Positions 1 through 64,000 of a stretch of 64,000 bases of DNA are shown here, piece by piece. This stretch comes from Streptantibioticus parmotrematis (lineage in GTDB: Bacteria > Actinomycetota > Actinomycetes > Streptomycetales > Streptomycetaceae). Below the pieces are notes generated by a model that ran no database searches, was not told where the DNA came from, and worked only from the letters and a program-made list of their open reading frames with translations. The stretch lies in contig NZ_JAINVZ010000009.1 in assembly GCF_019890615.1 (NCBI RefSeq), positions 186,001 to 250,000 on the forward strand, given 5' to 3'. Numbering within the stretch: position 1 is the stretch's first letter; each line of letters begins with the position of its first letter. The translations under genes and the position numbers were made by a program.

Positions 1-1
1 G

Positions 2-535
2 CACTTCATCATGACGATAGGTGTGCTGGTCTGGCTGTTCCGCAAGCATCCCGGCCGGTACGCGTCGGCCCGCCTCACCATCTTCGTCACCACCGGATTC
101 GCCCTGGTCGGCTTCTACTTCTTCCCGCTGGCCCCGCCGCGGCTGATGACCGGCGGCGACTTCGTCGACACCGTCGCCGTCCACCACACGTGGGGCTCGA
201 TGGCGTCGGGCGACTTGTCCCACGTGTCCAACCAGTACGCGGCGATGCCGTCGATGCACATCGGCTGGTCACTGTGGTGCGGCATCACCATCGCGATGCT
301 GGCGAAGCCGCTGTGGGCGAAGGTGCTCGGCCTGTTGTACCCGGTGGCCACCCTGGTCGTGATCATCTCCACCGCCAACCATTTCTGGCTGGACGCCTGT
401 GGCGGCGTCGTCTGCCTCGCGGTCGGCTTCGGGGTCTCCTACCTGGTCTACGGGAGGCTGACCTACCGGCTGCCCCAGCAGGTGCCGCAGGGCGACGAAC
501 CCCGGCGCGAGCGACGGGCCAAGGCAGCCGCGTAA
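2..535 (+). CDS. PAP2-family membrane phosphatase, 5'-truncated by window edge
   Basis: Type-2 phosphatidic-acid phosphatase superfamily protein, probably acting on a lipid phosphate or as an Aur1-like phosphotransferase at the membrane. The reading frame is open to the left edge (residues HFI precede the first visible Met at position 11), so the N-terminus and the first phosphatase motif are missing. Two diagnostic motifs are visible: PSMH at about residue 80 counted from that Met, and STANHFWLDACGG at about 120-132, whose His and Asp are the expected catalytic pair. Four hydrophobic segments surround them, and the C-terminus is basic. It converges on glnE with 49 bases between. The substrate cannot be told from sequence. 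Confidence 0.8.
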   Translation, partial: HFIMTIGVLVWLFRKHPGRYASARLTIFVTTGFALVGFYFFPLAPPRLMTGGDFVDTVAVHHTWGSMASGDLSHVSNQYAAMPSMHIGWSLWCGITIAMLAKPLWAKVLGLLYPVATLVVIISTANHFWLDACGGVVCLAVGFGVSYLVYGRLTYRLPQQVPQGDEPRRERRAKAAA

Positions 536-584
536 GCCCTCGCCGCGCCTCGGCAGGCAGGTCGCCACGCCTCCTCGTCGCCCC

Positions 585-3500
585 CTACGCCTCGTACTCG
601 TAGAACAGCCGCTCCACGACCGCGCGTGCCCTGCGGGTGGTGCGGCGGTAGTCGTCCAGCATCTCCCCGACCCGGCCCGGGCCGTAGCCGAGGTGACGGC
701 CGACGGCGGCCAGTTCGCGCCCGTCGCCGGGGAAGGTGTCGCCGGGGCGACCGCGCACCAGCATCACCGCGTTGCGCACCCGGGTGGCCAGCACCCACGC
801 CTCGTCCAGCGTCGCCGCGTCCTCGGCGTCGACCAGGCCCGCCTCGTGCGCGGCGGCCAGCGCCTGGCGGGTACGGGTGGTGCGCAGGCCGGTGATCTCG
901 CGGCCGTGCCGCATCTGGAGCAGCTGCACCGTCCACTCGACGTCGGACAGCCCGCCGCGGCCCAGCTTGGTGTGGGTGGTCGGGTCGGCGCCGCGCGGCA
1001 GCCGTTCCGCCTCCATGCGGGCCTTCAGACGGCGGATCTCACGCACCGCCTCGTCGGTGAGGCCGTCCGCCGGGTAGCGCAGCGGGTCGACCAGCTCCAG
1101 GAAGCGCGCCGCCAGCTCCTCGTCGCCCGCGGCGGGCTCGGCACGCAGCAGCGCCTGGCTCTCCCACCCCAGCGACCAGCGCCGGTAGTACGCGGCGTAG
1201 GAGGCGAGGGAACGCACCAGGGGGCCGCTCTTGCCCTCGGGGCGCAGGTCGGCGTCGATGATCAGCGGCGGGTCGGCGGTCGGGATCTGCAACAGCCTGC
1301 GCAGTTCGTTGACGACCTTCAGCGCGACCCGGGAGGCGTCGGGCTCGGCCACGCCGTCGAGCGGTTCGTGGACGAAGAGCACGTCGGCGTCGGAGCCGTA
1401 GCCCAGCTCGTGACCGCCGAAGCGGCCCATGCCGATGACCGCGATCCGGGTGGGCAGCGGATCGCCCCCGCCGACCGCGTGGACGGCCGCCTGGAGGGCT
1501 CCGGCGACGGTGGCGGTGGTCAGGTCGGACACCGCCGTCCCGACCGCGTCCACGGCCGCTCCGGGGTCCTGCTCGGGGTGGAACGCGCCGGTGAGGTCGG
1601 CTGCGGCGGTACGGAACAGCTCCCTGCGCCGCACCCCGCGCACCGCGGTCACCGCGGCCTCGGCGTCACCGGCGCGGCTGACGGCGGCGCGGACCTCCTG
1701 GCACAGCGCGGTCAGGCCGCGCGGGCGCAGGCCCTCGGGGTCGCCGAGCAGCGCGACCGCCTCGGGGGCGCGCAGCAGCAGGTCGGGGGCGAGCCGCCCG
1801 GCGGACAGCACCCGGGCCAGGTTCTCCGCGGCGGCGCCCTCGTCGCGCAGCAGCCGCAGGTACCAGGGGGTGCGGCCGAGAGCGTCGGAGACCTTGCGGA
1901 AGCCCAGCAGCCCCGCGTCGGGGTCGGCGGAGTCGGCGAACCAGCCGAGCATCACCGGCAGCAACGTGCGCTGGATGGCGGCCTTGCGGCTGACGCCGGA
2001 CGCCAGCGCCTCCAGGTGGCGCAGCGCGGCGGCCGGGTCCTGGTAGCCGAGGGCCTCCAGGCGCTGGCGGGCGGCGTCGGGGCTCAGCCGTACCGCGCCG
2101 GGCTCCAGCTGGGCGAAGGCGTCCAGCAGCGGGCGGTAGAACAGCTTCTCGTGCAGCCGCCGCACCTCCCTCGCGTGCCGACGCCATTCCCGGCCCAGCC
2201 GCTCGACGGGGTCCACGCCGCGGCCCCAGCCGCAGACCCGGGCCAGCGACCGGCCGAGCCGCCGCAGGTCGGCCTCGTCCTCGGGCACGAGGTGGGTGCG
2301 GCGCAGCCGGTACAGCTGGATGCGGTGCTCCATCGAGCGCAGGAAGCGGTAGGCGGCGTCCAGCGAGGCGGCGTCGGCCCGTCCCACGTAGCCGCCCTCG
2401 GCGAGCTGCCGCAGCGCGGTCAGCGTGGTGCCGCTGCGCAGTGAGGCGTCGGTGCGGCCGTGCACCAGCTGGAGCAATTGCACCGCGAACTCCACGTCGC
2501 GCAGACCACCGGGGCCCAGCTTCAGTTCCCGGTCCACGTGCGCGGCGGGAATGTTGTCCACGACCCGGCGGCGCATCTCCTGCACGTCCGTGACGAAGTG
2601 CTCGCGGTCGGCGGCCTGCCAGACCATCGGGGTGACCGCGTCCAGGTAGGCGGCGCCGAGTTCGTCGTCGCCCGCGACCGGGCGTGCCTTGAGCAGCGCC
2701 TGGAACTCCCAGGTCTTGGCCCAGCGCCGGTAGTAGGCGAGGTGGCTGGTCAGGGTGCGCACCAGCGGGCCGTTCTTGCCCTCGGGGCGCAGGTTGGCGT
2801 CGACGTCCCAGATCCGGCCCTCGGCGGTGGTCTCCGAGCAGACCCGCATCATGCGGGCGGCCAGCCGGGTGGCGGCCTGGAGCGCGGCGGGCTCCTCCAC
2901 GCCGTCGGGGGTCTCGGCCACGAAGATGACGTCCACGTCGGAGACGTAGTTCAGCTCGTGGCCGCCGGCCTTGCCCATGGCGATGACGGCGAGGCGGCAG
3001 GCGGCGGCGTCCGCGGGGGCCTCCTCCGTCGCGATGGCGAGCGCGGCGCGCAGGGTGGCGGTGGCGAGGTCGGCCAGCTCGCCCGCGGTCTCGGCCAGTC
3101 CGCTGGTGCCGCACACGTCACGGGCGGCGATCGCCAGCAGGCAGCGGCGGTAGGCGGCGCGCAGCGCGTTCTGCGCGGTGGCGCCCGTCTGCCGCGTCAC
3201 GGCGGCCATGCCGTCGCGCAGCGCGAGTTCGAAGTCCGTGACGCCCGGGTGCAGGTCGGTGGACTCGTAGGTGACCAGGGAGTGCCAGTCGCGCGGGTGC
3301 CGGGCGAGGTGGTCGCCGAGGGCCTCCGAGGCTCCCAGCACGCCCAGCAGCCGGTCGCGCAGCGGCTTGGCGGTGATCAGGGTGTCCAGCAGGGTGTGCC
3401 GCTCGGCGTCGTCCAGCGCCTCCGCGAGCCGGACCAGGCCGAGCAGGGCGAGGTCGGGGTCCGCGGTGGCGCCGAGCGCCTCCAGCAGGACGAGGTCGTT

Positions 3501-3611
3501 GCGCACGCCCGTCAGTTGCGGGCTGTCCAGCAGCCGTTCGGCCGCGGCCGGATCGGTGAACCCGTGCCGCAGCAGCCTGCTGAACGTGCTGCTGCGCCGC
3601 CCTTCGAGCAT
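585..3611 (-). CDS. glnE: bifunctional glutamine-synthetase adenylyltransferase/deadenylylase GlnE
   Basis: GlnE attaches and removes AMP on glutamine synthetase according to nitrogen status. The 1008-residue protein has the usual two-headed layout, with nucleotidyltransferase centres near residue 210 (MGKAGGHELNYVSDVDV) and near residue 725 (MGRFGGHELGYGSDADV). Each carries the G-G-x-E-L and S-D-x-D metal-binding pattern and is followed by helical GlnD-type regions. The ATG at 3611 is preferred because GAGGAGG lies 8 nt upstream. The frame stays open to 3827, but that extension is low-complexity Arg/Pro sequence. It lies downstream of and in line with the glnA2 paralogue. A 13-bp hairpin at 3633-3662 sits just before its ribosome site. 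Confidence 0.96.
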   Translation of the reverse strand: MLEGRRSSTFSRLLRHGFTDPAAAERLLDSPQLTGVRNDLVLLEALGATADPDLALLGLVRLAEALDDAERHTLLDTLITAKPLRDRLLGVLGASEALGDHLARHPRDWHSLVTYESTDLHPGVTDFELALRDGMAAVTRQTGATAQNALRAAYRRCLLAIAARDVCGTSGLAETAGELADLATATLRAALAIATEEAPADAAACRLAVIAMGKAGGHELNYVSDVDVIFVAETPDGVEEPAALQAATRLAARMMRVCSETTAEGRIWDVDANLRPEGKNGPLVRTLTSHLAYYRRWAKTWEFQALLKARPVAGDDELGAAYLDAVTPMVWQAADREHFVTDVQEMRRRVVDNIPAAHVDRELKLGPGGLRDVEFAVQLLQLVHGRTDASLRSGTTLTALRQLAEGGYVGRADAASLDAAYRFLRSMEHRIQLYRLRRTHLVPEDEADLRRLGRSLARVCGWGRGVDPVERLGREWRRHAREVRRLHEKLFYRPLLDAFAQLEPGAVRLSPDAARQRLEALGYQDPAAALRHLEALASGVSRKAAIQRTLLPVMLGWFADSADPDAGLLGFRKVSDALGRTPWYLRLLRDEGAAAENLARVLSAGRLAPDLLLRAPEAVALLGDPEGLRPRGLTALCQEVRAAVSRAGDAEAAVTAVRGVRRRELFRTAAADLTGAFHPEQDPGAAVDAVGTAVSDLTTATVAGALQAAVHAVGGGDPLPTRIAVIGMGRFGGHELGYGSDADVLFVHEPLDGVAEPDASRVALKVVNELRRLLQIPTADPPLIIDADLRPEGKSGPLVRSLASYAAYYRRWSLGWESQALLRAEPAAGDEELAARFLELVDPLRYPADGLTDEAVREIRRLKARMEAERLPRGADPTTHTKLGRGGLSDVEWTVQLLQMRHGREITGLRTTRTRQALAAAHEAGLVDAEDAATLDEAWVLATRVRNAVMLVRGRPGDTFPGDGRELAAVGRHLGYGPGRVGEMLDDYRRTTRRARAVVERLFYEYEA

Positions 3612-3632
3612 GGGCCCGCCCTCCTCGTGGTC

Positions 3633-3662
3633 CCGGCCGCGGGGGCGATCCCCCGCGGCCGG
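3633..3662 (-). other. perfect 13-bp hairpin in the glnE leader
   Basis: Arms 3633-3645 and 3650-3662 are exact complements closed by a four-base loop (CGAT on the plus strand). On the transcript running from glnA2 into glnE the hairpin ends 21 nt before the glnE start and about 6 nt before its GAGGAGG. It could terminate or attenuate transcription from glnA2, or protect the glnE 5' end. No U-run follows, which is usual for GC-rich actinomycete terminators. Confidence 0.7.
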
Positions 3663-3759
3663 CCTCCGCTGCCTGCCGTACCCGTGATCGCCTGCGGCGA
3701 GCCTAACCGGGACGGGCGTGCGCCGGTATGCCGCGCGCGGCGCGCACCGGCCGGGCACG

Positions 3760-3851
3760 CCCCCCCCCCCCGCGGGCCGGTCCCGCGTCAGGATCCGGTC
3801 AGGGGTCGGAGGACAGGATTCAGCCACGGGTCACAGGACAGGATCCGGTCA
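3760..3851. repeat. 12-C tract followed by short direct repeats
   Basis: In the glnA2-glnE spacer there is a run of twelve C (3760-3771). After it the 13-mer CAGGATCCGGTCA occurs twice (3789-3801 and 3839-3851), with GGACAGGAT repeated between the copies (3811 and 3836). No gene or clear regulatory role is visible. The homopolymer is a likely place for length variation or a sequencing error. Confidence 0.6.
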
Positions 3852-3864
3852 CGGCCAGCACGGG

Positions 3865-5226
3865 TCAGAGGATGGGCAGCATCTTCGTCAGCTCGAACTT
3901 GGTGACCTCGGAGCGGTACTCCTCCCACTCCTGCTTCTTGTTGCGCAGGAAGAAGTCGAAGACGTGCTCCCCGAGGGTCTCGGCGACCAGTTCGCTGCGC
4001 TCCATCAGGGTGATCGCCTCGCCGAGGTTCTGCGGCAGCGGCTCGATGCCCAGGGCGCGGCGTTCCGCGTCGGACAGCGCCCACACGTCGTCGTCGGCGC
4101 CGGGCGGCAGCTCGTAGCCCTCCTCGATGCCCTTCAGGCCCGCGGAGAGCAGGACGGCGTAGGTCAGGTACGGGTTGGCGCCGGAGTCGATGGAGCGGAC
4201 CTCGACCCGGGTGGAGACGGTCTTGCCCGGCTTGTACATCGGCACCCGGATGAGGGCGGAGCGGTTGTTGTGGCCCCAGCAGATGTACGACGGCGCCTCG
4301 CCGCCCGCGCCCGCGGTGCGCTGGGAGCCGCCCCAGATGCGCTTGTAGGAGTTGACCCACTGGTTGGTGACCGCGGAGATCTCGCCCGCGTGGTGCAGCA
4401 GTCCGGCGATGAACGACCGCCCGACCTTGGAGAGTTGGTACTCCGCGCCGGACTCGTGGAACGCGTTGCGGTCGCCCTCGAACAGCGACAGGTGGGTGTG
4501 CATGCCGGAGCCGGGGAACTCGGAGAACGGCTTGGGCATGAAGGTGGCCTGGACGCCCTGCTCCAGCGCGACCTGCTTCATCACCAGACGGAACGTCATG
4601 ACGTTGTCCGCGGTGGACAGCGCGTCCGCGTAGCGCAGGTCGATCTCCTGCTGGCCGGGGGCGCCCTCGTGGTGGGAGAACTCCACCGAGATGCCCATCG
4701 ACTCCAGCATGGTGATGGCCTGTCGGCGGAAGTCCTGGCCGACGTGCTGCGGGGTGTGGTCGAAGTAGCCGGAGGAGTCCGCCGGGGTGGGCCGGGTGCC
4801 GTCCACCGGCTTGTCCTTGAGCAGGAAGAACTCGATCTCGGGGTGGGTGTAGAAGGTGAACCCGAGGTCGGAGGCGCGCGAGAGGGTGCGCTTGAGCACG
4901 TAGCGCGGGTCGGCGTAGGAGGGCGAGCCGTCCGGCATCAGGATGTCGCAGAACATCCGGGCGGTGCCGGGGGACTCGGCGCGCCACGGGAGGATCTGGA
5001 AGGTGCCGGGGTCCGGCTTGGCCAGCATGTCGGACTCGTAGACCCGGGCGAACCCCTCGATGGCCGAGCCGTCGAAGCCGATGCCCTCGTCGAACGCCTG
5101 CTCAAGCTCGGCGGGGGCCACGGCGACGGACTTGAGGAAGCCCAGCACATCGGTGAACCACAGCCGTACGAAGCGGATGTCCCGCTCCTCCAGGGTCCGG
5201 AGGACGAATTCCTGCTGCTTGTCCAT
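3865..5226 (-). CDS. glnA2: GlnA2-type glutamine synthetase paralogue (probable gamma-glutamylpolyamine synthetase)
   Basis: Type-I glutamine-synthetase fold of 453 residues that closely resembles the Streptomyces GlnA2 protein as I recall it. Work on the S. coelicolor homologue assigns gamma-glutamylation of polyamines rather than glutamine supply. Visible features are HPEIEFF, the HHEGAPGQQEID stretch, MHTHLSL and the ATP-site segment SYICWGHNNRSALIRVP. At the site that GlnE modifies in GlnA (a Tyr in DLYEL-type sequence) this protein appears to have Trp (DDVWALS), so it is probably not adenylylated. The start MDKQQEF at 5226 matches family usage; an in-frame ATG at 5235 adds three residues. 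A GlnR-box-like site lies about 95 bases upstream. Confidence 0.93.
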   Translation of the reverse strand: MDKQQEFVLRTLEERDIRFVRLWFTDVLGFLKSVAVAPAELEQAFDEGIGFDGSAIEGFARVYESDMLAKPDPGTFQILPWRAESPGTARMFCDILMPDGSPSYADPRYVLKRTLSRASDLGFTFYTHPEIEFFLLKDKPVDGTRPTPADSSGYFDHTPQHVGQDFRRQAITMLESMGISVEFSHHEGAPGQQEIDLRYADALSTADNVMTFRLVMKQVALEQGVQATFMPKPFSEFPGSGMHTHLSLFEGDRNAFHESGAEYQLSKVGRSFIAGLLHHAGEISAVTNQWVNSYKRIWGGSQRTAGAGGEAPSYICWGHNNRSALIRVPMYKPGKTVSTRVEVRSIDSGANPYLTYAVLLSAGLKGIEEGYELPPGADDDVWALSDAERRALGIEPLPQNLGEAITLMERSELVAETLGEHVFDFFLRNKKQEWEEYRSEVTKFELTKMLPIL

Positions 5227-5304
5227 GGTCCTCATATCCTCGCAGGTCAGACGGCTTGATCAGCGGTCACGGGGCACCGTAGGGCAACGGTGGAGGGCAC
5301 AGCC

Positions 5305-5336
5305 AGTATCACTGTCGCGGGTTTCCTGTGCGTAAC
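5305..5336 (-). promoter_or_regulatory. glnA2 promoter with GlnR-box-like site
   Basis: Reading the minus strand from 5336, GTTAC is followed by six bases and GAAAC (ends 5321). This is exactly the GTnAC-n6-GAAAC unit described for Streptomyces GlnR sites. A possible -10 hexamer GATACT follows at 5310-5305, so the box would overlap the -35 region. Only one GTnAC/GAAAC pair is visible, whereas strong GlnR targets usually have two. Confidence 0.5.
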
Positions 5337-5455
5337 GCTGCGCGCGCTCTCCGCCATTGTGGAACACGAGCGCGGATTCGCGCCCACGGGGCCGGAGGGG
5401 GTGTCAGTGGGCCCGGGTAGGGTTTCCCTCGGTGGTCCCGGTTGGGGTGGGTTGC

Positions 5456-5474
5456 GATACCGGAGGGGGGTGTC
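5456..5474 (+). promoter_or_regulatory. possible CsoR-like operator before the copper genes
   Basis: GATACC, seven G-rich bases, then GGTGTC form an imperfect inverted repeat (5 of 6 pairs) that resembles the ATACC...GGTAT pattern of CsoR copper repressor sites. It overlaps the ribosome site and almost touches the ATG of the next gene. A TAGGGT hexamer at 5418-5423 could be its -10. The match is weak; the copper-linked context is the main support. Confidence 0.3.
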
Positions 5475-5477
5475 ACG

Positions 5478-5927
5478 ATGGTCCGCCGTCTGCTGCTGGT
5501 CGCCGCGCTGGTGCTCGGGGTCGCGGCGATGCACTCGTTCGGGCACCCGATGGCGCCGACGGGGACGATGACGGCCACGAGGTCGATGACGGCCACGACG
5601 CCGATGACCTCGATGAGCCCGATGACCCCGATGACGTCCACGGCGGTGACGGCGCACGCGTCCTCCGTGACGGGTCATCAGGACGTGGGCCGGACCGCCG
5701 ATGCCGCGCACGGCTCGCGTTCCCTGCCCGCGATGGACCCGATGGACGTCTGCCTCGCCGTGCTCGGCTCCTGGGCGGTCGCCCTGCTCCTGCTGCTGGG
5801 GGTCGCGGTGCTGCGGCGTCCCGGCGTCCTGGCGGCGGCTCGGGCACTGCGGCTCGGGCGGGTCCGGTGGCCGCAGCCGCCCCCGTTGTCCACCGCTCTC
5901 GTACGGCAGTCGGTTTTGCGCATATAG
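5478..5927 (+). CDS. DUF6153-like Met/Thr-rich exported or membrane protein
   Basis: A 149-residue protein with an N-terminal hydrophobic segment (residues about 4-19) ending in MHSFGHP. A Met/Thr/Ser-rich stretch follows (about 22-55), with TMTAT and MTSMSPM-type repeats, and a second membrane segment lies at about 92-114. The short MH-x-GHP start and low-complexity Met-rich middle match what I know as DUF6153 proteins of Streptomyces. These have no proven function but often neighbour copper genes. GGAGGGGGG lies about 7 nt before the ATG at 5478; an in-frame ATG at 5442 is less likely. It reads in the same direction as the multicopper oxidase, 77 bases ahead of it, and Met residues could bind Cu(I). 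Confidence 0.75.
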   Translation: MVRRLLLVAALVLGVAAMHSFGHPMAPTGTMTATRSMTATTPMTSMSPMTPMTSTAVTAHASSVTGHQDVGRTADAAHGSRSLPAMDPMDVCLAVLGSWAVALLLLLGVAVLRRPGVLAAARALRLGRVRWPQPPPLSTALVRQSVLRI

Positions 5928-5954
5928 GCCGCGGTTCCCTCACCGCCGCCATCA

Positions 5955-5975
5955 CACGTGCGTCACGCGCACGTG
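5955..5975 (+). promoter_or_regulatory. inverted repeat before the multicopper oxidase
   Basis: CACGTGCG and CGCACGTG are exact inverted copies separated by five bases, 30 bases upstream of the oxidase start and inside the spacer after the DUF6153-like gene. It may be an operator or a short mRNA hairpin. No known regulator site was matched. Confidence 0.45.
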
Positions 5976-6004
5976 CCCACCGACACCACGAGGGTGCCTC
6001 CACC

Positions 6005-7705
<1,701 letters not shown>

Positions 7706-7732
7706 CGCGGGGCGCCCGGCGATGACCACAGG

Positions 7733-7776
7733 CCCCCGGGGGACGACCCGGACTGTTTCCGGCCGTCCCCCGGGGG
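7733..7776. terminator. strong bidirectional-looking hairpin between oxidase and nadE
   Basis: Arms 7733-7745 and 7764-7776 are perfect 13-bp complements, and an inner CCGGA/TCCGG stem lies in the loop. It follows the oxidase stop by 27 bases and precedes the nadE promoter, as expected of a terminator insulating the two genes. Confidence 0.75.
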
Positions 7777-7809
7777 ACATCGCGTCGATCGGACGATTAC
7801 GCTGGGCCC

Positions 7810-9561
7810 GTGCCTCAACTTCGACTCGCCCTCAGTCAGATCGACTCATGCGTCGGTGACATCGCCGGAAACTTCGAATCGATCGTGCGCTGGACCCGGC
7901 ACGCGGCCGACCAGGGCGCGCATTTCGTGGCGTTCCCCGAGATGGCGCTGACCGGTTACCCGGTGGAGGACCTGGCGCTGCGCTCCTCGTTCGTCGAGGC
8001 GTCGCGCTCGGCGCTCACCTCGCTGGCCTCCCGGCTCGCCGCCGAGGGCCTGGGCGAGGTGCCGGTGCTCGTCGGCTACCTCGACCGCAGCGAGAAGGCC
8101 GAGCCGCGCTACGGCCAGCCCGCCGGCGCTCCGCAGAACGCGGCGGCGGTGCTGCACGGCGGCGAGGTCGTGCTGCGCTTCGCCAAGCACCACCTGCCGA
8201 ACTACGGGGTCTTCGACGAGTTCCGCTACTTCGTGCCGGGCGACACGCTGCCGGTGGTGCGGGTGCGCGGTGTCGACATCGCGCTCGCCATCTGCGAGGA
8301 CCTGTGGCAGGACGGCGGCCGGGTGCCGGCCACCCGCAGCGCGGGCGCCGGGCTGCTGGTGTCGGTGAACGCGTCGCCGTACGAGATGTCCAAGGACGAC
8401 ACGCGTCTCGATCTGGTGCGCAAGCGGGCCCAGGAGGCGGGCTGCACGCTGGCGTACCTGGCGATGATCGGCGGCCAGGACGACCTGGTCTTCGACGGCG
8501 ACTCCATCGTGGTCTCGGCCGGGGGCGAGGTGATCGCGCGCGCGCCGCAGTTCGAGGAGGGGTGCGTGCTGGTCGACCTGGACCTGCCCGCGGCCGGTGA
8601 GGTGCCGTCAGGCACGGTGGACGACGGCCTGGTCATCGAGCACCGGACGGTCTCCGCCGAGCCGCTGCCCGCGTACGAGCCGCAGGTGCCGGGCGAGCTG
8701 GCGCCGCGCCTGGACGACGACGAGGAGGTCTACACGGCGCTGGTCGTGGGCCTGCGCGCGTACCTCGCGAAGAACGGCTTCCACAGCGTGCTGCTGGGGC
8801 TGTCCGGCGGCATCGACTCGGCGCTGGTCGCGGCGATCGCCTGCGACGCGATCGGGCCGCGCAACGTGTACGCGGTCTCGATGCCGTCGCGCTACTCCTC
8901 CGACCACTCGCGCGGCGACGCGGCCGAGATGGCGCGGCGTACCGGGCTGAACTACCGCACGGTGGAGATCGGCCCGATGTTCGACGCGTACATGTCGTCG
9001 CTTCAGCTGACCGGTCTCGCCGAGGAGAACCTCCAGGCCCGGCTGCGCGGCACGACGCTGATGGGCATCTCCAACCAGGAAGGCCACCTGGTCCTCGCCA
9101 CCGGCAACAAGTCCGAGCTGGCGTGCGGCTATTCGACGCTCTACGGCGACGCGGTGGGCGGCTTCGCGCCCATCAAGGACGTGCTGAAGACCAAGGTCTG
9201 GGACCTGTCCCGGTGGCGCAACGAGGCGGCCCGCAAGCGCGGCCAGGTGCCGCCGATCCCGGAGAACTCCATCTCCAAGCCGCCCAGCGCGGAGCTGCGC
9301 CCCGGCCAGGTGGACACCGACTCGCTGCCGGACTACGCGATCCTGGACGAGATCCTGGACCTGTACGTCGAGCAGGACCAGGGCCGCGCGGCGATCGTGG
9401 CGGCCGGGTTCGACGAGGCGCTGGTCACCCGCATCCTGCGGCTGGTCGACACGGCCGAGTACAAGCGGCGCCAGTACCCGCCGGGCACGAAGATCACCGC
9501 GAAGGGCTTCGGCAAGGACCGCCGCCTGCCGATCACCAACCGCTGGCGCGAGGGCTTCTAG
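7810..9561 (+). CDS. nadE: glutamine-dependent NAD+ synthetase
   Basis: NadE converts nicotinate adenine dinucleotide to NAD+ with ammonia drawn from glutamine. The 583 residues comprise an N-terminal nitrilase-like glutaminase (about 1-270) and a C-terminal NAD synthase. Glutaminase triad members are Glu44 in FPEMALTGY, Lys in AKHHLPNYG near 124, and Cys in ICEDLW near 162. The synthase has the PP-loop LSGGIDSALV near 333. The GTG at 7810 has no Shine-Dalgarno but lies six bases after a TACGCT hexamer (7798-7803), which fits leaderless transcription. It converges on the MFS gene across a repeat-rich spacer. Confidence 0.96.
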   Translation: MPQLRLALSQIDSCVGDIAGNFESIVRWTRHAADQGAHFVAFPEMALTGYPVEDLALRSSFVEASRSALTSLASRLAAEGLGEVPVLVGYLDRSEKAEPRYGQPAGAPQNAAAVLHGGEVVLRFAKHHLPNYGVFDEFRYFVPGDTLPVVRVRGVDIALAICEDLWQDGGRVPATRSAGAGLLVSVNASPYEMSKDDTRLDLVRKRAQEAGCTLAYLAMIGGQDDLVFDGDSIVVSAGGEVIARAPQFEEGCVLVDLDLPAAGEVPSGTVDDGLVIEHRTVSAEPLPAYEPQVPGELAPRLDDDEEVYTALVVGLRAYLAKNGFHSVLLGLSGGIDSALVAAIACDAIGPRNVYAVSMPSRYSSDHSRGDAAEMARRTGLNYRTVEIGPMFDAYMSSLQLTGLAEENLQARLRGTTLMGISNQEGHLVLATGNKSELACGYSTLYGDAVGGFAPIKDVLKTKVWDLSRWRNEAARKRGQVPPIPENSISKPPSAELRPGQVDTDSLPDYAILDEILDLYVEQDQGRAAIVAAGFDEALVTRILRLVDTAEYKRRQYPPGTKITAKGFGKDRRLPITNRWREGF

Positions 9562-9571
9562 CCCGCCCGGC

Positions 9572-9643
9572 CCGCTACGGCCGCCCCCGCTACGGCCGCC
9601 CGCCGCGGCCGTTCGGCGCGGCCGTTCGGCGCGGCCGTTCGGC
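9572..9643. repeat. two adjacent tandem-repeat blocks after nadE
   Basis: CCGCTACGGCCGCCC is present twice in tandem (9572-9586 and 9587-9601). Immediately after it GCGGCCGTTCGGC is present three times in tandem (9605-9617, 9618-9630, 9631-9643). They fill most of the spacer between the converging nadE and MFS genes. The units are partly self-complementary and could fold, but no single long terminator stem is seen. Confidence 0.85.
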
Positions 9644-9658
9644 GCGACGGCCGGAGGC

Positions 9659-10894
9659 TCAGCAGGGGGACGCGGACGACTCGCGTACCGCGTCCTCCCG
9701 CGCCTCCTCCCGCGACGAGGCGATCACCCGCGTGCCCGTCGCCTCGTCCCCCGCGCCGAGCCGTCCGCCCAGCACGGCGACCGCGAGTCCGACGGCCGCC
9801 AGCCCGGCGCCCGCCCACGCGGGCGAGGTCCAGCCGAGGCCGGCCGCGATCGTGGCGCCGCCGACCCAGGCGCCGCCCGCGTTGGCGAGGTTGAAGGCGG
9901 CCTGGTTGGACGCGGAGGCGAGCGTCGGCGCGTGCCGGGCGTGCCGCATCACGATCATCTGGAGCGGCGTGGTGGTCGCGAAGCCGACGAGCCCCAGCAG
10001 CACGACCGCCACCAGCGCGGTCGCCGTGTGCCGCATCGCGTACGGGAAGAGCGCCAGGACGACCGCGAGGGCGCCCAGGGCGCCGTAGAGCGTGGGGCGC
10101 GGGGCGCGGTCGGTGAGCGGCCCGGCGATCAGCGCGCCCAGCGTCATGCCGACGCCGAACAGCGCGAGCACCACGGTCACCATCGCGGCGGAGACACCGG
10201 TGACCCGGGTCAGCATCGAGGCCAGGTAGCTGTAGACCGCGAAGACGCCGGCGAAGCCCAGGACGGTGGTCAGCAGGCCGAGGACCACCCGGCGGTCGCC
10301 CAGCGCCCCGACCTCGGCGCGCAGGCCGCCCGAGTGCCGCCGTTCCGCGGGCAGTTCGGGCAGCAGGACGACGAGCGCGGCCATCGCGGCCAGCCCGATC
10401 ACGGCGACGACGGCGAAGGTGGCGCGCCAGCCGAGGTGCTGGCCGAGCAGGGTGGCGACGGGGACGCCGACGACGTTGGCGACGGTCAGGCCGAGGAACA
10501 TCCGGGCGACCGCGCGGGCGCCGCGTCCCTCGTCGACCAGGCGCGCGGCGACGACCGCGCCGACGCCGAAGAACGCGCCGTGCGGCAGCCCGGCCAGGAA
10601 GCGGGCGGCGAGCAGCGTGCCGTAGCCGGGCGCGAGGGCGGAGGCCAGGTTGCCGACCGTGAAGACCGCCATCAGCACCACCAGCATCCGGCGGCGCGGC
10701 AGCCGGGAGCCGACGGCGGTGAGCAGCGGCGCGCCGACGACGACGCCGAGCGCGTAGGCGGAGACCAGGTAACCGGCCGTGGGCACCGAGGTGTGGAGGT
10801 CCGCCGCCACGTTGGGCAGCAGGCCCATCATCACGAACTCGGTCGTGCCGATGCCGAAAGCGCTGATGGCCAGAGCGAGCAGGGCCAGGGGCAT
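9659..10894 (-). CDS. MFS exporter, DHA1 family
   Basis: A 411-residue major-facilitator permease with about 12 hydrophobic segments, likely a proton-coupled drug or metabolite exporter. The first helix FGIGTTEFVMMGLLPNVA and the loop GSRLPRRRM are typical of the AraJ/DHA1 group that also includes purine and sugar efflux pumps. Two starts are possible: ATG 10912 (no ribosome site) and ATG 10894, preferred because GGAAGG lies about 10 nt before it and homologues begin MPLALLALA. A perfect 19-bp palindrome lies 57 bases upstream and is probably its operator. No regulator gene is adjacent. Confidence 0.88.
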   Translation of the reverse strand: MPLALLALAISAFGIGTTEFVMMGLLPNVAADLHTSVPTAGYLVSAYALGVVVGAPLLTAVGSRLPRRRMLVVLMAVFTVGNLASALAPGYGTLLAARFLAGLPHGAFFGVGAVVAARLVDEGRGARAVARMFLGLTVANVVGVPVATLLGQHLGWRATFAVVAVIGLAAMAALVVLLPELPAERRHSGGLRAEVGALGDRRVVLGLLTTVLGFAGVFAVYSYLASMLTRVTGVSAAMVTVVLALFGVGMTLGALIAGPLTDRAPRPTLYGALGALAVVLALFPYAMRHTATALVAVVLLGLVGFATTTPLQMIVMRHARHAPTLASASNQAAFNLANAGGAWVGGATIAAGLGWTSPAWAGAGLAAVGLAVAVLGGRLGAGDEATGTRVIASSREEAREDAVRESSASPC

Positions 10895-10950
10895 GGGGCG
10901 GGAGCCTTCCATCGTCTCGGGGGCGGTGCGGGAGGTGCGTCAACACGAGC

Positions 10951-10969
10951 TTGTTCCGTTACGGAACAA
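10951..10969. promoter_or_regulatory. perfect 19-bp palindrome, likely operator of the MFS gene
   Basis: TTGTTCCG and CGGAACAA flank TTA without a single mismatch. An AATACT hexamer (minus strand) lies just upstream, so the palindrome would fall close to the transcription start of the MFS gene. The length and odd-centred symmetry are typical of TetR-family operators. Confidence 0.65.
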
Positions 10970-11052
10970 AGTCTGCCCCACGCAGTATTCCAGCGCGTAA
11001 CCGAAAGGTGTCGAGCCCGCTACGAACGGCCTCCGCGACGCCTGGACGCCCC

Positions 11053-11100
11053 CTGTCCCGCTGTCCCGCTGTCCCGCTGTCCCGCTGTCCCGCTGTCCCG
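11053..11100. repeat. six tandem copies of an 8-bp unit
   Basis: CTGTCCCG is repeated exactly six times (48 bases), ending directly at the stop codon of the neighbouring EEP gene (stop at 11101-11103, minus strand). Because 8 is not a multiple of 3, copy-number change would not alter that gene but would alter its 3' UTR. Confidence 0.95.
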
Positions 11101-12120
11101 CTACGAGCCGAGCTTCAGCGTCGCCGCCACCGGCAGGTGGTCGCTGCCCGTCCTCGGCAGCACCCACGAGCGTGTCGGGGTCATGCCCTTGACCATGATC
11201 TGGTCGATCCGCGCCATCGGGAACGACGCCGGCCAGCTGAAGCCGAAGCCGTCGCCCGCCGCGCCCTGCGCCGAGCGCATCTGCGCGGTGATCGGGGACA
11301 GGCTGCGGTCGTTCATCGTGCCGTTGAGGTCGCCGAGCAGCAGGACGTCCTTGAGCGGCTCGGCGGCGATCGCGTCGCCGAGCGCCGCGGCGCTGGTGTC
11401 ACGCTGGTCGGCGGTGAAGCCGCCCTGGAGGTGGACCCGCACCGACGGCATGTGGGCCACGTAGACCGCGATGTCGCCCTCGGGCGTGCTGGCCGTGGTG
11501 CGCAGCGCGCGGGTCCAGCCCAGCCGGATGTCGACCGGCCGGGTGCCGCTGAGCGGGTACTTGCTCCACAGCGCGACCGTGCCCTCGACCGCGCGGTACG
11601 GGTAGGCCGCCGCCATGCCCTGCTCGTAGACCGGCAGGGCCTTGGGCGACAGCTCCTCCAGGGCCACCATGCCCGCGCCGGAGGCGACGATGTCCTTGGC
11701 GGTGCCGGCCGGGTCGGGGTTGGCGGCGTCCACGTTGTGGGTGACGACGGTCAGGTCACCGCCCGGCACCGCCTTGTCGCTCAGCAGCCCGCCGAACAGG
11801 CTCCCCCACACCGCCACCGGCAGCACCAGCGCCGCCACCGCGGTCGCCGAGCGCCGCAGCAGGGCCCACAGCAGCAGGAGCGGCACGGCCACCATGCCCA
11901 CCCAGGGCAGGAACGTCTCCAGCAGGGAGCCCAGGTTGCCGACGGTGTTGGGCACGTCGGCGTGGAAGAGCATCAGCGCCGCGACGGCCAGCGCCAGCGC
12001 CGCCGGGACCTTGCCGCGCCGCCACATCCCGCCGTCGCGCCACCGCGCCCGTTCCCGGCGCCCCCGGCCGTCCGGTCCGGGACCGTCCATGGTCTCGTCC
12101 GTCCTGTACGCCTGCGCCAT
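11101..12120 (-). CDS. membrane-anchored endonuclease/exonuclease/phosphatase-family protein
   Basis: A 339-residue protein. A basic N-terminal region is followed by three hydrophobic helices (about residues 38-110), then an EEP hydrolase domain probably placed outside the cell. EEP hallmarks are visible: THNVDAANPDP at the start of the domain, the metal-binding Glu in VALEELSP, GDLNGT, and the terminal GSDHLPV with the catalytic Asp-His. Family members hydrolyse phosphodiesters of nucleic acids, lipids or sugars; the substrate here is unknown. The start at 12120 has GAGG 8 nt upstream. A TAGGGT hexamer at 12194-12189 gives a possible -10 and a leader of about 60 nt. Confidence 0.85.
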   Translation of the reverse strand: MAQAYRTDETMDGPGPDGRGRRERARWRDGGMWRRGKVPAALALAVAALMLFHADVPNTVGNLGSLLETFLPWVGMVAVPLLLLWALLRRSATAVAALVLPVAVWGSLFGGLLSDKAVPGGDLTVVTHNVDAANPDPAGTAKDIVASGAGMVALEELSPKALPVYEQGMAAAYPYRAVEGTVALWSKYPLSGTRPVDIRLGWTRALRTTASTPEGDIAVYVAHMPSVRVHLQGGFTADQRDTSAAALGDAIAAEPLKDVLLLGDLNGTMNDRSLSPITAQMRSAQGAAGDGFGFSWPASFPMARIDQIMVKGMTPTRSWVLPRTGSDHLPVAATLKLGS

Positions 12121-12506
12121 GGGCCGACCTCACTCGTTCGTACTCGCTGCGCTCTCCGTGCTGCCTCACGCTCCCGTCCGCCGGACCGACCCTAGACGGT
12201 CGGCGCCCCGGCGGCCGGTGCGCGTTCCTCCCGTGGGACGAGGCGTCCGGAAGGACCAGTTCCCCGGTATCGGCCCTGATCAGCGCTTCGTGACAGGATG
12301 CGCATACGGCCGTCGCGGAGCCCGCACATCAGCCGGGCGGACGCACCTGATCGGGGACCGCGTCCAGGGCCGCCCGGGCCCTGGCGGGCCACCGCGAGAT
12401 GGACGTTACGTCTCCGTGGACTTCCGGCGACCGCCGTGCCGTGCCAGCATGGAAGGCGATCCGGGGACGCCGTCAGGGCGCCTCGAGACACGAAGGAGCC
12501 GTTGCC
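12121..12506. other. 386-base divergent spacer, EEP gene / panB
   Basis: No convincing gene. It holds the probable EEP promoter (TAGGGT at 12194-12189) embedded in a small dyad, CCGACC-CTAGAC-GGTCGG (12186-12203). panB needs a promoter here, but I see no clear -35/-10 pair for it. An ATG at 12450 opens a frame that simply runs into panB out of phase and is not credible. Confidence 0.5.
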
Positions 12507-13373
12507 ATGACGCACGTCGAGCCTGCCCAGAAATCCTCCGACGGCAGCAAGGCGCTGTACGGCGGCACGAGCACTCGCCGTATCACCGTCCGCGACATAG
12601 CCGCCGCCAAGGAACGCGGCGAGAAGTGGCCCATGCTCACCGCCTACGACGCCATGACCGCCTCCGTCTTCGACGACGCGGGCATCCCGGTGCTGCTGGT
12701 CGGTGACTCGATGGGCAACTGTCACCTCGGCTACGACAGCACCGTCCCGGTGACCATGGACGAGATCGCCATCCTGTCGGCGGCCGTCGTACGGGGCACC
12801 AAGCGCGCGCTGATCGTCGCCGACCTGCCCTTCGGCTCGTACCAGGAGGGCGCCACCCAGGCGCTGCGCAACGCCACCCGGCTGATGAAGGACTCCGGGG
12901 TCGGCGCGATCAAGCTGGAGGGCGGCGAGCGCTCCGCCCACCAGATCGAGCTGCTGGTGCAGTCCGGCATCCCGGTCATGGCGCACGTCGGCCTGACCCC
13001 GCAGTCCGTCAACGCCTTCGGCGGCTACCCGGTGCAGGGGCGCGGCGAGGAGGCGGCCCAGCAGCTGCTGCGGGACGCCAAGGCGGTGCAGGACGCGGGC
13101 GCCTTCGCGGTCGTGCTGGAGGTCGTGCCGGCCGAGCTGGCCGCCGAGGTCACCACCGCCTTGCACATCCCCACCGTCGGCATCGGCGCGGGGCCCGAGT
13201 GCGACGCGCAGGTGCTGGTGTGGACCGACATGGCGGGCATGACCGGCGGCCGGGTGCCGCGGTTCGTCAAGCAGTACGCGCAGCTGCGCGAGGTGCTGGG
13301 CGGCGCGGCGCGGTCGTTCGCCGACGAGGTGGTCGGCGGCGTCTACCCGGCGGCGGAGCACAGCTTCCACTGA
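12507..13373 (+). CDS. panB: 3-methyl-2-oxobutanoate hydroxymethyltransferase
   Basis: PanB makes ketopantoate from alpha-ketoisovalerate and 5,10-methylenetetrahydrofolate, the first committed step to pantothenate and coenzyme A. The 288-residue (beta/alpha)8 protein has MLTAYDAMTASVFDDAG, the metal-binding GDSMGNCHLGYDST, HVGLTPQS and GIGAGPECDAQVLVWTD, all family signatures. An in-frame start at 12399 exists, but ATG 12507 has AAGGAG at 9 nt and gives the normal length with a short polar N-terminus. It stands alone; panC and panD are not in the window. Confidence 0.97.
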   Translation: MTHVEPAQKSSDGSKALYGGTSTRRITVRDIAAAKERGEKWPMLTAYDAMTASVFDDAGIPVLLVGDSMGNCHLGYDSTVPVTMDEIAILSAAVVRGTKRALIVADLPFGSYQEGATQALRNATRLMKDSGVGAIKLEGGERSAHQIELLVQSGIPVMAHVGLTPQSVNAFGGYPVQGRGEEAAQQLLRDAKAVQDAGAFAVVLEVVPAELAAEVTTALHIPTVGIGAGPECDAQVLVWTDMAGMTGGRVPRFVKQYAQLREVLGGAARSFADEVVGGVYPAAEHSFH

Positions 13374-13446
13374 TCTCGCGGTGACCTCATGGTGACCGGG
13401 CGCGGCGTCCGCTGGAGTCGGTGCCGCGCGCGTTGAGCAATACCCC

Positions 13447-13496
13447 GGCTCCTTCCGTATGACCAGGTGAAGGCCCCTGGACATACGGAAGGAGCC
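13447..13496 (+). promoter_or_regulatory. 21-bp inverted repeat sequestering a Shine-Dalgarno
   Basis: Arms 13447-13467 and 13476-13496 pair at 20 of 21 positions around an 8-base loop. The right arm contains GGAAGGAG, the ribosome site of the small gene that starts four bases later at 13500. In mRNA the stem would fully bury that site, so translation would need the stem opened. The dyad could equally be a DNA operator, or a terminator for panB 73 bases upstream. Confidence 0.75.
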
Positions 13497-13499
13497 ACC

Positions 13500-13649
13500 A
13501 TGTCCCCCCACAGCAAGCGCTTCGCCGACCCTCCAGGGCCGGTCCGCCGTACCGATGTGCCGGCGGCCTCGCCGGAGGAGCCGCAGGCATCCCCCGGCGT
13601 CCCGAGTACCCCCAGCACCCCGAGCGGGTCCGGTGGCGACGGCTACTGA
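13500..13649 (+). CDS. 49-residue hypothetical protein ahead of the sigma factor
   Basis: A small hydrophilic protein, MSPHSKRF at the start and Pro/Ser/Gly-rich at the end (SPGVPSTPSTPSGSGGDGY). No membrane segment, cysteine or known motif is present. The AAGGAG ribosome site 5 nt before the ATG is excellent but lies inside the 21-bp inverted repeat. The stop is 38 bases before the chosen start of the ECF sigma gene, so the two may share a transcript. It could be a real small protein or a leader ORF that couples translation to opening of the hairpin. I do not recognise a family. Confidence 0.55.
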   Translation: MSPHSKRFADPPGPVRRTDVPAASPEEPQASPGVPSTPSTPSGSGGDGY

Positions 13650-13689
13650 GACCGCGGGAGCCGAGGAGCGGGTGGGACGGGAGCCGGGC

Positions 13690-14241
13690 GTGCGCGAGGA
13701 TGTGGGTGTGGACCGACGTCACCCTCCGGAGCAGGGGCCGGAGGAGGAGCTGATGCGGGCGCTGTACCGCGAGCACGCGGGCCCGTTGCTGGCCTACGTG
13801 ATGCGGCTGGTCGCCGGTGACCGCCATCTGGCCGAGGACGTCGTGCAGGAGACGCTGCTGCGTGCCTGGCGCAGCGCCTCCCGGCTGGACCCGGCCGCCC
13901 GGTCGCTGCGTCCCTGGCTGGTGACGGTCGCCCGCCGGGTGGTGATCGACGGCCACCGCGGCCGGATGACCCGCCCGCCCGAGACCGGCCCGGCCGCGCT
14001 GGAGCAGCTGCCCGCCGAGGACGAACTCGACCGCGCCCTGCGGATGATGACCATCACCGACGCGTTGGACGACCTCACCGAGTCGCACCGTCAGGTACTG
14101 ATAGAGACGTACTTCAAGGGCCGCAGCACCACCGAGGCGGCGGCCCGCCTGGGGGTGCCGCCCGGCACGGTGCGTTCACGCGTCTTCTACGCGCTGCGCA
14201 GCCTGCGGATCGCACTGGAGGAGAGAGGGGTGACCTCGTGA
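13690..14241 (+). CDS. ECF-type RNA polymerase sigma factor
   Basis: About 183 residues with sigma region 2 (ALYREHAGPLLAYVMRLV through AEDVVQETLLRAWR) and region 4 with the helix-turn-helix TEAAARLGVPPGTVRSRVFYALRSLR. It is partnered by the anti-sigma gene that overlaps it by four bases, which resembles the SigK/SigL-type ECF pairs. Several GTG starts are possible: 13690 (GGGAG 6 nt upstream) and 13708 (GAGG 8 nt upstream) are both good, and 13633 and 13672 are worse. It should direct RNA polymerase to a stress regulon when the anti-sigma factor is inactivated. No self-promoter was recognised. Confidence 0.9.
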   Translation: MREDVGVDRRHPPEQGPEEELMRALYREHAGPLLAYVMRLVAGDRHLAEDVVQETLLRAWRSASRLDPAARSLRPWLVTVARRVVIDGHRGRMTRPPETGPAALEQLPAEDELDRALRMMTITDALDDLTESHRQVLIETYFKGRSTTEAAARLGVPPGTVRSRVFYALRSLRIALEERGVTS

Positions 14242-14924
14242 CCGGTTTCGAACCGTTCGACCCGCACGTCGATGTCGGCGCCTATGTGCTGGGCGTGCTG
14301 GACGAGTCCGACATGGACCGGTTCGAACAGCACCTCGCGGTGTGCGGTACGTGTTCCGCCCGGCTGGAGGAGCTGAGTGGCCTGGTGCCGATCCTGGCCG
14401 AGATCGGCCAGGACGGTCCGCCCCGGCCTCCGGACGGCGCCCTGCTGGACCGGCTGCTCGCCGAGGTGGCCGGTGAGCGCCGCACGAAGCGGCGGTGGCG
14501 CAGGCTGATGGCGGTGGCCGCCGCGGCGCTGATCGTCGCGGGGCCCACCGCGGCCGTGGTGAGCATGGAGACGACCAGCAGCCCGCCCGCCGCCGGCCAG
14601 TCGTTCGCCCACAGCTACACCGCCACGGACGCCGGCACCGGGGTGTCCGCCACGATCGGGCTGACCGCACGCCAGTGGGGCACCCAGATCGACATGCGGC
14701 TGTCCGACGTCGGCGGCCCCCGCACCTGCCACCTGGTCGTCGTCGGCACCCACGGGCAGCAGGAGACGGTCGCGAACTGGACGGTGCCACCGGGCGGCTA
14801 CGCGTCGGGCGGCAAGCCGCGGCCGATCAGCGTCTCCGGGGCCACCGCCATGTCCCCCTCCGACATCGCCCGTTTCGACGTGATCACCACGCAGGGCCAG
14901 AAGCTGGTCTCGGTGCCGGCCTGA
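14238..14924 (+). CDS. zinc-finger transmembrane anti-sigma factor
   Basis: A 228-residue partner of the preceding sigma factor. The cytoplasmic N-terminal domain carries the zf-HC2/ZAS motif His32-x3-Cys36-x2-Cys39 (HLAVCGTC). One membrane helix lies at about residues 88-108, and a roughly 115-residue outer domain rich in Thr/Gly (RskA-like) follows, probably the sensor. The GTG start overlaps the sigma stop as GTGA, so the two are translationally coupled and made in stoichiometric amounts. Release of the sigma factor probably involves regulated proteolysis. A site-2-protease homologue lies 5.5 kb downstream, but a link is only a guess. Confidence 0.9.
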   Translation: MTGFEPFDPHVDVGAYVLGVLDESDMDRFEQHLAVCGTCSARLEELSGLVPILAEIGQDGPPRPPDGALLDRLLAEVAGERRTKRRWRRLMAVAAAALIVAGPTAAVVSMETTSSPPAAGQSFAHSYTATDAGTGVSATIGLTARQWGTQIDMRLSDVGGPRTCHLVVVGTHGQQETVANWTVPPGGYASGGKPRPISVSGATAMSPSDIARFDVITTQGQKLVSVPA

Positions 14925-14994
14925 CCTGCGGCGCCGACGTGCCGGGGCCGCCTCGGCGGGGGTTCGTCGGGGCGCTGTCAGGGCCCGGGCGGCG

Positions 14995-15027
14995 CTGTCA
15001 GCGGGCTGTCGGCGGCCTGTCGGCGAG
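14995..15027 (+). promoter_or_regulatory. three 11-bp direct repeats (SARP-like) before the ABC exporter
   Basis: CTGTCAG, CTGTCGG and CTGTCGG start at 14995, 15006 and 15017, exactly 11 bases apart, each followed by four G/C-rich bases. A fourth CTGTCAG occurs at 14975, out of phase. Heptamers at 11-bp spacing just upstream of a promoter are the known binding pattern of SARP regulators, and an AfsR-type SARP is encoded convergently 1.9 kb away. Confidence 0.5.
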
Positions 15028-15045
15028 GTGGGTCACCGTAGAGGC

Positions 15046-16098
15046 ATGACAAGCATCAAGCAGACCAGTGGCGGCGGCAACGCCGTGGAAGTACGGGGCC
15101 TGGTCAAGCACTACGGCCCGACGAAAGCCCTCGACGGAGTGGACCTGGACGTGCGCCAGGGCACGGTGCTCGGAGTGCTCGGGCCGAACGGCGCGGGCAA
15201 GACCACGCTCGTGCGGGTCCTGTCCACGCTGATCCGCCCGGATGCCGGAAGCGCCCGGGTCGCCGGGTACGACGTCCTCACCCAGCCGCGCCAGCTGCGC
15301 CGGGTGATCGGGCTCACCGGGCAGTACGCGTCCGTCGACGAGAAGCTCTCCGGACGCGAGAACCTCTACATGATCGGGCGGCTGCTCGACCTGTCCCGCA
15401 AGGACGCCAAGGGGCGCGCCGACGAGATGCTGGAGCGCTTCTCGCTCACCGACGCGGCCAAGCGGCCCGCCGGGCAGTACTCCGGTGGCATGCGCCGCCG
15501 CCTCGACCTGGCGGCGAGCATGATCGGCCGCCCCTCGGTGCTCTACCTGGACGAGCCGACCACCGGCCTGGACCCGCGCACCCGCAACGAGGTGTGGGAG
15601 GAGGTGCAGCGCATGGTCGCCGACGGCGCGACGGTGCTGCTCACCACCCAGTACATGGAGGAGGCCGAGCAGCTCGCCGACGAGCTGACCGTCTTCGACC
15701 GCGGCCGGGTGATCGCGGAGGGCCGGGTCGAGGAGCTGAAGGCGAAGGTCGGCGGCCGCACCCTGCAGATCCGCCCGGCGGCCCGGGGCGACCTGCGCGC
15801 GATGGCGGACACGCTGTCCCGCTCCGGCCTCGACGGGGTCGGCGGCGCCGTGGTCGACGAGGCCGAGGGCCTGGTCAACGTGGCGATCATCAGCGACGAG
15901 CAACTGACCGCGATCGTCGGCCTGCTGGGCGAGCGGTCGTTCCGCATCGCCGGTATCAGCACCCATCTGCCCAGCCTGGACGAGGTGTTCCTCGCCATCA
16001 CCGGCCAGAAGGCCTCGGCCCCGGCCGACGACGACACCGCGTCCGGCACCCCGTCCGGTTCTGCGTCCGACGAGACCCTTGAGGAGGTGGCGGCATGA
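15046..16098 (+). CDS. ABC exporter ATP-binding protein, DrrA type
   Basis: A 350-residue ATPase of the daunorubicin-resistance (DrrA) family, the motor of an exporter for a drug or lipid-like metabolite. Visible are Walker A GPNGAGKTT near residue 47, signature YSGGMRRRLDLA, Walker B VLYLDEPTTGLD and the H-loop region (TVLLTTQYMEEAEQL). The DrrA-type C-terminal domain of about 100 residues ends in an acidic tail. ATG 15046 is chosen; a GTG at 15028 adds six residues. The spacing to GAGG is too short, so initiation may be leaderless. It overlaps the permease gene by ATGA and is probably controlled through the direct repeats upstream. Confidence 0.92.
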   Translation: MTSIKQTSGGGNAVEVRGLVKHYGPTKALDGVDLDVRQGTVLGVLGPNGAGKTTLVRVLSTLIRPDAGSARVAGYDVLTQPRQLRRVIGLTGQYASVDEKLSGRENLYMIGRLLDLSRKDAKGRADEMLERFSLTDAAKRPAGQYSGGMRRRLDLAASMIGRPSVLYLDEPTTGLDPRTRNEVWEEVQRMVADGATVLLTTQYMEEAEQLADELTVFDRGRVIAEGRVEELKAKVGGRTLQIRPAARGDLRAMADTLSRSGLDGVGGAVVDEAEGLVNVAIISDEQLTAIVGLLGERSFRIAGISTHLPSLDEVFLAITGQKASAPADDDTASGTPSGSASDETLEEVAA

Positions 16099-16922
16099 GT
16101 GCGGCCACGATCAGCGCGCCCCCGGCCGGACGTTCAGCGGAAGGCCGCATCGGCCTGCGGGCCAACCTGCGCCACATCGGCGCCCTGGTGCGGCGCAACG
16201 CGTTGCAGATCAAGCAGGACCCGGAGTCGATGTTCGACGCCCTGCTGATGCCCGTCATCTTCACCCTGCTGTTCGTGTACGTCTTCGGCGGCGCGATCTC
16301 CGGCAAGGGCAACCAGCACGAGTACGTCAACTACGTGGTCCCCGGCCTGATGGCGATGATGGGCATGAACATCGCCCAGGCGGTCGGCAGCGGCATCAAC
16401 GACGACTTCAAGAAGGGGGTGATGGACCGGTTCAGGACCATGCCGATAGCGCGGTCCTCGGTCCTCATCGCCAAGATCGTCGTGGAGATCGGCCGCATGC
16501 TGCTGGCCACCTCGATCCTGCTGGGCATGGGCTTCGCGCTCGGCCTGACCATTCACACCTCGGTGCTGCACCTGCTGGCCGCCGTGCTGCTCGCGCTGGT
16601 CTTCGGCGCCTCGCTGATGTGGATCTTCATCCTGCTGGGTCTGACCATGAAGACGGCGCAGGCCGTCCAGGGGATCGGAATGCTGGTGCTGATGCCGCTG
16701 CAGTTCGGAAGCTCCATCTTCGCCCCGACCTCCACCATGCCGGGCTGGCTTGAGGCGTTCACCAAGGCCAACCCGCTGTCCAACCTCGCGGACGCCTCCC
16801 GTGCGCTGATCAACGGCGGCGCGGTGGCCCACTCGGTGTGGATCACGCTGGCCTGGACGGTGGGCATCACCGCGGTGACCGCGCCGCTGGCGGTGGCGAA
16901 GTTCCGCAACAAGTCCGCCTAG
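16095..16922 (+). CDS. ABC-2 type permease, DrrB type
   Basis: A 275-residue membrane partner of the preceding ATPase with six hydrophobic helices and the ABC-2 signature segment around FGASLMWIFILLGLTMKTAQAVQGIGMLVLMP (about residues 175-205). The N-terminal RRNALQIKQDPESMFDALLMPVIFTLLF is typical of DrrB-like exporters. The start overlaps the ATPase stop by four bases (ATGA), so the two subunits are translated together. It converges on the AfsR-like regulator with 23 bases between stops. The exported substrate is unknown; there is no biosynthetic cluster beside it. Confidence 0.92.
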   Translation: MSAATISAPPAGRSAEGRIGLRANLRHIGALVRRNALQIKQDPESMFDALLMPVIFTLLFVYVFGGAISGKGNQHEYVNYVVPGLMAMMGMNIAQAVGSGINDDFKKGVMDRFRTMPIARSSVLIAKIVVEIGRMLLATSILLGMGFALGLTIHTSVLHLLAAVLLALVFGASLMWIFILLGLTMKTAQAVQGIGMLVLMPLQFGSSIFAPTSTMPGWLEAFTKANPLSNLADASRALINGGAVAHSVWITLAWTVGITAVTAPLAVAKFRNKSA

Positions 16923-16945
16923 CGGATGGGGGGTTCGCGGGCCGG

Positions 16946-19900
16946 TCAGGCCCGGCCCACCACCGCGCGCAGCAGGGCGACGGCCTCCTGGGGGGAGAGT
17001 CCGTCGCCCTCGGCGCACGCCGCCTCGTACGCCTCGTCGCCCAGCACGTCGTGCAACCGCCGGGTGGTGGCGGCCAGCTCCTCACGGTCCACCAGCGGAT
17101 CGACCATCGGCCGCATCGCGCGGGCCGCGCCCAGCAGCACCGCGCCGGCCCGCGCGGGATCGGGCACGTCCGCCCCGGCCCCCGCCGCGGGGGCGGCACC
17201 GGTGGGCGCGCCGGACCCGTCCGCCACGAGGCGGCCCAGCACCGAGGATCCCATCGCGGCGACCATGCCGGCCAGGCGCGGCAGGATGACCTCCGCGTAG
17301 TCGTGCGAGGTCACCGCCTCGACGCCCTCGCCCACCTGCTGAAGGCCCCGCGCCGGATCGCCCGCGACCGCGGTCAGCCAGCCCTTGAGGCACAGCAGCA
17401 TGCCGCCCATCAGCTCCCTCACGGCGGGCCTGCCTTCACCGAGCATGTCGTCGACCAGCCGCATCGCGGCGTCGGTCTCGCCGCGCAGGCCCAGCAGTCC
17501 GGCGAGCGTCATCCGGCCGTGGTAGGCGGCGCCGTGGGCCCCCGGGCCCTGCCGCAGGCCCTCCGCGATGCCCTCGCGCAGCAGCCGCTCCCCCTCGGCC
17601 GGGTTGCCGCCGTTGACCAGCGCCTCGCCGAGCCGCACCGTCAGCTCGGGGACCTGCTGGTGCGCGCCGAGTTCGGTGGCCAGCGCGATCGCCTCCCGGC
17701 AGCAGCCCGCGGTGCGCTCCCAGTCGCCGCGGAAGGCCGTCGCCTCGGCCTCCGCGGACAGCGTCTCGGCCATGCCCCACCGGTCGCCCACCCGGGCGAA
17801 CAGCTCCCGGCCCTCGCGCACGTCGTCCATCGCCCCGCGGTCGCCGGGCATCTCGTTGTCCATCCTGGCCCGCAGTTGCAGCGCGTACGCCAGCTCCCAC
17901 ACCCTGCCGTGCGCCCGGCAGCTTTCGACCAGGGCGTCCACCATGCCCTCCATCGCGTCGAAGTCGTGGGTGACGAACGCGGTGAACGGCACGGCCAGCG
18001 CCTGGCGGAGGCTGGCCTGCGGCAGGTGCGGGGGGTAGGCGTCGCGGATCGCCCGGCCGAGCGCCTCCAGGTCGCCGCCGAGCAGGTCGAGGTCCTCGTC
18101 CAGCACGCTGAGCGGCACCATCCGCACCCAGCGCCGTGCCTCGTCGAGCTGCGCGGGCGGCAGCGGCAGCGGCACCTCGATGGGGGTGCGGTCCAACGGC
18201 ACGACGGGGGCGGGCGGTTCGGCGAACGGGTCGGGGCCGAGCGCGGCCACCGCGCGCGGCCACTCGCTCAGCTCGGTGCGGTAGTTGCGCATCGTCCAGA
18301 ACCACAGGCAGGAGAGCACCAGGTGCAGCGCTTCCTGCTCGGCGCCGGAGTCCACCGCCCGGCGCAGCGCGGAGCGTACGTTGTCGTGGTCGCGCTCCAG
18401 CTTCTCCAGCCACTCCAACTGCTCGGGCCCGCGCAGCTTCGGGTCGGCGCGGCGGGCGAACTCCCGGAAGCAGTCGATGTGCCGGGCCTCGGCCGCCGCG
18501 CGTTCGCCGGACTCGGTGAGGCGTTCCGCCGCGTACTGCCCGATGGTCTCCAGCATCCGGTAGCGGGCGGTCCTCGCCCCGAAGTCCGCGATCACCAGCG
18601 ACCTGTCGACCAGCGAGCCGAGCAGGCCCGCGATGTCACGCGCCTCGACGCCGTCGCCCGCGCACACCTCCTCGGCCGCGGTCAGCTCGCAGCCGCCGGA
18701 GAAGACCGACAGCCTGCGCAGCAGCGCCCGTTCGGCCGGATCGAGCAGTTCCCAGCTCCAGTCGACGACCGCGCGCAGCGTCTGCTGCCGGGGCAGGACG
18801 GTACGGCTGCCGCCGGTCAGCAGGCGGAAGCGGTCGTCCAGCCGTCCCGCTATCTGGCGTGGCGTCAGGCTGCGCAGCCGGGCCGCGGCCAGCTCGATGG
18901 CGAGCGGCAGGCCGTCCAGCCGCCGGCAGATCTCGGCGCACGCCTGAAGGTCCTCGGCCGGGTCGAACCCGGGCCGGGCGGCGGCTCCCCGGTCGGCCAG
19001 CAGCCGCAGCGCGGTCGGCTCCGGCAGCGGATCCACCGGCCGCGTCAACTCCCCCGGCACGCCCAGCGGTTCACGACTGGTCGCCAGCACGCTCAGGCCC
19101 GGGCACTCGGTCAGCAGCCGTTCGGTGAGCCCGGCGCAGGCGTCGATGACGTGCTCGCAGTTGTCCAGCACCAGCAGCAGCTCACGCCGCGCGCAGTACT
19201 CCGCCAGCACCCGCACCGGGTCCTGCCCACGGGCCTCCGCGAGCGTCTTGTCGGCCGAGCCGTGCAACGCGATCTCCCGCAGCCCCAGCGCGGTCAGCAC
19301 CGCCTCGGGCACGGCGCGCGGGTCGGCGAGCGGGGCCAGCTCCACCAGCCACACCCCGTCCCGCCACTGCGGCCCGTAACGCCGTCCGGCCTCCAGCGAC
19401 AACCGGGTCTTGCCGGAGCCGCCGGGCCCGAGGAGGGTGACCAGCCGGGCGGCGGCCAGGTCGTCGCGCACTCCCTCCAGATCGGCGTCCCGCCCGACGA
19501 AGCTGGTCAGCACCGCCTTCAGCGTCCCGCGCCCGGGTGGCGCTTCCCGCGCGGGTGGTGCGGGGGCGGCGGGGTGCGACGCGGCGGCGGGCGCGTCCGG
19601 CGCGGTGGGGGTGGCCCGGGCGGTGGGCGTCGCGGGCGCCGGTGCCAGCAACTCGGCGTGCAGCGCCCGCAGTTCGGGGCCCGGGTCGGCGCCCAGCCGG
19701 TCGGCGATGGCGGCGCGCACCCGCTCGTACGCCTGGAGCGCGTCGGCGCCGCGTCCGGCGTCCCGCAGCGCCCGGATGTGCAGCGTCTGCACCTGCTCGT
19801 TGAGCGGCTGCGCGGCGGCGAGCGCGGACAGCTCCGGCAGGACGCGCTCCGCGCCGCCGAGGCCGAGTTCCGCGGTGAGCCGCAGCCGTACCGCGTCCTC

Positions 19901-20356
19901 GTGCAGCGCCTCGTAGCGCGCGGCGTACGCGATCCGGCCGGGCAGGTCGGCGAGCGGCGCGCCGCCCCACAGCGCGAGCGCGTCGGTGAGCAGCCCGGCG
20001 GCCTTGGCCGGGTCGCCCTCGCCCAGCGCCCGCCCGCCGTCCGCCACCAGCCGCTCGAAACGGTGCAGGTCCACGTCCTCGGCGGTGGCGCACAGCCGGT
20101 AGCCGCCGTCCACGGAGTCCACCGCGGCGTGCCCGACCGCCCTGCGCAGCCGGGCCACTAGCGCCTGGAGCGCGCCGGCCGCCTCGGCGGGCGGGTCGCC
20201 GTCCCACACGTCGTCGATGAGGACCGGCGCGGGCAGCGCCCGGCCGGGCCGCAGCGCGAGCGCGGCGAGCAGGGCGCGCAGCCGCGCCCCGCCGAGGGGT
20301 ACGGCGGTGCCGTCCGGCCGGTGGGCCCGCGTGGACCCCAGGATGCTGTAGCGCAC
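16946..20356 (-). CDS. large AfsR/SARP-family transcriptional regulator with NB-ARC and TPR-like region
   Basis: An 1136-residue regulator. Domains in order are an OmpR-type winged helix (about 1-90), a bacterial activation domain (about 95-240), a Pro/Ala-rich linker, an NTPase with GPGGSGKT and LLLVLDN (about 310-600), and a long helical TPR-like C-terminus. AfsR-type proteins integrate signals and activate antibiotic or exporter genes through 11-bp direct repeats. The GTG at 20356 begins MRYSILGSTRA, the normal SARP start; the frame is open a further 155 codons but that part is a shadow. A CAGAAT hexamer six bases before the GTG suggests a leaderless message. The repeats before the neighbouring ABC exporter are its obvious candidate target. 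Confidence 0.9.
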   Translation of the reverse strand: MRYSILGSTRAHRPDGTAVPLGGARLRALLAALALRPGRALPAPVLIDDVWDGDPPAEAAGALQALVARLRRAVGHAAVDSVDGGYRLCATAEDVDLHRFERLVADGGRALGEGDPAKAAGLLTDALALWGGAPLADLPGRIAYAARYEALHEDAVRLRLTAELGLGGAERVLPELSALAAAQPLNEQVQTLHIRALRDAGRGADALQAYERVRAAIADRLGADPGPELRALHAELLAPAPATPTARATPTAPDAPAAASHPAAPAPPAREAPPGRGTLKAVLTSFVGRDADLEGVRDDLAAARLVTLLGPGGSGKTRLSLEAGRRYGPQWRDGVWLVELAPLADPRAVPEAVLTALGLREIALHGSADKTLAEARGQDPVRVLAEYCARRELLLVLDNCEHVIDACAGLTERLLTECPGLSVLATSREPLGVPGELTRPVDPLPEPTALRLLADRGAAARPGFDPAEDLQACAEICRRLDGLPLAIELAAARLRSLTPRQIAGRLDDRFRLLTGGSRTVLPRQQTLRAVVDWSWELLDPAERALLRRLSVFSGGCELTAAEEVCAGDGVEARDIAGLLGSLVDRSLVIADFGARTARYRMLETIGQYAAERLTESGERAAAEARHIDCFREFARRADPKLRGPEQLEWLEKLERDHDNVRSALRRAVDSGAEQEALHLVLSCLWFWTMRNYRTELSEWPRAVAALGPDPFAEPPAPVVPLDRTPIEVPLPLPPAQLDEARRWVRMVPLSVLDEDLDLLGGDLEALGRAIRDAYPPHLPQASLRQALAVPFTAFVTHDFDAMEGMVDALVESCRAHGRVWELAYALQLRARMDNEMPGDRGAMDDVREGRELFARVGDRWGMAETLSAEAEATAFRGDWERTAGCCREAIALATELGAHQQVPELTVRLGEALVNGGNPAEGERLLREGIAEGLRQGPGAHGAAYHGRMTLAGLLGLRGETDAAMRLVDDMLGEGRPAVRELMGGMLLCLKGWLTAVAGDPARGLQQVGEGVEAVTSHDYAEVILPRLAGMVAAMGSSVLGRLVADGSGAPTGAAPAAGAGADVPDPARAGAVLLGAARAMRPMVDPLVDREELAATTRRLHDVLGDEAYEAACAEGDGLSPQEAVALLRAVVGRA

Positions 20357-20440
20357 GGCTCCATTCTGGTGGACGTCGCGGCGGGACACGGCCCGGCACC
20401 CGTCAGCGGCCCGTCGCGGGCCGGTGCTAACGTCCGGCGC

Positions 20441-21247
20441 ATGACGACGACCGTTTCCGCACGTGGCCGGGACCGCCGCATCAGCCCCGTCTTCCTGGGC
20501 CTGGTCGCCATCATGCTGGTCTCCGGCTGGGCCGTCTGGCAGGGCCTGTCGAACAACCCGGGCTTCGCGGTCTTCCTCTTCGTCGTCTCCGGCTGGATCG
20601 TCTCGCTGTGCCTGCACGAGTACGCGCACGCCCGCACGGCGCTGCACGGCGGCGACATCTCGGTGGGCGCCAAGGGCTACCTGACGCTGAACCCGCTGAA
20701 GTACACCCACACCGCGCTGAGCATCGTGCTTCCGGTGGTCTTCGTCATCCTGGGCGGCATCGGCCTGCCCGGCGGCGCGGTCTTCATCGAGCGCGGCCGC
20801 ATCACGGGCCGCTGGCGGCACAGCCTGATCTCAGCGGCGGGACCGCTGGTCAACGCGGTCTGCGCGCTCCTGCTGATGCTGCCGTTCGCGATCGGCGGAC
20901 AGGCATGGGGCCCGGCGCCGTTCATGAGCGCGGTGGCCTTCCTCGCGGAGCTCCAGGTCACGGCGGCGATCCTGAACTTCCTGCCGGTGCCGGGCCTGGA
21001 CGGCTACGGGGTGGTCGAGCCGTGGCTGTCGTACACGGTGCGCCGCCAGGTGGAGCCGTTCGCGCCGTTCGGGCTGATCGCGGTCTTCGGCTGCCTGTGG
21101 ATCCCGGAGGTGAACACCTACTTCTGGGAGTTCATCGACGCCGTGATGCGCGCGTTCGGCGTGCAGGACTGGTACACCGCGACCGGCTACGAGACGTTCC
21201 GCCTCTGGAAGGACTGGGGCGCGGGCGGCGGCCAGGGCACCGGCTGA
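20441..21247 (+). CDS. site-2 protease homologue (M50 family), membrane metalloprotease
   Basis: A 268-residue integral membrane protein with the M50 zinc motif HEYAHA (near residue 58-63), the NPLKYTHT segment and the second metal motif region LNFLPVPGLDGYG (near 180-190), where the Asp is the third ligand. About six hydrophobic helices are present, and there is no PDZ domain, as in the compact SpoIVFB-like group. Such proteases release anti-sigma factors or other membrane proteins within the bilayer. The ATG at 20441 has no ribosome site but follows TAACGT by seven bases, indicating leaderless transcription. It is divergent from the AfsR-like gene. Confidence 0.88.
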   Translation: MTTTVSARGRDRRISPVFLGLVAIMLVSGWAVWQGLSNNPGFAVFLFVVSGWIVSLCLHEYAHARTALHGGDISVGAKGYLTLNPLKYTHTALSIVLPVVFVILGGIGLPGGAVFIERGRITGRWRHSLISAAGPLVNAVCALLLMLPFAIGGQAWGPAPFMSAVAFLAELQVTAAILNFLPVPGLDGYGVVEPWLSYTVRRQVEPFAPFGLIAVFGCLWIPEVNTYFWEFIDAVMRAFGVQDWYTATGYETFRLWKDWGAGGGQGTG

Positions 21248-21299
21248 CGCGCGATCCTCTCCCGCGGCCGTTCAGCCGGTCGTCGTGCGGCTTGAGTCC

Positions 21300-21482
21300 T
21301 CAGCCCGTCGTCGTGCGGCGCTCGGCGCGGGCCCGGCGCACGTAGAACCAGGCCATGTTGCTGGAGACGCCCGCCAGCAGGATCCACACCACGCCCAGGA
21401 AGCTGCCCTGCGCGAAGGAGACCCCGGCGGCGGCCAGGGCGAGCGCGCACACGACGACGGCGAACAGGGCGATGCGGGGCAT
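21300..21482 (-). CDS. 60-residue two-helix membrane protein
   Basis: A small protein with two hydrophobic helices (IALFAVVVCALALAAAGVSF and GVVWILLAGVSSNMAWFYV) and a basic tail RRARAERRTTTG. The start at 21482 is supported by GAGG about 4 nt upstream; a longer in-frame start at 21518 adds a Pro/Arg stretch. I recognise it only as the kind of conserved small membrane protein seen in Streptomyces. Function unknown. It is followed by npdG on the same strand going upstream. Confidence 0.65.
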   Translation of the reverse strand: MPRIALFAVVVCALALAAAGVSFAQGSFLGVVWILLAGVSSNMAWFYVRRARAERRTTTG

Positions 21483-21569
21483 GGGTCCTCGGCTCCTGGG
21501 TGGTACGGCTTGTGGCACCGCCCATTGTCCCCCACGCCCCGCGCGGCCCGCCGCACGCCCCGCGCCGGA

Positions 21570-22301
21570 TCACACGTCGGTGAGCCGCAGTCCCGCGTGC
21601 GCCTTGTAGCGGCGGTTGACGGAGATCAGGTTGGCCACCAGCGACTCGACCTGGTGGGCGTTGCGCAGCCGCCCCGCGAAGACGCCGCGCATGCCCGGGA
21701 TCAGCGCGGCCAGCGCCTGCACCACGTCGGTGTCCGCGCGGCTCTCGCCCAGCACCATCACGTCGGTCTCGATGCGCTCGACGGCCGGGTCCTGGAGCAG
21801 CACCGCGGACAGGTGGTGGAACGCGGCGGCCACCCGGGAGTCCGGCAGCAGGGCCGCGGCCTGCTCGGCGGCGCTGCCCTCCTCCGGGACCAGGGCGTAC
21901 GCGCCCTTCTTGTCGAAGCCCAGCGGGTTGACGCAGTCCACCACCAGCTTGCCCGCCAGCTCCTCGCGCAGCGCCTGGAGCGTCTTGGCGTGGCCCTCCC
22001 ACGGCACCGCGACGATCACCACGTCGCTCTCCCGCGCGCACGCGGCGTTCTCCAGGCCCCGCACGCCGTGGCCGATCTCCTCGGCGGCGGTGGCGGCGCG
22101 CCCCGCGTCGCGGGAGCCGACGATCACCCGCTGTCCGGCCCGCGCGAGCCGGTAGGCCAGCCCGCGGCCCTGGTCGCCGGTGCCGCCGAGCACGCCGACC
22201 ACCAGCCCGGAGACGTCCGGCAGGTCCCAGGGGTCCTTGGCCGGAGCCTTCGCGGCAGCCGGGGGGTTCGCGTCGGCCGGGGGGTTCGCATCAGTAGTCA
22301 T
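21570..22301 (-). CDS. npdG: NADPH:F420 reductase / F420-dependent NADP oxidoreductase
   Basis: A 243-residue Rossmann protein that moves hydride between cofactor F420 and NADP. The nucleotide site is VGVLGGTGDQGRGLA (residues about 34-48), followed by VIVGSRDAGRA for the NADP phosphate. VAVPWEGH, VVDCVNPLGFDKKG and AAFHHLSA match the F420 reductase family. The N-terminus before the domain carries a small NPPADANPPA repeat and probably is disordered. The start at 22301 has AGGA 7 nt upstream; 22370 is an upstream in-frame alternative. It supports F420-dependent redox chemistry, common in actinomycetes. Confidence 0.9.
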   Translation of the reverse strand: MTTDANPPADANPPAAAKAPAKDPWDLPDVSGLVVGVLGGTGDQGRGLAYRLARAGQRVIVGSRDAGRAATAAEEIGHGVRGLENAACARESDVVIVAVPWEGHAKTLQALREELAGKLVVDCVNPLGFDKKGAYALVPEEGSAAEQAAALLPDSRVAAAFHHLSAVLLQDPAVERIETDVMVLGESRADTDVVQALAALIPGMRGVFAGRLRNAHQVESLVANLISVNRRYKAHAGLRLTDV

Positions 22302-22437
22302 ACGGCGATCCTGCCAGCCGTCCGCCCGGTGATCGGTCAATTGCGTTGCGGAACCGATCACACCGCGCACAGCGGACGCCCGGTCGCGCGCGTCCGAGCG
22401 TGCGCGCCTACGCGCCTACGCGTGCGTGCCTACGCGC

Positions 22438-22632
22438 CTAGTCGCGCGCGTCCCACTCCTCGTTGCGCTCCTCGGCGGTCTCCATCGCGTGCTCCGCCGC
22501 CTGACGGCTGGTGTAGGGGCCCATGCGGTTGCGGCCCGCGCAGACCATGCCCTCCTCGGCCGTGCGGTGCTTGAGGCAGTAGTACCACTCGCCCGGCTTG
22601 ACGGCTTCCTTCTTCGCCTTGAACAGCGCCAT
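22438..22632 (-). CDS. 64-residue conserved-type small protein
   Basis: A soluble small protein beginning [19 protein letters not shown]. It has three aromatic residues and a Cys near the start, a second Cys in [11 protein letters not shown], and an acidic end [17 protein letters not shown] lies 9 nt before the ATG, so translation is well supported. Two Cys and one His could bind metal or form a disulfide, but no known motif is complete. It lies divergent from map with 94 bases between. The function is not known to me. Confidence 0.65.
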
Positions 22633-22726
22633 CGTTCTCGCTCCTTCGTGCTCTCGCGTCGTGCCGCGGCCCGCGGCCTCCCCTGTCCGCCATCGTGCCC
22701 GGTGTACCGCCGATACACTCGCTGGC

Positions 22727-23584
22727 ATGTCTGGCCAGTCACTCCTCGTCCCCGGCACGCTGTCGCCGACCCGCCGCGTCCCCGCGTCCATCCCGCGCCC
22801 CGAGTACGTCGGCAAGCCCGCGCCGACCCCGTACACCGGGCCCGAGGTGCAGGACGCCGAGACCATCGAGAAGATGCGCGTCGCCTCCCGTATCGCCGCC
22901 CGGGCGATGGAGGAGGCGGCCAAGGCCATCAAGCCGGGCACCACCACGGACGAACTCGACCGCATCGCGCACGAGTACATGTGCGACCACCGGGCCTACC
23001 CGTCCGACCTGGGCTACCGCGGCTTCCCCAAGTCGATCTGCACCTCGCTCAACGAGGTCATCTGCCACGGCATCCCGGACTCCACCGAGCTGCGCGACGG
23101 CGACATCGTCAACCTGGACGTGACCGCGTACATCGACGGCGTGCACGGCGACACCAACGCCACCTACCTGTGCGGCGAGGTGGACGAGGAGTCGCGGCTG
23201 CTGGTCGAGCGCACCCACGAGTCGCTGGCCCGCGCCATCAAGGCGGTCAAGCCGGGCCGCCGGATCAACGTCATCGGCCGCGTCATCGAGTCGTACGCCA
23301 AGCGCTTCGGCTACGGCGTGGTCCGGGACTTCACCGGCCACGGCATCAACACCTCGTTCCACTCCGGCCTGATCGTGCCGCACTACGACAGCCCGCACGC
23401 GACGACCGAGATCAAGGTGGGCATGACGTTCACCATCGAGCCGATGCTCACCCTCGGCACGTACGAGTACGACGTGTGGGAGGACGGCTGGACGGTCGTC
23501 ACCAAGGACCGCAAGCGCACGGCCCAGTTCGAGCACACGCTCGTGGTGACCGACACCGGCGCCGAGGTGCTGACGCTGCCCTGA
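22727..23584 (+). CDS. map: type I methionine aminopeptidase
   Basis: This enzyme removes the initiator Met from nascent proteins. The 285-residue pita-bread enzyme carries the five metal ligands: Asp in [10 protein letters not shown], Asp in HGDTNAT, His in [13 protein letters not shown], Glu in FTIEPML and Glu in QFEHT. An N-terminal extension of about 40 residues ([15 protein letters not shown]) is typical of actinobacterial MetAP1c and may bind the ribosome. The ATG at 22727 follows TACACT (22714-22719) by seven bases and lacks a ribosome site, so it is probably leaderless. Confidence 0.96.
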
Positions 23585-23662
23585 CCCGGGACCCGGGACG
23601 AACACACGGGCGGGCCCGGTAATGTGTGCGCGTTTCCGCCACCCCGAAGGAGCCCGCCCCCG

Positions 23663-24751
23663 ATGAAGGCGCCGTCCGCAGCGCAACCGCCGCAGTCCGT
23701 ACGGGCGTTGGCCGAGCCGTCGCCCGCCGCGCGTCCGGCCCGCCGCGGTCCCGACGGCTCCGGCGGCGGCCCGTCGAGGGTGCGGCGGACGTTGGTGTGG
23801 CTGGCCGCGACCGGTCTGCTGGCGGCCGGCGCGACGGGCTGCGTGACGGTGCACGGCGAGCGCGCCCTCGTCCCCTCCGTCCAGCGGGCCGACGCGACCA
23901 AGGCGCTGGAGCGCTTCGTACGCCTCACCAACGAGGCCAACACCCAGCTCGATCCGTCGGTGAACACGCAGGCCGAGACCGGCGCGCTGGGTGCCATCGA
24001 CGGCGCGGGGATCAAGGCCCGGCACGTCGGCTCCCCGGCCGGGAACCCCGGCTACAAGCCGCTGGTGCTCACCGATTCGCGCCTGGTCGTACCCCGGCAG
24101 CGCGGCTGGCCCAAGTGGTTCGTGGTCGACACGGCCGACAACCGCGACAAGGACCGCTGGCTGCTGGTCTTCACCCGCGACAGCGTGGCCGAGCAGTGGA
24201 AGGCGTCGTACCTGCTGGTCGTCACGCCGGGCGCGGATCCCCGGTTCGCCACCGACACCAAGGGGTACGCCGAGCCGGTGCCCGTGACCGGTTCCGGTCT
24301 GCTGCTCCAGCCGGGTGGCCTGGGCCCCGCCTACGCGGCCTACCTCCAGCGCGGCGACGCCGGTTCCCCCGACTTCGCGGCCGGGCCGGACACCACGGTC
24401 CTGCGTCAGCAGCGGCGCACCCAGTACGCGCCGACCCCGCAGGTCGTCACCCAGTTCGCCGACGCGGGCGCCGATCCGGTGCGCTACCCCCCGGTGGCGC
24501 TGCGGCTGGCGGACGGCGGTGCGCTGGTCTTCTTCACCACCCAGCACACCATGAAGCAGACGGTGGCCAAGGGCCCGGTGCGCGTGCAGGACCCCACCGT
24601 CAACGCCCTGCTGACCGGCACCCCGAGCAGGTCGGTGACGCTGACCTACGTCTCGGAGCAGGTCGCGACGGTACCGTCGGCCGCCACCGGCGGCGGCGAG
24701 GTGGTCTTCGTCGACCGCATCGCGGGCCTGGTCTCCGCCACCGGTCAGTGA
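23663..24751 (+). CDS. large hypothetical lipoprotein
   Basis: A 362-residue exported protein. After a Pro/Ala/Arg-rich cytoplasmic stretch comes a signal peptide, RRTLVWLAATGLLAAGATGC, ending in the lipobox with Cys60. The mature part contains LERFVRLTNEANTQLD, GYKPLVLTDSRLVVPRQRGWPKWFVVDTAD and RYPPVALRLADGGALVFFTTQHTMKQT. I know similar lipoproteins in Streptomyces but no function for them. AAGGAG lies 11 nt before the ATG. Just after the stop an 8-bp unit repeats (24748-24776). Confidence 0.8.
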   Translation: MKAPSAAQPPQSVRALAEPSPAARPARRGPDGSGGGPSRVRRTLVWLAATGLLAAGATGCVTVHGERALVPSVQRADATKALERFVRLTNEANTQLDPSVNTQAETGALGAIDGAGIKARHVGSPAGNPGYKPLVLTDSRLVVPRQRGWPKWFVVDTADNRDKDRWLLVFTRDSVAEQWKASYLLVVTPGADPRFATDTKGYAEPVPVTGSGLLLQPGGLGPAYAAYLQRGDAGSPDFAAGPDTTVLRQQRRTQYAPTPQVVTQFADAGADPVRYPPVALRLADGGALVFFTTQHTMKQTVAKGPVRVQDPTVNALLTGTPSRSVTLTYVSEQVATVPSAATGGGEVVFVDRIAGLVSATGQ

Positions 24752-24776
24752 GTCGGTGAGTCGGTGAGTCGGTGAG
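24748..24776. repeat. 8-bp tandem repeat spanning the lipoprotein stop
   Basis: GTGAGTCG is repeated three times (24748-24771) followed by a partial copy GTGAG. The first copy contains the lipoprotein stop codon. It separates two converging genes, like the repeats at 9572-9643 and 11053-11100. Confidence 0.85.
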
Positions 24777-24794
24777 AGGCCCGCCCCGCCGGGC

Positions 24795-25511
24795 TCAGCG
24801 GCTCGGCCAGCCGCCCGCGGCCTCCGGCTCCGGCACCTCGGGGACCTGACCGCAGGCGTCGGTGAGCACCGCGAGCAGCGGCAGCGGGTCCGGCAACGGC
24901 AGGTCCGCCGGGCGCAGCCAGGTGACCGCGGAACCGTCCGGCAGCCGGGACGGCGGCAGCAGCACGTAGCTGCCCCGGCAGTGCCAGCGCAGCCCCGGGT
25001 GCTCGTCGAGGGTCTCGGGGTGGCAGTCCAGCTCGCACGGCCACCACTCGTCCTCGTCGTCCGGGGTGCCGCGGGAGGCGGTGAAGAACAGCATCCGGTC
25101 GTCGCCGTACATGGCGACCGGTCCGGTGCCGGAGCCCTCGGTCTCCAGCCGGGCGAGCGCGATCCGGCCGGCTTGCGCGGGCACGTCGAGCACGTCGTGA
25201 CCGGCGCCGGTGGCGGTGATGAAGTTGGCGGGCGGATCGGCCAGCAGCCAGCGGGTGATCTGCGCGGCGTCGGTCGTCGCCTCGGTCTGCCAGGCGAACG
25301 AGACCGGGTGCATGCCCGGCGTGGGACAGCCCACCCGGTCGCAGGAGCACCCGAAGCCGGACGGATGAGCGGCCGGGGCGACGGGGAAGGAGGCGGCCGC
25401 CGCGCCCAGCAGGAGGGCCTCCCGGTCGGCCGCGGCCACGCCCCCTCGGGCCGTACCCGGGGCACCCGGGCGACGCCGCAGCCACTCCGCCAGCCTGCTC
25501 CTGCGTTCCAT
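24795..25511 (-). CDS. stand-alone prim-pol domain protein (bifunctional DNA primase/polymerase family)
   Basis: A 238-residue protein with the N-terminal primase-polymerase fold seen in actinobacterial proteins of this name. Supporting segments are FPVAPAAHPSGFGCSC, CPTPGMHPVSFAWQTEATTD, NFITATGAGHDVLDVP, GPVAMYGDD and the Trp/Cys-rich EWWPCELDCHPETLDEHPGLRWHCRGSYVLLPPS. There is no helicase domain, unlike plasmid or phage prim-pols, so a chromosomal or repair role is more likely than replication of an element. The start at 25511 has GAGAGGGG about 5 nt upstream. It is divergent from ddaH. Confidence 0.75.
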   Translation of the reverse strand: MERRSRLAEWLRRRPGAPGTARGGVAAADREALLLGAAAASFPVAPAAHPSGFGCSCDRVGCPTPGMHPVSFAWQTEATTDAAQITRWLLADPPANFITATGAGHDVLDVPAQAGRIALARLETEGSGTGPVAMYGDDRMLFFTASRGTPDDEDEWWPCELDCHPETLDEHPGLRWHCRGSYVLLPPSRLPDGSAVTWLRPADLPLPDPLPLLAVLTDACGQVPEVPEPEAAGGWPSR

Positions 25512-25836
25512 GGAGCCCCTCTCATCAGCGCGCTCACCGCACCCGGGGTGGTCACGACCCGGGCGCACCCTCCATCCTGCTCCTCACGCGTGCGATGTGT
25601 GAACGCGGGGTGGCCTCCGACCGGCCGGTCGGCCCAGCTTGGCCGAATCTCCTTCGGTCGCGCGTTCGAGTGATCTCGTGGGACCTGCGGCAACGCCCGT
25701 GGCGGGTGAGCCCGCCCGCCGGGTCACGGTTCGGCGAACCACTCGAAAGGAGCGTGCGCCGCCGGCCGCGTGAGGTGGACCATGCGTACACGGACGCAAC
25801 CCGCGTGCACGGAGCCTCAACGGTGAGGAGCCCTCA
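25512..25836. other. 325-base divergent spacer, prim-pol gene / ddaH
   Basis: Apart from the short upstream ORF at 25782-25826, no gene is credible. It contains an 8-bp inverted pair TTCGAGTG (25665-25672) and CACTCGAA (25740-25747) and a small dyad GGTTCG-G-CGAACC (25728-25740), which may be operator sites for one of the two genes. Clear -35/-10 pairs were not seen. Confidence 0.4.
25782..25826 (+). CDS. 14-codon upstream ORF (possible leader peptide) of ddaH
   Basis: ATG at 25782 with GAGG six bases upstream opens MRTRTQPACTEPQR and stops at TGA 25824-25826. The stop codon overlaps the GAGGAG ribosome site (25825-25830) of ddaH, which starts at 25837. Three of 14 codons are Arg, which is notable because the next gene degrades methylated arginine. 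The layout fits translational coupling or attenuation. It could also be chance, since such short frames are common. Confidence 0.4.
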   Translation: MRTRTQPACTEPQR

Positions 25837-26652
25837 TTGCCCACACAACGCGTCGCCACCCCCCGGCGCTATCTGATGTGCCCCCCGACCCACTTCCGGG
25901 TCACCTACTCCATCAACCCCTGGATGGACCCGGACAAGCCCGTCGACAGCGCGCTCGCCCTGTTGCAGTGGGAGGACCTGCGCGACCGCTACCGTGCGCT
26001 CGGTCACACCGTCGACGTGCTGGAGCCGGTGCCCGGCCTGCCGGACATGGTCTTCGCGGCCAACGGCGCCACCGTGGTGGACGGCCGGGTCTTCGGCGCC
26101 AAGTTCGCCAACGCCGAGCGGCGCGGCGAGGCGCCCGCGCACCTGGCGTGGTTCCGTGAGCACGGCTACCGCCGGGTCCACGAACCGGAGCACATCAACG
26201 AGGGCGAGGGCGACTTCACCCCCACCGCCTCCTGGGTGCTGGCGGGGGCGGGCTTCCGCAGCAGCCCGTCGGCGCGCGCCGAGGCCCAGGAGTTCTTCGG
26301 CCGCCCGGTGATCGGCCTGGAACTGGTCGATCCCCGCTACTACCACCTGGACACCGCGCTCGCCGTGCTCGACGGCGACGAGGTCGTGTACTACCCGCAG
26401 GCCTTCTCCCCCGGCAGCCAGGACGTGCTCGCCCGGCTCTTCCCCGACGCGTTGCTGGCCGCCGAGGACGACGCGGCGGCACTCGGCCTCAACGCGGTCA
26501 GCGACGGCCGGAACGTCATCCTGCCGGTCGGTGCCTCCGGTCTGTTCGAGCCGTTGCGCAGGCGCGGTTTCGAGCCGATCGGCGTCGACCTGTCGGAACT
26601 GCACAAGGCGGGCGGCAGCGTGAAGTGCTGCACGCTGGAGCTGCGCGACTGA
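25837..26652 (+). CDS. ddaH: dimethylarginine dimethylaminohydrolase / amidinohydrolase-fold enzyme
   Basis: A 271-residue pentein-fold hydrolase expected to convert N,N-dimethylarginine to citrulline and dimethylamine. The triad region is complete: acidic residues in FAANGATVVDG and EGEGDF, His in YYHLDTALAVLDGDEVVYYP, and the nucleophile Cys in SVKCCTLEL near the C-terminus. MCPPTHFRVTYSINPWMD is the usual family opening. TTG at 25837 is the start because GAGGAG lies 6-8 nt before it and no ATG fits. A 14-codon ORF ends on this ribosome site. A GC-rich terminator follows. Confidence 0.9.
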   Translation: MPTQRVATPRRYLMCPPTHFRVTYSINPWMDPDKPVDSALALLQWEDLRDRYRALGHTVDVLEPVPGLPDMVFAANGATVVDGRVFGAKFANAERRGEAPAHLAWFREHGYRRVHEPEHINEGEGDFTPTASWVLAGAGFRSSPSARAEAQEFFGRPVIGLELVDPRYYHLDTALAVLDGDEVVYYPQAFSPGSQDVLARLFPDALLAAEDDAAALGLNAVSDGRNVILPVGASGLFEPLRRRGFEPIGVDLSELHKAGGSVKCCTLELRD

Positions 26653-26664
26653 CGCGGCCCCGGT

Positions 26665-26696
26665 GGCGGGGCGGACCGCGATCCGGCCGCCCCGCC
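26665..26696. terminator. terminator hairpin after ddaH
   Basis: GGCGGGGCGG (26665-26674) pairs perfectly with CCGCCCCGCC (26687-26696) across a 12-base loop, 12 bases after the ddaH stop. Confidence 0.7.
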
Positions 26697-26778
26697 CCCG
26701 TTCCCTCCCGCGGGGGTGCGCGGCGCGCCCCGGCCGGATAGCGTCCGGGGGTCGGACGGCCACGGTGGAGGGAGCCCC

Positions 26779-28326
26779 ATGCCCGAGCGCACCCGGTACG
26801 ACGTCGTGGTGGTCGGAGGCGGTCACAACGGACTGGTCGCCGCCGCCTACCTGGCCCGCGCGGGCCGCTCCGTGCTGGTCCTCGAACGGCTCCCGGTCAC
26901 CGGCGGCGCGGCGGTCTCCACCCGCGCGTTCAGCGGCGTCGACGCCCGCCTCTCGCGCTACTCGTACCTGGTCAGCCTGCTGCCCCGGAAGATCGTGGAC
27001 GACCTCGGGCTGCGCTTCGCGGTGCGCCGCCGCCGCATCTCCTCCTACACGCCGACGACGTCAGGGCCCGGCCTGCTGGTCGACACCGCCGACCCGGCCC
27101 GCACCCGGGAGGGCTTCGCCCGACTCACCGGCTCCGACCGGGAGTTCGACGCGTGGCAGCGGTTCTACGCGATGACCGGCCGGGTGGCCCGCGCCGTCTT
27201 CCCCACGCTCACCGAACCGCTGCCCACCCGCGCCGAGTTGGCGTCCCGGATCGGCGAACCGGCCGCCTGGGAGGCCCTGTTCGAGCGCCCGCTCGGCGAG
27301 GCGGTCGAGGCGGCCTTCGGTCACGACCTGGTGCGCGGGGTGGTGCTGACCGACGCCCTGATCGGCACGTTCAGCCACGCGCACGACCCGTCGCTGCGGC
27401 AGAACCGCTGCTTCCTCTACCACGTCATCGGGGGCGGCACCGGTGACTGGGACGTCCCTGTGGGCGGGATGGGCGCCTTCACCGACGCGCTCGCGGCCGC
27501 GGCGCGCGCGGCGGGCGCCGAGATCCGCACCGGCCGGGAGGTCACCGGCATCGAGACGGACGGCGTACGGGCGCGGGTGACCCACCGCGACGACAGCGCG
27601 TCGGAGTCGGTGGAGGCCGGTCACGTCCTGGTCAACGCCGCGCCCCGCACCCTCGCGGGGCTGCTGGGCGAGGCGGATCCGTCCGGCGGGCCCGAGGGCG
27701 CCCAGCTGAAGGTCAACATGCTGCTGCGCCGCCTGCCCCGGCTGCGGGACGCGGCGGTCGACCCCCGGGAGGCGTTCTCCGGCACGTTCCATGTCGGCGA
27801 GTCCTACGGGGAGTTGGCGACCGCGTACGCGCAGGCCTCGTCCGGCACGCTGCCCACGGCGCCGCCCTCGGAGATCTACTGCCACTCCCTGACCGACCCG
27901 TCGATCCTGTCCCCCGCGCTGACCGAACGCGGCTGCCACACCCTCACCCTCTTCGGCCTGCACGCCCCCGCGCGGCTGTTCGCCGACGACCCCGAGGGTG
28001 CCAGGGAGACCCTGCTGAAGTCGACGCTGGCCCGTCTGGACGCGGTCCTCGCCGAGCCCCTGGAGGACTGCCTCGCGCGCGACACGGACGGCCGCCCCTG
28101 CGTGGAGGCGAAGTCCCCGCTCGACCTGGAACGCGAGATCGGCCTGCCCGGCGGCCACATCTTCCACCGCGACCTGTCCTGGCCGTACGCGGACGAGGCG
28201 ACCGGCCGCTGGGGCGTGGAGACCGACCACCGCAACGTGCTGCTGTGCGGCGCGGGCGCGGTGCGCGGCGGCGGGGTCAGCGGCGTCCCCGGCCACAACG
28301 CGGCGATGTCAGTCCTCGGACGCTGA
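26779..28326 (+). CDS. FAD-dependent phytoene-desaturase-like oxidoreductase
   Basis: A 515-residue flavoprotein of the COG1233 group (phytoene desaturase / PYROXD2-like). The N-terminal Rossmann motif VVVVGGGHNGLVAAAYLARAG is followed by ERLPVTGGAA. The C-terminus closes with LLCGAGAVRGGGVSGVPGHNAA, the second FAD contact. The conserved middle block GGGTGDWDVPVGGMGAFTDAL is characteristic. The substrate is not evident, and no carotenoid genes are near. The ATG at 26779 has GGAGGGAG just upstream. Its last 18 bases overlap the converging Rsm22-family gene. Confidence 0.85.
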   Translation: MPERTRYDVVVVGGGHNGLVAAAYLARAGRSVLVLERLPVTGGAAVSTRAFSGVDARLSRYSYLVSLLPRKIVDDLGLRFAVRRRRISSYTPTTSGPGLLVDTADPARTREGFARLTGSDREFDAWQRFYAMTGRVARAVFPTLTEPLPTRAELASRIGEPAAWEALFERPLGEAVEAAFGHDLVRGVVLTDALIGTFSHAHDPSLRQNRCFLYHVIGGGTGDWDVPVGGMGAFTDALAAAARAAGAEIRTGREVTGIETDGVRARVTHRDDSASESVEAGHVLVNAAPRTLAGLLGEADPSGGPEGAQLKVNMLLRRLPRLRDAAVDPREAFSGTFHVGESYGELATAYAQASSGTLPTAPPSEIYCHSLTDPSILSPALTERGCHTLTLFGLHAPARLFADDPEGARETLLKSTLARLDAVLAEPLEDCLARDTDGRPCVEAKSPLDLEREIGLPGGHIFHRDLSWPYADEATGRWGVETDHRNVLLCGAGAVRGGGVSGVPGHNAAMSVLGR

Positions 28327-29322
28327 CCTCGGCGGCCACACGTCGCCCCACTCGGCGTCCCGCGCGGCGCGGTACAGCTCGCCCTGCCGCTTGGAGACGG
28401 TGACCCGCCGCAGCCCCTCGTCGCGGGTGCACAGGTCGAGCAGCACCTGCCCCTTGCGCGTCTGCGGGTGCCGCACGACCCGGGCCCGTGCCTCCCCCGG
28501 CTCGCCCTCCCGCACGGCGGCGACGTAGCTGAATTTCTCGTCCTCGTACGGCAGCGAACCGCCCTTGACCTGCCGGTGCAACGAGGAACGGCTCACCCGG
28601 GCCGCGAAGTGGCACCAGTCGGCGCCCTCCTCGATCGGGCAGGCGGCGTCGTGCGGGCAGGGCGCGAGCACCGTGAACCCGGCCTCGATCAGCCGCGCCC
28701 TCGCCTCGATGACGCGGGCGTAGCCGGGCGGGGTACCGGGCTCCACGACGACCACCGCCCGTCCCGCGCGGGCCGCCTCGGCGACGACCGCCGCCCGGTC
28801 GCGTCCGGTCAGTTCGCCCAGCACGTAGCTGACGGTCACCAGGTCGGCGTCCGGGAGGTCGAGCGCGGGGCCGATGGGTTCGCGGCGCCATGCGGCGGTG
28901 CGCAGGGCGGGGTGCGAGGCGTCGCGGGCGAGGGCGCGGCCGAGGTCGAGCGCGGGCTGCGCCCAGTCCACGACGGTCGTCTCGTGCGCGCCGTCGGGCC
29001 ACGCGGCGGCGACGGCCCAGGTGGCGGCGCCCGTTCCGCCGCCGACGTCGACGTGACGGCCCGGCGTCCAGGCACCGGCCCGGGCGCGAAACGCGTCGAG
29101 CGCGGCGCGTACCGCTTCGAAGGTCGCGGGCATGCGGTACGCGGCGTAGGCGGCGACGTCGGCCGCGTCACGCAGGACGGGTGCGTCGGTGGGGGTCCGC
29201 CCCCGGTAGTTGGCGATCAGGCGCTCGACGGCCTGGGTCGCCTGGCGGGGGGTGAGGTCGTCGAGCCGGGCACGCAGGGCGTCGCGCAGTTCGGCGTCGA
29301 GAGCGGGGGCGGGGGCGTTCAC
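28309..29322 (-). CDS. Rsm22-family (ribosomal small-subunit) SAM-dependent protein
   Basis: A 337-residue member of the Rsm22/METTL17 family, associated with small ribosomal subunit assembly. The SAM site is HVDVGGGTGAATWAVAAAWP near residue 91. The family cysteine cluster is present as CPHDAACP and WCHF, with a further Cys in LLDLCTRD; in mitochondrial relatives these bind an Fe-S cluster. The GTG at 29322 is immediately preceded by TAGGGT and six bases, so a leaderless start is likely. It converges with and overlaps the flavoprotein gene by 18 bases. Confidence 0.85.
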   Translation of the reverse strand: MNAPAPALDAELRDALRARLDDLTPRQATQAVERLIANYRGRTPTDAPVLRDAADVAAYAAYRMPATFEAVRAALDAFRARAGAWTPGRHVDVGGGTGAATWAVAAAWPDGAHETTVVDWAQPALDLGRALARDASHPALRTAAWRREPIGPALDLPDADLVTVSYVLGELTGRDRAAVVAEAARAGRAVVVVEPGTPPGYARVIEARARLIEAGFTVLAPCPHDAACPIEEGADWCHFAARVSRSSLHRQVKGGSLPYEDEKFSYVAAVREGEPGEARARVVRHPQTRKGQVLLDLCTRDEGLRRVTVSKRQGELYRAARDAEWGDVWPPRSASED

Positions 29323-29439
29323 CTCTTCACCCTATGCGGTGCGGGGCGGTGCTCCGGGCGGCCGGGAGGGGCGGGCTCGCGTGCGCCCGGGGGCGGGTTC
29401 CCGTGCTTCGACGGGTGGGGGGGCGGTGGGTGTCTCCGG

Positions 29440-29475
29440 AATCGCTTGTCACCCCCTTGTCTCCGACAAGCAATT
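29440..29475 (-). terminator. terminator after rpsN/rpmB with alternative stems
   Basis: Eleven-base arms at 29440-29450 and 29465-29475 pair at 10 positions. A second CTTGTC at 29457-29462 can instead pair with the same GACAAG (29465-29470) around a three-base loop, giving two mutually exclusive stems. It lies 36 bases after the rpsN stop. Confidence 0.55.
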
Positions 29476-29510
29476 CGCCCGCCCCTCACCTCCGCCCGAC
29501 GCCGCCGCCG

Positions 29511-29816
29511 CTACCAGCTCGCCTTGCGCACCCCCGGCAGGTGTCCCGCGTGCGCCAGTTCCCGCAGCCGGACCCGTGAGACGCCGAAGGTGCCCACGTA
29601 GCCCCGGGGCCGTCCGTCGACCGCGTCCCGGTTGCGTACGCGCGTGGCGCTCGCGTCGCGCGGCTGGCGGCTCAACTCCCGTTGCGCCGCCTCCCGTTCG
29701 GCCGTGCCCGTGAGCGGGCTCGCGATCACCGCCTTCAGCGCCGCGCGCCGGGCCGCGTACCGTGCGACGACCAGTTTGCGCCGCTCGTTCTTCGCGATCT
29801 TGCTCTTCTTCGCCAT
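29511..29816 (-). CDS. rpsN: 30S ribosomal protein S14, zinc-independent paralogue
   Basis: A 101-residue S14 ([22 protein letters not shown]-terminal [24 protein letters not shown]). It has no CxxC pairs, so this is the C-minus form that replaces zinc-binding S14 when zinc is scarce. Its start shares one base with the L28 stop (TGATG), so L28 and S14 are translated together from the Zur-like promoter region at 30096-30132. Expression under zinc starvation is expected from known Streptomyces and Mycobacterium systems. Confidence 0.96.
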
Positions 29817-30052
29817 CAGACCTTCCCTCCCCGGGCGCGGATGCGCGCGACCGCCGCCTCGACGCCGATCGCGTCGACGGTCCTGATCCCCTTCGCGCTC
29901 AACGTCAGCCGCACGTGGCGTCCTTCGCTGGGCAGCCAGTAGCGCTTGCGCTGGATGTTGGGGTCGAAGCGGCGGCGGGTGCGCCGGTGGGAGTGGGACA
30001 CGGCGTTGCCGAATCCCGGTTCCCTGCCGGTGAGTTGGCAGTGGGCGGACAT
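29816..30052 (-). CDS. rpmB: 50S ribosomal protein L28, zinc-independent paralogue
   Basis: A 78-residue L28 beginning [20 protein letters not shown] and containing [18 protein letters not shown]. Only one Cys remains (Cys5), and the partner cysteines of the zinc form are absent. It is the first gene of the leftward transcript, with S14 second. The ATG at 30052 gives the normal start; longer in-frame starts enter the promoter. A TACGGT hexamer appears twice upstream (30101-30096 and 30096-30091). Confidence 0.95.
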
Positions 30053-30090
30053 GAGGGTTTCCCCTTTCGTCTCGTCGGTGACGGGCTCAC

Positions 30091-30132
30091 ACCGTACCGT
30101 AGATGAAAATGAAAACCACTTCTGTATAGACT
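30091..30132. promoter_or_regulatory. divergent promoter region with Zur-like site
   Basis: TGAAAATGAAAACCA (30104-30118) has a good left half of the Streptomyces Zur palindrome (TGAAAAT...) and a degraded right half. It lies between TACGGT hexamers for rpmB (leftward) and TAGACT (30127-30132) for rpmG (rightward), so one repressor could shut both transcripts. The site is much less symmetrical than the one before znuA. Confidence 0.55.
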
Positions 30133-30139
30133 GTGGCGC

Positions 30140-30304
30140 ATGGCCCGCAACGAACTGCGTCCGATCGTCAAGCTCCGGTCCACGGCGGGGACCGGGTACA
30201 CCTACGTGACGCGCAAGAACCGCCGCAATGACCCCGACCGGCTCACCCTGCGCAAGTACGACCCGGTCGTCCGCCGCCACGTCGACTTCCGGGAGGAGCG
30301 ATGA
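30140..30304 (+). CDS. rpmG: 50S ribosomal protein L33, zinc-independent paralogue
   Basis: A 54-residue L33 ([20 protein letters not shown] at the start, HVDFREER at the end) with no cysteine, hence the C-minus form. The ATG at 30140 follows TAGACT by seven bases with no ribosome site, which suggests a leaderless message. The stop overlaps the next start as ATGA. It heads the rightward zinc-starvation transcript with the COG0523-like gene and S18. Confidence 0.95.
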
Positions 30305-31452
30305 CCGCGGCGGACGCCGGGACGCTGGACGTCGCGATCGTCGGCGGTCTGCACGCGGACGCCCGCAGGGAGGCCGTCGAGACGATCCTGCGCACCGTCG
30401 CGGGCGCGGTCGTCCTGCACCACGATCTGTCCGCCGCGACCGAGGGCTCCGTGCGCAGGACCGTGCGCGACGCGGACGGCCTCCTCGGCACCGGCGACGC
30501 GCCCCTGGTCAACGACTGCGCCTGCTGCGCGCTGCGCGAGGACCTCGTCCCCGAGCTGCTGCGCCTGGCCGAGGCGGGCGGTCACCGGCTGGCCGTGGTG
30601 GAGCTGTGGGATTCCGTCGAGCCGCAGGCGATGGCCGCCGTGATCGACGCCGCCGGCGCGCCGTTGCGGCTGGCGGCCGTGGCGACCGCGGTCGATCCCG
30701 CGCTCGTGGTGCCGTACCTCGCCACCGGCGACGACCTCGACGAGGTCGGCCTGGCCGCCGCGCCGACCGACCGACGCACCGTCGCCGACACCTTCGCCCG
30801 GCAACTGGAGTACCCGACCCTGCTGCTGCTCACCGCCCCCGGCGACGACGCCGACCGCGAACTGGTCGCCCAACTCCACCCGACCGCACGGAAATTGGTG
30901 CTGGACCAGGACCCGCTGGGCCCGGCGCTCGCCGCCGGGTTCGACCTGCGGGCCGCCACCGCGCGCATGCATCCGGCCAGCGCCCTGCTGCCACAGGAGG
31001 CCGACGCGCACGGGATCCGCACGATGGTCTGGCGCCGCGACCGCCCCTTCCACCCGCAACGGCTGTACGCGGCACTGGAGGACCTGGCGTGCGCGGCGGC
31101 GCGCAGTCGCGGCCGGTTCTGGCTGGCCGACCGCCCGGACACCCTGCTGTCGTGGGACGCGGCGGGCGGCGCGCTGTGCGTGGAGCCCTCCGGACCCTGG
31201 CTGGCCGCACTGCCGGACGCCGCCTGGGAGATGGTCCCCGCGGAACGCCGGGTGGCCGCCGCCCTCGACTGGCACCCCCGGCACGGCGACCGCAGGCAGT
31301 ACCTGACGTTCACCTCGCCCGGACTCGACGACGACGGGCTGCGCGTGCTGCTGGACTCCTGCCTGCTCACCGACGCCGAGTACCGCGCGGGCCCGCCCGC
31401 CTGGGAACGCCTGCCGCACGCCTTCGACGGGCTGCTCGACCCGGTCTCCTGA
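30301..31452 (+). CDS. COG0523/CobW-like zinc metallochaperone homologue with degenerate P-loop
   Basis: A 383-residue protein in the zinc-starvation operon. It resembles G3E GTPases of the ZigA/YeiR type, with the metal motif [10 protein letters not shown] (CxCC, near residue 75) and [13 protein letters not shown] in place of the usual switch. A C-terminal CobW-C-like domain follows ([13 protein letters not shown]..., PGLDDDGL). The normal Walker A GxxGxGKT is absent: the corresponding stretch is [20 protein letters not shown], with no invariant Lys. As far as I recall this degenerate form is shared by Streptomyces homologues. A binding or scaffold role in zinc allocation is therefore likelier than GTP hydrolysis. 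The start overlaps the L33 stop. Confidence 0.82.
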
Positions 31453-31519
31453 GATCTCCTCCCCTCCACCGCCGCCTCCGGTCGGCCCGGCGCCGGCCCC
31501 CACCGAAAGGACTTCCGCG

Positions 31520-31759
31520 ATGGCACGCCGTCCCGTCAAGGGCACCGAGCAGCACCGCAAGCGGCCCAACCCGCTGGACGCCGCGGGCATCACGTACGTC
31601 GATTACAAGGACACCGACCTGCTGCGGAAGTTCATCTCCGACCGCGGCAAGATCCGCAGCCGGCGGGTGACCAGGGTGACCGCACAGCAGCAGCGGCAGC
31701 TCGCCCGCGCCATCAAGAACGCGCGGGAGATGGCCCTGATCCCGTACAGCGGACGGTAG
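31520..31759 (+). CDS. rpsR: 30S ribosomal protein S18, zinc-independent paralogue
   Basis: A 79-residue S18 ([20 protein letters not shown]; ends [12 protein letters not shown]) without cysteine. AAAGGA lies about 9 nt before the ATG. It is third in the L33 / COG0523-like / S18 transcript, 67 bases after the preceding stop. An 11-bp hairpin at 31831-31863 may end the transcript. Confidence 0.95.
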
Positions 31760-31830
31760 TTGACCACCATCACCCGAAGGGGTTCACCAGGCGAAAGGAC
31801 TTTCGCACCACAAAAGTGAGTGCCATGATG

Positions 31831-31863
31831 GGAGTGCGGCCACCGCGGGGGCGGCCGCACTCC
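31831..31863. terminator. 11-bp hairpin after rpsR / in the leader of the next gene
   Basis: GGAGTGCGGCC (31831-31841) pairs perfectly with GGCCGCACTCC (31853-31863). It is 72 bases past the S18 stop and 19 bases before the next start, so it may terminate the zinc operon or act as a leader structure. Confidence 0.55.
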
Positions 31864-31881
31864 TCAGTCATGGAGATCACC

Positions 31882-32517
31882 ATGTCCGACGAACGGGACC
31901 CCTGGTCCGACGAACGGAACGCCGGGGCTGACGAACAAACCGCCAGGTCCGATGTCCAGAACGACCCGACTAACCGGGCCGACAGCATGGCCACCGCGAA
32001 CGACGGGACCGACCGGGTCGACGGGGTCGACGGGATCGCTGCCGCGGACGACCGGGGGACCGCCGCGCACGACGCGGAGGCCGCCCTGCGCGCGGTGGAC
32101 CGCGCCCGCGCCACCTCCAACCTCTTCACGCCGTGGCCGCGTTGGTGCGGGCCCGTGGCGGGCGCCTGCGAAGTCGTGGGCGTCGCCCTGTTCTTCGGGT
32201 CATGGTCGCACCGGATGTTCGACGCCGTGCCGAGCACGTTGCTGGGGCTCGCGCTGCTGGCGGTCTTTCCCGCCCTCTGCGTGCTGCGGGCCCGGCGCGC
32301 GAGGGTCGCGACGCTGCCGCCGGGGACGAAACGACAGCGGATGGCGACCGAGTTCGCCTCGATACTGCCGCTGCCCGCGGCCGCCCTGGTCTACCTGGCG
32401 GGCGGCTGGGACGCGGCCGTGCTCACCGGGGCGATACTCAGCGGCGCCGGCCTGTGGTGGCGCTGCGCCCGGCACAACCACCTCGCGGCCGAGGCCCGTG
32501 CGAGGCTGGCCGCGTGA
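31882..32517 (+). CDS. hypothetical membrane protein with acidic N-terminus
   Basis: A 211-residue protein. About 75 acidic, repeat-like residues (many Asp, with DRVDGVDGIAAADDR) precede RATSNLFTPWPRW and then four hydrophobic helices in two hairpins, with a basic loop RARRARVATLPPGTKRQRMA between them. GGAG lies 6 nt before ATG 31882; 31870 and 31816 are less suitable in-frame starts. Its stop overlaps the winged-helix gene by GTGA. That pairing suggests a membrane protein whose level or activity is tied to the small regulator. No family was recognised. Confidence 0.7.
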   Translation: MSDERDPWSDERNAGADEQTARSDVQNDPTNRADSMATANDGTDRVDGVDGIAAADDRGTAAHDAEAALRAVDRARATSNLFTPWPRWCGPVAGACEVVGVALFFGSWSHRMFDAVPSTLLGLALLAVFPALCVLRARRARVATLPPGTKRQRMATEFASILPLPAAALVYLAGGWDAAVLTGAILSGAGLWWRCARHNHLAAEARARLAA

Positions 32518-32855
32518 GCGCGCGCATATCGGACGAGCCGACGCCCCCGGCGCTGGACGAGGTCATCCACCACCCCACCCGGCTGACGATGATGGCGTTC
32601 CTGGCGGGCTGCCTGGAGGCGGAGTTCGCCGCCGTGCGCGACTACCTCCAGGTCTCCGACGCCAGCGTCAGCCGGATCGCCTCCGCGCTGGAGGAGGCGG
32701 GATACGTGAAGGTGCGCAAGGGATACGTGGGACGGCGGCCGCGCACCTGGCTGTCGCTGACCCGCGACGGGCGCGTGGCGCTCACCCGGCATCTGGCGGC
32801 GCTCCAGGCCATCGTGGACGCCGCCCGCGAGGCGGGGACGCGGACACGGGACTGA
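32514..32855 (+). CDS. small winged-helix transcriptional regulator
   Basis: A 113-residue DNA-binding protein made of a single winged helix: IHHPTRLTMMAFLAGCLEAEFAAVRDYLQVSDASVSRIASALEEAGYVKVRKGYVGRRPRTWLSLTRDG shows the helix-turn-helix and wing, followed by one C-terminal helix for dimerisation. It resembles the PF13601-type regulators related to MarR/ArsR. The GTG start overlaps the membrane protein stop by four bases, so the two are coupled. No metal-binding residues stand out, so a zinc-sensor role is not supported despite the neighbours. Confidence 0.85.
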   Translation: MSARISDEPTPPALDEVIHHPTRLTMMAFLAGCLEAEFAAVRDYLQVSDASVSRIASALEEAGYVKVRKGYVGRRPRTWLSLTRDGRVALTRHLAALQAIVDAAREAGTRTRD

Positions 32856-32958
32856 TCCGTCGCTCGCCCGGCGCCCCTGCGGAACGGCTGGCTCGCGGGA
32901 CGGCAGGCTCGCGCCCCCCGGGAACGGTCCCGTGCGCGCCCGGGGCGGGGCGGCCCGC

Positions 32959-33822
32959 TCAGGCCAACGCCCGCACCGCGCGCCCGCGTCGGCCGGAGGG
33001 CCTGGGCAGGAAGGTGAGCCCGTAGACCACCGTGGCCGCCGCCATGATGCCGAAGCTGGGCGGCACGCTGGGCACCGCGTAGCCGAGGGCCAGCCCCGCC
33101 CACATCTCGCCGAGCGCCAGCACCGCCGACAACGCCAGCGCGCGGTAGGGGGAGTCGGTGAGCCGCTGCGCCGCCCCGGCCGGTGCCGCGAGCAGGCCGA
33201 GCAGCAGCAGTGAGCCGACCGCCTGCGTGGCCTCCGCCGCGCACGCCCCGACCAGGGCGAGGAACGCCAGCCCCAGCAGGCGCACCGGCAGTCCGCGGGC
33301 CGCCGCCACCGCCTCGTCCAGCGAGGCGAACAGCAGCGGCCGGGCCAGCGCGAGCACCGCGGCGCACACCACCAGGGCGATCAGCACGGCGGTCCAGGCC
33401 GCCGACGCCGACAGACCGAAGATGGAGCCGAACAGCACACTGACGCCCGCGTTGCCGTTGGCCGTGGAACGGGTCGTCGTGTAGAGGGTGAGGAAGAAGA
33501 CGCCGAGGCCGAGGATCCAGGAGAAGGCGCTGCCGATCGTCACGTCGTCGGCGCGGCTGCGGCGGCCCAGCACGCCCAGCAGCAGCGCGACCCCGATGGT
33601 GGCGGCGAACAGCCCGATCCGCAGGTCCCAGCCGAGGGCCAGCGCCGCCAGCGCGCCGGTGAAGGCGGTGTGGCTGAGCGCGTCGCCGGTGAAGATCTGG
33701 GCGCGCAACACCAGGAAGTACCCGGTCAGTCCGGCGGCCACGGCGATCGCGCCGCCCGCGAGGACCGCGTGCAGGAAGAAGGGGTGGTCGAGGGCGGCGA
33801 GGCCGACGCTGCTCCAGCTCAT
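32959..33822 (-). CDS. znuB: zinc ABC transporter permease (second ZnuB-type subunit)
   Basis: A 287-residue ABC-3 permease with about eight hydrophobic helices and the family segments FTGDALSHTAFTGALAALALGWD and EATQAVGSLLLLGLLAAPAGAAQRL. It is the last gene of znuA-znuC-permease-permease and overlaps the first permease by ATGA (33819-33822). Two different permease genes suggest a heterodimeric channel, as in several Mn/Zn importers. The C-terminus is basic (RPSGRRGRAVRALA). Confidence 0.9.
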   Translation of the reverse strand: MSWSSVGLAALDHPFFLHAVLAGGAIAVAAGLTGYFLVLRAQIFTGDALSHTAFTGALAALALGWDLRIGLFAATIGVALLLGVLGRRSRADDVTIGSAFSWILGLGVFFLTLYTTTRSTANGNAGVSVLFGSIFGLSASAAWTAVLIALVVCAAVLALARPLLFASLDEAVAAARGLPVRLLGLAFLALVGACAAEATQAVGSLLLLGLLAAPAGAAQRLTDSPYRALALSAVLALGEMWAGLALGYAVPSVPPSFGIMAAATVVYGLTFLPRPSGRRGRAVRALA

Positions 33823-34769
33823 GCGGCGGCCCTCCCGGCGGGGGCGGCGGGACGTTCGGCCGCCGGACGCGGACGGGACTCGCCGGCGGCCGCCCGGGAG
33901 GACCGGGCGGTGCGCGCGGAGCGCCACAGCCGGGCGAGGACGTAGGTGCCGAAGGCGAAGGAGGTCACGTAGAAGCCCACCGGATAGGGCGAGAAGTAGG
34001 CGGCGGTCAGGCCCAGCCAGCTGACCGCGACACCGATCAGCATCCCCAGCGGCAGGCTCACCACCGGCCGGGCGCTGAGGAGTTGGGCGGTCGCGGCGGG
34101 CATCACCAGCAGGGCGAAGACCAGCAGCGAGCCGGTGATCTGGCTGGCCTCCGCGGTCGCCGCGCCGAGCAGCACGAGGAAGACGGTGGACAGCGCCCGC
34201 ACCGGGACGCCGCGCGCCGCGGCCACCGAGGTGTCGACGGAGGCGAACAGCAGGGGACGGCCGACCGCCGCCAGCGCGGCGAGCACGACGGCGGCGACCA
34301 CCGCGAGCAGGGCCACCTGCCCGTCGCTGATGCCGAGGAAGGAGCCGAACAGCAGCGCGTTCACCCCGCCGAGGAAGCCCTTGTAGAGGGCGACGAACAG
34401 GAAGCCGCAGGCCAGCAGGAACGCCTGGACGGTGCCGGTCAGCGCGGACTCCTCGCCGCGGCCCTGCCCGGCGCCCGGGATCAGCGCGATGACGACGGCC
34501 GCCGCGAGGCAGAACGCGAAGTAGCCGTAGCCCGCGGCGACCCCGACGAGCACGGCACCGGACGCACCGGGGAAACCCACCACGGCGAGGGTGTGCGCGG
34601 CGAAGGTCTGCCGTCGCAGCACCACGAACCAGCCGACCGCGGCGGCCAGTACGGCGATGACCGCGCCGGCCCGGAAGGCGTTGACCATGAAGGGGTAGGA
34701 CCACATCAGCTGGACGTCGGTCAGCGGGTTCCACGACCAGGGCGCGGTGGCGGCGTCAGCGAGCGGCAT
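33819..34769 (-). CDS. znuB: zinc ABC transporter permease (first ZnuB-type subunit)
   Basis: A 316-residue ABC-3 family permease. Key segments are FAAHTLAVVGFPGASGAVLVG and ASQITGSLLVFALLVMPAATAQLL, with eight or nine hydrophobic helices and a long basic Ala/Pro-rich cytoplasmic tail. ATG 34769 is chosen because GGGGAG lies 6 nt before it; it overlaps the ATPase stop by 14 bases, which gives tight coupling. A longer frame begins at 34796. With the other permease, the ATPase and ZnuA it forms a high-affinity zinc importer. Confidence 0.9.
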   Translation of the reverse strand: MPLADAATAPWSWNPLTDVQLMWSYPFMVNAFRAGAVIAVLAAAVGWFVVLRRQTFAAHTLAVVGFPGASGAVLVGVAAGYGYFAFCLAAAVVIALIPGAGQGRGEESALTGTVQAFLLACGFLFVALYKGFLGGVNALLFGSFLGISDGQVALLAVVAAVVLAALAAVGRPLLFASVDTSVAAARGVPVRALSTVFLVLLGAATAEASQITGSLLVFALLVMPAATAQLLSARPVVSLPLGMLIGVAVSWLGLTAAYFSPYPVGFYVTSFAFGTYVLARLWRSARTARSSRAAAGESRPRPAAERPAAPAGRAAA

Positions 34770-35694
34770 GCGCGCTCCCCTCGGGCGCCCGGTCATCCGC
34801 GTGCCCGGCCTCGGCGCGCCGGTCGTCCTCGTGGCGGTCGGTGTGAAGGGCCGGGGCCTCCGGGCCGCCGACGACGACCAGGCGGCCGTCGGAGGTCCGC
34901 AGCACCTCGACGGGTGTGCCGTATAGCTTCGTCAGCGTCTCGGAGGTGATGACCTCGCGGGGGGTGCCGGTGGCCGCGCCGCCCTCGGCCAGGTACACCA
35001 CGCGGTCGAGGTAGGACAGGATCGGGTTGACGTCGTGGGCGACCATCACCACCGAGACGCATTCCTCGCAGCAGATCCGCCCGATCAGCCGGGCGACGGC
35101 GGCCTGGTTGGGCAGGTCGAGGCTGTCGAGGGGTTCGTCCAGCAGCAGGACGTCGGGCCTGCGGCACAGCGCCTGGGCGATCAGCAGCCGCTGCTGCTCG
35201 CCGCCGGAGCACTGGCCGATGGGCCGGTCCGCGTAGGCGGAGGCGCCGACGAGTTCGATGACCTCGGCGATCCGGCGCTGGGCGGCGCGGCGCCGGGCGC
35301 TGAAGCGAGCGGGCACCGGCAGCGGGACTCCCCAACGGTCGCCGTCGAGCCCGAGGCCCACGATGTCGCGGCCCCGGATGCGCAGCGACGGGTCGAAGCT
35401 GCGGCGCTGCGGCAGGTAGCCGACGGCGCGCCCGGCCTGCCCGGGCGGGGCACCGAGCACCCGGATCTCACCGGACGCCAGGGACTGGAGGCCCAGCACG
35501 GCCTTGAGCAGGGTGGACTTGCCGACGCCGTTGGGGCCGAGGACGGCGGTGAACTCGCCGGGGCCGATGGCCAGGTCGACGCCGGACCACAGGGTGCGGC
35601 CGCCGACGCGTACGGCCGCGTCGCGCAGTTCGAGCACGGGGGCGTCGCCGCGGGTGGGATCGCGCCGTTGCTGGGTGGGGAGGGAGACGTTCAT
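34756..35694 (-). CDS. znuC: zinc ABC transporter ATP-binding protein
   Basis: A 312-residue ATPase with Walker A GPNGVGKSTLLK (near residue 51), signature CSGGEQQRLLIAQAL, Walker B VLLLDEPLDSLD and H-loop MVAHDVN. Two oddities suggest metal contact. The helix before the last core strand contains RICCEECVSVV (three Cys and two Glu), and the C-terminus extends beyond the family norm with a His/Asp/Glu-rich tail (LHTDRHEDDRR..., GHADDRAPEGSAH). Start MNVSLPTQQ at 35694. It is the second gene of the zinc import operon. Confidence 0.92.
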   Translation of the reverse strand: MNVSLPTQQRRDPTRGDAPVLELRDAAVRVGGRTLWSGVDLAIGPGEFTAVLGPNGVGKSTLLKAVLGLQSLASGEIRVLGAPPGQAGRAVGYLPQRRSFDPSLRIRGRDIVGLGLDGDRWGVPLPVPARFSARRRAAQRRIAEVIELVGASAYADRPIGQCSGGEQQRLLIAQALCRRPDVLLLDEPLDSLDLPNQAAVARLIGRICCEECVSVVMVAHDVNPILSYLDRVVYLAEGGAATGTPREVITSETLTKLYGTPVEVLRTSDGRLVVVGGPEAPALHTDRHEDDRRAEAGHADDRAPEGSAHAAR

Positions 35695-35726
35695 CCGGTC
35701 ACCGCCTGCTCTCGTTCCGACCACCG

Positions 35727-36776
35727 TCACTTGCCGGTCGCCTTGGCCAGCGCCTGCTCGATGCCCTTGAGCTCCCGCACCTGCCAGTCCTGGAACGAGG
35801 CGCCCGCCGGGGTGAGCGTCTCGGTCACCGTGGTCACCGGGATCCCGGCCGCCTTGGCCTCGTCGACCTGGGCCTGGACGTCGGGGGTGGAGTTCTGGCT
35901 GTTGTAGACGTAGATCTTGATCTGCTTGGACTTGATCTGCTGGTCGATCTCCGCCTTGTCGTGCGCGGTCGGGTCGGAGCCTTCGCTGATGGCGTCGAGG
36001 AACGACTCGGGCGTGAGCATCTTCAGGCCCAGGCCTTCGGCGAGCGGGGTCACGATGGACTCCGACGCGCCGATCGGGGTGCCCGCGTACTTGGCCTTGA
36101 TCTGGTCGATGAGCTGGTTGTAGGGGGCCAGGGTGGTGTTCTCGAACGCGGTCTTGCGGGCGTCGAAGTAGGCGGCGTCGGCCGGGTCGATCTTCTTGTA
36201 GTCGGCGGTGATCCGCTCGATGACCTGGTGGACGTTGGTGGGCGAGTACCAGCGGTGCGGGTTGCCGCCGGGCTTGATGCCGACCAGGTCGCCGACCTTC
36301 AGCTCGGTGCGGTCGCCGGACGGGTTGGCGGACAGCAGCTTGTCGGACCAGGCGTCGTAGCCGATGCCGTTGACGATGGCGAACTGCGCCCCGGCGACGG
36401 TGCGGGCGTCGGCGGCGGTGGGCTCGTAGTCGTGCGGGTCGGTGGCCGGGTTGGTGATGATGCTGGTCACCTTGGCGTGGTCGCCGCCGAGCTGGGCGGC
36501 GATGCTGCCCCAGAAGTTCTCGGCGGCGACGACCTGGACGACCTTGCCGGAGCCGGAGGACGAGGAGCCGGAGGACGGCGATCCGGAGGAGGCGTTCGGG
36601 GAGGAGGTGGCGCAGGCGGTCGCGGTCACCGCCAGCGCGGCCACCGTCACCGCGCCCAGGCCCACCCGCGTCGTGCGGCGCGCGGCGCGGGACGTGGTCG
36701 CGTGGGAGGCGCGGGAGAGCGCGGCACGGGCGGCGCGGGATATCGCGGGGCGGTCGGTACGGCGGGCGGCACTCAT
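35727..36776 (-). CDS. znuA: zinc-binding lipoprotein ZnuA of the ABC importer
   Basis: A 349-residue solute-binding protein. A long Ala/Arg-rich N-terminus leads to the lipobox TATAC, followed by a Ser-rich linker (about 20 residues) and a TroA/ZnuA fold. Likely metal ligands are His in TDPHDYEPT, His in GGNPHRWYSPTN and the acidic end of the ESIV segment. The long His-rich loop seen in some zinc-binding proteins is missing. ATG 36776 has GAGGAG about 10 nt upstream. A palindromic Zur box and a TAGCGT hexamer lie directly upstream, so derepression in zinc shortage is expected. Confidence 0.93.
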   Translation of the reverse strand: MSAARRTDRPAISRAARAALSRASHATTSRAARRTTRVGLGAVTVAALAVTATACATSSPNASSGSPSSGSSSSGSGKVVQVVAAENFWGSIAAQLGGDHAKVTSIITNPATDPHDYEPTAADARTVAGAQFAIVNGIGYDAWSDKLLSANPSGDRTELKVGDLVGIKPGGNPHRWYSPTNVHQVIERITADYKKIDPADAAYFDARKTAFENTTLAPYNQLIDQIKAKYAGTPIGASESIVTPLAEGLGLKMLTPESFLDAISEGSDPTAHDKAEIDQQIKSKQIKIYVYNSQNSTPDVQAQVDEAKAAGIPVTTVTETLTPAGASFQDWQVRELKGIEQALAKATGK

Positions 36777-36810
36777 CTGCGCGGGACTCCTCGATCGTTC
36801 GGTATGACCC

Positions 36811-36834
36811 CACGCTAAGTGGAAACGATTTTCA
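36811..36834 (-). promoter_or_regulatory. Zur box and promoter of the znu operon
   Basis: TGGAAACGATTTTCA (36820-36834) is a nearly perfect palindrome of the type described for Streptomyces Zur (TGAAAATCGTTTTCA family). The -10-like TAGCGT is at 36817-36812, so bound repressor would cover the -35 and spacer. A weaker lookalike occurs at 36859-36873 inside the neighbouring gene. Confidence 0.85.
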
Positions 36835-36855
36835 CCACCAGCCCCATCCGGCCCG

Positions 36856-38100
36856 TTATGACAATCGTTGCCAACTCTTGACCCATCCGGCCAGCCGGTC
36901 GGCAACGGCCAGGCGCGGCGCGTTCCCCCGCCGCCAGGTGCGGACCGGGTGCACGGCGTTGGCCAGCAGGATCACGTAGACGCCGGAGACCGGGTCGATC
37001 ACCAGGCTGGTGCCGGTGAAACCGGTGTGGCTCACGGTGCGCGGGCCGGACAGCCCGCCCGTCAGCCACGGCTGGCCGAGGTCGAAGCCCAGGCCGTGCG
37101 GGCGGCCCGGCACACCGTGGTCGGCGAACATCTCCGCGACGGACTCCGGCCGCAGCACCCCGCGCCCGCCGTCCAGCAGCGCCGCGCAGAGCCGCCCGAG
37201 GTCGGCGGCGGTGGCGAAGAGCCCGGCGTGCCCGGCGACACCGCCGAAGGCGAACGCGTTCTCGTCGTGCGCCGTGCCGTGCACCGTCCCGCGCTCCAGC
37301 CGCCCCCAGGGCCCGCGCTGGTCCTCGGTCGCCGCGATCCTCGGCAGCCACGCGGACGGCGGCGCGAACCGGGTGTCCCGCATGCCCAGCGGACCGGTGA
37401 TGCCGTCGCGCACGAGCGTGTCCAGCGGGCGGCCGGTCACCCGTTCCAGCAGGAACTGCGCGGCGAGGAAGTTGAGGTCGGAGTAGAGGTACGCGGTCCC
37501 CGGCGCCGTCAACGGCTCCTCGTGCCACAGCAGTTCACGCCGCGCCCTCGCGGTCGGCTCCGCCCAGAACGCCAGCTCCGACCGCAACCCCGAGGTGTGC
37601 GCGAGCAGTTGACGCACCGTCACATCCTGCTTGCGGTGCGCGCCGAACTCCGGGAGATGCCGGGCCACCGGCGCGTCCAGCTCCAGCGTGCCGCGTTCCG
37701 CCTCCCGCATGACGGCGATCGCGGTGAACAGCTTGGTCAGCGACGCGAGGTCGAAGACGGTGTCCGGGCGGGCCGGAAGCCAGCGCTCGCGCGGCAGTTC
37801 CACGCCCCGGTCGGTCGTCTCGTCGTACGAGGCGTAGCGCAGCGCCCAGCCCGCGGCCTCGCGGCACAGGAGGTCGTCGCCGCGACCGGCGAGGGCGACG
37901 GCGCCGGAACACCACGGGTGCGCCCGCTCGGTGCCGGACGGCGGTGGGACGGCGACCGCGTCGGCGAGGTCACCCCGGACCAGCCGGGCGAGAGCGCCCG
38001 CGCCGGGCGTCTCCTGCGCCGGCCCGCCGCCCGCCAGACCCTCCCCCGCGGCGCCGTCGTCCCCCGCGCCCGTCCCCGGCCCGTCCTCCCGCGTCCTCAT
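36856..38100 (-). CDS. serine hydrolase, beta-lactamase class C / esterase fold
   Basis: A 414-residue enzyme with the serine beta-lactamase-like fold. The nucleophile motif is SLTK (Ser120, Lys123), the second motif is YSDLN (Tyr206) and the third region is HTGFTG near residue 360. These proteins are esterases, D-aminopeptidases or PBP4-like hydrolases more often than true lactamases. No signal peptide is seen: the N-terminus is a polar Gly/Ala stretch of about 35 residues, so it is probably cytoplasmic. Its start overlaps the stop of the Bcr/CflA exporter by ATGA, so exporter and hydrolase are made together. Its 3' end lies 79 bases from znuA. Confidence 0.87.
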   Translation of the reverse strand: MRTREDGPGTGAGDDGAAGEGLAGGGPAQETPGAGALARLVRGDLADAVAVPPPSGTERAHPWCSGAVALAGRGDDLLCREAAGWALRYASYDETTDRGVELPRERWLPARPDTVFDLASLTKLFTAIAVMREAERGTLELDAPVARHLPEFGAHRKQDVTVRQLLAHTSGLRSELAFWAEPTARARRELLWHEEPLTAPGTAYLYSDLNFLAAQFLLERVTGRPLDTLVRDGITGPLGMRDTRFAPPSAWLPRIAATEDQRGPWGRLERGTVHGTAHDENAFAFGGVAGHAGLFATAADLGRLCAALLDGGRGVLRPESVAEMFADHGVPGRPHGLGFDLGQPWLTGGLSGPRTVSHTGFTGTSLVIDPVSGVYVILLANAVHPVRTWRRGNAPRLAVADRLAGWVKSWQRLS

Positions 38101-39422
38101 ACCGCCGACGCTAGCCGCCACGGCCTGCACATGCCCGCGAAGGCGCCCAGTGCCACCACCGCGCAGCTCACCTGGACCAGCGCCATCGGCACCGCGGTCC
38201 CGCTGCCCGCCACGCCGACCAGCGGCGAGGCCACCGCGCCGACCAGGAACTGGCCCGCGCCCAGCAGCGCCGAGGCGGAACCGGCGGCGTGCGGCGTGCG
38301 CATCAGCGCCTGCGCGTTGGTGTTGGGCATCGCCAGCCCCATCGCCGACATCAGCACGAAGAGCGAGGCCGCGACCGGCGGCAGCCCGACGTGCCCGAAC
38401 ACACCGCAGGTCAGCGCCAGCAGGCAGCACGCGGCCAGCAGGATCACGCTCAGCCCGACGGCGAGCGCGCGGTCCAGCGGGACGCGGCCGACCAGCACCT
38501 TGCCGTTGAGCTGCCCGATCCCCACCAGCCCGATCGAGTTGAGCGCGAACAGCAGGCTGAAGGTCTGCGGCGAGGCCCCGTAGATGTCCTGGACGACGAA
38601 GGACGAGCCGGAGACGTACGCGAACAGCGCGGCGAAGGCGAAGCTTCCGGCGAGCATGTACCCGGCGAAGACCCGGTCGGCCATCAGCGAACGCATGGTG
38701 CGCACCGCGTGGCGCAGGCCGCCGTCGTGCCGTCGCTCGGCCGGGAGCGTCTCGGGCAGCACGCGCATCGCCAGCAGCGTCAGCAGCGCGCCGATGACGG
38801 TGAGGACGACGAAGACCCCGCGCCAGTCGGTGAAGCGGAGGATCTGACCGCCGATGACGGGCGCCACGACGGGGGCGACGCCGGAGATCAGCATGAGGGT
38901 GGAGAAGAACCGTGCCATCGCCACGCCGTCGTACAGGTCGCGCACCACGGCACGCGCGATGACGATGCCCGCCGCGCCGGCCAGGCCCTGCACCAGGCGG
39001 AAGCCGATGAGGAGTTCGACGTCGGGGGCGAACGCGCAGACGGCGGTGGCGAGCGCGTAGACCGTCATGCCGATCAGCAGCGGGCGGCGGCGCCCCCACT
39101 TGTCGCTCATCGGGCCGACGACCAGTTGCCCGAGGGCCATGCCGAGCAGGCAGGCGGTCAGGGTGAGCTGGACGGTCGCTGCCGGGCTGCGCAGCGCGGT
39201 GGTGACCGCGGGCAGCGAGGGGAGGTACATGTCCATGGACAGCGGGGGCAGCGCGGTCAGGCCGCCCAGCACGAACGTGACCAGCATTCTGCGGCCCGCA
39301 GGGCGCTCGGGCGACGATGCGGAATGTCCGGAACGCTCCGGGTCTCCCGATATGCGGTCAGGTATTCGGCCGTCCGCAGGCACGGCGTTGTCCGCGGGCG
39401 TGGCGGGGCCGGGCTCCGTCAT
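38097..39422 (-). CDS. Bcr/CflA-family drug-resistance MFS exporter
   Basis: A 441-residue MFS permease with 12 helices. GLTALPPLSMDMYLPSLPAV at the first helix and GPMSDKWGRRRPLLIGM in the first loop are signatures of the Bcr/CflA multidrug group. About 50 polar Pro/Ser/Glu residues precede helix 1. ATG 39422 is preferred (GGAG 6 nt upstream) over the in-frame ATGs at 39434 and 39446. It is translationally coupled to the serine hydrolase that follows, which hints at modification and export of the same kind of compound. Confidence 0.88.
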   Translation of the reverse strand: MTEPGPATPADNAVPADGRIPDRISGDPERSGHSASSPERPAGRRMLVTFVLGGLTALPPLSMDMYLPSLPAVTTALRSPAATVQLTLTACLLGMALGQLVVGPMSDKWGRRRPLLIGMTVYALATAVCAFAPDVELLIGFRLVQGLAGAAGIVIARAVVRDLYDGVAMARFFSTLMLISGVAPVVAPVIGGQILRFTDWRGVFVVLTVIGALLTLLAMRVLPETLPAERRHDGGLRHAVRTMRSLMADRVFAGYMLAGSFAFAALFAYVSGSSFVVQDIYGASPQTFSLLFALNSIGLVGIGQLNGKVLVGRVPLDRALAVGLSVILLAACCLLALTCGVFGHVGLPPVAASLFVLMSAMGLAMPNTNAQALMRTPHAAGSASALLGAGQFLVGAVASPLVGVAGSGTAVPMALVQVSCAVVALGAFAGMCRPWRLASAV

Positions 39423-39525
39423 CCTGGTCTCCATGGGTCGTTGCAACGGCCATCAGTCTCTCAGGATTCCGGCGCCCGCCGCCCCGCCGATGCGCGACGC
39501 GGCTCAGGGAGTCAGGGAATGCGGA

Positions 39526-39837
39526 TCAGGCGGCCCCGTGCGTCGGGGCGAGGTCGCCGATGCGCTGCGCGAGGTCGAAGTCCTTCGCGGTGAGTCCGCC
39601 GCCGCCCTCGTGCGTGGTGATCGACACCGCGAGGGTGTCGTAGCCGAGGGCCAGGTCGGAGTGGTGGTTCAGCTCGTCCTGGACGCCCGCGATGTGCAGG
39701 GCGAGGATCGCGGCGCGCAGGTGCGGGAGGCGGTAGACGCGGGTGAGGGCGGTGCCGTCCGGCGACAGCTCCCAGCCCGGCAGTTCGGCGAGGCGATCCT
39801 CGATCTCCTTGGTGGACAGCGGGTCTGCGCTCGGCAT
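39526..39837 (-). CDS. phhB: 4a-hydroxytetrahydrobiopterin dehydratase family protein
   Basis: A 103-residue pterin carbinolamine dehydratase fold. [20 protein letters not shown] opens the domain, and the active-site helix carries [22 protein letters not shown] with the paired His. In bacteria without phenylalanine hydroxylase such proteins may serve molybdopterin or unknown pterin chemistry; no hydroxylase is near. GGGGAG lies 8 nt before ATG 39837. It is divergent from the SDR gene. Confidence 0.9.
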
Positions 39838-39920
39838 TGGGCGGACTCCCCTCACAGGATGCTCTCGGGTCACGCTGTGTCCGTGATGTCCCATCGTCCC
39901 ACCCCTTACCCTCGTCGGGC

Positions 39921-40688
39921 ATGAGCGAAATTCGGAAGATCGCGGCGAAGACCGCTGTGGTGACCGGCGCCGGTTCCGGTGTCGGGCGGGCGGTCGCGCT
40001 GGCGCTGGCCGGAGCGGGCTGGTCGGTGGCGCTCGCGGGCCGCCGGGACGAACCCCTGCGGGAGACCGCACGGCTGGCCGGCGAGGCGGCGCCGGTGCTC
40101 GCGGTGCCCACCGACGTGACCGACCCCGGGCAGGTGGACGCGCTGTTCGCCACCGTCGAGGAGCGCTTCGGGCCGCTCGGGCTGCTGTTCAACAACGCGG
40201 GCACCGGCGCGCCGCCGTCCCTGATCGACGAGTTGTCGTACGAGCGGTGGCGGGCGGTCGTCGACGTCAACCTGCACGGCGCCTTCCTGTGCGCCCGGGC
40301 CGCGTTCCGCGCGATGCGCGCGCAGGACCCGATGGGCGGCCGGATCATCAACAACGGTTCCATCTCGGCGCACGTGCCGCGCCCGAAGAGCGTCGCGTAC
40401 ACCACGACCAAGCACGCGATCACCGGCCTGACGCGCTCGCTGTCGCTGGACGGCCGCCCGTACGGCATCGCCTGCGGCCAGATCGACATCGGCAACGCGG
40501 CCACCGAGATGACCCGGCGGATGGCCGAGGGCATCGAGCAGCCGGACGGCCGCGTGGTGCCGGAGCCGGTGATGGACGCGGCCGACGTGGCGGGCACGGT
40601 GCTGCACATGGCGTCGCTGCCGCTGGAGGCCAACGTGCAGTTCGTGACGGTGATGGCGACGACGATGCCGTACGTCGGCCGCGGCTGA
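39921..40688 (+). CDS. short-chain dehydrogenase/reductase
   Basis: A 255-residue SDR with the cofactor site [12 protein letters not shown] (residues about 15-26), the NNAG motif, catalytic Ser in [10 protein letters not shown] and the YTTTK active-site pair. AGRRDEPL after the second strand, with two Arg, suggests NADP preference. Substrate unknown. ATG 39921 lacks a ribosome site but follows TACCCT (39907-39912) by eight bases, which is consistent with a leaderless message. It converges on the nucleotidyltransferase gene with 23 bases between. Confidence 0.9.
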
Positions 40689-40711
40689 ACGTCGTTGCCG
40701 CTTACCGGTGC

Positions 40712-41380
40712 TCAGTCCTCCGGTGGGGTGTAGTGCGCCGCGCGGACCCGGTGCAGCCAGGCTTCCGCGGCGTCCTCGTCGGGGGCGGCGGGCAGCGCCC
40801 CGGGCGCGCGCAGCCGGTCCTCGGTCCGCGCCAGCAGCCCGGCGGCGCGCTCGGGTTCGTCGGCCAGCTCCTCGCCGAGCACGCGCACCCGTTCCGGGTC
40901 GGCGAGCCGTACCGTCAAGTGGCCGGTGGTGTGCAGCTCTTCGGCCTGAGCCAGCAGCCTGACGAGGTGGCGGGCGTTCTTGGCGGCACGGGCACGCCCG
41001 TCCGCGTCCTGCTCACGCGACCGAAGCTTGCCGAACTGCTGGGTGGCGTAGCCGAGGTAGGCGTTGCGCACACCGCGTTCCCACAGCAACGACCGCCGCA
41101 GACGTATGAGTTCGTCGCCGAGCGGTGTGCGGACCTCGTACTGCTCCAGCCAGAGCAGTTCACCCGCGGTCGGGTTGCAGGCCAGCATCAGCCGCACCGC
41201 CTTGGCCGCCTCGTGGTACGTGGTGTCGGGGCGGGTGGTGACGTGTGATTCCTTGGGGCGCCGCAGCCCGTGCAACTCGCGCGTCGGCGCGGCGAACATC
41301 CCGAGCCGGTCCACGTCCGACCCCGAGTGCGCGAGCCCGTAGGCGGTCGATCCCACGACCCCGGCCAGCAGAACGTTCAC
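40712..41380 (-). CDS. minimal nucleotidyltransferase-fold protein (COG3541-like)
   Basis: A 222-residue protein beginning with the DNA-polymerase-beta-type core GVVGSTAYGLAHSGSDVDRLGMF (residues about 7-28), where Gly-Ser and the Asp-x-Asp supply phosphate and metal contacts. The rest is helical with many Arg/Leu (YHEAAKAVRLMLACNPTAGELLWLE), as in predicted nucleotidyltransferases of the YcgL group. Target unknown; toxin-antitoxin nucleotidyltransferases share the core, but no HEPN or antitoxin partner lies beside it. GTG 41380 is chosen, with a G-rich GGGGGGA 7 nt upstream. Confidence 0.75.
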   Translation of the reverse strand: MNVLLAGVVGSTAYGLAHSGSDVDRLGMFAAPTRELHGLRRPKESHVTTRPDTTYHEAAKAVRLMLACNPTAGELLWLEQYEVRTPLGDELIRLRRSLLWERGVRNAYLGYATQQFGKLRSREQDADGRARAAKNARHLVRLLAQAEELHTTGHLTVRLADPERVRVLGEELADEPERAAGLLARTEDRLRAPGALPAAPDEDAAEAWLHRVRAAHYTPPED

Positions 41381-41541
41381 GGCGCGTCCCCCCAAGGCTC
41401 TCCCGGCCGTACGGCACCAGCCTGCCGCCCACCGCTCACCGGCGCGAACGAATTCCGTGGTGCCGGTGGGGCCCGGGGGCGGCGCGCCCGCCGGTTACCG
41501 TCCGGCGCCGTCAGGCCCCCGCGACGAGCCGGCCGCCGCGT

Positions 41542-42462
41542 TCAGAGCGCGATCACGATTTTCCCGTGGACGTGCCTCTCGGCCTGCGTCGTCACGGCTT
41601 CACGGATCCGCTCGACCGGGAAGGTCGCCGCGATCGGCACCGTGATGCCGCCGGAGTGGATCGCGTCGGCGATCCGTTCCAGGGTGCCCGGCTCCGCGTC
41701 GAGGGCGCCCAACTTGCGCACGCCGGGCGGCGGGGCGGGGCCGTCGGCCACGACGGTGACCCGCTCGGGTGCCACACCGAGCTTCAGCGCGGTCTCGGCC
41801 GCCTCCCTTCCGAACAGGTCGGTCGCCGCGGTGATCCCCTCGGGCGCCAGGGCCCCCACCCGGTCCGCCAGGCCGGGACCGTACGCCACGGGTTCGGCGC
41901 CGAGCCCGCGCAGGAATCCGAACGTGCCCTCGGAGGCGGTGCCGAGCACCCGGGCGCCCGCGAGCTTCGCCAGTTGCACGGCGAAGATGCCCACGCCACC
42001 CGCCGCCCCGCCGATCAGGACGGTGTCGCCGGCACCCAGCCCGAGCGCGGCGAGCGCGGCGGCGGCCGTCAGACCGGACACCGGAAGCGTGGCCGCCACC
42101 TCGTCGCCGATGCCCTCCGGGGTGTGCCACAGGTTTGCCGCAGAGGTCTTGACCAGCACGAAATCGGCGACGGACTGGCCGATCACGGCCCCGAACACCC
42201 GGTCTCCTGCCGCGAATCCGGTGGATTCGGCGCCCACTTCGTCCACCACTCCGGCGAAGTCGCTGCCGAACCCGGCCGGCAACGTGATGCCGAACCGCGC
42301 CGCCATGTCGGGCTGCGTGGTGATCTGCCAGTCCATCGGGTTCAGCCCGGCGGACGTGACCCGGACGCGTACCTCGTCCGGTGCGGCGTGCGGCTCGGGT
42401 ATCTCCTGGATTTCGAGTACTTCGGGGCCGCCGAATCGTCGGTAACGGACAGCTCTGCTCAT
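41542..42462 (-). CDS. NADPH:quinone-reductase-like MDR oxidoreductase
   Basis: A 306-residue zinc-less medium-chain reductase. The GroES-like N-terminus (RYRRFGGPEVLEIQEIPEP) is followed by SGLTAAAALAALGLGAGDTVLIGGAAGGVGIFAVQLAKLAGARVLGTA with the cofactor loop. Catalytic-zinc cysteines are absent, as in quinone or enone reductases. It is divergent from a TetR gene, and two inverted-repeat operators lie between them, so it is very likely the TetR target. The start at 42462 has GGAG about 9 nt upstream. It probably reduces reactive quinones or enones. Confidence 0.9.
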   Translation of the reverse strand: MSRAVRYRRFGGPEVLEIQEIPEPHAAPDEVRVRVTSAGLNPMDWQITTQPDMAARFGITLPAGFGSDFAGVVDEVGAESTGFAAGDRVFGAVIGQSVADFVLVKTSAANLWHTPEGIGDEVAATLPVSGLTAAAALAALGLGAGDTVLIGGAAGGVGIFAVQLAKLAGARVLGTASEGTFGFLRGLGAEPVAYGPGLADRVGALAPEGITAATDLFGREAAETALKLGVAPERVTVVADGPAPPPGVRKLGALDAEPGTLERIADAIHSGGITVPIAATFPVERIREAVTTQAERHVHGKIVIAL

Positions 42463-42483
42463 CGGTGACGTCTCCTGGCCAGT

Positions 42484-42502
42484 GATGGGACTTGGTCTCA
42501 TC
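42484..42502. promoter_or_regulatory. TetR-type operator, copy 1
   Basis: GATGGGACTTGGTCTCATC is a near palindrome (GGGAC-TTG-GTCTC core at 42487-42499, one mismatch). Its centre is 33 bases, about three helical turns, from the second copy. Confidence 0.7.
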
Positions 42503-42519
42503 GACCCTACACCAGTGAT

Positions 42520-42532
42520 GGGACCAAGTCCC
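42520..42532. promoter_or_regulatory. TetR-type operator, copy 2
   Basis: GGGAC-CAA-GTCCC is a perfect palindrome that abuts the TACACT hexamer (42534-42539) of the TetR gene. Binding would block that promoter, giving autoregulation, and probably the divergent oxidoreductase promoter too. Confidence 0.75.
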
Positions 42533-42545
42533 GTACACTGCTCCC

Positions 42546-43124
42546 ATGGCTCGCTGGCAACCCGACGCACCCGGACGACTCGCCGCCGCCGCCCTCGACC
42601 TCTTCGAGGAGCACGGCTACGAGAACACGACCGTGATCGAGATCGCGGAGCACGCGGGGCTCACCAAGAGCACGTTCTTCCGTTACTTCCCGGACAAGCG
42701 CGAGGTGCTCTTCGGCGGGGGCACGGTGACCGGCCTGCTCGTCGAGGGGATCGCCTCGGCGCCGTCGACGGCCGGGCCGCTCGACGTGGTGGCCGACGCC
42801 CTCGACACGCTCGGCCGGACGTTCTTCACCGCCGACCGCCGCGAGTTCAGCCGTCGGCGCCAGGCCGTGCTGAACGCCACTACGGAACTGCGTGAACGCG
42901 AAGCCCTGAAGAGGATCGACCTCACCGCCTCGATGATCGAGGCCCTCGACCGGCGCGGCGTCCCGAGCCTGACCGCCCGCGTGGCCGCGCAACTGGGCGC
43001 GCTCGTCTGGGAGATCGCCTACGACCAGTGGATCGACACCGGCAGCCCCGACAACACCGATGACTTCGGCACGCTGGCACGGCGAGCGCTCGCCGACGTA
43101 CGCGCGACCGGAGCCCTGCGCTAG
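42546..43124 (+). CDS. TetR-family regulator paired with the oxidoreductase
   Basis: A 192-residue repressor with the N-terminal helix-turn-helix NTTVIEIAEHAGLTKSTFFRYFPDKREVLFGG (residues about 25-56) and a variable ligand domain. ATG 42546 follows TACACT by six bases without a ribosome site, so the message is probably leaderless. Two matching operators lie between it and the divergent reductase. An electrophile or quinone ligand is plausible from the target but not shown. Confidence 0.92.
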   Translation: MARWQPDAPGRLAAAALDLFEEHGYENTTVIEIAEHAGLTKSTFFRYFPDKREVLFGGGTVTGLLVEGIASAPSTAGPLDVVADALDTLGRTFFTADRREFSRRRQAVLNATTELREREALKRIDLTASMIEALDRRGVPSLTARVAAQLGALVWEIAYDQWIDTGSPDNTDDFGTLARRALADVRATGALR

Positions 43125-43133
43125 AACCCGCCC

Positions 43134-43922
43134 TCACAGGTCCGAAGGCGCCGCGGCCAGGGCCAGGGAGAGCCCCTGACGGCGGATTCCCATCAGTTCG
43201 AGGCGGCTCGCCCTGCTGTCGGTGACGACGTGGTGGACGGACTCGAGACCGCAGATCGGCTGTGCGCAGCGGCGCCCGAGCTTGGAGCTGTCGGCCACCA
43301 CGATGACGCGGCGGGCCTGCTCGATGATGGCGCGGCTGACCAGCGCCTCGTCCGCGTCGTGGGCGGTCAGGCCATGGCGTGCGCCGATGCCGTCCACCCC
43401 GACGACGGCCACGTCGTAGCGGCGCCGCCGTATCACGGTGGTGGCCAGGTCGCCGACGAGTTGCTGGGAGGAGGGCCGGGCCGAGCCGCCGGTGACGACC
43501 ACCTGCACGCGTTGCCGCGCCATCAACGACCCCGCTATGTCGAGGGAGTTGGTGACGACGCGCAGACCGGAGCGAGCCGTGAGGCACTGTGCGACCGAGT
43601 GGGCGGTCGTGCCGCCGCCGATCGCCACGGTCAGCGGACCGAGGGGCACGAGCGACGCGGCCAGCGCGCCGATGCGGCGTTTCGCCTCCGCCTCGTGGGA
43701 CCGCCGGAAGGAGACCGGCACCTCGCTCCCCGGCCGGACCGCGGTCACCTTGCCGTAGGAACGGCGGACCAGCCCGGCGTCCTCCATGCACATCAGGTCG
43801 CGTCGCACGGTCGCGCCGGAGACACCCAGCCGCCGCGTGAGCGACTGCACGGTGATCACCGGCGACTCGCCCAGGAGCCGCAGGATCCTCCGCATGCGGG
43901 AGGCGCGCTCGTCAGAGGTCAT
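43134..43922 (-). CDS. DeoR/GlpR-family sugar-responsive regulator
   Basis: A 262-residue DeoR-type repressor. The N-terminal HTH is VITVQSLTRRLGVSGATVRRDLMCMEDAGLV (residues about 22-52). The effector domain has the sugar-phosphate-isomerase-like features VAIGGGTTAHSVAQ, VVTNSLDIAGSL and VVVADSSKLG. Such regulators respond to phosphorylated sugars. Being first beside the run of secreted glycan-related proteins, it is a candidate regulator for them. AGGTG lies about 6 nt before the ATG. It converges with the TetR gene with nine bases between. Confidence 0.9.
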   Translation of the reverse strand: MTSDERASRMRRILRLLGESPVITVQSLTRRLGVSGATVRRDLMCMEDAGLVRRSYGKVTAVRPGSEVPVSFRRSHEAEAKRRIGALAASLVPLGPLTVAIGGGTTAHSVAQCLTARSGLRVVTNSLDIAGSLMARQRVQVVVTGGSARPSSQQLVGDLATTVIRRRRYDVAVVGVDGIGARHGLTAHDADEALVSRAIIEQARRVIVVADSSKLGRRCAQPICGLESVHHVVTDSRASRLELMGIRRQGLSLALAAAPSDL

Positions 43923-43972
43923 CGTTCACCTGCTCTCCGGCCGTCGCCCCGCCTTCCGAGCTCTCCGAGCCC

Positions 43973-44014
43973 CCTCGTCCCGTCGTCCGTTCCCTCGCGG
44001 ACGACGGGACGAGG
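43973..44014. terminator. perfect 17-bp terminator hairpin
   Basis: Arms 43973-43989 and 43998-44014 are exact complements around an eight-base loop. It lies 15 bases beyond the stop of a relic lectin tail (44029-44073) and about 75 bases beyond the present lectin stop, so it probably ends leftward transcription of the secreted-protein genes. Confidence 0.85.
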
Positions 44015-44028
44015 CGGCTACGAGGTCG

Positions 44029-44073
44029 TCACTGCTGCGGGGTCACCCACTTCTGGTTGTCGCCGCCGTTGCG
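44029..44073 (-). pseudogene. relic C-terminus of a ricin-type lectin
   Basis: Read on the minus strand, this stretch encodes RNGGDNQKWVTPQQ followed by TGA, a typical last QxW repeat of a ricin-B domain. It lies just after, and in a different frame from, the stop of the intact lectin gene at 44090. It looks like the leftover tail of another lectin copy, kept in front of the terminator. Confidence 0.6.
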
Positions 44074-44089
44074 CGATACCGGACGTGAT

Positions 44090-45478
44090 CTAGTCCGTCG
44101 TGTACCAGTGCTCGTTCGGCTGGCCGGAGCACGTTTCGAGGTCCAGCGAGCTGTAACCCTCCGTGGTCTGGCCTCCCTTGTCCGCGAGGCAGAGGCTGGA
44201 GACCGGGTTGTAGATCTCGTTCCACCGGCCGACGACCCACTTCTGTCCCGTACTGCCGTCGCAGGAGGCGAGGGCCACGGCGGCGCCGGCGCTCGCGCCG
44301 TTCGCCGCGAGGCACAAGCCCTTCACCTGGAGGGTGTTGTCCAGGCCGAAGGTCCAGTTCTGCGCGTCGTCGCCCTGGGCGCAGTCCCACAGGTCGGCGG
44401 TGGCGGGAGCCTGCGTGGCACTGCCGAAGTCGTCCAGGCAGAGGTTCGCTCCGCCGCTTCCCTGGGTGCCGTACCGCAGGAAGCCCTCAGGCGCGGTGCT
44501 GGTGTCCGCGTTCGGTGTGAACGTGGCGTTGACGTCGCTCACCGAGGACGTCGTGTCGCTGCCCTCGTTGCTGCTCACGATCTGCACCCCGCGCAGGATG
44601 AAGTCGGAGTCCGGCAGGTTCCAGGGGTCGACGTAGGACTTGTAGGTCTGGAACAGCTGACCGAAGTCGTCGCTCACCGACGTCGTCGAGGAGTCGGGGA
44701 TCTGGGCGTCGCTGCGCACCGTGACGCGGCAGCCCGTGCCGCACTCCCCCTGGCTGAGGTCGTCGTACGCGTTGTCCCACTGCACCCCGTTGGACTTGGC
44801 GGTCGCGAACGGGCCGGGGTCGAAGTGGACGACGGAGATGACGTCGGGCTTGCCGGAGCCGTTGTGCGGGTCCTGGAAGATGAAGTCCGTGGTGAGGATG
44901 GCCCGTTTCTGGCCGCACGTGAAGCCACCGTTCTGGTGGATGCTCGCGCGGTACGAGACGCTGGGCGCGCCCTCGGCCATGGTGAGCGGCTGGTAGTCGG
45001 GCCCCGGCACGAGGTCGTCGTCCGTGTAGGTGTAACTGACGTTGGTCTCGTGCAGGTCGCAGTCGCCGGTGGCGGTGTTCCGCATCGTTATGGTCTTCGA
45101 ACCGCCCCCGGACGACGTCGCGTCGAAGGAGTAGCCGGTCGGCTGGTCCCTGCTGCTCTTGTTCCAGCCGTAAGTGCCCAGATCCCATGCGGAGTGCGGG
45201 CTGTCGATGTTCATCGTGTCGTTGTGCTGGTCGGCGGCGCACTGGGACTCGTCGGTCCAGGGAGCGCCCTGCGGAACGCTGTCGTCGCCGTTCGGGGCGC
45301 CCTCGATGAGCGACGAGTAGCAGTCGTTCGTCGGACCGGGGTCGTACAGCAGCGGGAACGGCGGCGGTGCGGGAGCGGCCGACGCGGGCTGCGTCAGCGT
45401 CCACACGGCGGGAACGAGGAGCAGGAGGGCGGCGACGGCGGCGAGCAGCGCTCTGCGCGGGGAGGCGAGGACTTTCAC
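44090..45478 (-). CDS. secreted protein with C-terminal ricin-B lectin domain
   Basis: A 462-residue exported protein. The signal peptide (residues 1-34, ending PASAAPAP) is followed by an unfamiliar Asp/Ser/Thr-rich region of about 280 residues with several Cys and segments such as NDCYSSLIEGAPNGDDS and FIFQDPHNGSGKPDVISVVHFDPGPF. A ricin-type beta-trefoil follows (about 330-462) with QNWTF, GQKWVVGRW and NEHWYTTD as QxW-like repeats, so carbohydrate binding is likely. The GTG at 45478 has GGAG 7 nt upstream. The upstream element at 45515-45550 is shared with the spherulin-like gene. The N-terminal domain has no recognised catalytic motif. Confidence 0.8.
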   Translation of the reverse strand: MKVLASPRRALLAAVAALLLLVPAVWTLTQPASAAPAPPPFPLLYDPGPTNDCYSSLIEGAPNGDDSVPQGAPWTDESQCAADQHNDTMNIDSPHSAWDLGTYGWNKSSRDQPTGYSFDATSSGGGSKTITMRNTATGDCDLHETNVSYTYTDDDLVPGPDYQPLTMAEGAPSVSYRASIHQNGGFTCGQKRAILTTDFIFQDPHNGSGKPDVISVVHFDPGPFATAKSNGVQWDNAYDDLSQGECGTGCRVTVRSDAQIPDSSTTSVSDDFGQLFQTYKSYVDPWNLPDSDFILRGVQIVSSNEGSDTTSSVSDVNATFTPNADTSTAPEGFLRYGTQGSGGANLCLDDFGSATQAPATADLWDCAQGDDAQNWTFGLDNTLQVKGLCLAANGASAGAAVALASCDGSTGQKWVVGRWNEIYNPVSSLCLADKGGQTTEGYSSLDLETCSGQPNEHWYTTD

Positions 45479-45514
45479 GGGGTGCTCCGATGGACGTGGG
45501 GGTGACTCCGGACC

Positions 45515-45550
45515 GGCATTATCACTCTTTCCAGCGTAAATACGCGTCAG
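45515..45550 (-). promoter_or_regulatory. shared promoter element, lectin copy
   Basis: On the plus strand: CATTAT (45517-45522), seven bases, TCCAGCGTAA (45530-45539), then ATACGCGTCA. The same order and spacing recur at 46775-46805. Read leftward it gives TGACG, TTACGCTGGA and a GATAAT -10-like hexamer, so it is probably promoter plus operator of the lectin gene, 40-70 bases upstream of the GTG. Confidence 0.6.
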
Positions 45551-45560
45551 AGGCGGAGGC

Positions 45561-45591
45561 GCCGACGGGGCCGTTGTCCGGCCCCGTCGGC
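45561..45591. terminator. 12-bp terminator hairpin after the spherulin-like gene
   Basis: GCCGACGGGGCC (45561-45572) pairs perfectly with GGCCCCGTCGGC (45580-45591) across seven bases, 17 bases past the stop of the spherulin-4-like gene. Confidence 0.8.
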
Positions 45592-45607
45592 CTGGCCCGC
45601 GAACCCG

Positions 45608-46504
45608 TCAGGACGCCGGGTCGAGGGCCTCCTCCTGCGGCATGTAGGAGGCCGTCGTCAGCCACGGGTTGGGGAGGTCCAGGTCGGTGGCGTAGACGTA
45701 TCCCGCGTTGTCCGACTTCGACCTCGCCACGACGGAACTCATCTGCGACGAGGGCACGTTGTAGACGAGGTTCCAGAACCTGCCCGGAGCCGCGCCCTGT
45801 TCGGCGGACGTGGGCGTCCACTGGTCGTAGGGGGTGTTGTTGCCGCCGTCACCGTCGTAGGCGCCCTCGTAGTCCACGAACGTGTCGGCGGACCCGGAGT
45901 CGTTCAGGTAGCACGGGTCGACGTCGGAGCCCGGGTTGTCGACCGTCCACGCCTTCGCGTACGAACCGTTCGCCGCCGCGGTCCTCGCGTACTGGGCCAG
46001 TGTCGCGTACAGGGACTCGTAGGAGCAGTCGTCGCCCCAGGCGTCGTCGAAGAAGATCCCGTCGACGCCGTCACTGCCGTAGAGCTTGTACCAGGCGTCG
46101 ATGTCGCCCTCCGCCTGAGTGGTCCAGGCGCTCTCGGAGGTGCTTCCCGTCCGGGTCTGCCGGTGCTCGTCGTTCTGCCCGAACCAGCCGGTGTCCACGT
46201 ATCCCAGCACCTTCAGGCCGGCCGCGTGAGCGGCCTTGATCCGGGCGGCCATGGCGGGGTCCGGCTGCGTGGCGTCCCCGGTGCCGGAGCTGTCGAGTCC
46301 GGGCCCGTTGCTCTCGTTGACGATCGCCACGGCGCCGCTGCCCGCCTTGTCCAGGGCGCTCCAGCTCGCGTCGTCGCCCGTGGAGAAGTAGGCCGGGACT
46401 CCGATCTTCTGGCCGGTGGCGGTCGTGGCGTCGGCGGGCGTGAGGTTGAGGGTCATCAGGAGCGGCGCACAGGCCAGTGCGCCGATCAGCAGTCGTCTTT
46501 TCAC
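45608..46504 (-). CDS. secreted spherulin-4-like (TIM-barrel) protein
   Basis: A 298-residue exported protein. The signal peptide VKRRLLIGALACAPLLMTLNLTPADA starts at the GTG at 46504 (GGAG 9 nt upstream). The mature part has the spherulation-specific family-4 pattern: VPAYFSTGDDASWSAL, AIVNESNGPG, GLKVLGYVDTGWFGQ, GIFFDDAWGDDCS and FVDYEGAYD, with acidic residues at strand ends as in glycoside hydrolases. Related proteins include glycan hydrolases acting on galactosaminoglycans, so carbohydrate hydrolysis is plausible but not proven. It lies between the lectin and the beta-helix gene and shares its promoter element with the lectin. Confidence 0.82.
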   Translation of the reverse strand: MKRRLLIGALACAPLLMTLNLTPADATTATGQKIGVPAYFSTGDDASWSALDKAGSGAVAIVNESNGPGLDSSGTGDATQPDPAMAARIKAAHAAGLKVLGYVDTGWFGQNDEHRQTRTGSTSESAWTTQAEGDIDAWYKLYGSDGVDGIFFDDAWGDDCSYESLYATLAQYARTAAANGSYAKAWTVDNPGSDVDPCYLNDSGSADTFVDYEGAYDGDGGNNTPYDQWTPTSAEQGAAPGRFWNLVYNVPSSQMSSVVARSKSDNAGYVYATDLDLPNPWLTTASYMPQEEALDPAS

Positions 46505-46874
46505 GGTGGGGGGCTCCGGTTTCGCAGGGCCCCGGCGCACCGGTGGCGCGACACGAGGTGGCCACCGGCCGTCGAGGAGCAGGGAGTTGTGGGATATGGG
46601 GGGTGTTCATGAGGCGCGCCGGAGACCGGGGCCTGCCCGAAGCGGTGGGGGGACGGGCACGGCCGACGGCCACTGGACGCGGAACGCGACGTCAGCGCGG
46701 ACGCGGCGGGTCGCCCTGACGCCATGGCACCAGGTCGGTGGACCGGTATCCATGACCTCGACGGAACGACATCACATTATTATGGTCTCCAGCGTAATTA
46801 CGTCAAGGGAACTCGCGTACGCACGGCCGGCGTCCTCCAAGGACCACCTGGTCGCCCGGCCGTCCGCCGTGCGT
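46505..46874. other. 370-base spacer upstream of the spherulin-like gene
   Basis: No credible gene. The promoter element at 46775-46805 would leave a leader of about 270 nt before the GTG at 46504, unusually long for this genome. The far end (46826-46862) holds an imperfect GC-rich stem that may terminate the beta-helix gene, with an inner GACCA-CC-TGGTC dyad. Nothing else was recognised. Confidence 0.45.
46775..46805 (-). promoter_or_regulatory. shared promoter element, spherulin copy
   Basis: CATTAT (46775-46780), seven bases, TCCAGCGTAA (46788-46797), then TTACGTCA. It matches the lectin element except for two extra bases near the end of that copy. Leftward reading shows TTGACG and AATAAT hexamers flanking TTACGCTGGA. 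Confidence 0.6.
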
Positions 46875-49076
46875 CTACGTGCCCGCGGTGAACTGCCAGT
46901 CCTGGCTGAGTTCTCCCGAGACCTGCGCGCCCACGGCGTCCGCTCCCGGAGCGGACGAGCCGCCGGAGAGGTCCAGCAGGTCGCCGGTGGCGACGTTGGA
47001 GATCTTCGCCGTGCCGTTTCCGGTGTCGAGCAACTGCCACAGCTGGGACGAGTCCTGCGACTGCGGCTCCAGTGTCACGGCCGATCCGGAACCGGCCGTC
47101 AGGAAGGGCCCGGACGCGCCGTTCCGGATCCGTACGGCGTTCCCTCCGGCGGGCACGACGCGCCAGCCCTGGTCGCCGGACCCGTCGGCGGGCCGCTGCG
47201 TCGCCCCCGATCCCACGTCGCTTCCCGCGGCGGTGAGCAGCAGTCCGCTGCCGCGGTCGGTGAGCGTGTACGTCTTCGTGGCATCGAGCGCGAGGTAGGG
47301 ATTGACCACCTTCACGCCGTCCGGCAGACCGGTGACTCCCGTGGTCGTCTTCGGGTCGACCGCGACCTGCTGCATCGAGTAGGGGCCGATGCGGTCGATC
47401 GTGTTGCCCTGGAAGGCGACGTCGTCGGAGTCGCGCACGTCGACGACCGACGTCTTGGGAATGTCACACCTGTTCGCCGTCCGCGGGTACGCGATCTGCT
47501 GCGACTGCTGGAAGACGTTGTCGCTCACCGTGACGTCCTTGGAGTCGCTGACGTCGAGGTCGAGCCCCCGGATGTCCTGGAAGACGTTGTTCTCGATGTC
47601 CACGTCGGGGAAGTCCCGTTCGGACCAGCTGCCTCCCGCGAAGGTCACCGCGCCGACCTCGCAGCTGTTCCAGATCCCGGCGCCGGACCACAGCGCGCTG
47701 AGGAAGGTGTTCCCCTTGATGGTGAGCTGCCCTCCGGCGCCCGCGTGGGAGTCCGACGTGGCCTCGGGGGTGACGGAGATCGCGTTGGCCCCCCGTATCC
47801 GGTTGTTCTCGATGACGCCGTCCCGCGCCTTGAGCAGGAATCCGCGTCCGGAGCTGTCGATGTCGTTGCCGGTGAAGGTGAAGCCGTTTCCCATGCGGTC
47901 GATGTCGGTGACGTCCTGCCCGGCGGACCACGGCGACGGGCGGTCGAGGGTCAGCCGGAACGTGGACGCCGCTCTGCTCCCCGCGAGCTTGGTGATCGCC
48001 GGGTCGGTCTCCCGTGTGAGGGAGGTGATGGTGGCGGTGGGGCCGTCGGCCCAGCGTTGCAGGCGGTCCCCGGTGTGGCCGACGCGGTAGTCGCTGTCCG
48101 CGAAGGCGGCCCAGACCGTGCTGCCGTCGGTCTTCACGATGTCGACCGACCCGATGCCCTGGATGCTCACCGAGTCGTCCCCCGCGTTGACGATCGAGGA
48201 GTTCTCGATGGTGGGACCCTTCTTCACCGACTGGAACTGGATGGCGTCCCACGTCGTCGTCAGGATGGGTTTCTCCGTCGCGCCGGGTGGCGGCGGGCCC
48301 GGCACGATGTGAAAGTCCTCCAGGTGCGTGTCGCCGTCACCGGTGGCGTTCATGAATCCCATGCCCGGGGCGGCGTTGAGTGTCACGTCCTTGAACGTGG
48401 TGTCGGACCCGTCCGCCGTGATGCCGTAACTGGGGCCCGACGACGCCCCGCCCGCGAACGTGACGATGTCGCCGACGTGCGCCGGGCCGACGTCGCTCGA
48501 CCGTGCGATGCCGGTCGTCTCGTTCTGCCAGGAGACGGTCGCCCCGAGCATCTGGCTCTTGGGGAGCCGGAGTTGGGGGTCGAAGGTGGTCACCCGGTTC
48601 GGCAGGGTGCCCGGCCGGGGGTACCCCTGCGAGATCTGCACGTCCATCCAGCTCTTGCCGTCGGGCGCCACGTCCACGACACGTCCCTGGGTGAAGGGCA
48701 GCGGGTCGTAGTTGATGGTGAGGCCGTCGACCGTGAGGCCGTCGGACGTCCCCGTGCTGAGCGCCTGGACCAACGCGGTCTGGACGATCGTGACGCCCTG
48801 GGCGTCGACGGTGAAGCCGTCGAGCCCGCCGAGGTCGAGCGTCGTGCTGCGGCGGTACACGCCGGGCTGGAGGGTGACCTCGTGGGCGCCCGAGGCGACC
48901 GCGTGGCTGATCTGCGCCTCGATGCTCTCCTGGGCCGGCGCGGTCGCGAGCGCCGTGTGGGCGATCCCGCCGGCCAGGGCCGTGCCGAGCAGCACCGCTG
49001 CCGCGGCGCCGCGCAGACCGGCCCGTTTCCGTCGGCCCGAACGGCCTGTCGTGTGCGCTGTCTGACTGTGGTCCAT
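46875..49076 (-). CDS. secreted right-handed beta-helix protein with ricin-like tail
   Basis: A 733-residue exported protein. Signal peptide at residues 20-45 (AAAAVLLGTALAGGIAHTALA). A pectate-lyase-type parallel beta-helix spans about 50-600, with the usual periodic units (NSSIVNAGDDSVSIQGIGSVDI, NNVFQDIRGLDLDVSDSKDVTVSDNVF). A beta-trefoil follows (about 605-733) with QGWRV, QLWQL and QDWQF. Beta-helix enzymes cleave acidic or branched polysaccharides; the GDDS motif in the helix is a candidate catalytic or calcium site. ATG 49076 yields a clean signal; the open frame extends to 49352 without support. A small CCGCCCG-AA-CGGGCGG hairpin (49097-49112) lies in the leader. Confidence 0.83.
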   Translation of the reverse strand: MDHSQTAHTTGRSGRRKRAGLRGAAAAVLLGTALAGGIAHTALATAPAQESIEAQISHAVASGAHEVTLQPGVYRRSTTLDLGGLDGFTVDAQGVTIVQTALVQALSTGTSDGLTVDGLTINYDPLPFTQGRVVDVAPDGKSWMDVQISQGYPRPGTLPNRVTTFDPQLRLPKSQMLGATVSWQNETTGIARSSDVGPAHVGDIVTFAGGASSGPSYGITADGSDTTFKDVTLNAAPGMGFMNATGDGDTHLEDFHIVPGPPPPGATEKPILTTTWDAIQFQSVKKGPTIENSSIVNAGDDSVSIQGIGSVDIVKTDGSTVWAAFADSDYRVGHTGDRLQRWADGPTATITSLTRETDPAITKLAGSRAASTFRLTLDRPSPWSAGQDVTDIDRMGNGFTFTGNDIDSSGRGFLLKARDGVIENNRIRGANAISVTPEATSDSHAGAGGQLTIKGNTFLSALWSGAGIWNSCEVGAVTFAGGSWSERDFPDVDIENNVFQDIRGLDLDVSDSKDVTVSDNVFQQSQQIAYPRTANRCDIPKTSVVDVRDSDDVAFQGNTIDRIGPYSMQQVAVDPKTTTGVTGLPDGVKVVNPYLALDATKTYTLTDRGSGLLLTAAGSDVGSGATQRPADGSGDQGWRVVPAGGNAVRIRNGASGPFLTAGSGSAVTLEPQSQDSSQLWQLLDTGNGTAKISNVATGDLLDLSGGSSAPGADAVGAQVSGELSQDWQFTAGT

Positions 49077-49348
49077 GGCCTCTCTCGTCCCTCGCCCCGC
49101 CCGAACGGGCGGCAGGCTGTCGCCGCTCCGGTGCCGAGGTGCGGTGACGGTGCGGTTGGCGACGGGACGACGGTAGGAAGCGCGGGATGCCATTTCGACG
49201 GCCGCGGGCACACTGCGCACAGGGGCTGACGTGTTCTCCGGCGGGGCGTGCCGAGGCCCCGCGAACCTGGTAGGGACCGGATGGCGGACTACGCGCGGGG
49301 TGTGCGACGCGGGGGCGCAGGCGTCGCGCCGTTCCTCGGCCGTGGCGC

Positions 49349-50014
49349 TCACATCGTGGTGTCGGCACCGGAGTCGGGGGCGAGTACGGCCGCGGTCAGG
49401 GTTCGTGCCATCCAGTCGCGGAATTCACCGGGTGCGTAGCCGAGCCGGCGGACGAGGAGGTCGTGACTGTCGGGGCTCGCGATCGTCCATGCCGTGTCGA
49501 CCGCGGCTTTCGGCGTGAGGCCGTCGGCCAGTGCCGTCGCGGGAATGTCCTCGAATACGCGGGCGATGAGCCGGTGGCGCAGGAGCTGGAGTTCGTCCCA
49601 GTCGGCGGCGATGTCGGGGTCCACGGCCGAGGCGTCCCGGTACAGGCGCCAGCCGGTCGCCGCGCGTTCGGCGATCTCCCCGACGAGATCCGCCAGTTCC
49701 ACCAGTCGTTCCCGGGGTGACAGGCCGGTGAATCGCGTGATCGCGTCCTCGGGGGAGGCCGCGTCCCCGGCGAGGGCGCTCTCCAGGTATCCGCGGAGGA
49801 GTTCCCGTTTGCTGCCCCACGCGAGGTAGAGGGTCTGCACGGAGACTCCGGCCGAGGCGGCGATCCGGGTGACCGTCGTCCGCGGATAGCCGTGTGCCGT
49901 GAACTCCCCCTCGGCGGCCTCCAGAAGCCGGTTGCGGGTATCGCGTCGCAAGGCCTCGCCGACTCTTTTCTGACGGCTCCGGGATGTCGGTTCATCGGAT
50001 CGATCGGCGGTCAT
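49349..50014 (-). CDS. TetR-family regulator divergent from the CocE-type hydrolase
   Basis: A 221-residue repressor whose HTH is YPRTTVTRIAASAGVSVQTLYLAWGSKRELL (residues about 43-74). The C-terminal ligand domain is not classified. Possible starts are ATG 50032, 50029 and 50014. The last is chosen because TACGCT lies six bases before it, matching other leaderless starts here. A CTCTAGAG palindrome (50033-50040) in the shared spacer is a candidate operator core. Its probable target is the divergent hydrolase. Confidence 0.87.
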   Translation of the reverse strand: MTADRSDEPTSRSRQKRVGEALRRDTRNRLLEAAEGEFTAHGYPRTTVTRIAASAGVSVQTLYLAWGSKRELLRGYLESALAGDAASPEDAITRFTGLSPRERLVELADLVGEIAERAATGWRLYRDASAVDPDIAADWDELQLLRHRLIARVFEDIPATALADGLTPKAAVDTAWTIASPDSHDLLVRRLGYAPGEFRDWMARTLTAAVLAPDSGADTTM

Positions 50015-50092
50015 GGCGACAGCGTACATCATGCTCTAGAGTGGCAATCAACTTCACTGGAACGCGACTAAAAAGCATGGTAGGGCGGAGCT

Positions 50093-51781
50093 ATGAGGAA
50101 GAGCGGGATCGACCGGCCCTGGAAGCGGCCCGGCGCCGCGGTCTACGCACGCCGCCGGATCGCCACGGCGCTGCGTCCACCGGTCACCGTCTATCCGATG
50201 CCACCGGACGTCACGAAGGACGAGGACGTGCCCGTGCGCATGCGCGACGGGGTCACGCTCCGCCTGAACCTGTTCCGCCCCGCCGGAGACGGCCCGTTCC
50301 CGGTGCTCCTGTCGGCGCATCCCTACGGGAAGGACTCCGTACCGAAGCGCAAGCGCGGCGGGTGGTCCCTGAACCCGCAGTTCCGGATCATGAACCAACC
50401 GGCGCCGCTGCGGATCTCGGACCAGACCAGCTGGGAGGCTCCCGACCCGGTCTGGTGGGCCCGGCAGGGCTACGCGGTCGTCAACCTCGACACCCGCGGC
50501 GGCGGACGGTCCGAAGGGCGCGGCGACCTGCTCTCCGACGAGGAGGCCGACGACGTCGGCCAGGTCATCGCGTGGGCGGCGGAGCAGCCGTGGTGCACCG
50601 GCCGCGTCGGCATGCTCGGCGTGTCGTATCTCGCCCTGTCCCAGTACAAGGTCGCCGCGCTCAACCCGCCCGCGTTGAAGGCGATCTGCCCGTGGGAAGG
50701 ATTCACCGACGCCTACCGCGACCTGTTCACCCCCGGTGGTGTCGTCGAGAACGGCTTCGCGCGGGTCTGGCTGCTCCTCACCGGCCGGGCGGCCCGCCTG
50801 AAGACCGACCTCGCGGCCGGACGACGCGAACACCCCCTCCGTGACACGTGGTGGGATTCCCTCGTCCCCCGCCTGTCGGAGATCACGGTGCCGATTCTGG
50901 TGTGCACCAGCTTCTCCGACAGCAACCTCCACAGCGTGGGATCGATGCGCGCCTTCCAGCACGTCGGGTCCACGGAACGGCACGCGTACACGCACCGCGG
51001 ACCCAAGTGGGCCAGCTTCTACGGCGAGGAGGCCCGCCGCGCCCAACTCGCGTTCTTCGAGCGGCACTTGCGGGAACGGGACGTTCCCCCGCTCCCCCGC
51101 GTGCGACTGGAGATCAGGGACCGGCTCGACCACGTCGTCCAGGTGCGGGACGAGCGGGAATGGCCCCTCGCACGCACCGACTGGCGCCGGTTCCGACTCG
51201 CGGGAGAAGGCACCCTGATCGAGGGCGAGGACGAAGGCGGCACGGGAAGCGTCACGTTCGACCTGCGGCGCGACGCGGCCGTCTTCGAGCATCGCTTCGG
51301 GGAGGACACCGAACTCAGCGGCCCGATGACCCTACGCCTGCGCGTGGCCACCACCGGCGCCACGGACCCACGGCTCTTCGCCGGGATCGAGAAGTGGTCG
51401 CACGGCACGCCGGTCCCGTTCGAGGGCTCCTACGGGTACGGACGCGACCTGGTCGCCCAGGGCCGCCTGCGCCTCGCCCTGCGCGAACTCGACCCGGTGC
51501 TCAGCACCCCCCACCAGCCCGAGCACACCTTCCGGACGCTCCAGCCGGTCCGGGACGGCGAGGAAGTCGACGTGCTCATCCCGCTGAGCCCCTCGGCCAC
51601 CCTCTTCCACGCGGGCGACACCCTGCGACTCGTCGTGGCCGGCCGCTACCCACGCCCCCGCAACCCGTTCTTCGGCCACTTCCCCACCCACTACGCACCG
51701 AGCGCCTCAGGAAAGGCCACCATCATCTGGTCCCCCGGCCACCCGTCCACTCTTGAGATCCCCGTCATCCCGAAGAGCTGA
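50093..51781 (+). CDS. CocE/NonD-family hydrolase (X-Pro dipeptidyl-peptidase fold)
   Basis: A 562-residue alpha/beta hydrolase of the cocaine-esterase/glutaryl-7-ACA-acylase group. Segments are MRDGVTLRLNLFRPAGDGPFPVLLSAHPYGKD, WWARQGYAVVNLDTRGGGRSEG, the nucleophile GVSYLALSQYKVAALNPP (Ser near 185) and LCTSFSDSNLHS-type acid region. The catalytic His is probably in AYTHRGPKW. The C-terminal jelly-roll domain begins near 400. Family members split esters or acyl-amides. No signal peptide is seen, so it is intracellular. A GC terminator follows. Confidence 0.88.
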   Translation: MRKSGIDRPWKRPGAAVYARRRIATALRPPVTVYPMPPDVTKDEDVPVRMRDGVTLRLNLFRPAGDGPFPVLLSAHPYGKDSVPKRKRGGWSLNPQFRIMNQPAPLRISDQTSWEAPDPVWWARQGYAVVNLDTRGGGRSEGRGDLLSDEEADDVGQVIAWAAEQPWCTGRVGMLGVSYLALSQYKVAALNPPALKAICPWEGFTDAYRDLFTPGGVVENGFARVWLLLTGRAARLKTDLAAGRREHPLRDTWWDSLVPRLSEITVPILVCTSFSDSNLHSVGSMRAFQHVGSTERHAYTHRGPKWASFYGEEARRAQLAFFERHLRERDVPPLPRVRLEIRDRLDHVVQVRDEREWPLARTDWRRFRLAGEGTLIEGEDEGGTGSVTFDLRRDAAVFEHRFGEDTELSGPMTLRLRVATTGATDPRLFAGIEKWSHGTPVPFEGSYGYGRDLVAQGRLRLALRELDPVLSTPHQPEHTFRTLQPVRDGEEVDVLIPLSPSATLFHAGDTLRLVVAGRYPRPRNPFFGHFPTHYAPSASGKATIIWSPGHPSTLEIPVIPKS

Positions 51782-51788
51782 CCCGGGT

Positions 51789-51812
51789 GCGGCCCGGCGG
51801 GGGCCGGGCCGC
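51789..51812. terminator. bidirectional terminator between CocE-type and GH92 genes
   Basis: GCGGCCCGGC (51789-51798) pairs perfectly with GCCGGGCCGC (51803-51812) around GGGG. It lies between two converging stop codons. Confidence 0.85.
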
Positions 51813-51824
51813 GCCCGCCGCGGG

Positions 51825-54800
51825 TCAGGGCAGCGTCCACCGCTGGGCGGCGGTGCTGTTGCAGTCGTAGATCTGCAACTGGGTACCGGCGGTGGTCGAG
51901 GAGTTCGGGTCGTCGAGGCAGCGGCCGGACTGCGGGTTGACCAACGAGGACCCGCTGCCGGTCTGCCACTGCTGGGCCCCGGTGCCGTTGCACGGATACC
52001 AGTCGACGAGGGTGCCGTTGCCCGTGCCGCCGCCGGTGACGTCCATGCATCCGCCGAGCGCCTGGATGGTGCCGTCGGACTCGACCGTCCACTGCTGCGC
52101 GTTCGTGCCGTTGCAGCCGTAGAGCTGTATGGGGTTGCCGCCGGTGGTGCCGCTGCTCCGGTCGTCCACGCACAGGCTGGAGGAGACGCCGGAGACCACC
52201 GGCCCGGAGCCCGCGCCGCTGGTGAACCCGACCGCGAAGACGTGCATGCCGCCTGCGCCCACGTCGGACGGCAGCCGTACCGCGCTGACCGTCTTGCCCG
52301 CGGTGAGCTTCGCGGGAGCGGTGGCGAAGACGTACGTCTTGGTCTGGTCCGAGGAGGCCCCGGCGTGGTTGCGGTAGGCGGTGGTGACCGCGACGGTGTT
52401 GCCGGCCGCGGCGCTGGAGCCGCCGCCGTTCAGCGTCCAGTCCGACAGCGTCACGGGGACGGACTGGGTGCTGCCGTCGGTGTAGTCCACGGTGGCGGTG
52501 CCGGAGGACGGGCCGTTGGCGGCCGAGCCCAGGAAGGTGATGGAGCCGGTGCCGGAGGCGGTCACCGTCTGGCCGTTGGCCAGGTAGTTGTTCGGCGCGC
52601 CGGACCCGGGGGCGGGCCAGTGGAAGGTCGCCCCGGCCGCGGTGACGGCGGCTCCGGGGGTGACGCCCGCCGCGGACAGCGCCTGCGCCGAGTAGCTGTA
52701 GCCCCCACCGTCGAAGTTCGCGGCGGCCGGTGCGGAGTCGTCGGACGTGCCCGCGTCGGTGTAGCCGGGCGAGCCGGGGTAGGAGGGCGGCGCGGCGGAG
52801 GCGGCGGAGGCCCAGGAGGTGTTCGCCGAGGTGCCGAGGGTGTAGGTGAGGGTGCCGCCGGAGGTGATGGCCGCGGTGGGCGCGTAGGCGTTGTTCCAGG
52901 CGGCGCCGTTCCAGGTGGCGGACTGCACGTACGGCGCGTTGTCGGCCGCTCCTGTGCCGTTGACCGTGAGCGTGTTGCCGGACGGCAGGGTGATCCGGGC
53001 CTGGGTGAACATCGGGCTGCCCAGTGCCAGGTCCGCGGTGCCCGGGGTCTCGGGATACATGCCCAGCGCGGACCACACGTACCACGAACTCATCTCGCCG
53101 AGGTCGTCGTTGCCGGCCAGGCCGCCGGGCGCGTCGGTCCAGATCTGGTCCTGGACCTGGCGGACCACCTTCTGGGTCTCGTAGGGGTGGCCGACGTAGT
53201 CGTATTCCCAGGGGATGTTCAGGCTCGGCTCGTTGCCCAGGTCGGTGTAACCGTTGGCTCCGGTGAGGGAGGACAGGTCGGTGTCGAGGAAGGCGGCGAG
53301 CTTGGCGTCGCCGCCCATCGCGGTGGACAGGCCGTGCAGGTTGAACGGGACCATCGGCGTGTACTGCCAGGAGTCGCCCTCGACGAAGTTCGTGCCGGAG
53401 GTCGCCGAGAAGCCGGACGTCCAGGCGCCGTTGGCGTCCCGGGGCTGGATGAAGCCGCTGCCGGAGTCGTACAGGTTGTGCCAGTCCTGGGCACGGTTGA
53501 CGAACGTGGTCTGGTCCGGGCTGTCGCCGAGCGCGCCGGCCAGTGCGGAGACCGCGAAGTCGGCCGAGTCGTACTCCAGGGTGGTGGAGGCGGGGCCGTA
53601 GAAGTTGCAGCAGCCGTAACTGCCGTTGCTCGGCAGGTAGCCGAGTTGTTCGAGGTAGTTCAGGCCGGGCCGGTTGTTGTTGGTCGCGGTGGCCTCGGCG
53701 ACCATGTCCTTCAGGGCGGTGGCGGTGTCGAAGTCCGTCGCGCCGAAGGCGTGGTAGTCGGCGATGATCTGGTCGGCCGGATCACCGACCATGACGTAGG
53801 ACTCGCCGTTGTCCTCCGACCACTTGGGGAACTGGCCGGTCTGGCTGTAGTCGTCCACCATCGACTGCGCGGTGTCGGAGGCGGCCTGCGGGTCGACCAG
53901 CGCCTCCAACTGCGCCTGGGAACGGTAGATGTCCCAGCCTGAGTAGTTGGCGTAGGCGGCGCTGTGGCCCTGGTCGACGGTGTGGGTCTTGCCGTCGAAG
54001 CCGTAGTACTGGCCGTTGGTGTCGCTGATGACGTTGGGGTGCAGCAGCGCGTGGTAGAGCGCGGTGTAGAAGACGGTCTGCTGCGCGGCGGTGCCGCCCG
54101 CCACGTCGACCCGGCCCAGCAGCGAGTTCCAGCTGCCGGTCGCGGCGGACTGGGTGCCGGCGAAGTCCCAACCGGGGTTCTCCGCCGAGCGGTTGGTCAC
54201 CGCGTCGGCGGCCGAGACGTAGGAGACGCCGACCTTGGCCTGGATGACCGGGGTGCTGGTGGCGTTGAAGGTGACGTAACCGTCGGAGGCGGCCGCCTTC
54301 GGTGTGGCGTTCGCCCGTGCGCGGTGCGCGGTGCCGTGCAGGGTGGGCTTGTTGGGCTTCTCTCCGGCGCTGTGCGACGGCTGGTAGGCCGGGGGCGCCT
54401 TGGGCGCGCTGGTCGCCGCGGCGGTGCCGTTGGTGGTGAACGGGTGGTCGAAGACCATGTCGAAGTAGACGGTGTAGCTGTTGCCTGCGCCGCAGAACTT
54501 GCCGCTGGTGACCTGTCCGCTGACTTCGGTGCTGCTGACGACGTTGAACTGCGTGTTGCTGTCGCCGTTCTGACTGCCATTCAGCTTGAAGACCAGGTTC
54601 GCCTGCGAGGTGGAGGGGAAGGTGAAGCGGGCCATGCCACTGCGGGTGGTGGCGGTCAGCTCGGTCTTGACACCGTTGTTCAGCGTCACCGCGTACGAGC
54701 CGGGGGACGCCGACTCGTTGCTGTGCGAGAAGGCGTCGGTGGCCCCGGTGTTCACCGAGCCGACGGTCGGCAGGACCGGCACGTCACCGGCCGCGCCGCA

Positions 54801-55106
54801 GCCGGGCCCCGCGATGTGGGTGAGGCTGAAGCCGGTGATGGCCGAGTCGTTGTACTCGTAGCCTCCGCCGTCCGGCCGCGAGGGGGTGTCGGGGCTCCAC
54901 TGCACCATGCCGAACGGCACGTCGGCCCCGGGGAAGTCGTCGGCGGAGTTGGAGGTGCCGATGAACGGGTTGACCAGTGACGCCGGGTCGGACACCAGCG
55001 CGGAGGCACCGGCGAACGCGGGCGCCGCGGCCCCGGCCGCGATCAGTGCGCCGGCCGCCAGCAGCGGTAGCGCGTATCTGTGCCGTCTTCTCGATCGTCC
55101 CATCAT
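51825..55106 (-). CDS. secreted GH92 alpha-mannosidase with C-terminal ricin-B lectin
   Basis: A 1093-residue exported glycosidase. Signal peptide 1-33, then the GH92 N-domain opening VNPFIGTSNSADDFPGADVPFGMVQWSPDT and the catalytic (alpha/alpha)6 barrel with GYYGFDG-like, YANYSGWDIYRSQAQLEALV, NFVEGDSWQYTPMVPFNLHGL, GNEPSLNIPWEYDYVGHPYETQKVV and DDLGEMSSWYVWSALGMYPETPG. The last is the usual catalytic-base region. A galactose-binding-like or immunoglobulin-like part (about 790-960) precedes the beta-trefoil (about 970-1093, QQWTV, QQWQT, QRWTLP). GH92 enzymes are calcium-dependent exo-alpha-mannosidases, mostly alpha-1,2. Two LacI-type operators lie upstream; no lacI gene is adjacent. Confidence 0.93.
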   Translation of the reverse strand: MMGRSRRRHRYALPLLAAGALIAAGAAAPAFAGASALVSDPASLVNPFIGTSNSADDFPGADVPFGMVQWSPDTPSRPDGGGYEYNDSAITGFSLTHIAGPGCGAAGDVPVLPTVGSVNTGATDAFSHSNESASPGSYAVTLNNGVKTELTATTRSGMARFTFPSTSQANLVFKLNGSQNGDSNTQFNVVSSTEVSGQVTSGKFCGAGNSYTVYFDMVFDHPFTTNGTAAATSAPKAPPAYQPSHSAGEKPNKPTLHGTAHRARANATPKAAASDGYVTFNATSTPVIQAKVGVSYVSAADAVTNRSAENPGWDFAGTQSAATGSWNSLLGRVDVAGGTAAQQTVFYTALYHALLHPNVISDTNGQYYGFDGKTHTVDQGHSAAYANYSGWDIYRSQAQLEALVDPQAASDTAQSMVDDYSQTGQFPKWSEDNGESYVMVGDPADQIIADYHAFGATDFDTATALKDMVAEATATNNNRPGLNYLEQLGYLPSNGSYGCCNFYGPASTTLEYDSADFAVSALAGALGDSPDQTTFVNRAQDWHNLYDSGSGFIQPRDANGAWTSGFSATSGTNFVEGDSWQYTPMVPFNLHGLSTAMGGDAKLAAFLDTDLSSLTGANGYTDLGNEPSLNIPWEYDYVGHPYETQKVVRQVQDQIWTDAPGGLAGNDDLGEMSSWYVWSALGMYPETPGTADLALGSPMFTQARITLPSGNTLTVNGTGAADNAPYVQSATWNGAAWNNAYAPTAAITSGGTLTYTLGTSANTSWASAASAAPPSYPGSPGYTDAGTSDDSAPAAANFDGGGYSYSAQALSAAGVTPGAAVTAAGATFHWPAPGSGAPNNYLANGQTVTASGTGSITFLGSAANGPSSGTATVDYTDGSTQSVPVTLSDWTLNGGGSSAAAGNTVAVTTAYRNHAGASSDQTKTYVFATAPAKLTAGKTVSAVRLPSDVGAGGMHVFAVGFTSGAGSGPVVSGVSSSLCVDDRSSGTTGGNPIQLYGCNGTNAQQWTVESDGTIQALGGCMDVTGGGTGNGTLVDWYPCNGTGAQQWQTGSGSSLVNPQSGRCLDDPNSSTTAGTQLQIYDCNSTAAQRWTLP

Positions 55107-55206
55107 GGACTCTTCCCTTCGCCGGCCAGGAGGATCGGTTCTCAGGGGTGGTGAGATGCCGTGCGGGCAGCGGGCAACGGCCCGGTGGAACAGGGCGGAC
55201 CGCGTG

Positions 55207-55218
55207 GACAACGTTGTC
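55207..55218. promoter_or_regulatory. LacI-type operator 1 of the GH92 gene
   Basis: GACAACGTTGTC is a perfect even-centred palindrome with the central CG typical of LacI-family sites, 101 bases upstream of the GH92 start. Confidence 0.7.
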
Positions 55219-55232
55219 TCGCACGAGGGTCC

Positions 55233-55244
55233 GACACCGTTGTC
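55233..55244. promoter_or_regulatory. LacI-type operator 2 of the GH92 gene
   Basis: GACACCGTTGTC differs from operator 1 at one base and lies 26 bases from it, start to start. Two sites suggest cooperative repression. Confidence 0.6.
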
Positions 55245-55541
55245 AGACACCGGGTTCCCGGGAACTGTCGACCCGTCAGGCCGCCGTGTCAAGACAACGC
55301 GAGCACCGGACACCGATCGGCGGCACGTCTTCACACGGCGTGCGGCACCGGGGCGGCGGCGGAGAGGACATGGCCGACGGCGACGCCGAGAGACGTCCCG
55401 CTCCCTCCGCATCGCGCATCACGCTGCTGAAGGGCGTGCCCGGCGTCGCGGGACGCGGCTGATCCGCCGCGACCGGGACCGGGACCGGTGACACCCGCAC
55501 CCCGTTCAGCGCCGGGCCATCCCGCGACTGCCGGGCTGGGC

Positions 55542-56450
55542 CTACTTGCTGACGATGCTCCACGTACCGTCGCTGTCCTCGGCGCCGCCGCCGAGGGCGG
55601 TCCACTCGGCGTCGTCGAGGCCGAGGGCCGCGCGGAGGTAGGCGGAGATCGCGTCGGCGAGGAGGACGACGCGGGCGGAGTCCTCGTCGGTGGTCTCGGC
55701 GACCCTTTCGCCGGCGATGCCGCCCATGGTGTGCTCGGCATCGGCGATGGTGAGCAGGCTCTTGGGGGCCGGGCTGAGGTGGTAGGCGTCGGTGAACCAC
55801 TCCGGCCCCCGGGTGGAGAGCTGCGACTGGTCCTTGCCGCCCGCGACGACCAGGGCCGGGGTGGCCATGGTGGAGAAGTCCGGCTTCATGAACGGGAGGT
55901 TCTCGGCGGCGAACGGGGTGAGGGTGTCGCCGGTCCCGGTCGCGGCGATCAGCGCGCCGGCCGACACCGCGGAGTGGGAGAAGTCCTCACCGGGAACGCC
56001 GTCGGCGTCGAGCACACGGGCACCGAGGACGGCGCCCGCGGTCTGGGCGCCCCAGGAGTGGCCGACCACGGCGACGCGCTCACGGTCGACGCGGGCCTGC
56101 ATGCCGGCCTGGGCCAGGATGTCGCCGAGGTTGTCGATGATCGCGTGGAGATCGGCTATCCGCACGCGCCAGATGGTGGCGAAGCGCGGGTCGTCCCAGC
56201 CGATGGCGTTGCGGCGGGAGTCCAGATGGGTGGGCTGCACCACGACGAATCCGGCGGCGGCCCACCGGTCGACAAGGGGCTCGTATCCGTCCAGGGACCA
56301 CGCGTTGCCGTGGGAGAAGACGATCACGGGCAGGTTATGGCCCGACCGGGGAGCGGTGACCTTCACCTGCAGGTCGATGCCGCGGTCAGGTGCGGGAACA
56401 GAGAGGGGCTTGACCGAGAGGATCTGGTGGCCGAGGGGGCGGGAAGACAT
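55542..56450 (-). CDS. alpha/beta hydrolase (chlorophyllase/dienelactone-like)
   Basis: A 302-residue intracellular hydrolase. The oxyanion region is VIVFSHGNAWSLDGYEPL and the nucleophile elbow GHSWGAQTAG (Ser near 137). The acid is probably Asp in VAGGKDQSQLS, and the catalytic His lies in ADAEHTMGGI. The overall pattern is that of chlorophyllase-like or platelet-activating-factor-hydrolase-like enzymes; the substrate is unknown. It is divergent from a TetR gene, with two 17-bp operators between. The start at 56450 has only a weak AGG upstream. Confidence 0.85.
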   Translation of the reverse strand: MSSRPLGHQILSVKPLSVPAPDRGIDLQVKVTAPRSGHNLPVIVFSHGNAWSLDGYEPLVDRWAAAGFVVVQPTHLDSRRNAIGWDDPRFATIWRVRIADLHAIIDNLGDILAQAGMQARVDRERVAVVGHSWGAQTAGAVLGARVLDADGVPGEDFSHSAVSAGALIAATGTGDTLTPFAAENLPFMKPDFSTMATPALVVAGGKDQSQLSTRGPEWFTDAYHLSPAPKSLLTIADAEHTMGGIAGERVAETTDEDSARVVLLADAISAYLRAALGLDDAEWTALGGGAEDSDGTWSIVSK

Positions 56451-56494
56451 GGCAGACCTGTGCTTTCTCTGCGGAGCGACTCTGCCGTAATCTG

Positions 56495-56511
56495 GCGGAG
56501 CGTTGTTCCGC
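56495..56511. promoter_or_regulatory. 17-bp operator, copy 1
   Basis: GCGGAGC-GTT-GTTCCGC is an inverted repeat with one mismatch, 24 bases (centre to centre) from copy 2, in the hydrolase/TetR spacer. Confidence 0.7.
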
Positions 56512-56518
56512 CAACTTA

Positions 56519-56535
56519 GCGGAACATCGTTCCGC
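56519..56535. promoter_or_regulatory. 17-bp operator, copy 2
   Basis: GCGGAAC-ATC-GTTCCGC is a perfect inverted repeat, 19 bases before the TetR start. It should mediate autoregulation and control of the divergent hydrolase. Confidence 0.75.
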
Positions 56536-56553
56536 GAGTAAAGGGAGGCATCC

Positions 56554-57123
56554 GTGCCGGAGTCGGTCGGGGTACGCCAGGTACAGGCTCAGCGCACCCG
56601 CAGCGGCGTACTGCGGGCTGCCGCGGCGGTCTTCGTCGAGCAGGGCGTCCAGGCGCCCGTCCGGGACATCGCCGACCGTGCCGGGGTCGGTGTCGGCACG
56701 GTCTACCGGAACTTCCCGACCCGTGCGGACCTCGTCACCGCCGTCTACCGGCACCAGATCGACGCCTGCGCCGCCCTCGCGCCCCGGCTCCTCCAGGAGT
56801 CCGCCTCGCCGTTCACCGCGCTGGCCCTGTGGACGGACGCGTTCGTGGACTTCCTGGTGACCAAGCACGGCCTGGGCGCGGCGCTGGGGTCCGGCGATCC
56901 GGGGCTGGAGAACCTCCACGCCCTCATGCTCGACACACTGGTCCCGGCCTGCGCGACGCTGCTGGACGCCTGCGCCGCCGACGACGGCCTTCGCCCCGGT
57001 GTCACCGCCTACACGCTCATGCGCGCCATCGGAAACCTCTGCATCACCGGCCCCGACTACGACCAGGCCGACGCCAAGCGCATGGTCGCTCTCCTGCTCA
57101 CCGGATGCCGCAGCACGGCCTGA
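56554..57123 (+). CDS. TetR-family regulator paired with the alpha/beta hydrolase
   Basis: A 189-residue repressor with HTH APVRDIADRAGVGVGTVYRNFPTRADLVTAVYRHQ (residues about 34-68) and a C-terminal domain with LEIGLITGPDYDQA-like TetR_C features. GTG 56554 has GGGAGG 6 nt upstream. Two 17-bp operators lie in the spacer to the divergent hydrolase, so that gene is its likely target. It converges on the O-methyltransferase with 72 bases between. Confidence 0.92.
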   Translation: MPESVGVRQVQAQRTRSGVLRAAAAVFVEQGVQAPVRDIADRAGVGVGTVYRNFPTRADLVTAVYRHQIDACAALAPRLLQESASPFTALALWTDAFVDFLVTKHGLGAALGSGDPGLENLHALMLDTLVPACATLLDACAADDGLRPGVTAYTLMRAIGNLCITGPDYDQADAKRMVALLLTGCRSTA

Positions 57124-57195
57124 CAAGCGGCACGGCCTGACGACAGGCCCGGCGTCCGTGCCGCACCCGCGGTCTCGGTCGACGCCGGGTCTCGT

Positions 57196-58245
57196 TCAGC
57201 CGGGCACGGTGGTGTGGAAGGCGTGCAGATAGGCGTTGACCGTGGTGACGCCACCGAGGCGCAGGCCGGCTTCGGTGATGAGTGCCGTGAGGCTGTCCCG
57301 GGAGTGCTTGGCGCCGCCGACGTTGAGAAGCAGGAGCAGGTCCATGGCGCTGGTGAACCGCATGGACGGCGTGCCGTCCACGAGGTTCTCCACGATCACG
57401 ACCGAGGCACCCGGTCTTGCCGCCTTCATGATGTTGCGCAGCGTGCGGCGGGTACTGTTCTCATCCCATTCCAGGACGTTCTTGATGACGTACAGGTCGC
57501 CGCTCACCGGCACGGTCCGGCGGCAGTCGCCGGGGAGCAGACGCGTGCGTGAGGCGAGTGGTCCGCCGTCGCGCAGCCGGGTGTCGGCGCCCGCCACCAC
57601 TTGCGGCAGGTCGAGCAGCGTGCCGCGCAGCGTCGGCTGCTTCTCCAGGAGCGCGGCCAGTACGTGTCCCTGGCCGCCGCCGATGTCCACGACCTCGGTC
57701 ACGCCGGTGAGGTCGAGCACCTGCGCAAGGTCCGCGGCGGCCTGACGGCTGGAGCCCGTCATGGCTCGGTCGAACACCCTGGCGCTGTCGGGCGCGTCCT
57801 CCTGGAGGTAAGGGAAGAACTCCTTGCCGAACACCTCGGGGAAGACGCTCCCGCCGGTGCGGACCGCTTCGTCGAGTCGTGGCCACAGCTGCCAGGTCCA
57901 CGGCTCGGTACACCACAGGGCGATGTGGTGAAGGCTGTCCGGTGCGTCCGCGCGCAGCATCCGCGACATCGACGTGTGGGCGAACGTCCCGTCAGGCTGC
58001 TGCTCGAAGACACCGTACGACGACAGCGCGCGCAACAGCCGGGCGAGCGCGCCGGGGTGGGCGTCCACCCGCTCGGCGAGCACGCTGGCGGAGAGCGAGG
58101 AGCCGTCGTCGAGCGCGTCGGCCAGACCGAGCCGGGCGGCGGCCCGCACCGCGCCCGCGCAGGCGCAGCCGAAGACCAGCTCCCGCAGCCGCATCGACCC
58201 TTGCCCGTCATGGGAACCGGTGCCGGTGCCGGTCACATCGAGCAC
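57196..58245 (-). CDS. SAM-dependent O-methyltransferase, polyketide/MmcR type
   Basis: A 349-residue methyltransferase of the plant-OMT-like group used on small aromatic molecules. The N-terminal dimerisation domain opens MRLRELVFGCACAGAVRAAARLGLADAL. SAM binding is VVDIGGGQGHVLAALL near residue 185, then LLDLPQVV and DLYVIKNVLEWDE in the position of the catalytic His region; the usual HVLHDW has become NVLEWDE, so the general base may be altered. GTG 58245 begins inside a 31-codon leader-like ORF that stops ten bases later, which supports coupled translation. ATG 58194 is an alternative. Confidence 0.87.
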   Translation of the reverse strand: MLDVTGTGTGSHDGQGSMRLRELVFGCACAGAVRAAARLGLADALDDGSSLSASVLAERVDAHPGALARLLRALSSYGVFEQQPDGTFAHTSMSRMLRADAPDSLHHIALWCTEPWTWQLWPRLDEAVRTGGSVFPEVFGKEFFPYLQEDAPDSARVFDRAMTGSSRQAAADLAQVLDLTGVTEVVDIGGGQGHVLAALLEKQPTLRGTLLDLPQVVAGADTRLRDGGPLASRTRLLPGDCRRTVPVSGDLYVIKNVLEWDENSTRRTLRNIMKAARPGASVVIVENLVDGTPSMRFTSAMDLLLLLNVGGAKHSRDSLTALITEAGLRLGGVTTVNAYLHAFHTTVPG

Positions 58246-58327
58246 CAGTGGCGGGCTGACGGGGATGCCACGTGGCAGAGGTCACCGGTGACAAGGCGTG
58301 CGGCTGCGAAGCCGCGGCGTTCGGTCA
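58233..58327 (-). CDS. 31-codon leader-peptide-like ORF before the methyltransferase
   Basis: ATG 58327 has GAGGGA about 8 nt upstream and encodes MTERRGFAAARLVTGDLCHVAS plus PSARHWCSM. The core DLCHVAS resembles the HVDLxRVAS-type core of small Streptomyces leader peptides that precede metabolic genes, and two Cys codons are present. It ends inside the methyltransferase start region (stop 58235-58233, downstream start 58245), so ribosome termination could feed re-initiation. Regulation by cysteine or methionine supply is possible but speculative. Confidence 0.5.
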
Positions 58328-58740
58328 TGACGGTTCCCTCGCCTTTCCGCGTTCCGTGCGGCCCGCGCCAGAGCCACTCGCAAGCGAAGCTATGGGAGGT
58401 TCCCACGCCCCGCACGCGCAAGGAGCGTCGGATCGGCCGGATGGTCCAACGGCCCCGGTGTGTCGTTTGCCGGGACTGGACGTCGGACCGCGCCACCACG
58501 TACGGCTCGCGCGGGGCGATGAGGCGCTCACCTCCACCCCGGTCGGTCACCGGCCGCGCGGGACACGTTTTCGGGCGCCGACGCTGATGGAGCCGGCCAG
58601 GGAACGGGTCCGCGAAGACGCGAGCAGGAATTCATCGCCAAGAGCTCGCAATTGGCGCACCGTTCTAAAGTGGCACAATGCTCCAAGTTAGTTTGGCGCT
58701 CCAACTTGGCACAGCGCTCCAACCGTGTCATATTCGGGAC
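58328..58740. other. 413-base divergent spacer holding an 18-bp repeat array
   Basis: No gene is convincing. The left 320 bases should hold the methyltransferase promoter, but no clear hexamers were found. The right end carries the four-copy 18-bp array (58652-58723) and a CATATT hexamer (58729-58734), six bases before the TetR start. Confidence 0.5.
58652..58723. repeat. four tandem 18-bp imperfect repeats before a TetR gene
   Basis: Units start at 58652, 58670, 58688 and 58706, exactly 18 bases apart. The best copy is TTGGCACAGCGCTCCAA; the others are TTGGCGCACCGTTCTAA, GTGGCACAATGCTCCAA and TTAGTTTGGCGCTCCAA. The 3' half GCTCCAA is best conserved, and TTGG...CCAA makes each unit an imperfect inverted repeat. 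The array ends 17 bases before the TetR start and is probably a multi-dimer operator. Confidence 0.75.
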
Positions 58741-59439
58741 ATGCCTACACGAGCACGCCGCACTCAGCGGCGTAACCAGGTGCTCTCCCGGGAGCGGATC
58801 CTCGACACCGCGATCGGCCTTCTCGACAGCGGCGGTGAAGGTGCCCTGACCGTCCGGGCGATGACCGACCGCCTGGCCACCGGGTCTGGGGCGATCTACT
58901 ACCACGTCGGCAACCGGGACGAGCTGCTGGACGCGGCGACGGAATCCGTGATCACCGCGGCCCTGTCGACCAGGTCCGCCGGAGCGCGGGCGACGCCCGA
59001 GGACGAGATCCGCGCCGTCGCCCTGGCCTTGTTCGACGCCATCGCCGAACACCACTGGCTCGCCACCCGGCTGACCCTCCAGATCATCCGCAACCCCGTC
59101 GGCCCGGTCACGGTGGGCATCTTCGAAAGGCTCGGCCGGCAGGTGGGCGCCCTGGGCGTCCCGCGACCCCGCTGGTTCGACGCCGCCTCCACGCTCGTGC
59201 ACTACATCCTCGGCGCGATCAGCCAGAACGCCCGCGTCGAAGGCGACACCTCCGGCATCGACCCCGATGCGGACCGCGAGGAGTTCTTCGACCAGACCTC
59301 GCGAGCGTGGCGGGACCTCGACGCCGAGTCCTACCCGTTCATGCACGCCATCGTCGGCCAGATAAGGGAGCACGACGACCGCGAGCAGTTCCTCACCGGC
59401 ATCGCCGTCGTCCTCGACGGCCTCGCCCGTCTGCGCTGA
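58741..59439 (+). CDS. TetR-family regulator upstream of the FAD monooxygenase
   Basis: A 232-residue repressor of the TetR/TetR_C group with HTH ALTVRAMTDRLATGSGAIYYHVGNRDELLDAA (residues about 38-69), which resembles tetracycline-repressor-like AcrR members. ATG 58741 is chosen (MPTRARRTQRR); CATATT lies six bases before it, so leaderless expression is likely. The four-unit repeat directly upstream is its probable binding site. It runs in the same direction as the monooxygenase, 64 bases ahead, so it would control that gene and itself. Confidence 0.9.
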   Translation: MPTRARRTQRRNQVLSRERILDTAIGLLDSGGEGALTVRAMTDRLATGSGAIYYHVGNRDELLDAATESVITAALSTRSAGARATPEDEIRAVALALFDAIAEHHWLATRLTLQIIRNPVGPVTVGIFERLGRQVGALGVPRPRWFDAASTLVHYILGAISQNARVEGDTSGIDPDADREEFFDQTSRAWRDLDAESYPFMHAIVGQIREHDDREQFLTGIAVVLDGLARLR

Positions 59440-59503
59440 CCTGTCCCACCGGGCCGGGCAGCGCCGGGCAGCCCGACCGACCTTCCTCGAAGGGAAAACT
59501 CCT

Positions 59504-61024
59504 ATGCACGACGTGGTGATCGCGGGCGGCGGCCCGGTCGGCCTGTTCCTGGCCGGCGAACTGGCCCGATCCGGCTGCTCGGTCCTCGTCCTCGAACGGG
59601 ACCAGGAACTCAGCTCCCCGCTGAAGGCACTCCCGCTCGGCATGCGCGGCCTGAACGCCGGCTCGGCCGAAACCCTCTACCGCCGCGGCTTGCTCGACGC
59701 GATGATGGACGCCTCCGGCGCCGACGCGAAGGAGGTCGGCGCCGATCCCGAAACGATCGAGGCGCCCGCGCCACGCAGCGTGTCCCATTTCGCGGGCATG
59801 GGCCTGGACGCGAGCGGCATCGACGCGTCCGCGCTGCCGTTCCGCCTGCCCAGCCCGGCGATGGAAGGGTTCATGACGAGCCTCGAAGCCGTCGCGACCG
59901 TGCTGGCCGAGCGCGCCGCGTCCCTCGGCGTGGAGATCGTCCGGGGGGCTCCGGTCACCGCCGTGACCCAGGACGACGACGGCGTCACCGCCACCGCAGG
60001 CGGACGGCAGTACCGGGGCCGTTGGCTGGTGGGCTGCGACGGCGGGCGCAGCGCGGTGCGCGAGCGGGTCGGCTTCGACTTCACCGGCACCGACCCGCTG
60101 TTCACCGGCTACGTCGCCAAGGTCACCTTCGCCGACCCCGAGCAGTTGCCGCTCGGCTTCAACCTGACGCCGACCGGCATGTATCTGCGCACCCCCTTCG
60201 AGGGACACCTGGGCATGAACGACTTCGACGGCGGCACCTTCGACCGTTCCCGGCCGCTGACCCGCGAGCACCTCCAGGCGGTCCTGCGCCGCGTCTCCGG
60301 CACCGACGTGACGCTGACCGGCGTCGAGCTTGCCTCCAGCTTCACCGACCGTGCCATGCAGGTCACCAGCTACCGCAACGGCCGCGTCCTGCTCGCCGGT
60401 GACGCCGCGCACATCCACTCACCGCTCGGCGGCCAGGGCCTCAACCTCGGCATCGGCGACGCCGTCAACCTCGGCTGGAAGCTCGCCGACACCCTCCACG
60501 GCACCGCCCCCGAGGGCCTGCTCGACACCTACACCGACGAGCGCCACCCCGTCGGCGCCGCCATCCTCGACTGGTCCCGCGCCCAGGTCGCCACCATGAA
60601 GCCGGGCCCCAACGCCCCCGCCCTGCGCAAGCTGGCCCTCGACCTGATGAGCACCCCCGACGGGGTGACGCACGTCTACCGGCAGACCTCGGGACTGTTC
60701 CACCGCTACGACCTGGGCAGCGAGCAGCCACTCGTCGGCCGCAGCGCCCCCGACTTCCGCTTCACCGAAGGCACCCGCCTCGGCGAATTGCTGCGCGAGG
60801 GCCGGGGCGTGCTCCTGGACTTCAGCCGCGACCGTGCGCTGCAGACCGTGGCCAAGGACTGGGCGGGCCGGATCCACTACGCGGCCGGACCGGTGCGCGA
60901 CGACCTCGGATTCACCGCCCTGCTCATCCGCCCGGACGGCATCGTGGCGTGGGCCGACGATCACGCCGATGCCGAAGCGTTCCAGCAGGCCGCGACCCGC
61001 TGGCTCGGCCGCCCGCGGAACTAG
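59504..61024 (+). CDS. FAD-dependent aromatic monooxygenase (PHBH/RdmE/Rox-like)
   Basis: A 506-residue flavin hydroxylase. FAD-binding motif VVIAGGGPVGLFLAGELARSG at the N-terminus, the DG motif VGCDGGRSAVRERVGFDFTG near 180, and the GD motif LLAGDAAHIHSPLGGQGLNLGIGDAVNLGWKL near 300. A C-terminal thioredoxin-like domain (about 400-506) is typical of polyketide hydroxylases and rifampicin monooxygenases. It may hydroxylate or inactivate an aromatic antibiotic. AAGGGAA lies about 9 nt before the ATG. The preceding TetR gene and operator array suggest induction by the substrate. Confidence 0.92.
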   Translation: MHDVVIAGGGPVGLFLAGELARSGCSVLVLERDQELSSPLKALPLGMRGLNAGSAETLYRRGLLDAMMDASGADAKEVGADPETIEAPAPRSVSHFAGMGLDASGIDASALPFRLPSPAMEGFMTSLEAVATVLAERAASLGVEIVRGAPVTAVTQDDDGVTATAGGRQYRGRWLVGCDGGRSAVRERVGFDFTGTDPLFTGYVAKVTFADPEQLPLGFNLTPTGMYLRTPFEGHLGMNDFDGGTFDRSRPLTREHLQAVLRRVSGTDVTLTGVELASSFTDRAMQVTSYRNGRVLLAGDAAHIHSPLGGQGLNLGIGDAVNLGWKLADTLHGTAPEGLLDTYTDERHPVGAAILDWSRAQVATMKPGPNAPALRKLALDLMSTPDGVTHVYRQTSGLFHRYDLGSEQPLVGRSAPDFRFTEGTRLGELLREGRGVLLDFSRDRALQTVAKDWAGRIHYAAGPVRDDLGFTALLIRPDGIVAWADDHADAEAFQQAATRWLGRPRN

Positions 61025-61524
61025 ACCGCCCCGCAGACCGGCAGCGGGTGGGGCCGGGACTCCACCCCTTCGACCGCGCCGCGTTCGGGCCGGACCAGCC
61101 GTCCCGGCCCGGCCCGGACCGCACAGCGTCGACGACAGCCCGCTCCTTTGCCGGCCGACCGGCCTGCGCCCCAACTGCCCGTCAGTCAGGGCACGTTCGC
61201 CCGCAGTGCACGACCACCCTTGAGGATCCATGAGTACTCACCACCCCGTCGCGATCATCCCCACCATCACCGTCAGAGCCGACACCCGCACAACAGCCGC
61301 CGGCCAGCCGTGAGGTCCAGCGCCGACATGACGAAGATCGCGGACAAGGGCAGCAGCAGCATCAGTGAGCAGGACAGAACGAGGCCGGTACACCTTGTCG
61401 CGCTGTCCTGAACCATGCTGCTCCCACGGACGGCCACCGCCCCGGAGCAGTGGCCTCGCCGCCGCGCCTCGGGCGGCACTCTGCCGGGCCGAGAGGAACC
61501 GCGACGAGACGCGGGCCAGCGGTC
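61025..61524. other. 500-base spacer, monooxygenase / agmatine deiminase
   Basis: The two neighbours converge here. Two short frames with ribosome sites are visible: 61230-61313 (+, 27 codons, GAGG 5 nt upstream, no recognisable feature) and 61273-61416 (-, hydrophobic, listed separately). No strong terminator or repeat was seen. The region may contain gene remnants. Confidence 0.4.
61273..61416 (-). CDS. possible 47-residue membrane peptide
   Basis: ATG 61416 with GGGAG about 4 nt upstream opens MVQDSATRCTGLVLSCSLML followed by LLPLSAIFVMSALDL, so one good membrane helix, then a short basic Cys-containing tail. The size, helix and ribosome site make it possible, but nothing is conserved that I know. 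It lies after the agmatine deiminase on the same strand. It could equally be chance. Confidence 0.3.
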   Translation of the reverse strand: MVQDSATRCTGLVLSCSLMLLLPLSAIFVMSALDLTAGRRLLCGCRL

Positions 61525-62748
61525 TTACGGAGCGGGCTGGGGCTGGGTGACGCAGTGGATGCCACCGCCCTGGTTGCCGATGTTGTCGATATTGAGCTGG
61601 ACGACGGTGCGGCCCGGGAAGAGGCGCCGCAGGACGGCCTTGGCGTTGGCGTCGGCGGAGCTGTCGCCGAACTGGGCGGAGATGACGGCGCCGTTGCAGA
61701 CGTAGTAGTTGGCGTAGGAGTCGACGAAGTCGACGCTGGTCTGGCGGATCTTGTTGTAGTCGGGTGACTGGAGCTTGGTGACGGCGATCGCGTCGCCCTG
61801 GGCGTCGGTCGAGGTGGAGAGCGTCTGGTACTGCTGTTGCTCGTCCTTGGACCAGATGTCGGAGGGATCGGCGGGGTTGGGGGTCTGGACGAGCCCGCCG
61901 CCGGGGGCGAGGAAGCGGGACGTGGCGTCGACGTGGTCGTCGGTGATGTCCTGGCCGCTGATACCGGTGAACCAGATGACTTTCGAGGCGCCGTAGGCGG
62001 CGCACATGGCCTGTTCGATCTGGGCCTGGGTCATTCCGGGGTTGCGATCGGAGTTGATGATGCTGCTGCGGGTGGCCATCACGGTGCCCGCGCCGTCGGT
62101 CTCGATGGCGCCGCCCTCGCTCACCAGTCCCGCAGCGGTGAAGTCGACGCCGAGAAAGTCGGCTACCCGCTCGGCGACCAGCGCGTCGTTGGCGTGCTTC
62201 TGCTTGCCGCCCCAGCCGTTGAAGTTCAGGCCGACGGCGTCGATGCCGCCTGCGCCATCGGTACGGAAGACCGGGCCGGAGTCGCGCATCCAGCAGTCGT
62301 CGACGGGGATCGACCCGATCACGGTGACGTTCGGGTTGGTACAGGCGTTCTCCGCGGCCGAGACGCTCGCGGAGTTGGCGAGAAGGTACACCGGCTCGTA
62401 CTGCGCGATGGTGTCGGCGATCAAGGCGATGTTGGCCTGCATGCCGGAGAGCTTGCGCCCGTAGATGGCGGTGCTGTCGGGCCAGGCCATCCAGGTGCGG
62501 GTGTGAGTGACGCTGTCCAGCGGAACGGCCAACGCGCCTGCCGATGCCGCCCGGACGGCGGGCGGGACGCGCGTGGCCGCCCCGCGCCGGGTCGCTGCCC
62601 GGGCGGTTCCGGCGCCCAGGCCGCTCAGCGCCCAGGCGGTGCCGGCGGCGGTGAGACCGGCGGTGGCCAGGAAGCTCCGCCTGTTGAGGGGAGCTGGGGA
62701 GGTGCCGAGCTGACTGTGCGGTGATGCGGCTCTGCCGTGCTGGTCCAT
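61525..62748 (-). CDS. Tat-exported agmatine deiminase / peptidylarginine-deiminase-family enzyme
   Basis: A 407-residue pentein enzyme. The N-terminus has a twin-arginine signal (NRRSFLATAGLTAAGTAWALS) leading to ATARAAT, so export in folded form is expected. The catalytic set is present: DDCWMRDSGPVF, EGGAIETDG, DDHVDATSRFL and the nucleophile Cys in GGGIHCVTQPQP at the C-terminus. The family makes N-carbamoylputrescine from agmatine or deiminates peptide arginine; the extracellular location is less usual for agmatine use. GGAGG lies about 6 nt before ATG 62748. A TTGACC-N17-TACGTT promoter overlaps a TetR-type operator, with the TetR gene divergent. Confidence 0.9.
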   Translation of the reverse strand: MDQHGRAASPHSQLGTSPAPLNRRSFLATAGLTAAGTAWALSGLGAGTARAATRRGAATRVPPAVRAASAGALAVPLDSVTHTRTWMAWPDSTAIYGRKLSGMQANIALIADTIAQYEPVYLLANSASVSAAENACTNPNVTVIGSIPVDDCWMRDSGPVFRTDGAGGIDAVGLNFNGWGGKQKHANDALVAERVADFLGVDFTAAGLVSEGGAIETDGAGTVMATRSSIINSDRNPGMTQAQIEQAMCAAYGASKVIWFTGISGQDITDDHVDATSRFLAPGGGLVQTPNPADPSDIWSKDEQQQYQTLSTSTDAQGDAIAVTKLQSPDYNKIRQTSVDFVDSYANYYVCNGAVISAQFGDSSADANAKAVLRRLFPGRTVVQLNIDNIGNQGGGIHCVTQPQPAP

Positions 62749-62799
62749 GAAAGGCCTCCCGGTTGCCGTGCGCGCGGGGTCCGCGGCTGCCCGAGAACG

Positions 62800-62828
62800 T
62801 ATAACTGACCATGCGCTCGGTCAATACT
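62800..62828 (-). promoter_or_regulatory. agmatine deiminase promoter overlapped by a TetR-type operator
   Basis: On the minus strand TTGACC and TACGTT lie 17 bases apart. TGACC-N8-GGTCA (62806-62823 on the plus strand) forms a perfect inverted repeat covering the -35 and spacer. TGACC...GGTCA is a frequent TetR operator form. The divergent TetR gene starts 95 bases away. Confidence 0.75.
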
Positions 62829-62917
62829 CGTGGCAGAGTGGAGCCGCAGTCCTTTCCGGCGGCCGTGGTGAGGTTGTGGCCGGGTCGTGGGCCCGGTGGC
62901 GTGGTTAAGGTGGGCGG

Positions 62918-63589
62918 ATGGCGACAGGGGTGGCGGACGGGGGCTCTTCGGCGGAGCGAGCGGGAGCAGTGCGGGGCGTGGTGGGAACGGCCCGCAAGCC
63001 GCGCGTGTCGGCGAAGGGCGAGCAGACGCGGGCTCGGCTGCTCACGGCTGCGCGCAGCCTGCTGGCGGGGAACGGTGACGCGCCCTTCACCACGCGGAAT
63101 GTCGCGGCGCTGAGCGGTGTGACGCACGGGATGTGCCATTACCACTTCAAGGACCGCACGGATCTGATCGTGGCGGTGATCGAGGACATCCGTCCGGAGT
63201 GGGTGACGCCGCTGGAGGCGGCCGTCCGGGAACCGGGCTCATTCGCCGAGCGCGTCGAGCGGGTGGTCGCGCTGCTGACGCAACCGGAGACCTCGGACAT
63301 GTCGCGGTTGCACTCCACACTGCACTGGTTCTCCGTGAACGACGAGCGTGTGCGGTCCGCGTTGGCGGCGGAGTACGCGCGCTGGCGCGCCTGCTTCGTC
63401 GAGTTGTTCCAGGTGCTCGCCGACGAACGTGGAGGCGGGGTCGACGCGGTCGCGCTGGGTGAGGCGCTGGCGGCCGGTGCGGACGGGTTGGCCGCCATCC
63501 AGTCGCTGGGTTCGGACGTGGACGCCGTCACCGTGGTGCGCGCGCTGGTCCACGGCCTCACGGCCGGAGTCGACCGCCCAGGAGCGTGA
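62918..63589 (+). CDS. TetR-family regulator divergent from agmatine deiminase
   Basis: A 223-residue repressor with an N-terminal polar extension of about 30 residues, then HTH PFTTRNVAALSGVTHGMCHYHFKDRTDLIVAVIEDI (residues about 55-90). The C-terminal domain resembles BetI-like TetR members (SMSRLHSTLHWFSVNDERVRSALAAEYARWR). ATG 62918 is preceded by AAGGTGG and by TAAGGT six bases away. Its operator probably lies in the deiminase promoter. Agmatine or another amine could be the ligand. Confidence 0.9.
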   Translation: MATGVADGGSSAERAGAVRGVVGTARKPRVSAKGEQTRARLLTAARSLLAGNGDAPFTTRNVAALSGVTHGMCHYHFKDRTDLIVAVIEDIRPEWVTPLEAAVREPGSFAERVERVVALLTQPETSDMSRLHSTLHWFSVNDERVRSALAAEYARWRACFVELFQVLADERGGGVDAVALGEALAAGADGLAAIQSLGSDVDAVTVVRALVHGLTAGVDRPGA

Positions 63590-63796
63590 CGCTCGCCTTC
63601 CGGCACGCGGGCAGATCAGCGCGCACGAAGTGGCAGCCGTCCAGCCGAGCGCCAGAGACAGGGCGACGGCCGACCGACCGCTGCTCAGTCGCCGGCTGTC
63701 GGCCATCCCGGTGAGGCCCGGGGCGAGGCGAGGATGTCGGCCCACGAGTTGCGGCATCGCCGCCTCGGTCGGTGCGCCTGGCCTTCCCGCCGCGCA

Positions 63797-64000
63797 CTAC
63801 AGGGCGCGCCGCGCCGCGGCGATGTGTTTGGGGTTCCAGCCCGGGCGGGGGACGGAATCCAGCAGCAGTCGGGTGTAGGCGTGCCGCGGGTCGGCCAGGA
63901 CGTCGGCGGTCGGGCCTGCCTCGACGACGCGGCCGTGTCGCATCACCACGACGTCGTCGGTGACGCAGCGCACCACGCCGAGGTCGTGGGTGATGAACAG
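63797..64000 (-). CDS. oligopeptide/dipeptide-type ABC ATPase, C-terminal fragment
   Basis: The frame is open to the right edge, so only the last 67 residues are seen. [47 protein letters not shown] carries the H-loop His (ITHD) and the post-ABC segment [17 protein letters not shown], which is characteristic of the Dpp/Opp ATPases. The stop is at 63797-63799. Walker A and B lie outside the window. It is probably part of a peptide or nickel importer operon continuing to the right. Confidence 0.88.

Follow-up and report, generated by a model that had tools for sequence, protein, structure and literature searches.

The window, the whole 64-kb stretch of DNA analysed here, carries on its plus strand a panB gene followed by an operon for an ECF sigma factor, with a long hairpin between them. 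panB (12399–13373, start tentative) codes for ketopantoate hydroxymethyltransferase and is recognized by Pfam PF02548 with an E-value of 8e-109. Behind it lie a 49-codon open reading frame (ORF, 13500–13649), a sigma factor gene (13708–14241; Pfam Sigma70_r2 and r4) and, at 14238–14924, an anti-sigma factor gene with a zf-HC2 domain (PF13490). The two regulatory genes had been named in an earlier note made from the letters alone, and the domain searches confirm both. The sigma gene is assigned a GTG start at 13708, preceded by GAGGA at 13696–13700, a placement made by eye.

The sigma factor is SigL-like. It scores 238.8 bits (cut-off 202) against PRK09645, which we take to be the SigL family model, and its best solved relative is SigL of Mycobacterium tuberculosis (6dv9, E 1.8e-36). 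Both sigma genes have a zinc anti-sigma partner, a zf-HC2 gene adjoining in the window and RslA in M. tuberculosis; the window operon differs in including a lipoprotein gene and the hairpin. A possible link to Streptomyces coelicolor SigU lies in SCO0930, the namesake of the lipoprotein family, which is listed in the SigU regulon in the available portion of one paper (PMC6295645) and in a transcriptome table in that of another (PMC2267785). With ORF 13500–13649 and the lipoprotein of locus L034 resembling the SCO0930 family, the window sigma factor may be related to SigU.

The 49-codon ORF is present as the earlier note described it, but it is not an ordinary small gene, as its counterpart in the genus encodes a lipoprotein of 188 amino acids. 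The genus comparison comprises the window genome and one other genome, G001, in which the ORF at the equivalent start has 188 codons and matches PF03640 (Lipoprotein_15, E 3e-33); the SCO0930 lipoprotein model gives the G001 protein 177.2 bits, under its cut-off of 275. Relative to G001, the window ORF retains the start and near-relatives of the last codons, and the 139 codons between them are missing. A Pfam search of the 49-codon product returned no match up to E 0.1, the Lipoprotein_15 repeat domain being absent, and searching the window's own genome for the lipoprotein gave no close second copy, the best match having 34% identity over residues 98–182 and one other being weaker. The ORF is a remnant, shortened by an internal deletion, of a SCO0930-like Lipoprotein_15 gene. 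Lipoprotein matches are also lacking at 16 of the 30 loci L035–L064. At four loci (L053, L055, L060 and L062) an ATG past the hairpin shares the reading frame of the sigma gene, so that without the lipoprotein the sigma factor may gain an N-terminal extension under the ribosome site of the hairpin; at L058 the ATG past the hairpin starts a 17-codon ORF.

The hairpin occupies 13447–13496. Its left arm (13447–13467) and right arm (13476–13496) form 20 of 21 possible pairs (95% complementary) around an 8-base loop (13468–13475), the dimensions previously given for it, and as RNA the element folds with −37.8 kcal/mol. The right arm encloses the entire Shine-Dalgarno (SD) sequence GGAAGGAG (13487–13494) ahead of the ATG at 13500, which agrees with the earlier placement of the whole ribosome site inside the stem. 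Under a rule allowing at most one mismatch and a loop of up to 20 bases, this is the second longest near-perfect hairpin in the window, exceeded by one of 21 pairs (43968–44019) and followed by one of 15; by this rule, 12 Markov-simulated 64-kb sequences peaked at 12–16 pairs. Within 261 nt of context the fold beats those of shuffled sequences by 2.3 sd, and 2 of 200 shuffles fold equally well. All 50 bases of the hairpin, including the right arm, are identical in G001, in an alignment from the panB end to the ORF start that covers 378 bases at 92% identity. A BLAST search of 297 family genomes returned, beyond the two genus members, only short matches, mostly to the coding part, which are taken as chance. 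The Rfam search of the element returned three microRNA models only, each far below its gathering score.

By a crude gene call, six of the ten longest hairpins of the window fall between genes, and five of these six lie 3–74 nt past a gene end. The longest, the U-poor 21-pair hairpin at 43968–44019 (−46.1 kcal/mol), lies 71 nt beyond the stop of the minus-strand ORF 44090–45478 and ~46 nt ahead of where another minus-strand ORF, 43134–43922, starts; this ORF appears DeoR-like by eye. The hairpin is possibly a similar case of a gene-end hairpin over a promoter.

A promoter motif on the left arm

Comparison of the sequence preceding the sigma gene (up to 1000 nt) at 169 of 170 loci (L066, without a sigma match in the stretch examined, was omitted; near-duplicates are included) reveals the motif TGAG-N18-CGTA at 76 loci, and TGAG-CGTA at any other spacing from 12 to 25 at only 0–2 loci each. 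In the window the motif spans 13434–13459, with a predicted −35 element TGAG at 13434–13437 and a predicted −10 core CGTA at 13456–13459, such that the left arm overlaps both the promoter spacer and the −10. The exact motif is missing in 93 loci, many of which belong to Streptomyces and show no panB and no lipoprotein match. A strict search of the window's own genome with TTGAG-N17-CCGTAT found this site alone and no other target promoter, and a sigma-70 promoter scan found none. On this comparative evidence the left arm is predicted to be the promoter of the operon, and we infer that the sigma factor encoded in the window uses it.

The candidate −10 shares CGT with that of M. tuberculosis SigL, which, in the available text of PMC6372665, prefers C-14 G-13 and then T-12 G-11 N C/A A G-7. 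The window has A at −11, whereas SigL favours G. The same text reports that SigL residues H54 and D60 set specificity at −12 and −11; these align, counted by eye, with S and P in the window sigma factor, and the A at −11 fits this correspondence. On SigL scaffolds with 4–7 nt between the −10 region and the downstream double strand, initiation is described at 2 nt before the double strand, with a spacer optimum of 6 nt (PMC6372665, same portion). If this Mycobacterium geometry applies and CGTA is set at −14 to −11, transcription would start at 13466–13469, within a conserved GGTGA (13466–13470); the best guess is 13468, the first base of the loop, with a register of plus or minus a base or two. 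With the left arm as promoter and the start at its end, mRNA made from this promoter should contain neither that arm nor the stem. A leaderless GTG start at 13467 (60-aa ORF) was rejected because G001 has one more base before the ATG, which puts the GTG out of frame.

Several loci show further repeats around the promoter. At L043 and L044 it is flanked by repeated CGTATGTCC / GGACATACG elements, and L044 has TGAGCAATCGGTCGCAC-like units several times upstream, perhaps as duplicated −35 elements. L047 and L049 carry another strong hairpin, of 15–25 pairs, that lies over the −35 and not the −10 and whose left arm adjoins panB.

The end of panB and the ribosome site

At 43 of the 169 loci panB lies upstream on the strand of the sigma gene. 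For a comparison of arm pairing, the 76 promoter loci were reduced to 60 by removing near-duplicates and seven loci with short flanks (L063, L085, L095, L100, L103, L112 and L171, none with panB in view). Strong pairing between the arms (z below −4, with thresholds and groups chosen after looking) occurs at 9 of 37 loci with panB upstream and at 0 of 23 loci with another neighbour (Fisher p 0.0097, not corrected for phylogeny). The nine strong loci span five genera (g1, g6, g7, g8 and g14). At 13 of the 23 other-neighbour loci the best-scoring upstream ORF is on the opposite strand, and several of these scores are weak. Among the observations that weigh against the reading favoured below, strong −10 pairing is absent in 28 of the 37 panB loci, and at L157 a clear co-directional ORF ends 84 nt before the promoter with no hairpin.

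The hairpin in the window starts 74 nt past the panB stop and ends 123 nt past it. Of the features of an intrinsic terminator, a stable hairpin after the stop codon is present and a T-rich tail is absent: no T-tailed site was found in 13370–13800, and the sequence downstream of the hairpin reads ACCATGTCC. T-tailed terminators between panB and the promoter are found at none of the nine strong loci and at 16 of 42 panB loci (near-duplicates kept), and within these 42 the presence of one makes no difference to pairing strength (Mann-Whitney p 0.67). At two loci scored as terminator-free, L055 and L058, a bulged hairpin with a T-rich stretch after it is visible by eye. The element may nevertheless work like a terminator, since many Streptomyces 3' ends are U-poor too. 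The available part of PMC12207403 describes U-poor 3' ends with unusually long, stable hairpins and transcript ends at a median of 66–76 nt from the coding sequence, and that of PMC8269248 counts 535 highly structured 3' ends in S. clavuligerus, 353 of which have fewer than three U. An end at the base of the window hairpin, 123 nt from the stop, exceeds this median, which concerns transcript ends and not hairpin starts; the other U-poor 21-pair hairpin of the window likewise starts ~70 nt past a stop codon, which counts for the favoured reading. In form the hairpin fits Streptomyces gene ends as these sources depict them, although its distance is longer than the median.

The computed cost of opening the SD depends strongly on where the RNA begins. 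With 36 nt past the ATG included, opening takes 23.3 kcal/mol in read-through RNA of the window and 2.8 kcal/mol in RNA beginning at 13467, and the corresponding values for G001 are 22.4 and 2.6 kcal/mol. When RNA from 13467 is extended to 60 nt past the ATG, the cost is 8.1 kcal/mol in the window and 2.6 kcal/mol in G001. Overall, read-through RNA needs 22–23.5 kcal/mol. In the window's own RNA six of the eight SD bases are mostly paired with the coding sequence in 11 of 12 folds. Masking gains elsewhere are smaller: 4.1–4.7 kcal/mol at L037, −0.2 to 3.8 kcal/mol at L053, L055, L058, L059, L060 and L062, and −1.5 to 3.3 kcal/mol at L047 and L049. Among loci without strong pairing, L038 gains 0.5–2.7 and L041 7.3–7.5 kcal/mol, and L042 loses 2.0–2.2 kcal/mol. 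In these models strong masking characterizes the genus of the window, while the hairpin as such occurs more widely; for this reason the two roles are combined below, and the gene-end role is also rated by itself.

The reading we favour, and judge fairly probable, is that the hairpin belongs to RNA read through from panB across a SigL-like autopromoter, and that it ends this foreign RNA or masks the ribosome site in it, while the sigma-driven mRNA stays translatable. RNA polymerase arriving from panB would transcribe both arms, and the hairpin would form. It would then serve as the U-poor 3' end of panB, as a terminator or an exonuclease barrier, and in any RNA continuing past it the ribosome site of the lipoprotein gene would be hidden. 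RNA polymerase bearing the sigma factor would begin where the left arm ends or within the loop, and its mRNA would therefore be without the left arm and translatable. The hairpin should block only transcripts leaking from the neighbouring gene, and insulation, not temperature sensing, is its probable role. The earlier suggestion that the stem silences translation is thus kept in part, as a predicted masking that probably acts in RNA entering from upstream and not in the operon's own mRNA.

A second account drops the masking role, and differs from the favoured reading solely in this. The hairpin would be a U-poor 3' terminator or barrier of panB and nothing more, and that it covers promoter and ribosome site would be a by-product of the short intergenic gap. 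Three observations suit this account. First, strong hairpins persist at L043–L046 and L064, where the lipoprotein match is absent; this is the reverse of a stem lost while the ORF is kept, which the earlier note had named as the outcome that would speak against it. Second, stable U-poor hairpins are frequent at Streptomyces 3' ends in the available parts of PMC8269248 and PMC12207403. Third, a similar hairpin follows another gene in the window. However, in the genus the stem spans the entire SD, whose opening is computed to be ~20 kcal/mol dearer in read-through RNA, and the hairpin base lies beyond the transcript-end median available from PMC12207403. A gene end without masking is rated as rather unlikely.

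Pairing of the arms across genera

Across genera the two arms have changed together, while the distance between them varies. Over 65 non-redundant loci, arms paired with their own partners sum to −2037 kcal/mol, compared with −1848 kcal/mol (sd 29) for shuffled partners, and none of 10000 permutations is as good. Parts of the stem were compared in the same way. In the outer stem, at seven loci of four genera, own partners pair at 7.9 of 9 positions and swapped partners at 5.5, with 12 of 5040 permutations doing as well as the own partners; these loci were picked after inspection as those in which the stem extends into the promoter spacer, with L037 added as a weak relative. Two of them are exceptions, L037, for which several foreign arms pair better than its own, and L035, which forms 7 pairs with its own arm and 8 with that of L064. 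For the inner stem, compared at 14 chosen loci, none of 100000 permutations does as well. The spacer halves of the arms have 3–6 of 9 bases in common between the compared genera, with complementarity kept, and the partner of the −10 C lies at +31 to +75 across loci.

These comparisons bear on whether the dyad is a DNA operator, that is, whether a dimeric regulator bound over the −10 represses the operon. A near-perfect dyad over a promoter has the usual look of an operator, and the arm mismatches (12 G-U and 14 others at 17 loci) do not separate RNA from DNA. The protein-bound dyad entertained in the earlier note is nonetheless improbable: a structure fits better than a fixed operator because spacer sequence and arm distance vary with complementarity kept, and strong arm pairing is absent at all 23 loci that share the promoter motif but have a different neighbour.

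A regulated leader in the operon's own mRNA, whether a thermometer or a switch responding to a metabolite or to ribosomes, accounts for the full pairing of the SD but is the least credible alternative and highly improbable, as the left arm is predicted to lie in the promoter and outside that mRNA, a thermometer would call for a marginally stable stem in its own leader and this 20-pair stem (−37.8 kcal/mol; 23.3 kcal/mol to open the SD of read-through RNA) should stay folded at growth temperature, and the Rfam search gave only matches far below their gathering scores. Thermometer, riboswitch and protein operator, the forms of control first suggested for this stem, are each unlikely.

Relation to known systems and implications

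In the transposase genes of IS10 and IS50 and in T4 gene e, transcription from an internal promoter starts inside an inverted repeat; the downstream arm of the repeat covers the ribosome site, and the stem is formed only by RNA from outside. The window likewise has a right arm that pairs the ribosome site, and with its predicted start at the end of the left arm or in the loop it would share the rest of this anatomy. It differs in that the unit concerned is an ECF sigma operon on the chromosome, downstream of a housekeeping gene, and in that the stem may also be the 3' end of the upstream gene. Searches of open-licence literature yielded no paper describing this anatomy and none recognised as describing this locus, and the available parts of PMC4265352 and PMC8450116 do not mention the anatomy. 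Compared with the U-poor gene-end hairpins of Streptomyces, as far as the accessible sections of PMC8269248 and PMC12207403 describe them, the window hairpin is likewise long, very stable, without a U tract and placed after a stop; unlike them, its right arm extends to the SD of the operon that follows, its left arm carries the predicted promoter of that operon, and its base lies 123 nt past the stop.

It is conceivable, as a tentative extension of the favoured reading, that this is a recurrent design in which an autopromoter is nested in the end hairpin of the upstream gene. Terminator, translation lock and promoter would be combined in one element such that only the activated sigma factor makes a translatable operon RNA, and the element would have been rebuilt with different sequence in several genera, including the hairpins over the −35 at L047 and L049.

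ECF operons are commonly self-amplifying, so leak from a neighbouring gene could trigger them. If the favoured reading is true, a hairpin formed by foreign RNA alone would be a simple guard against such leak. Promoters overlapping gene-end hairpins would then be worth seeking across compact actinobacterial genomes, and small ORFs beneath such hairpins should not at once be taken for riboswitch-controlled genes.
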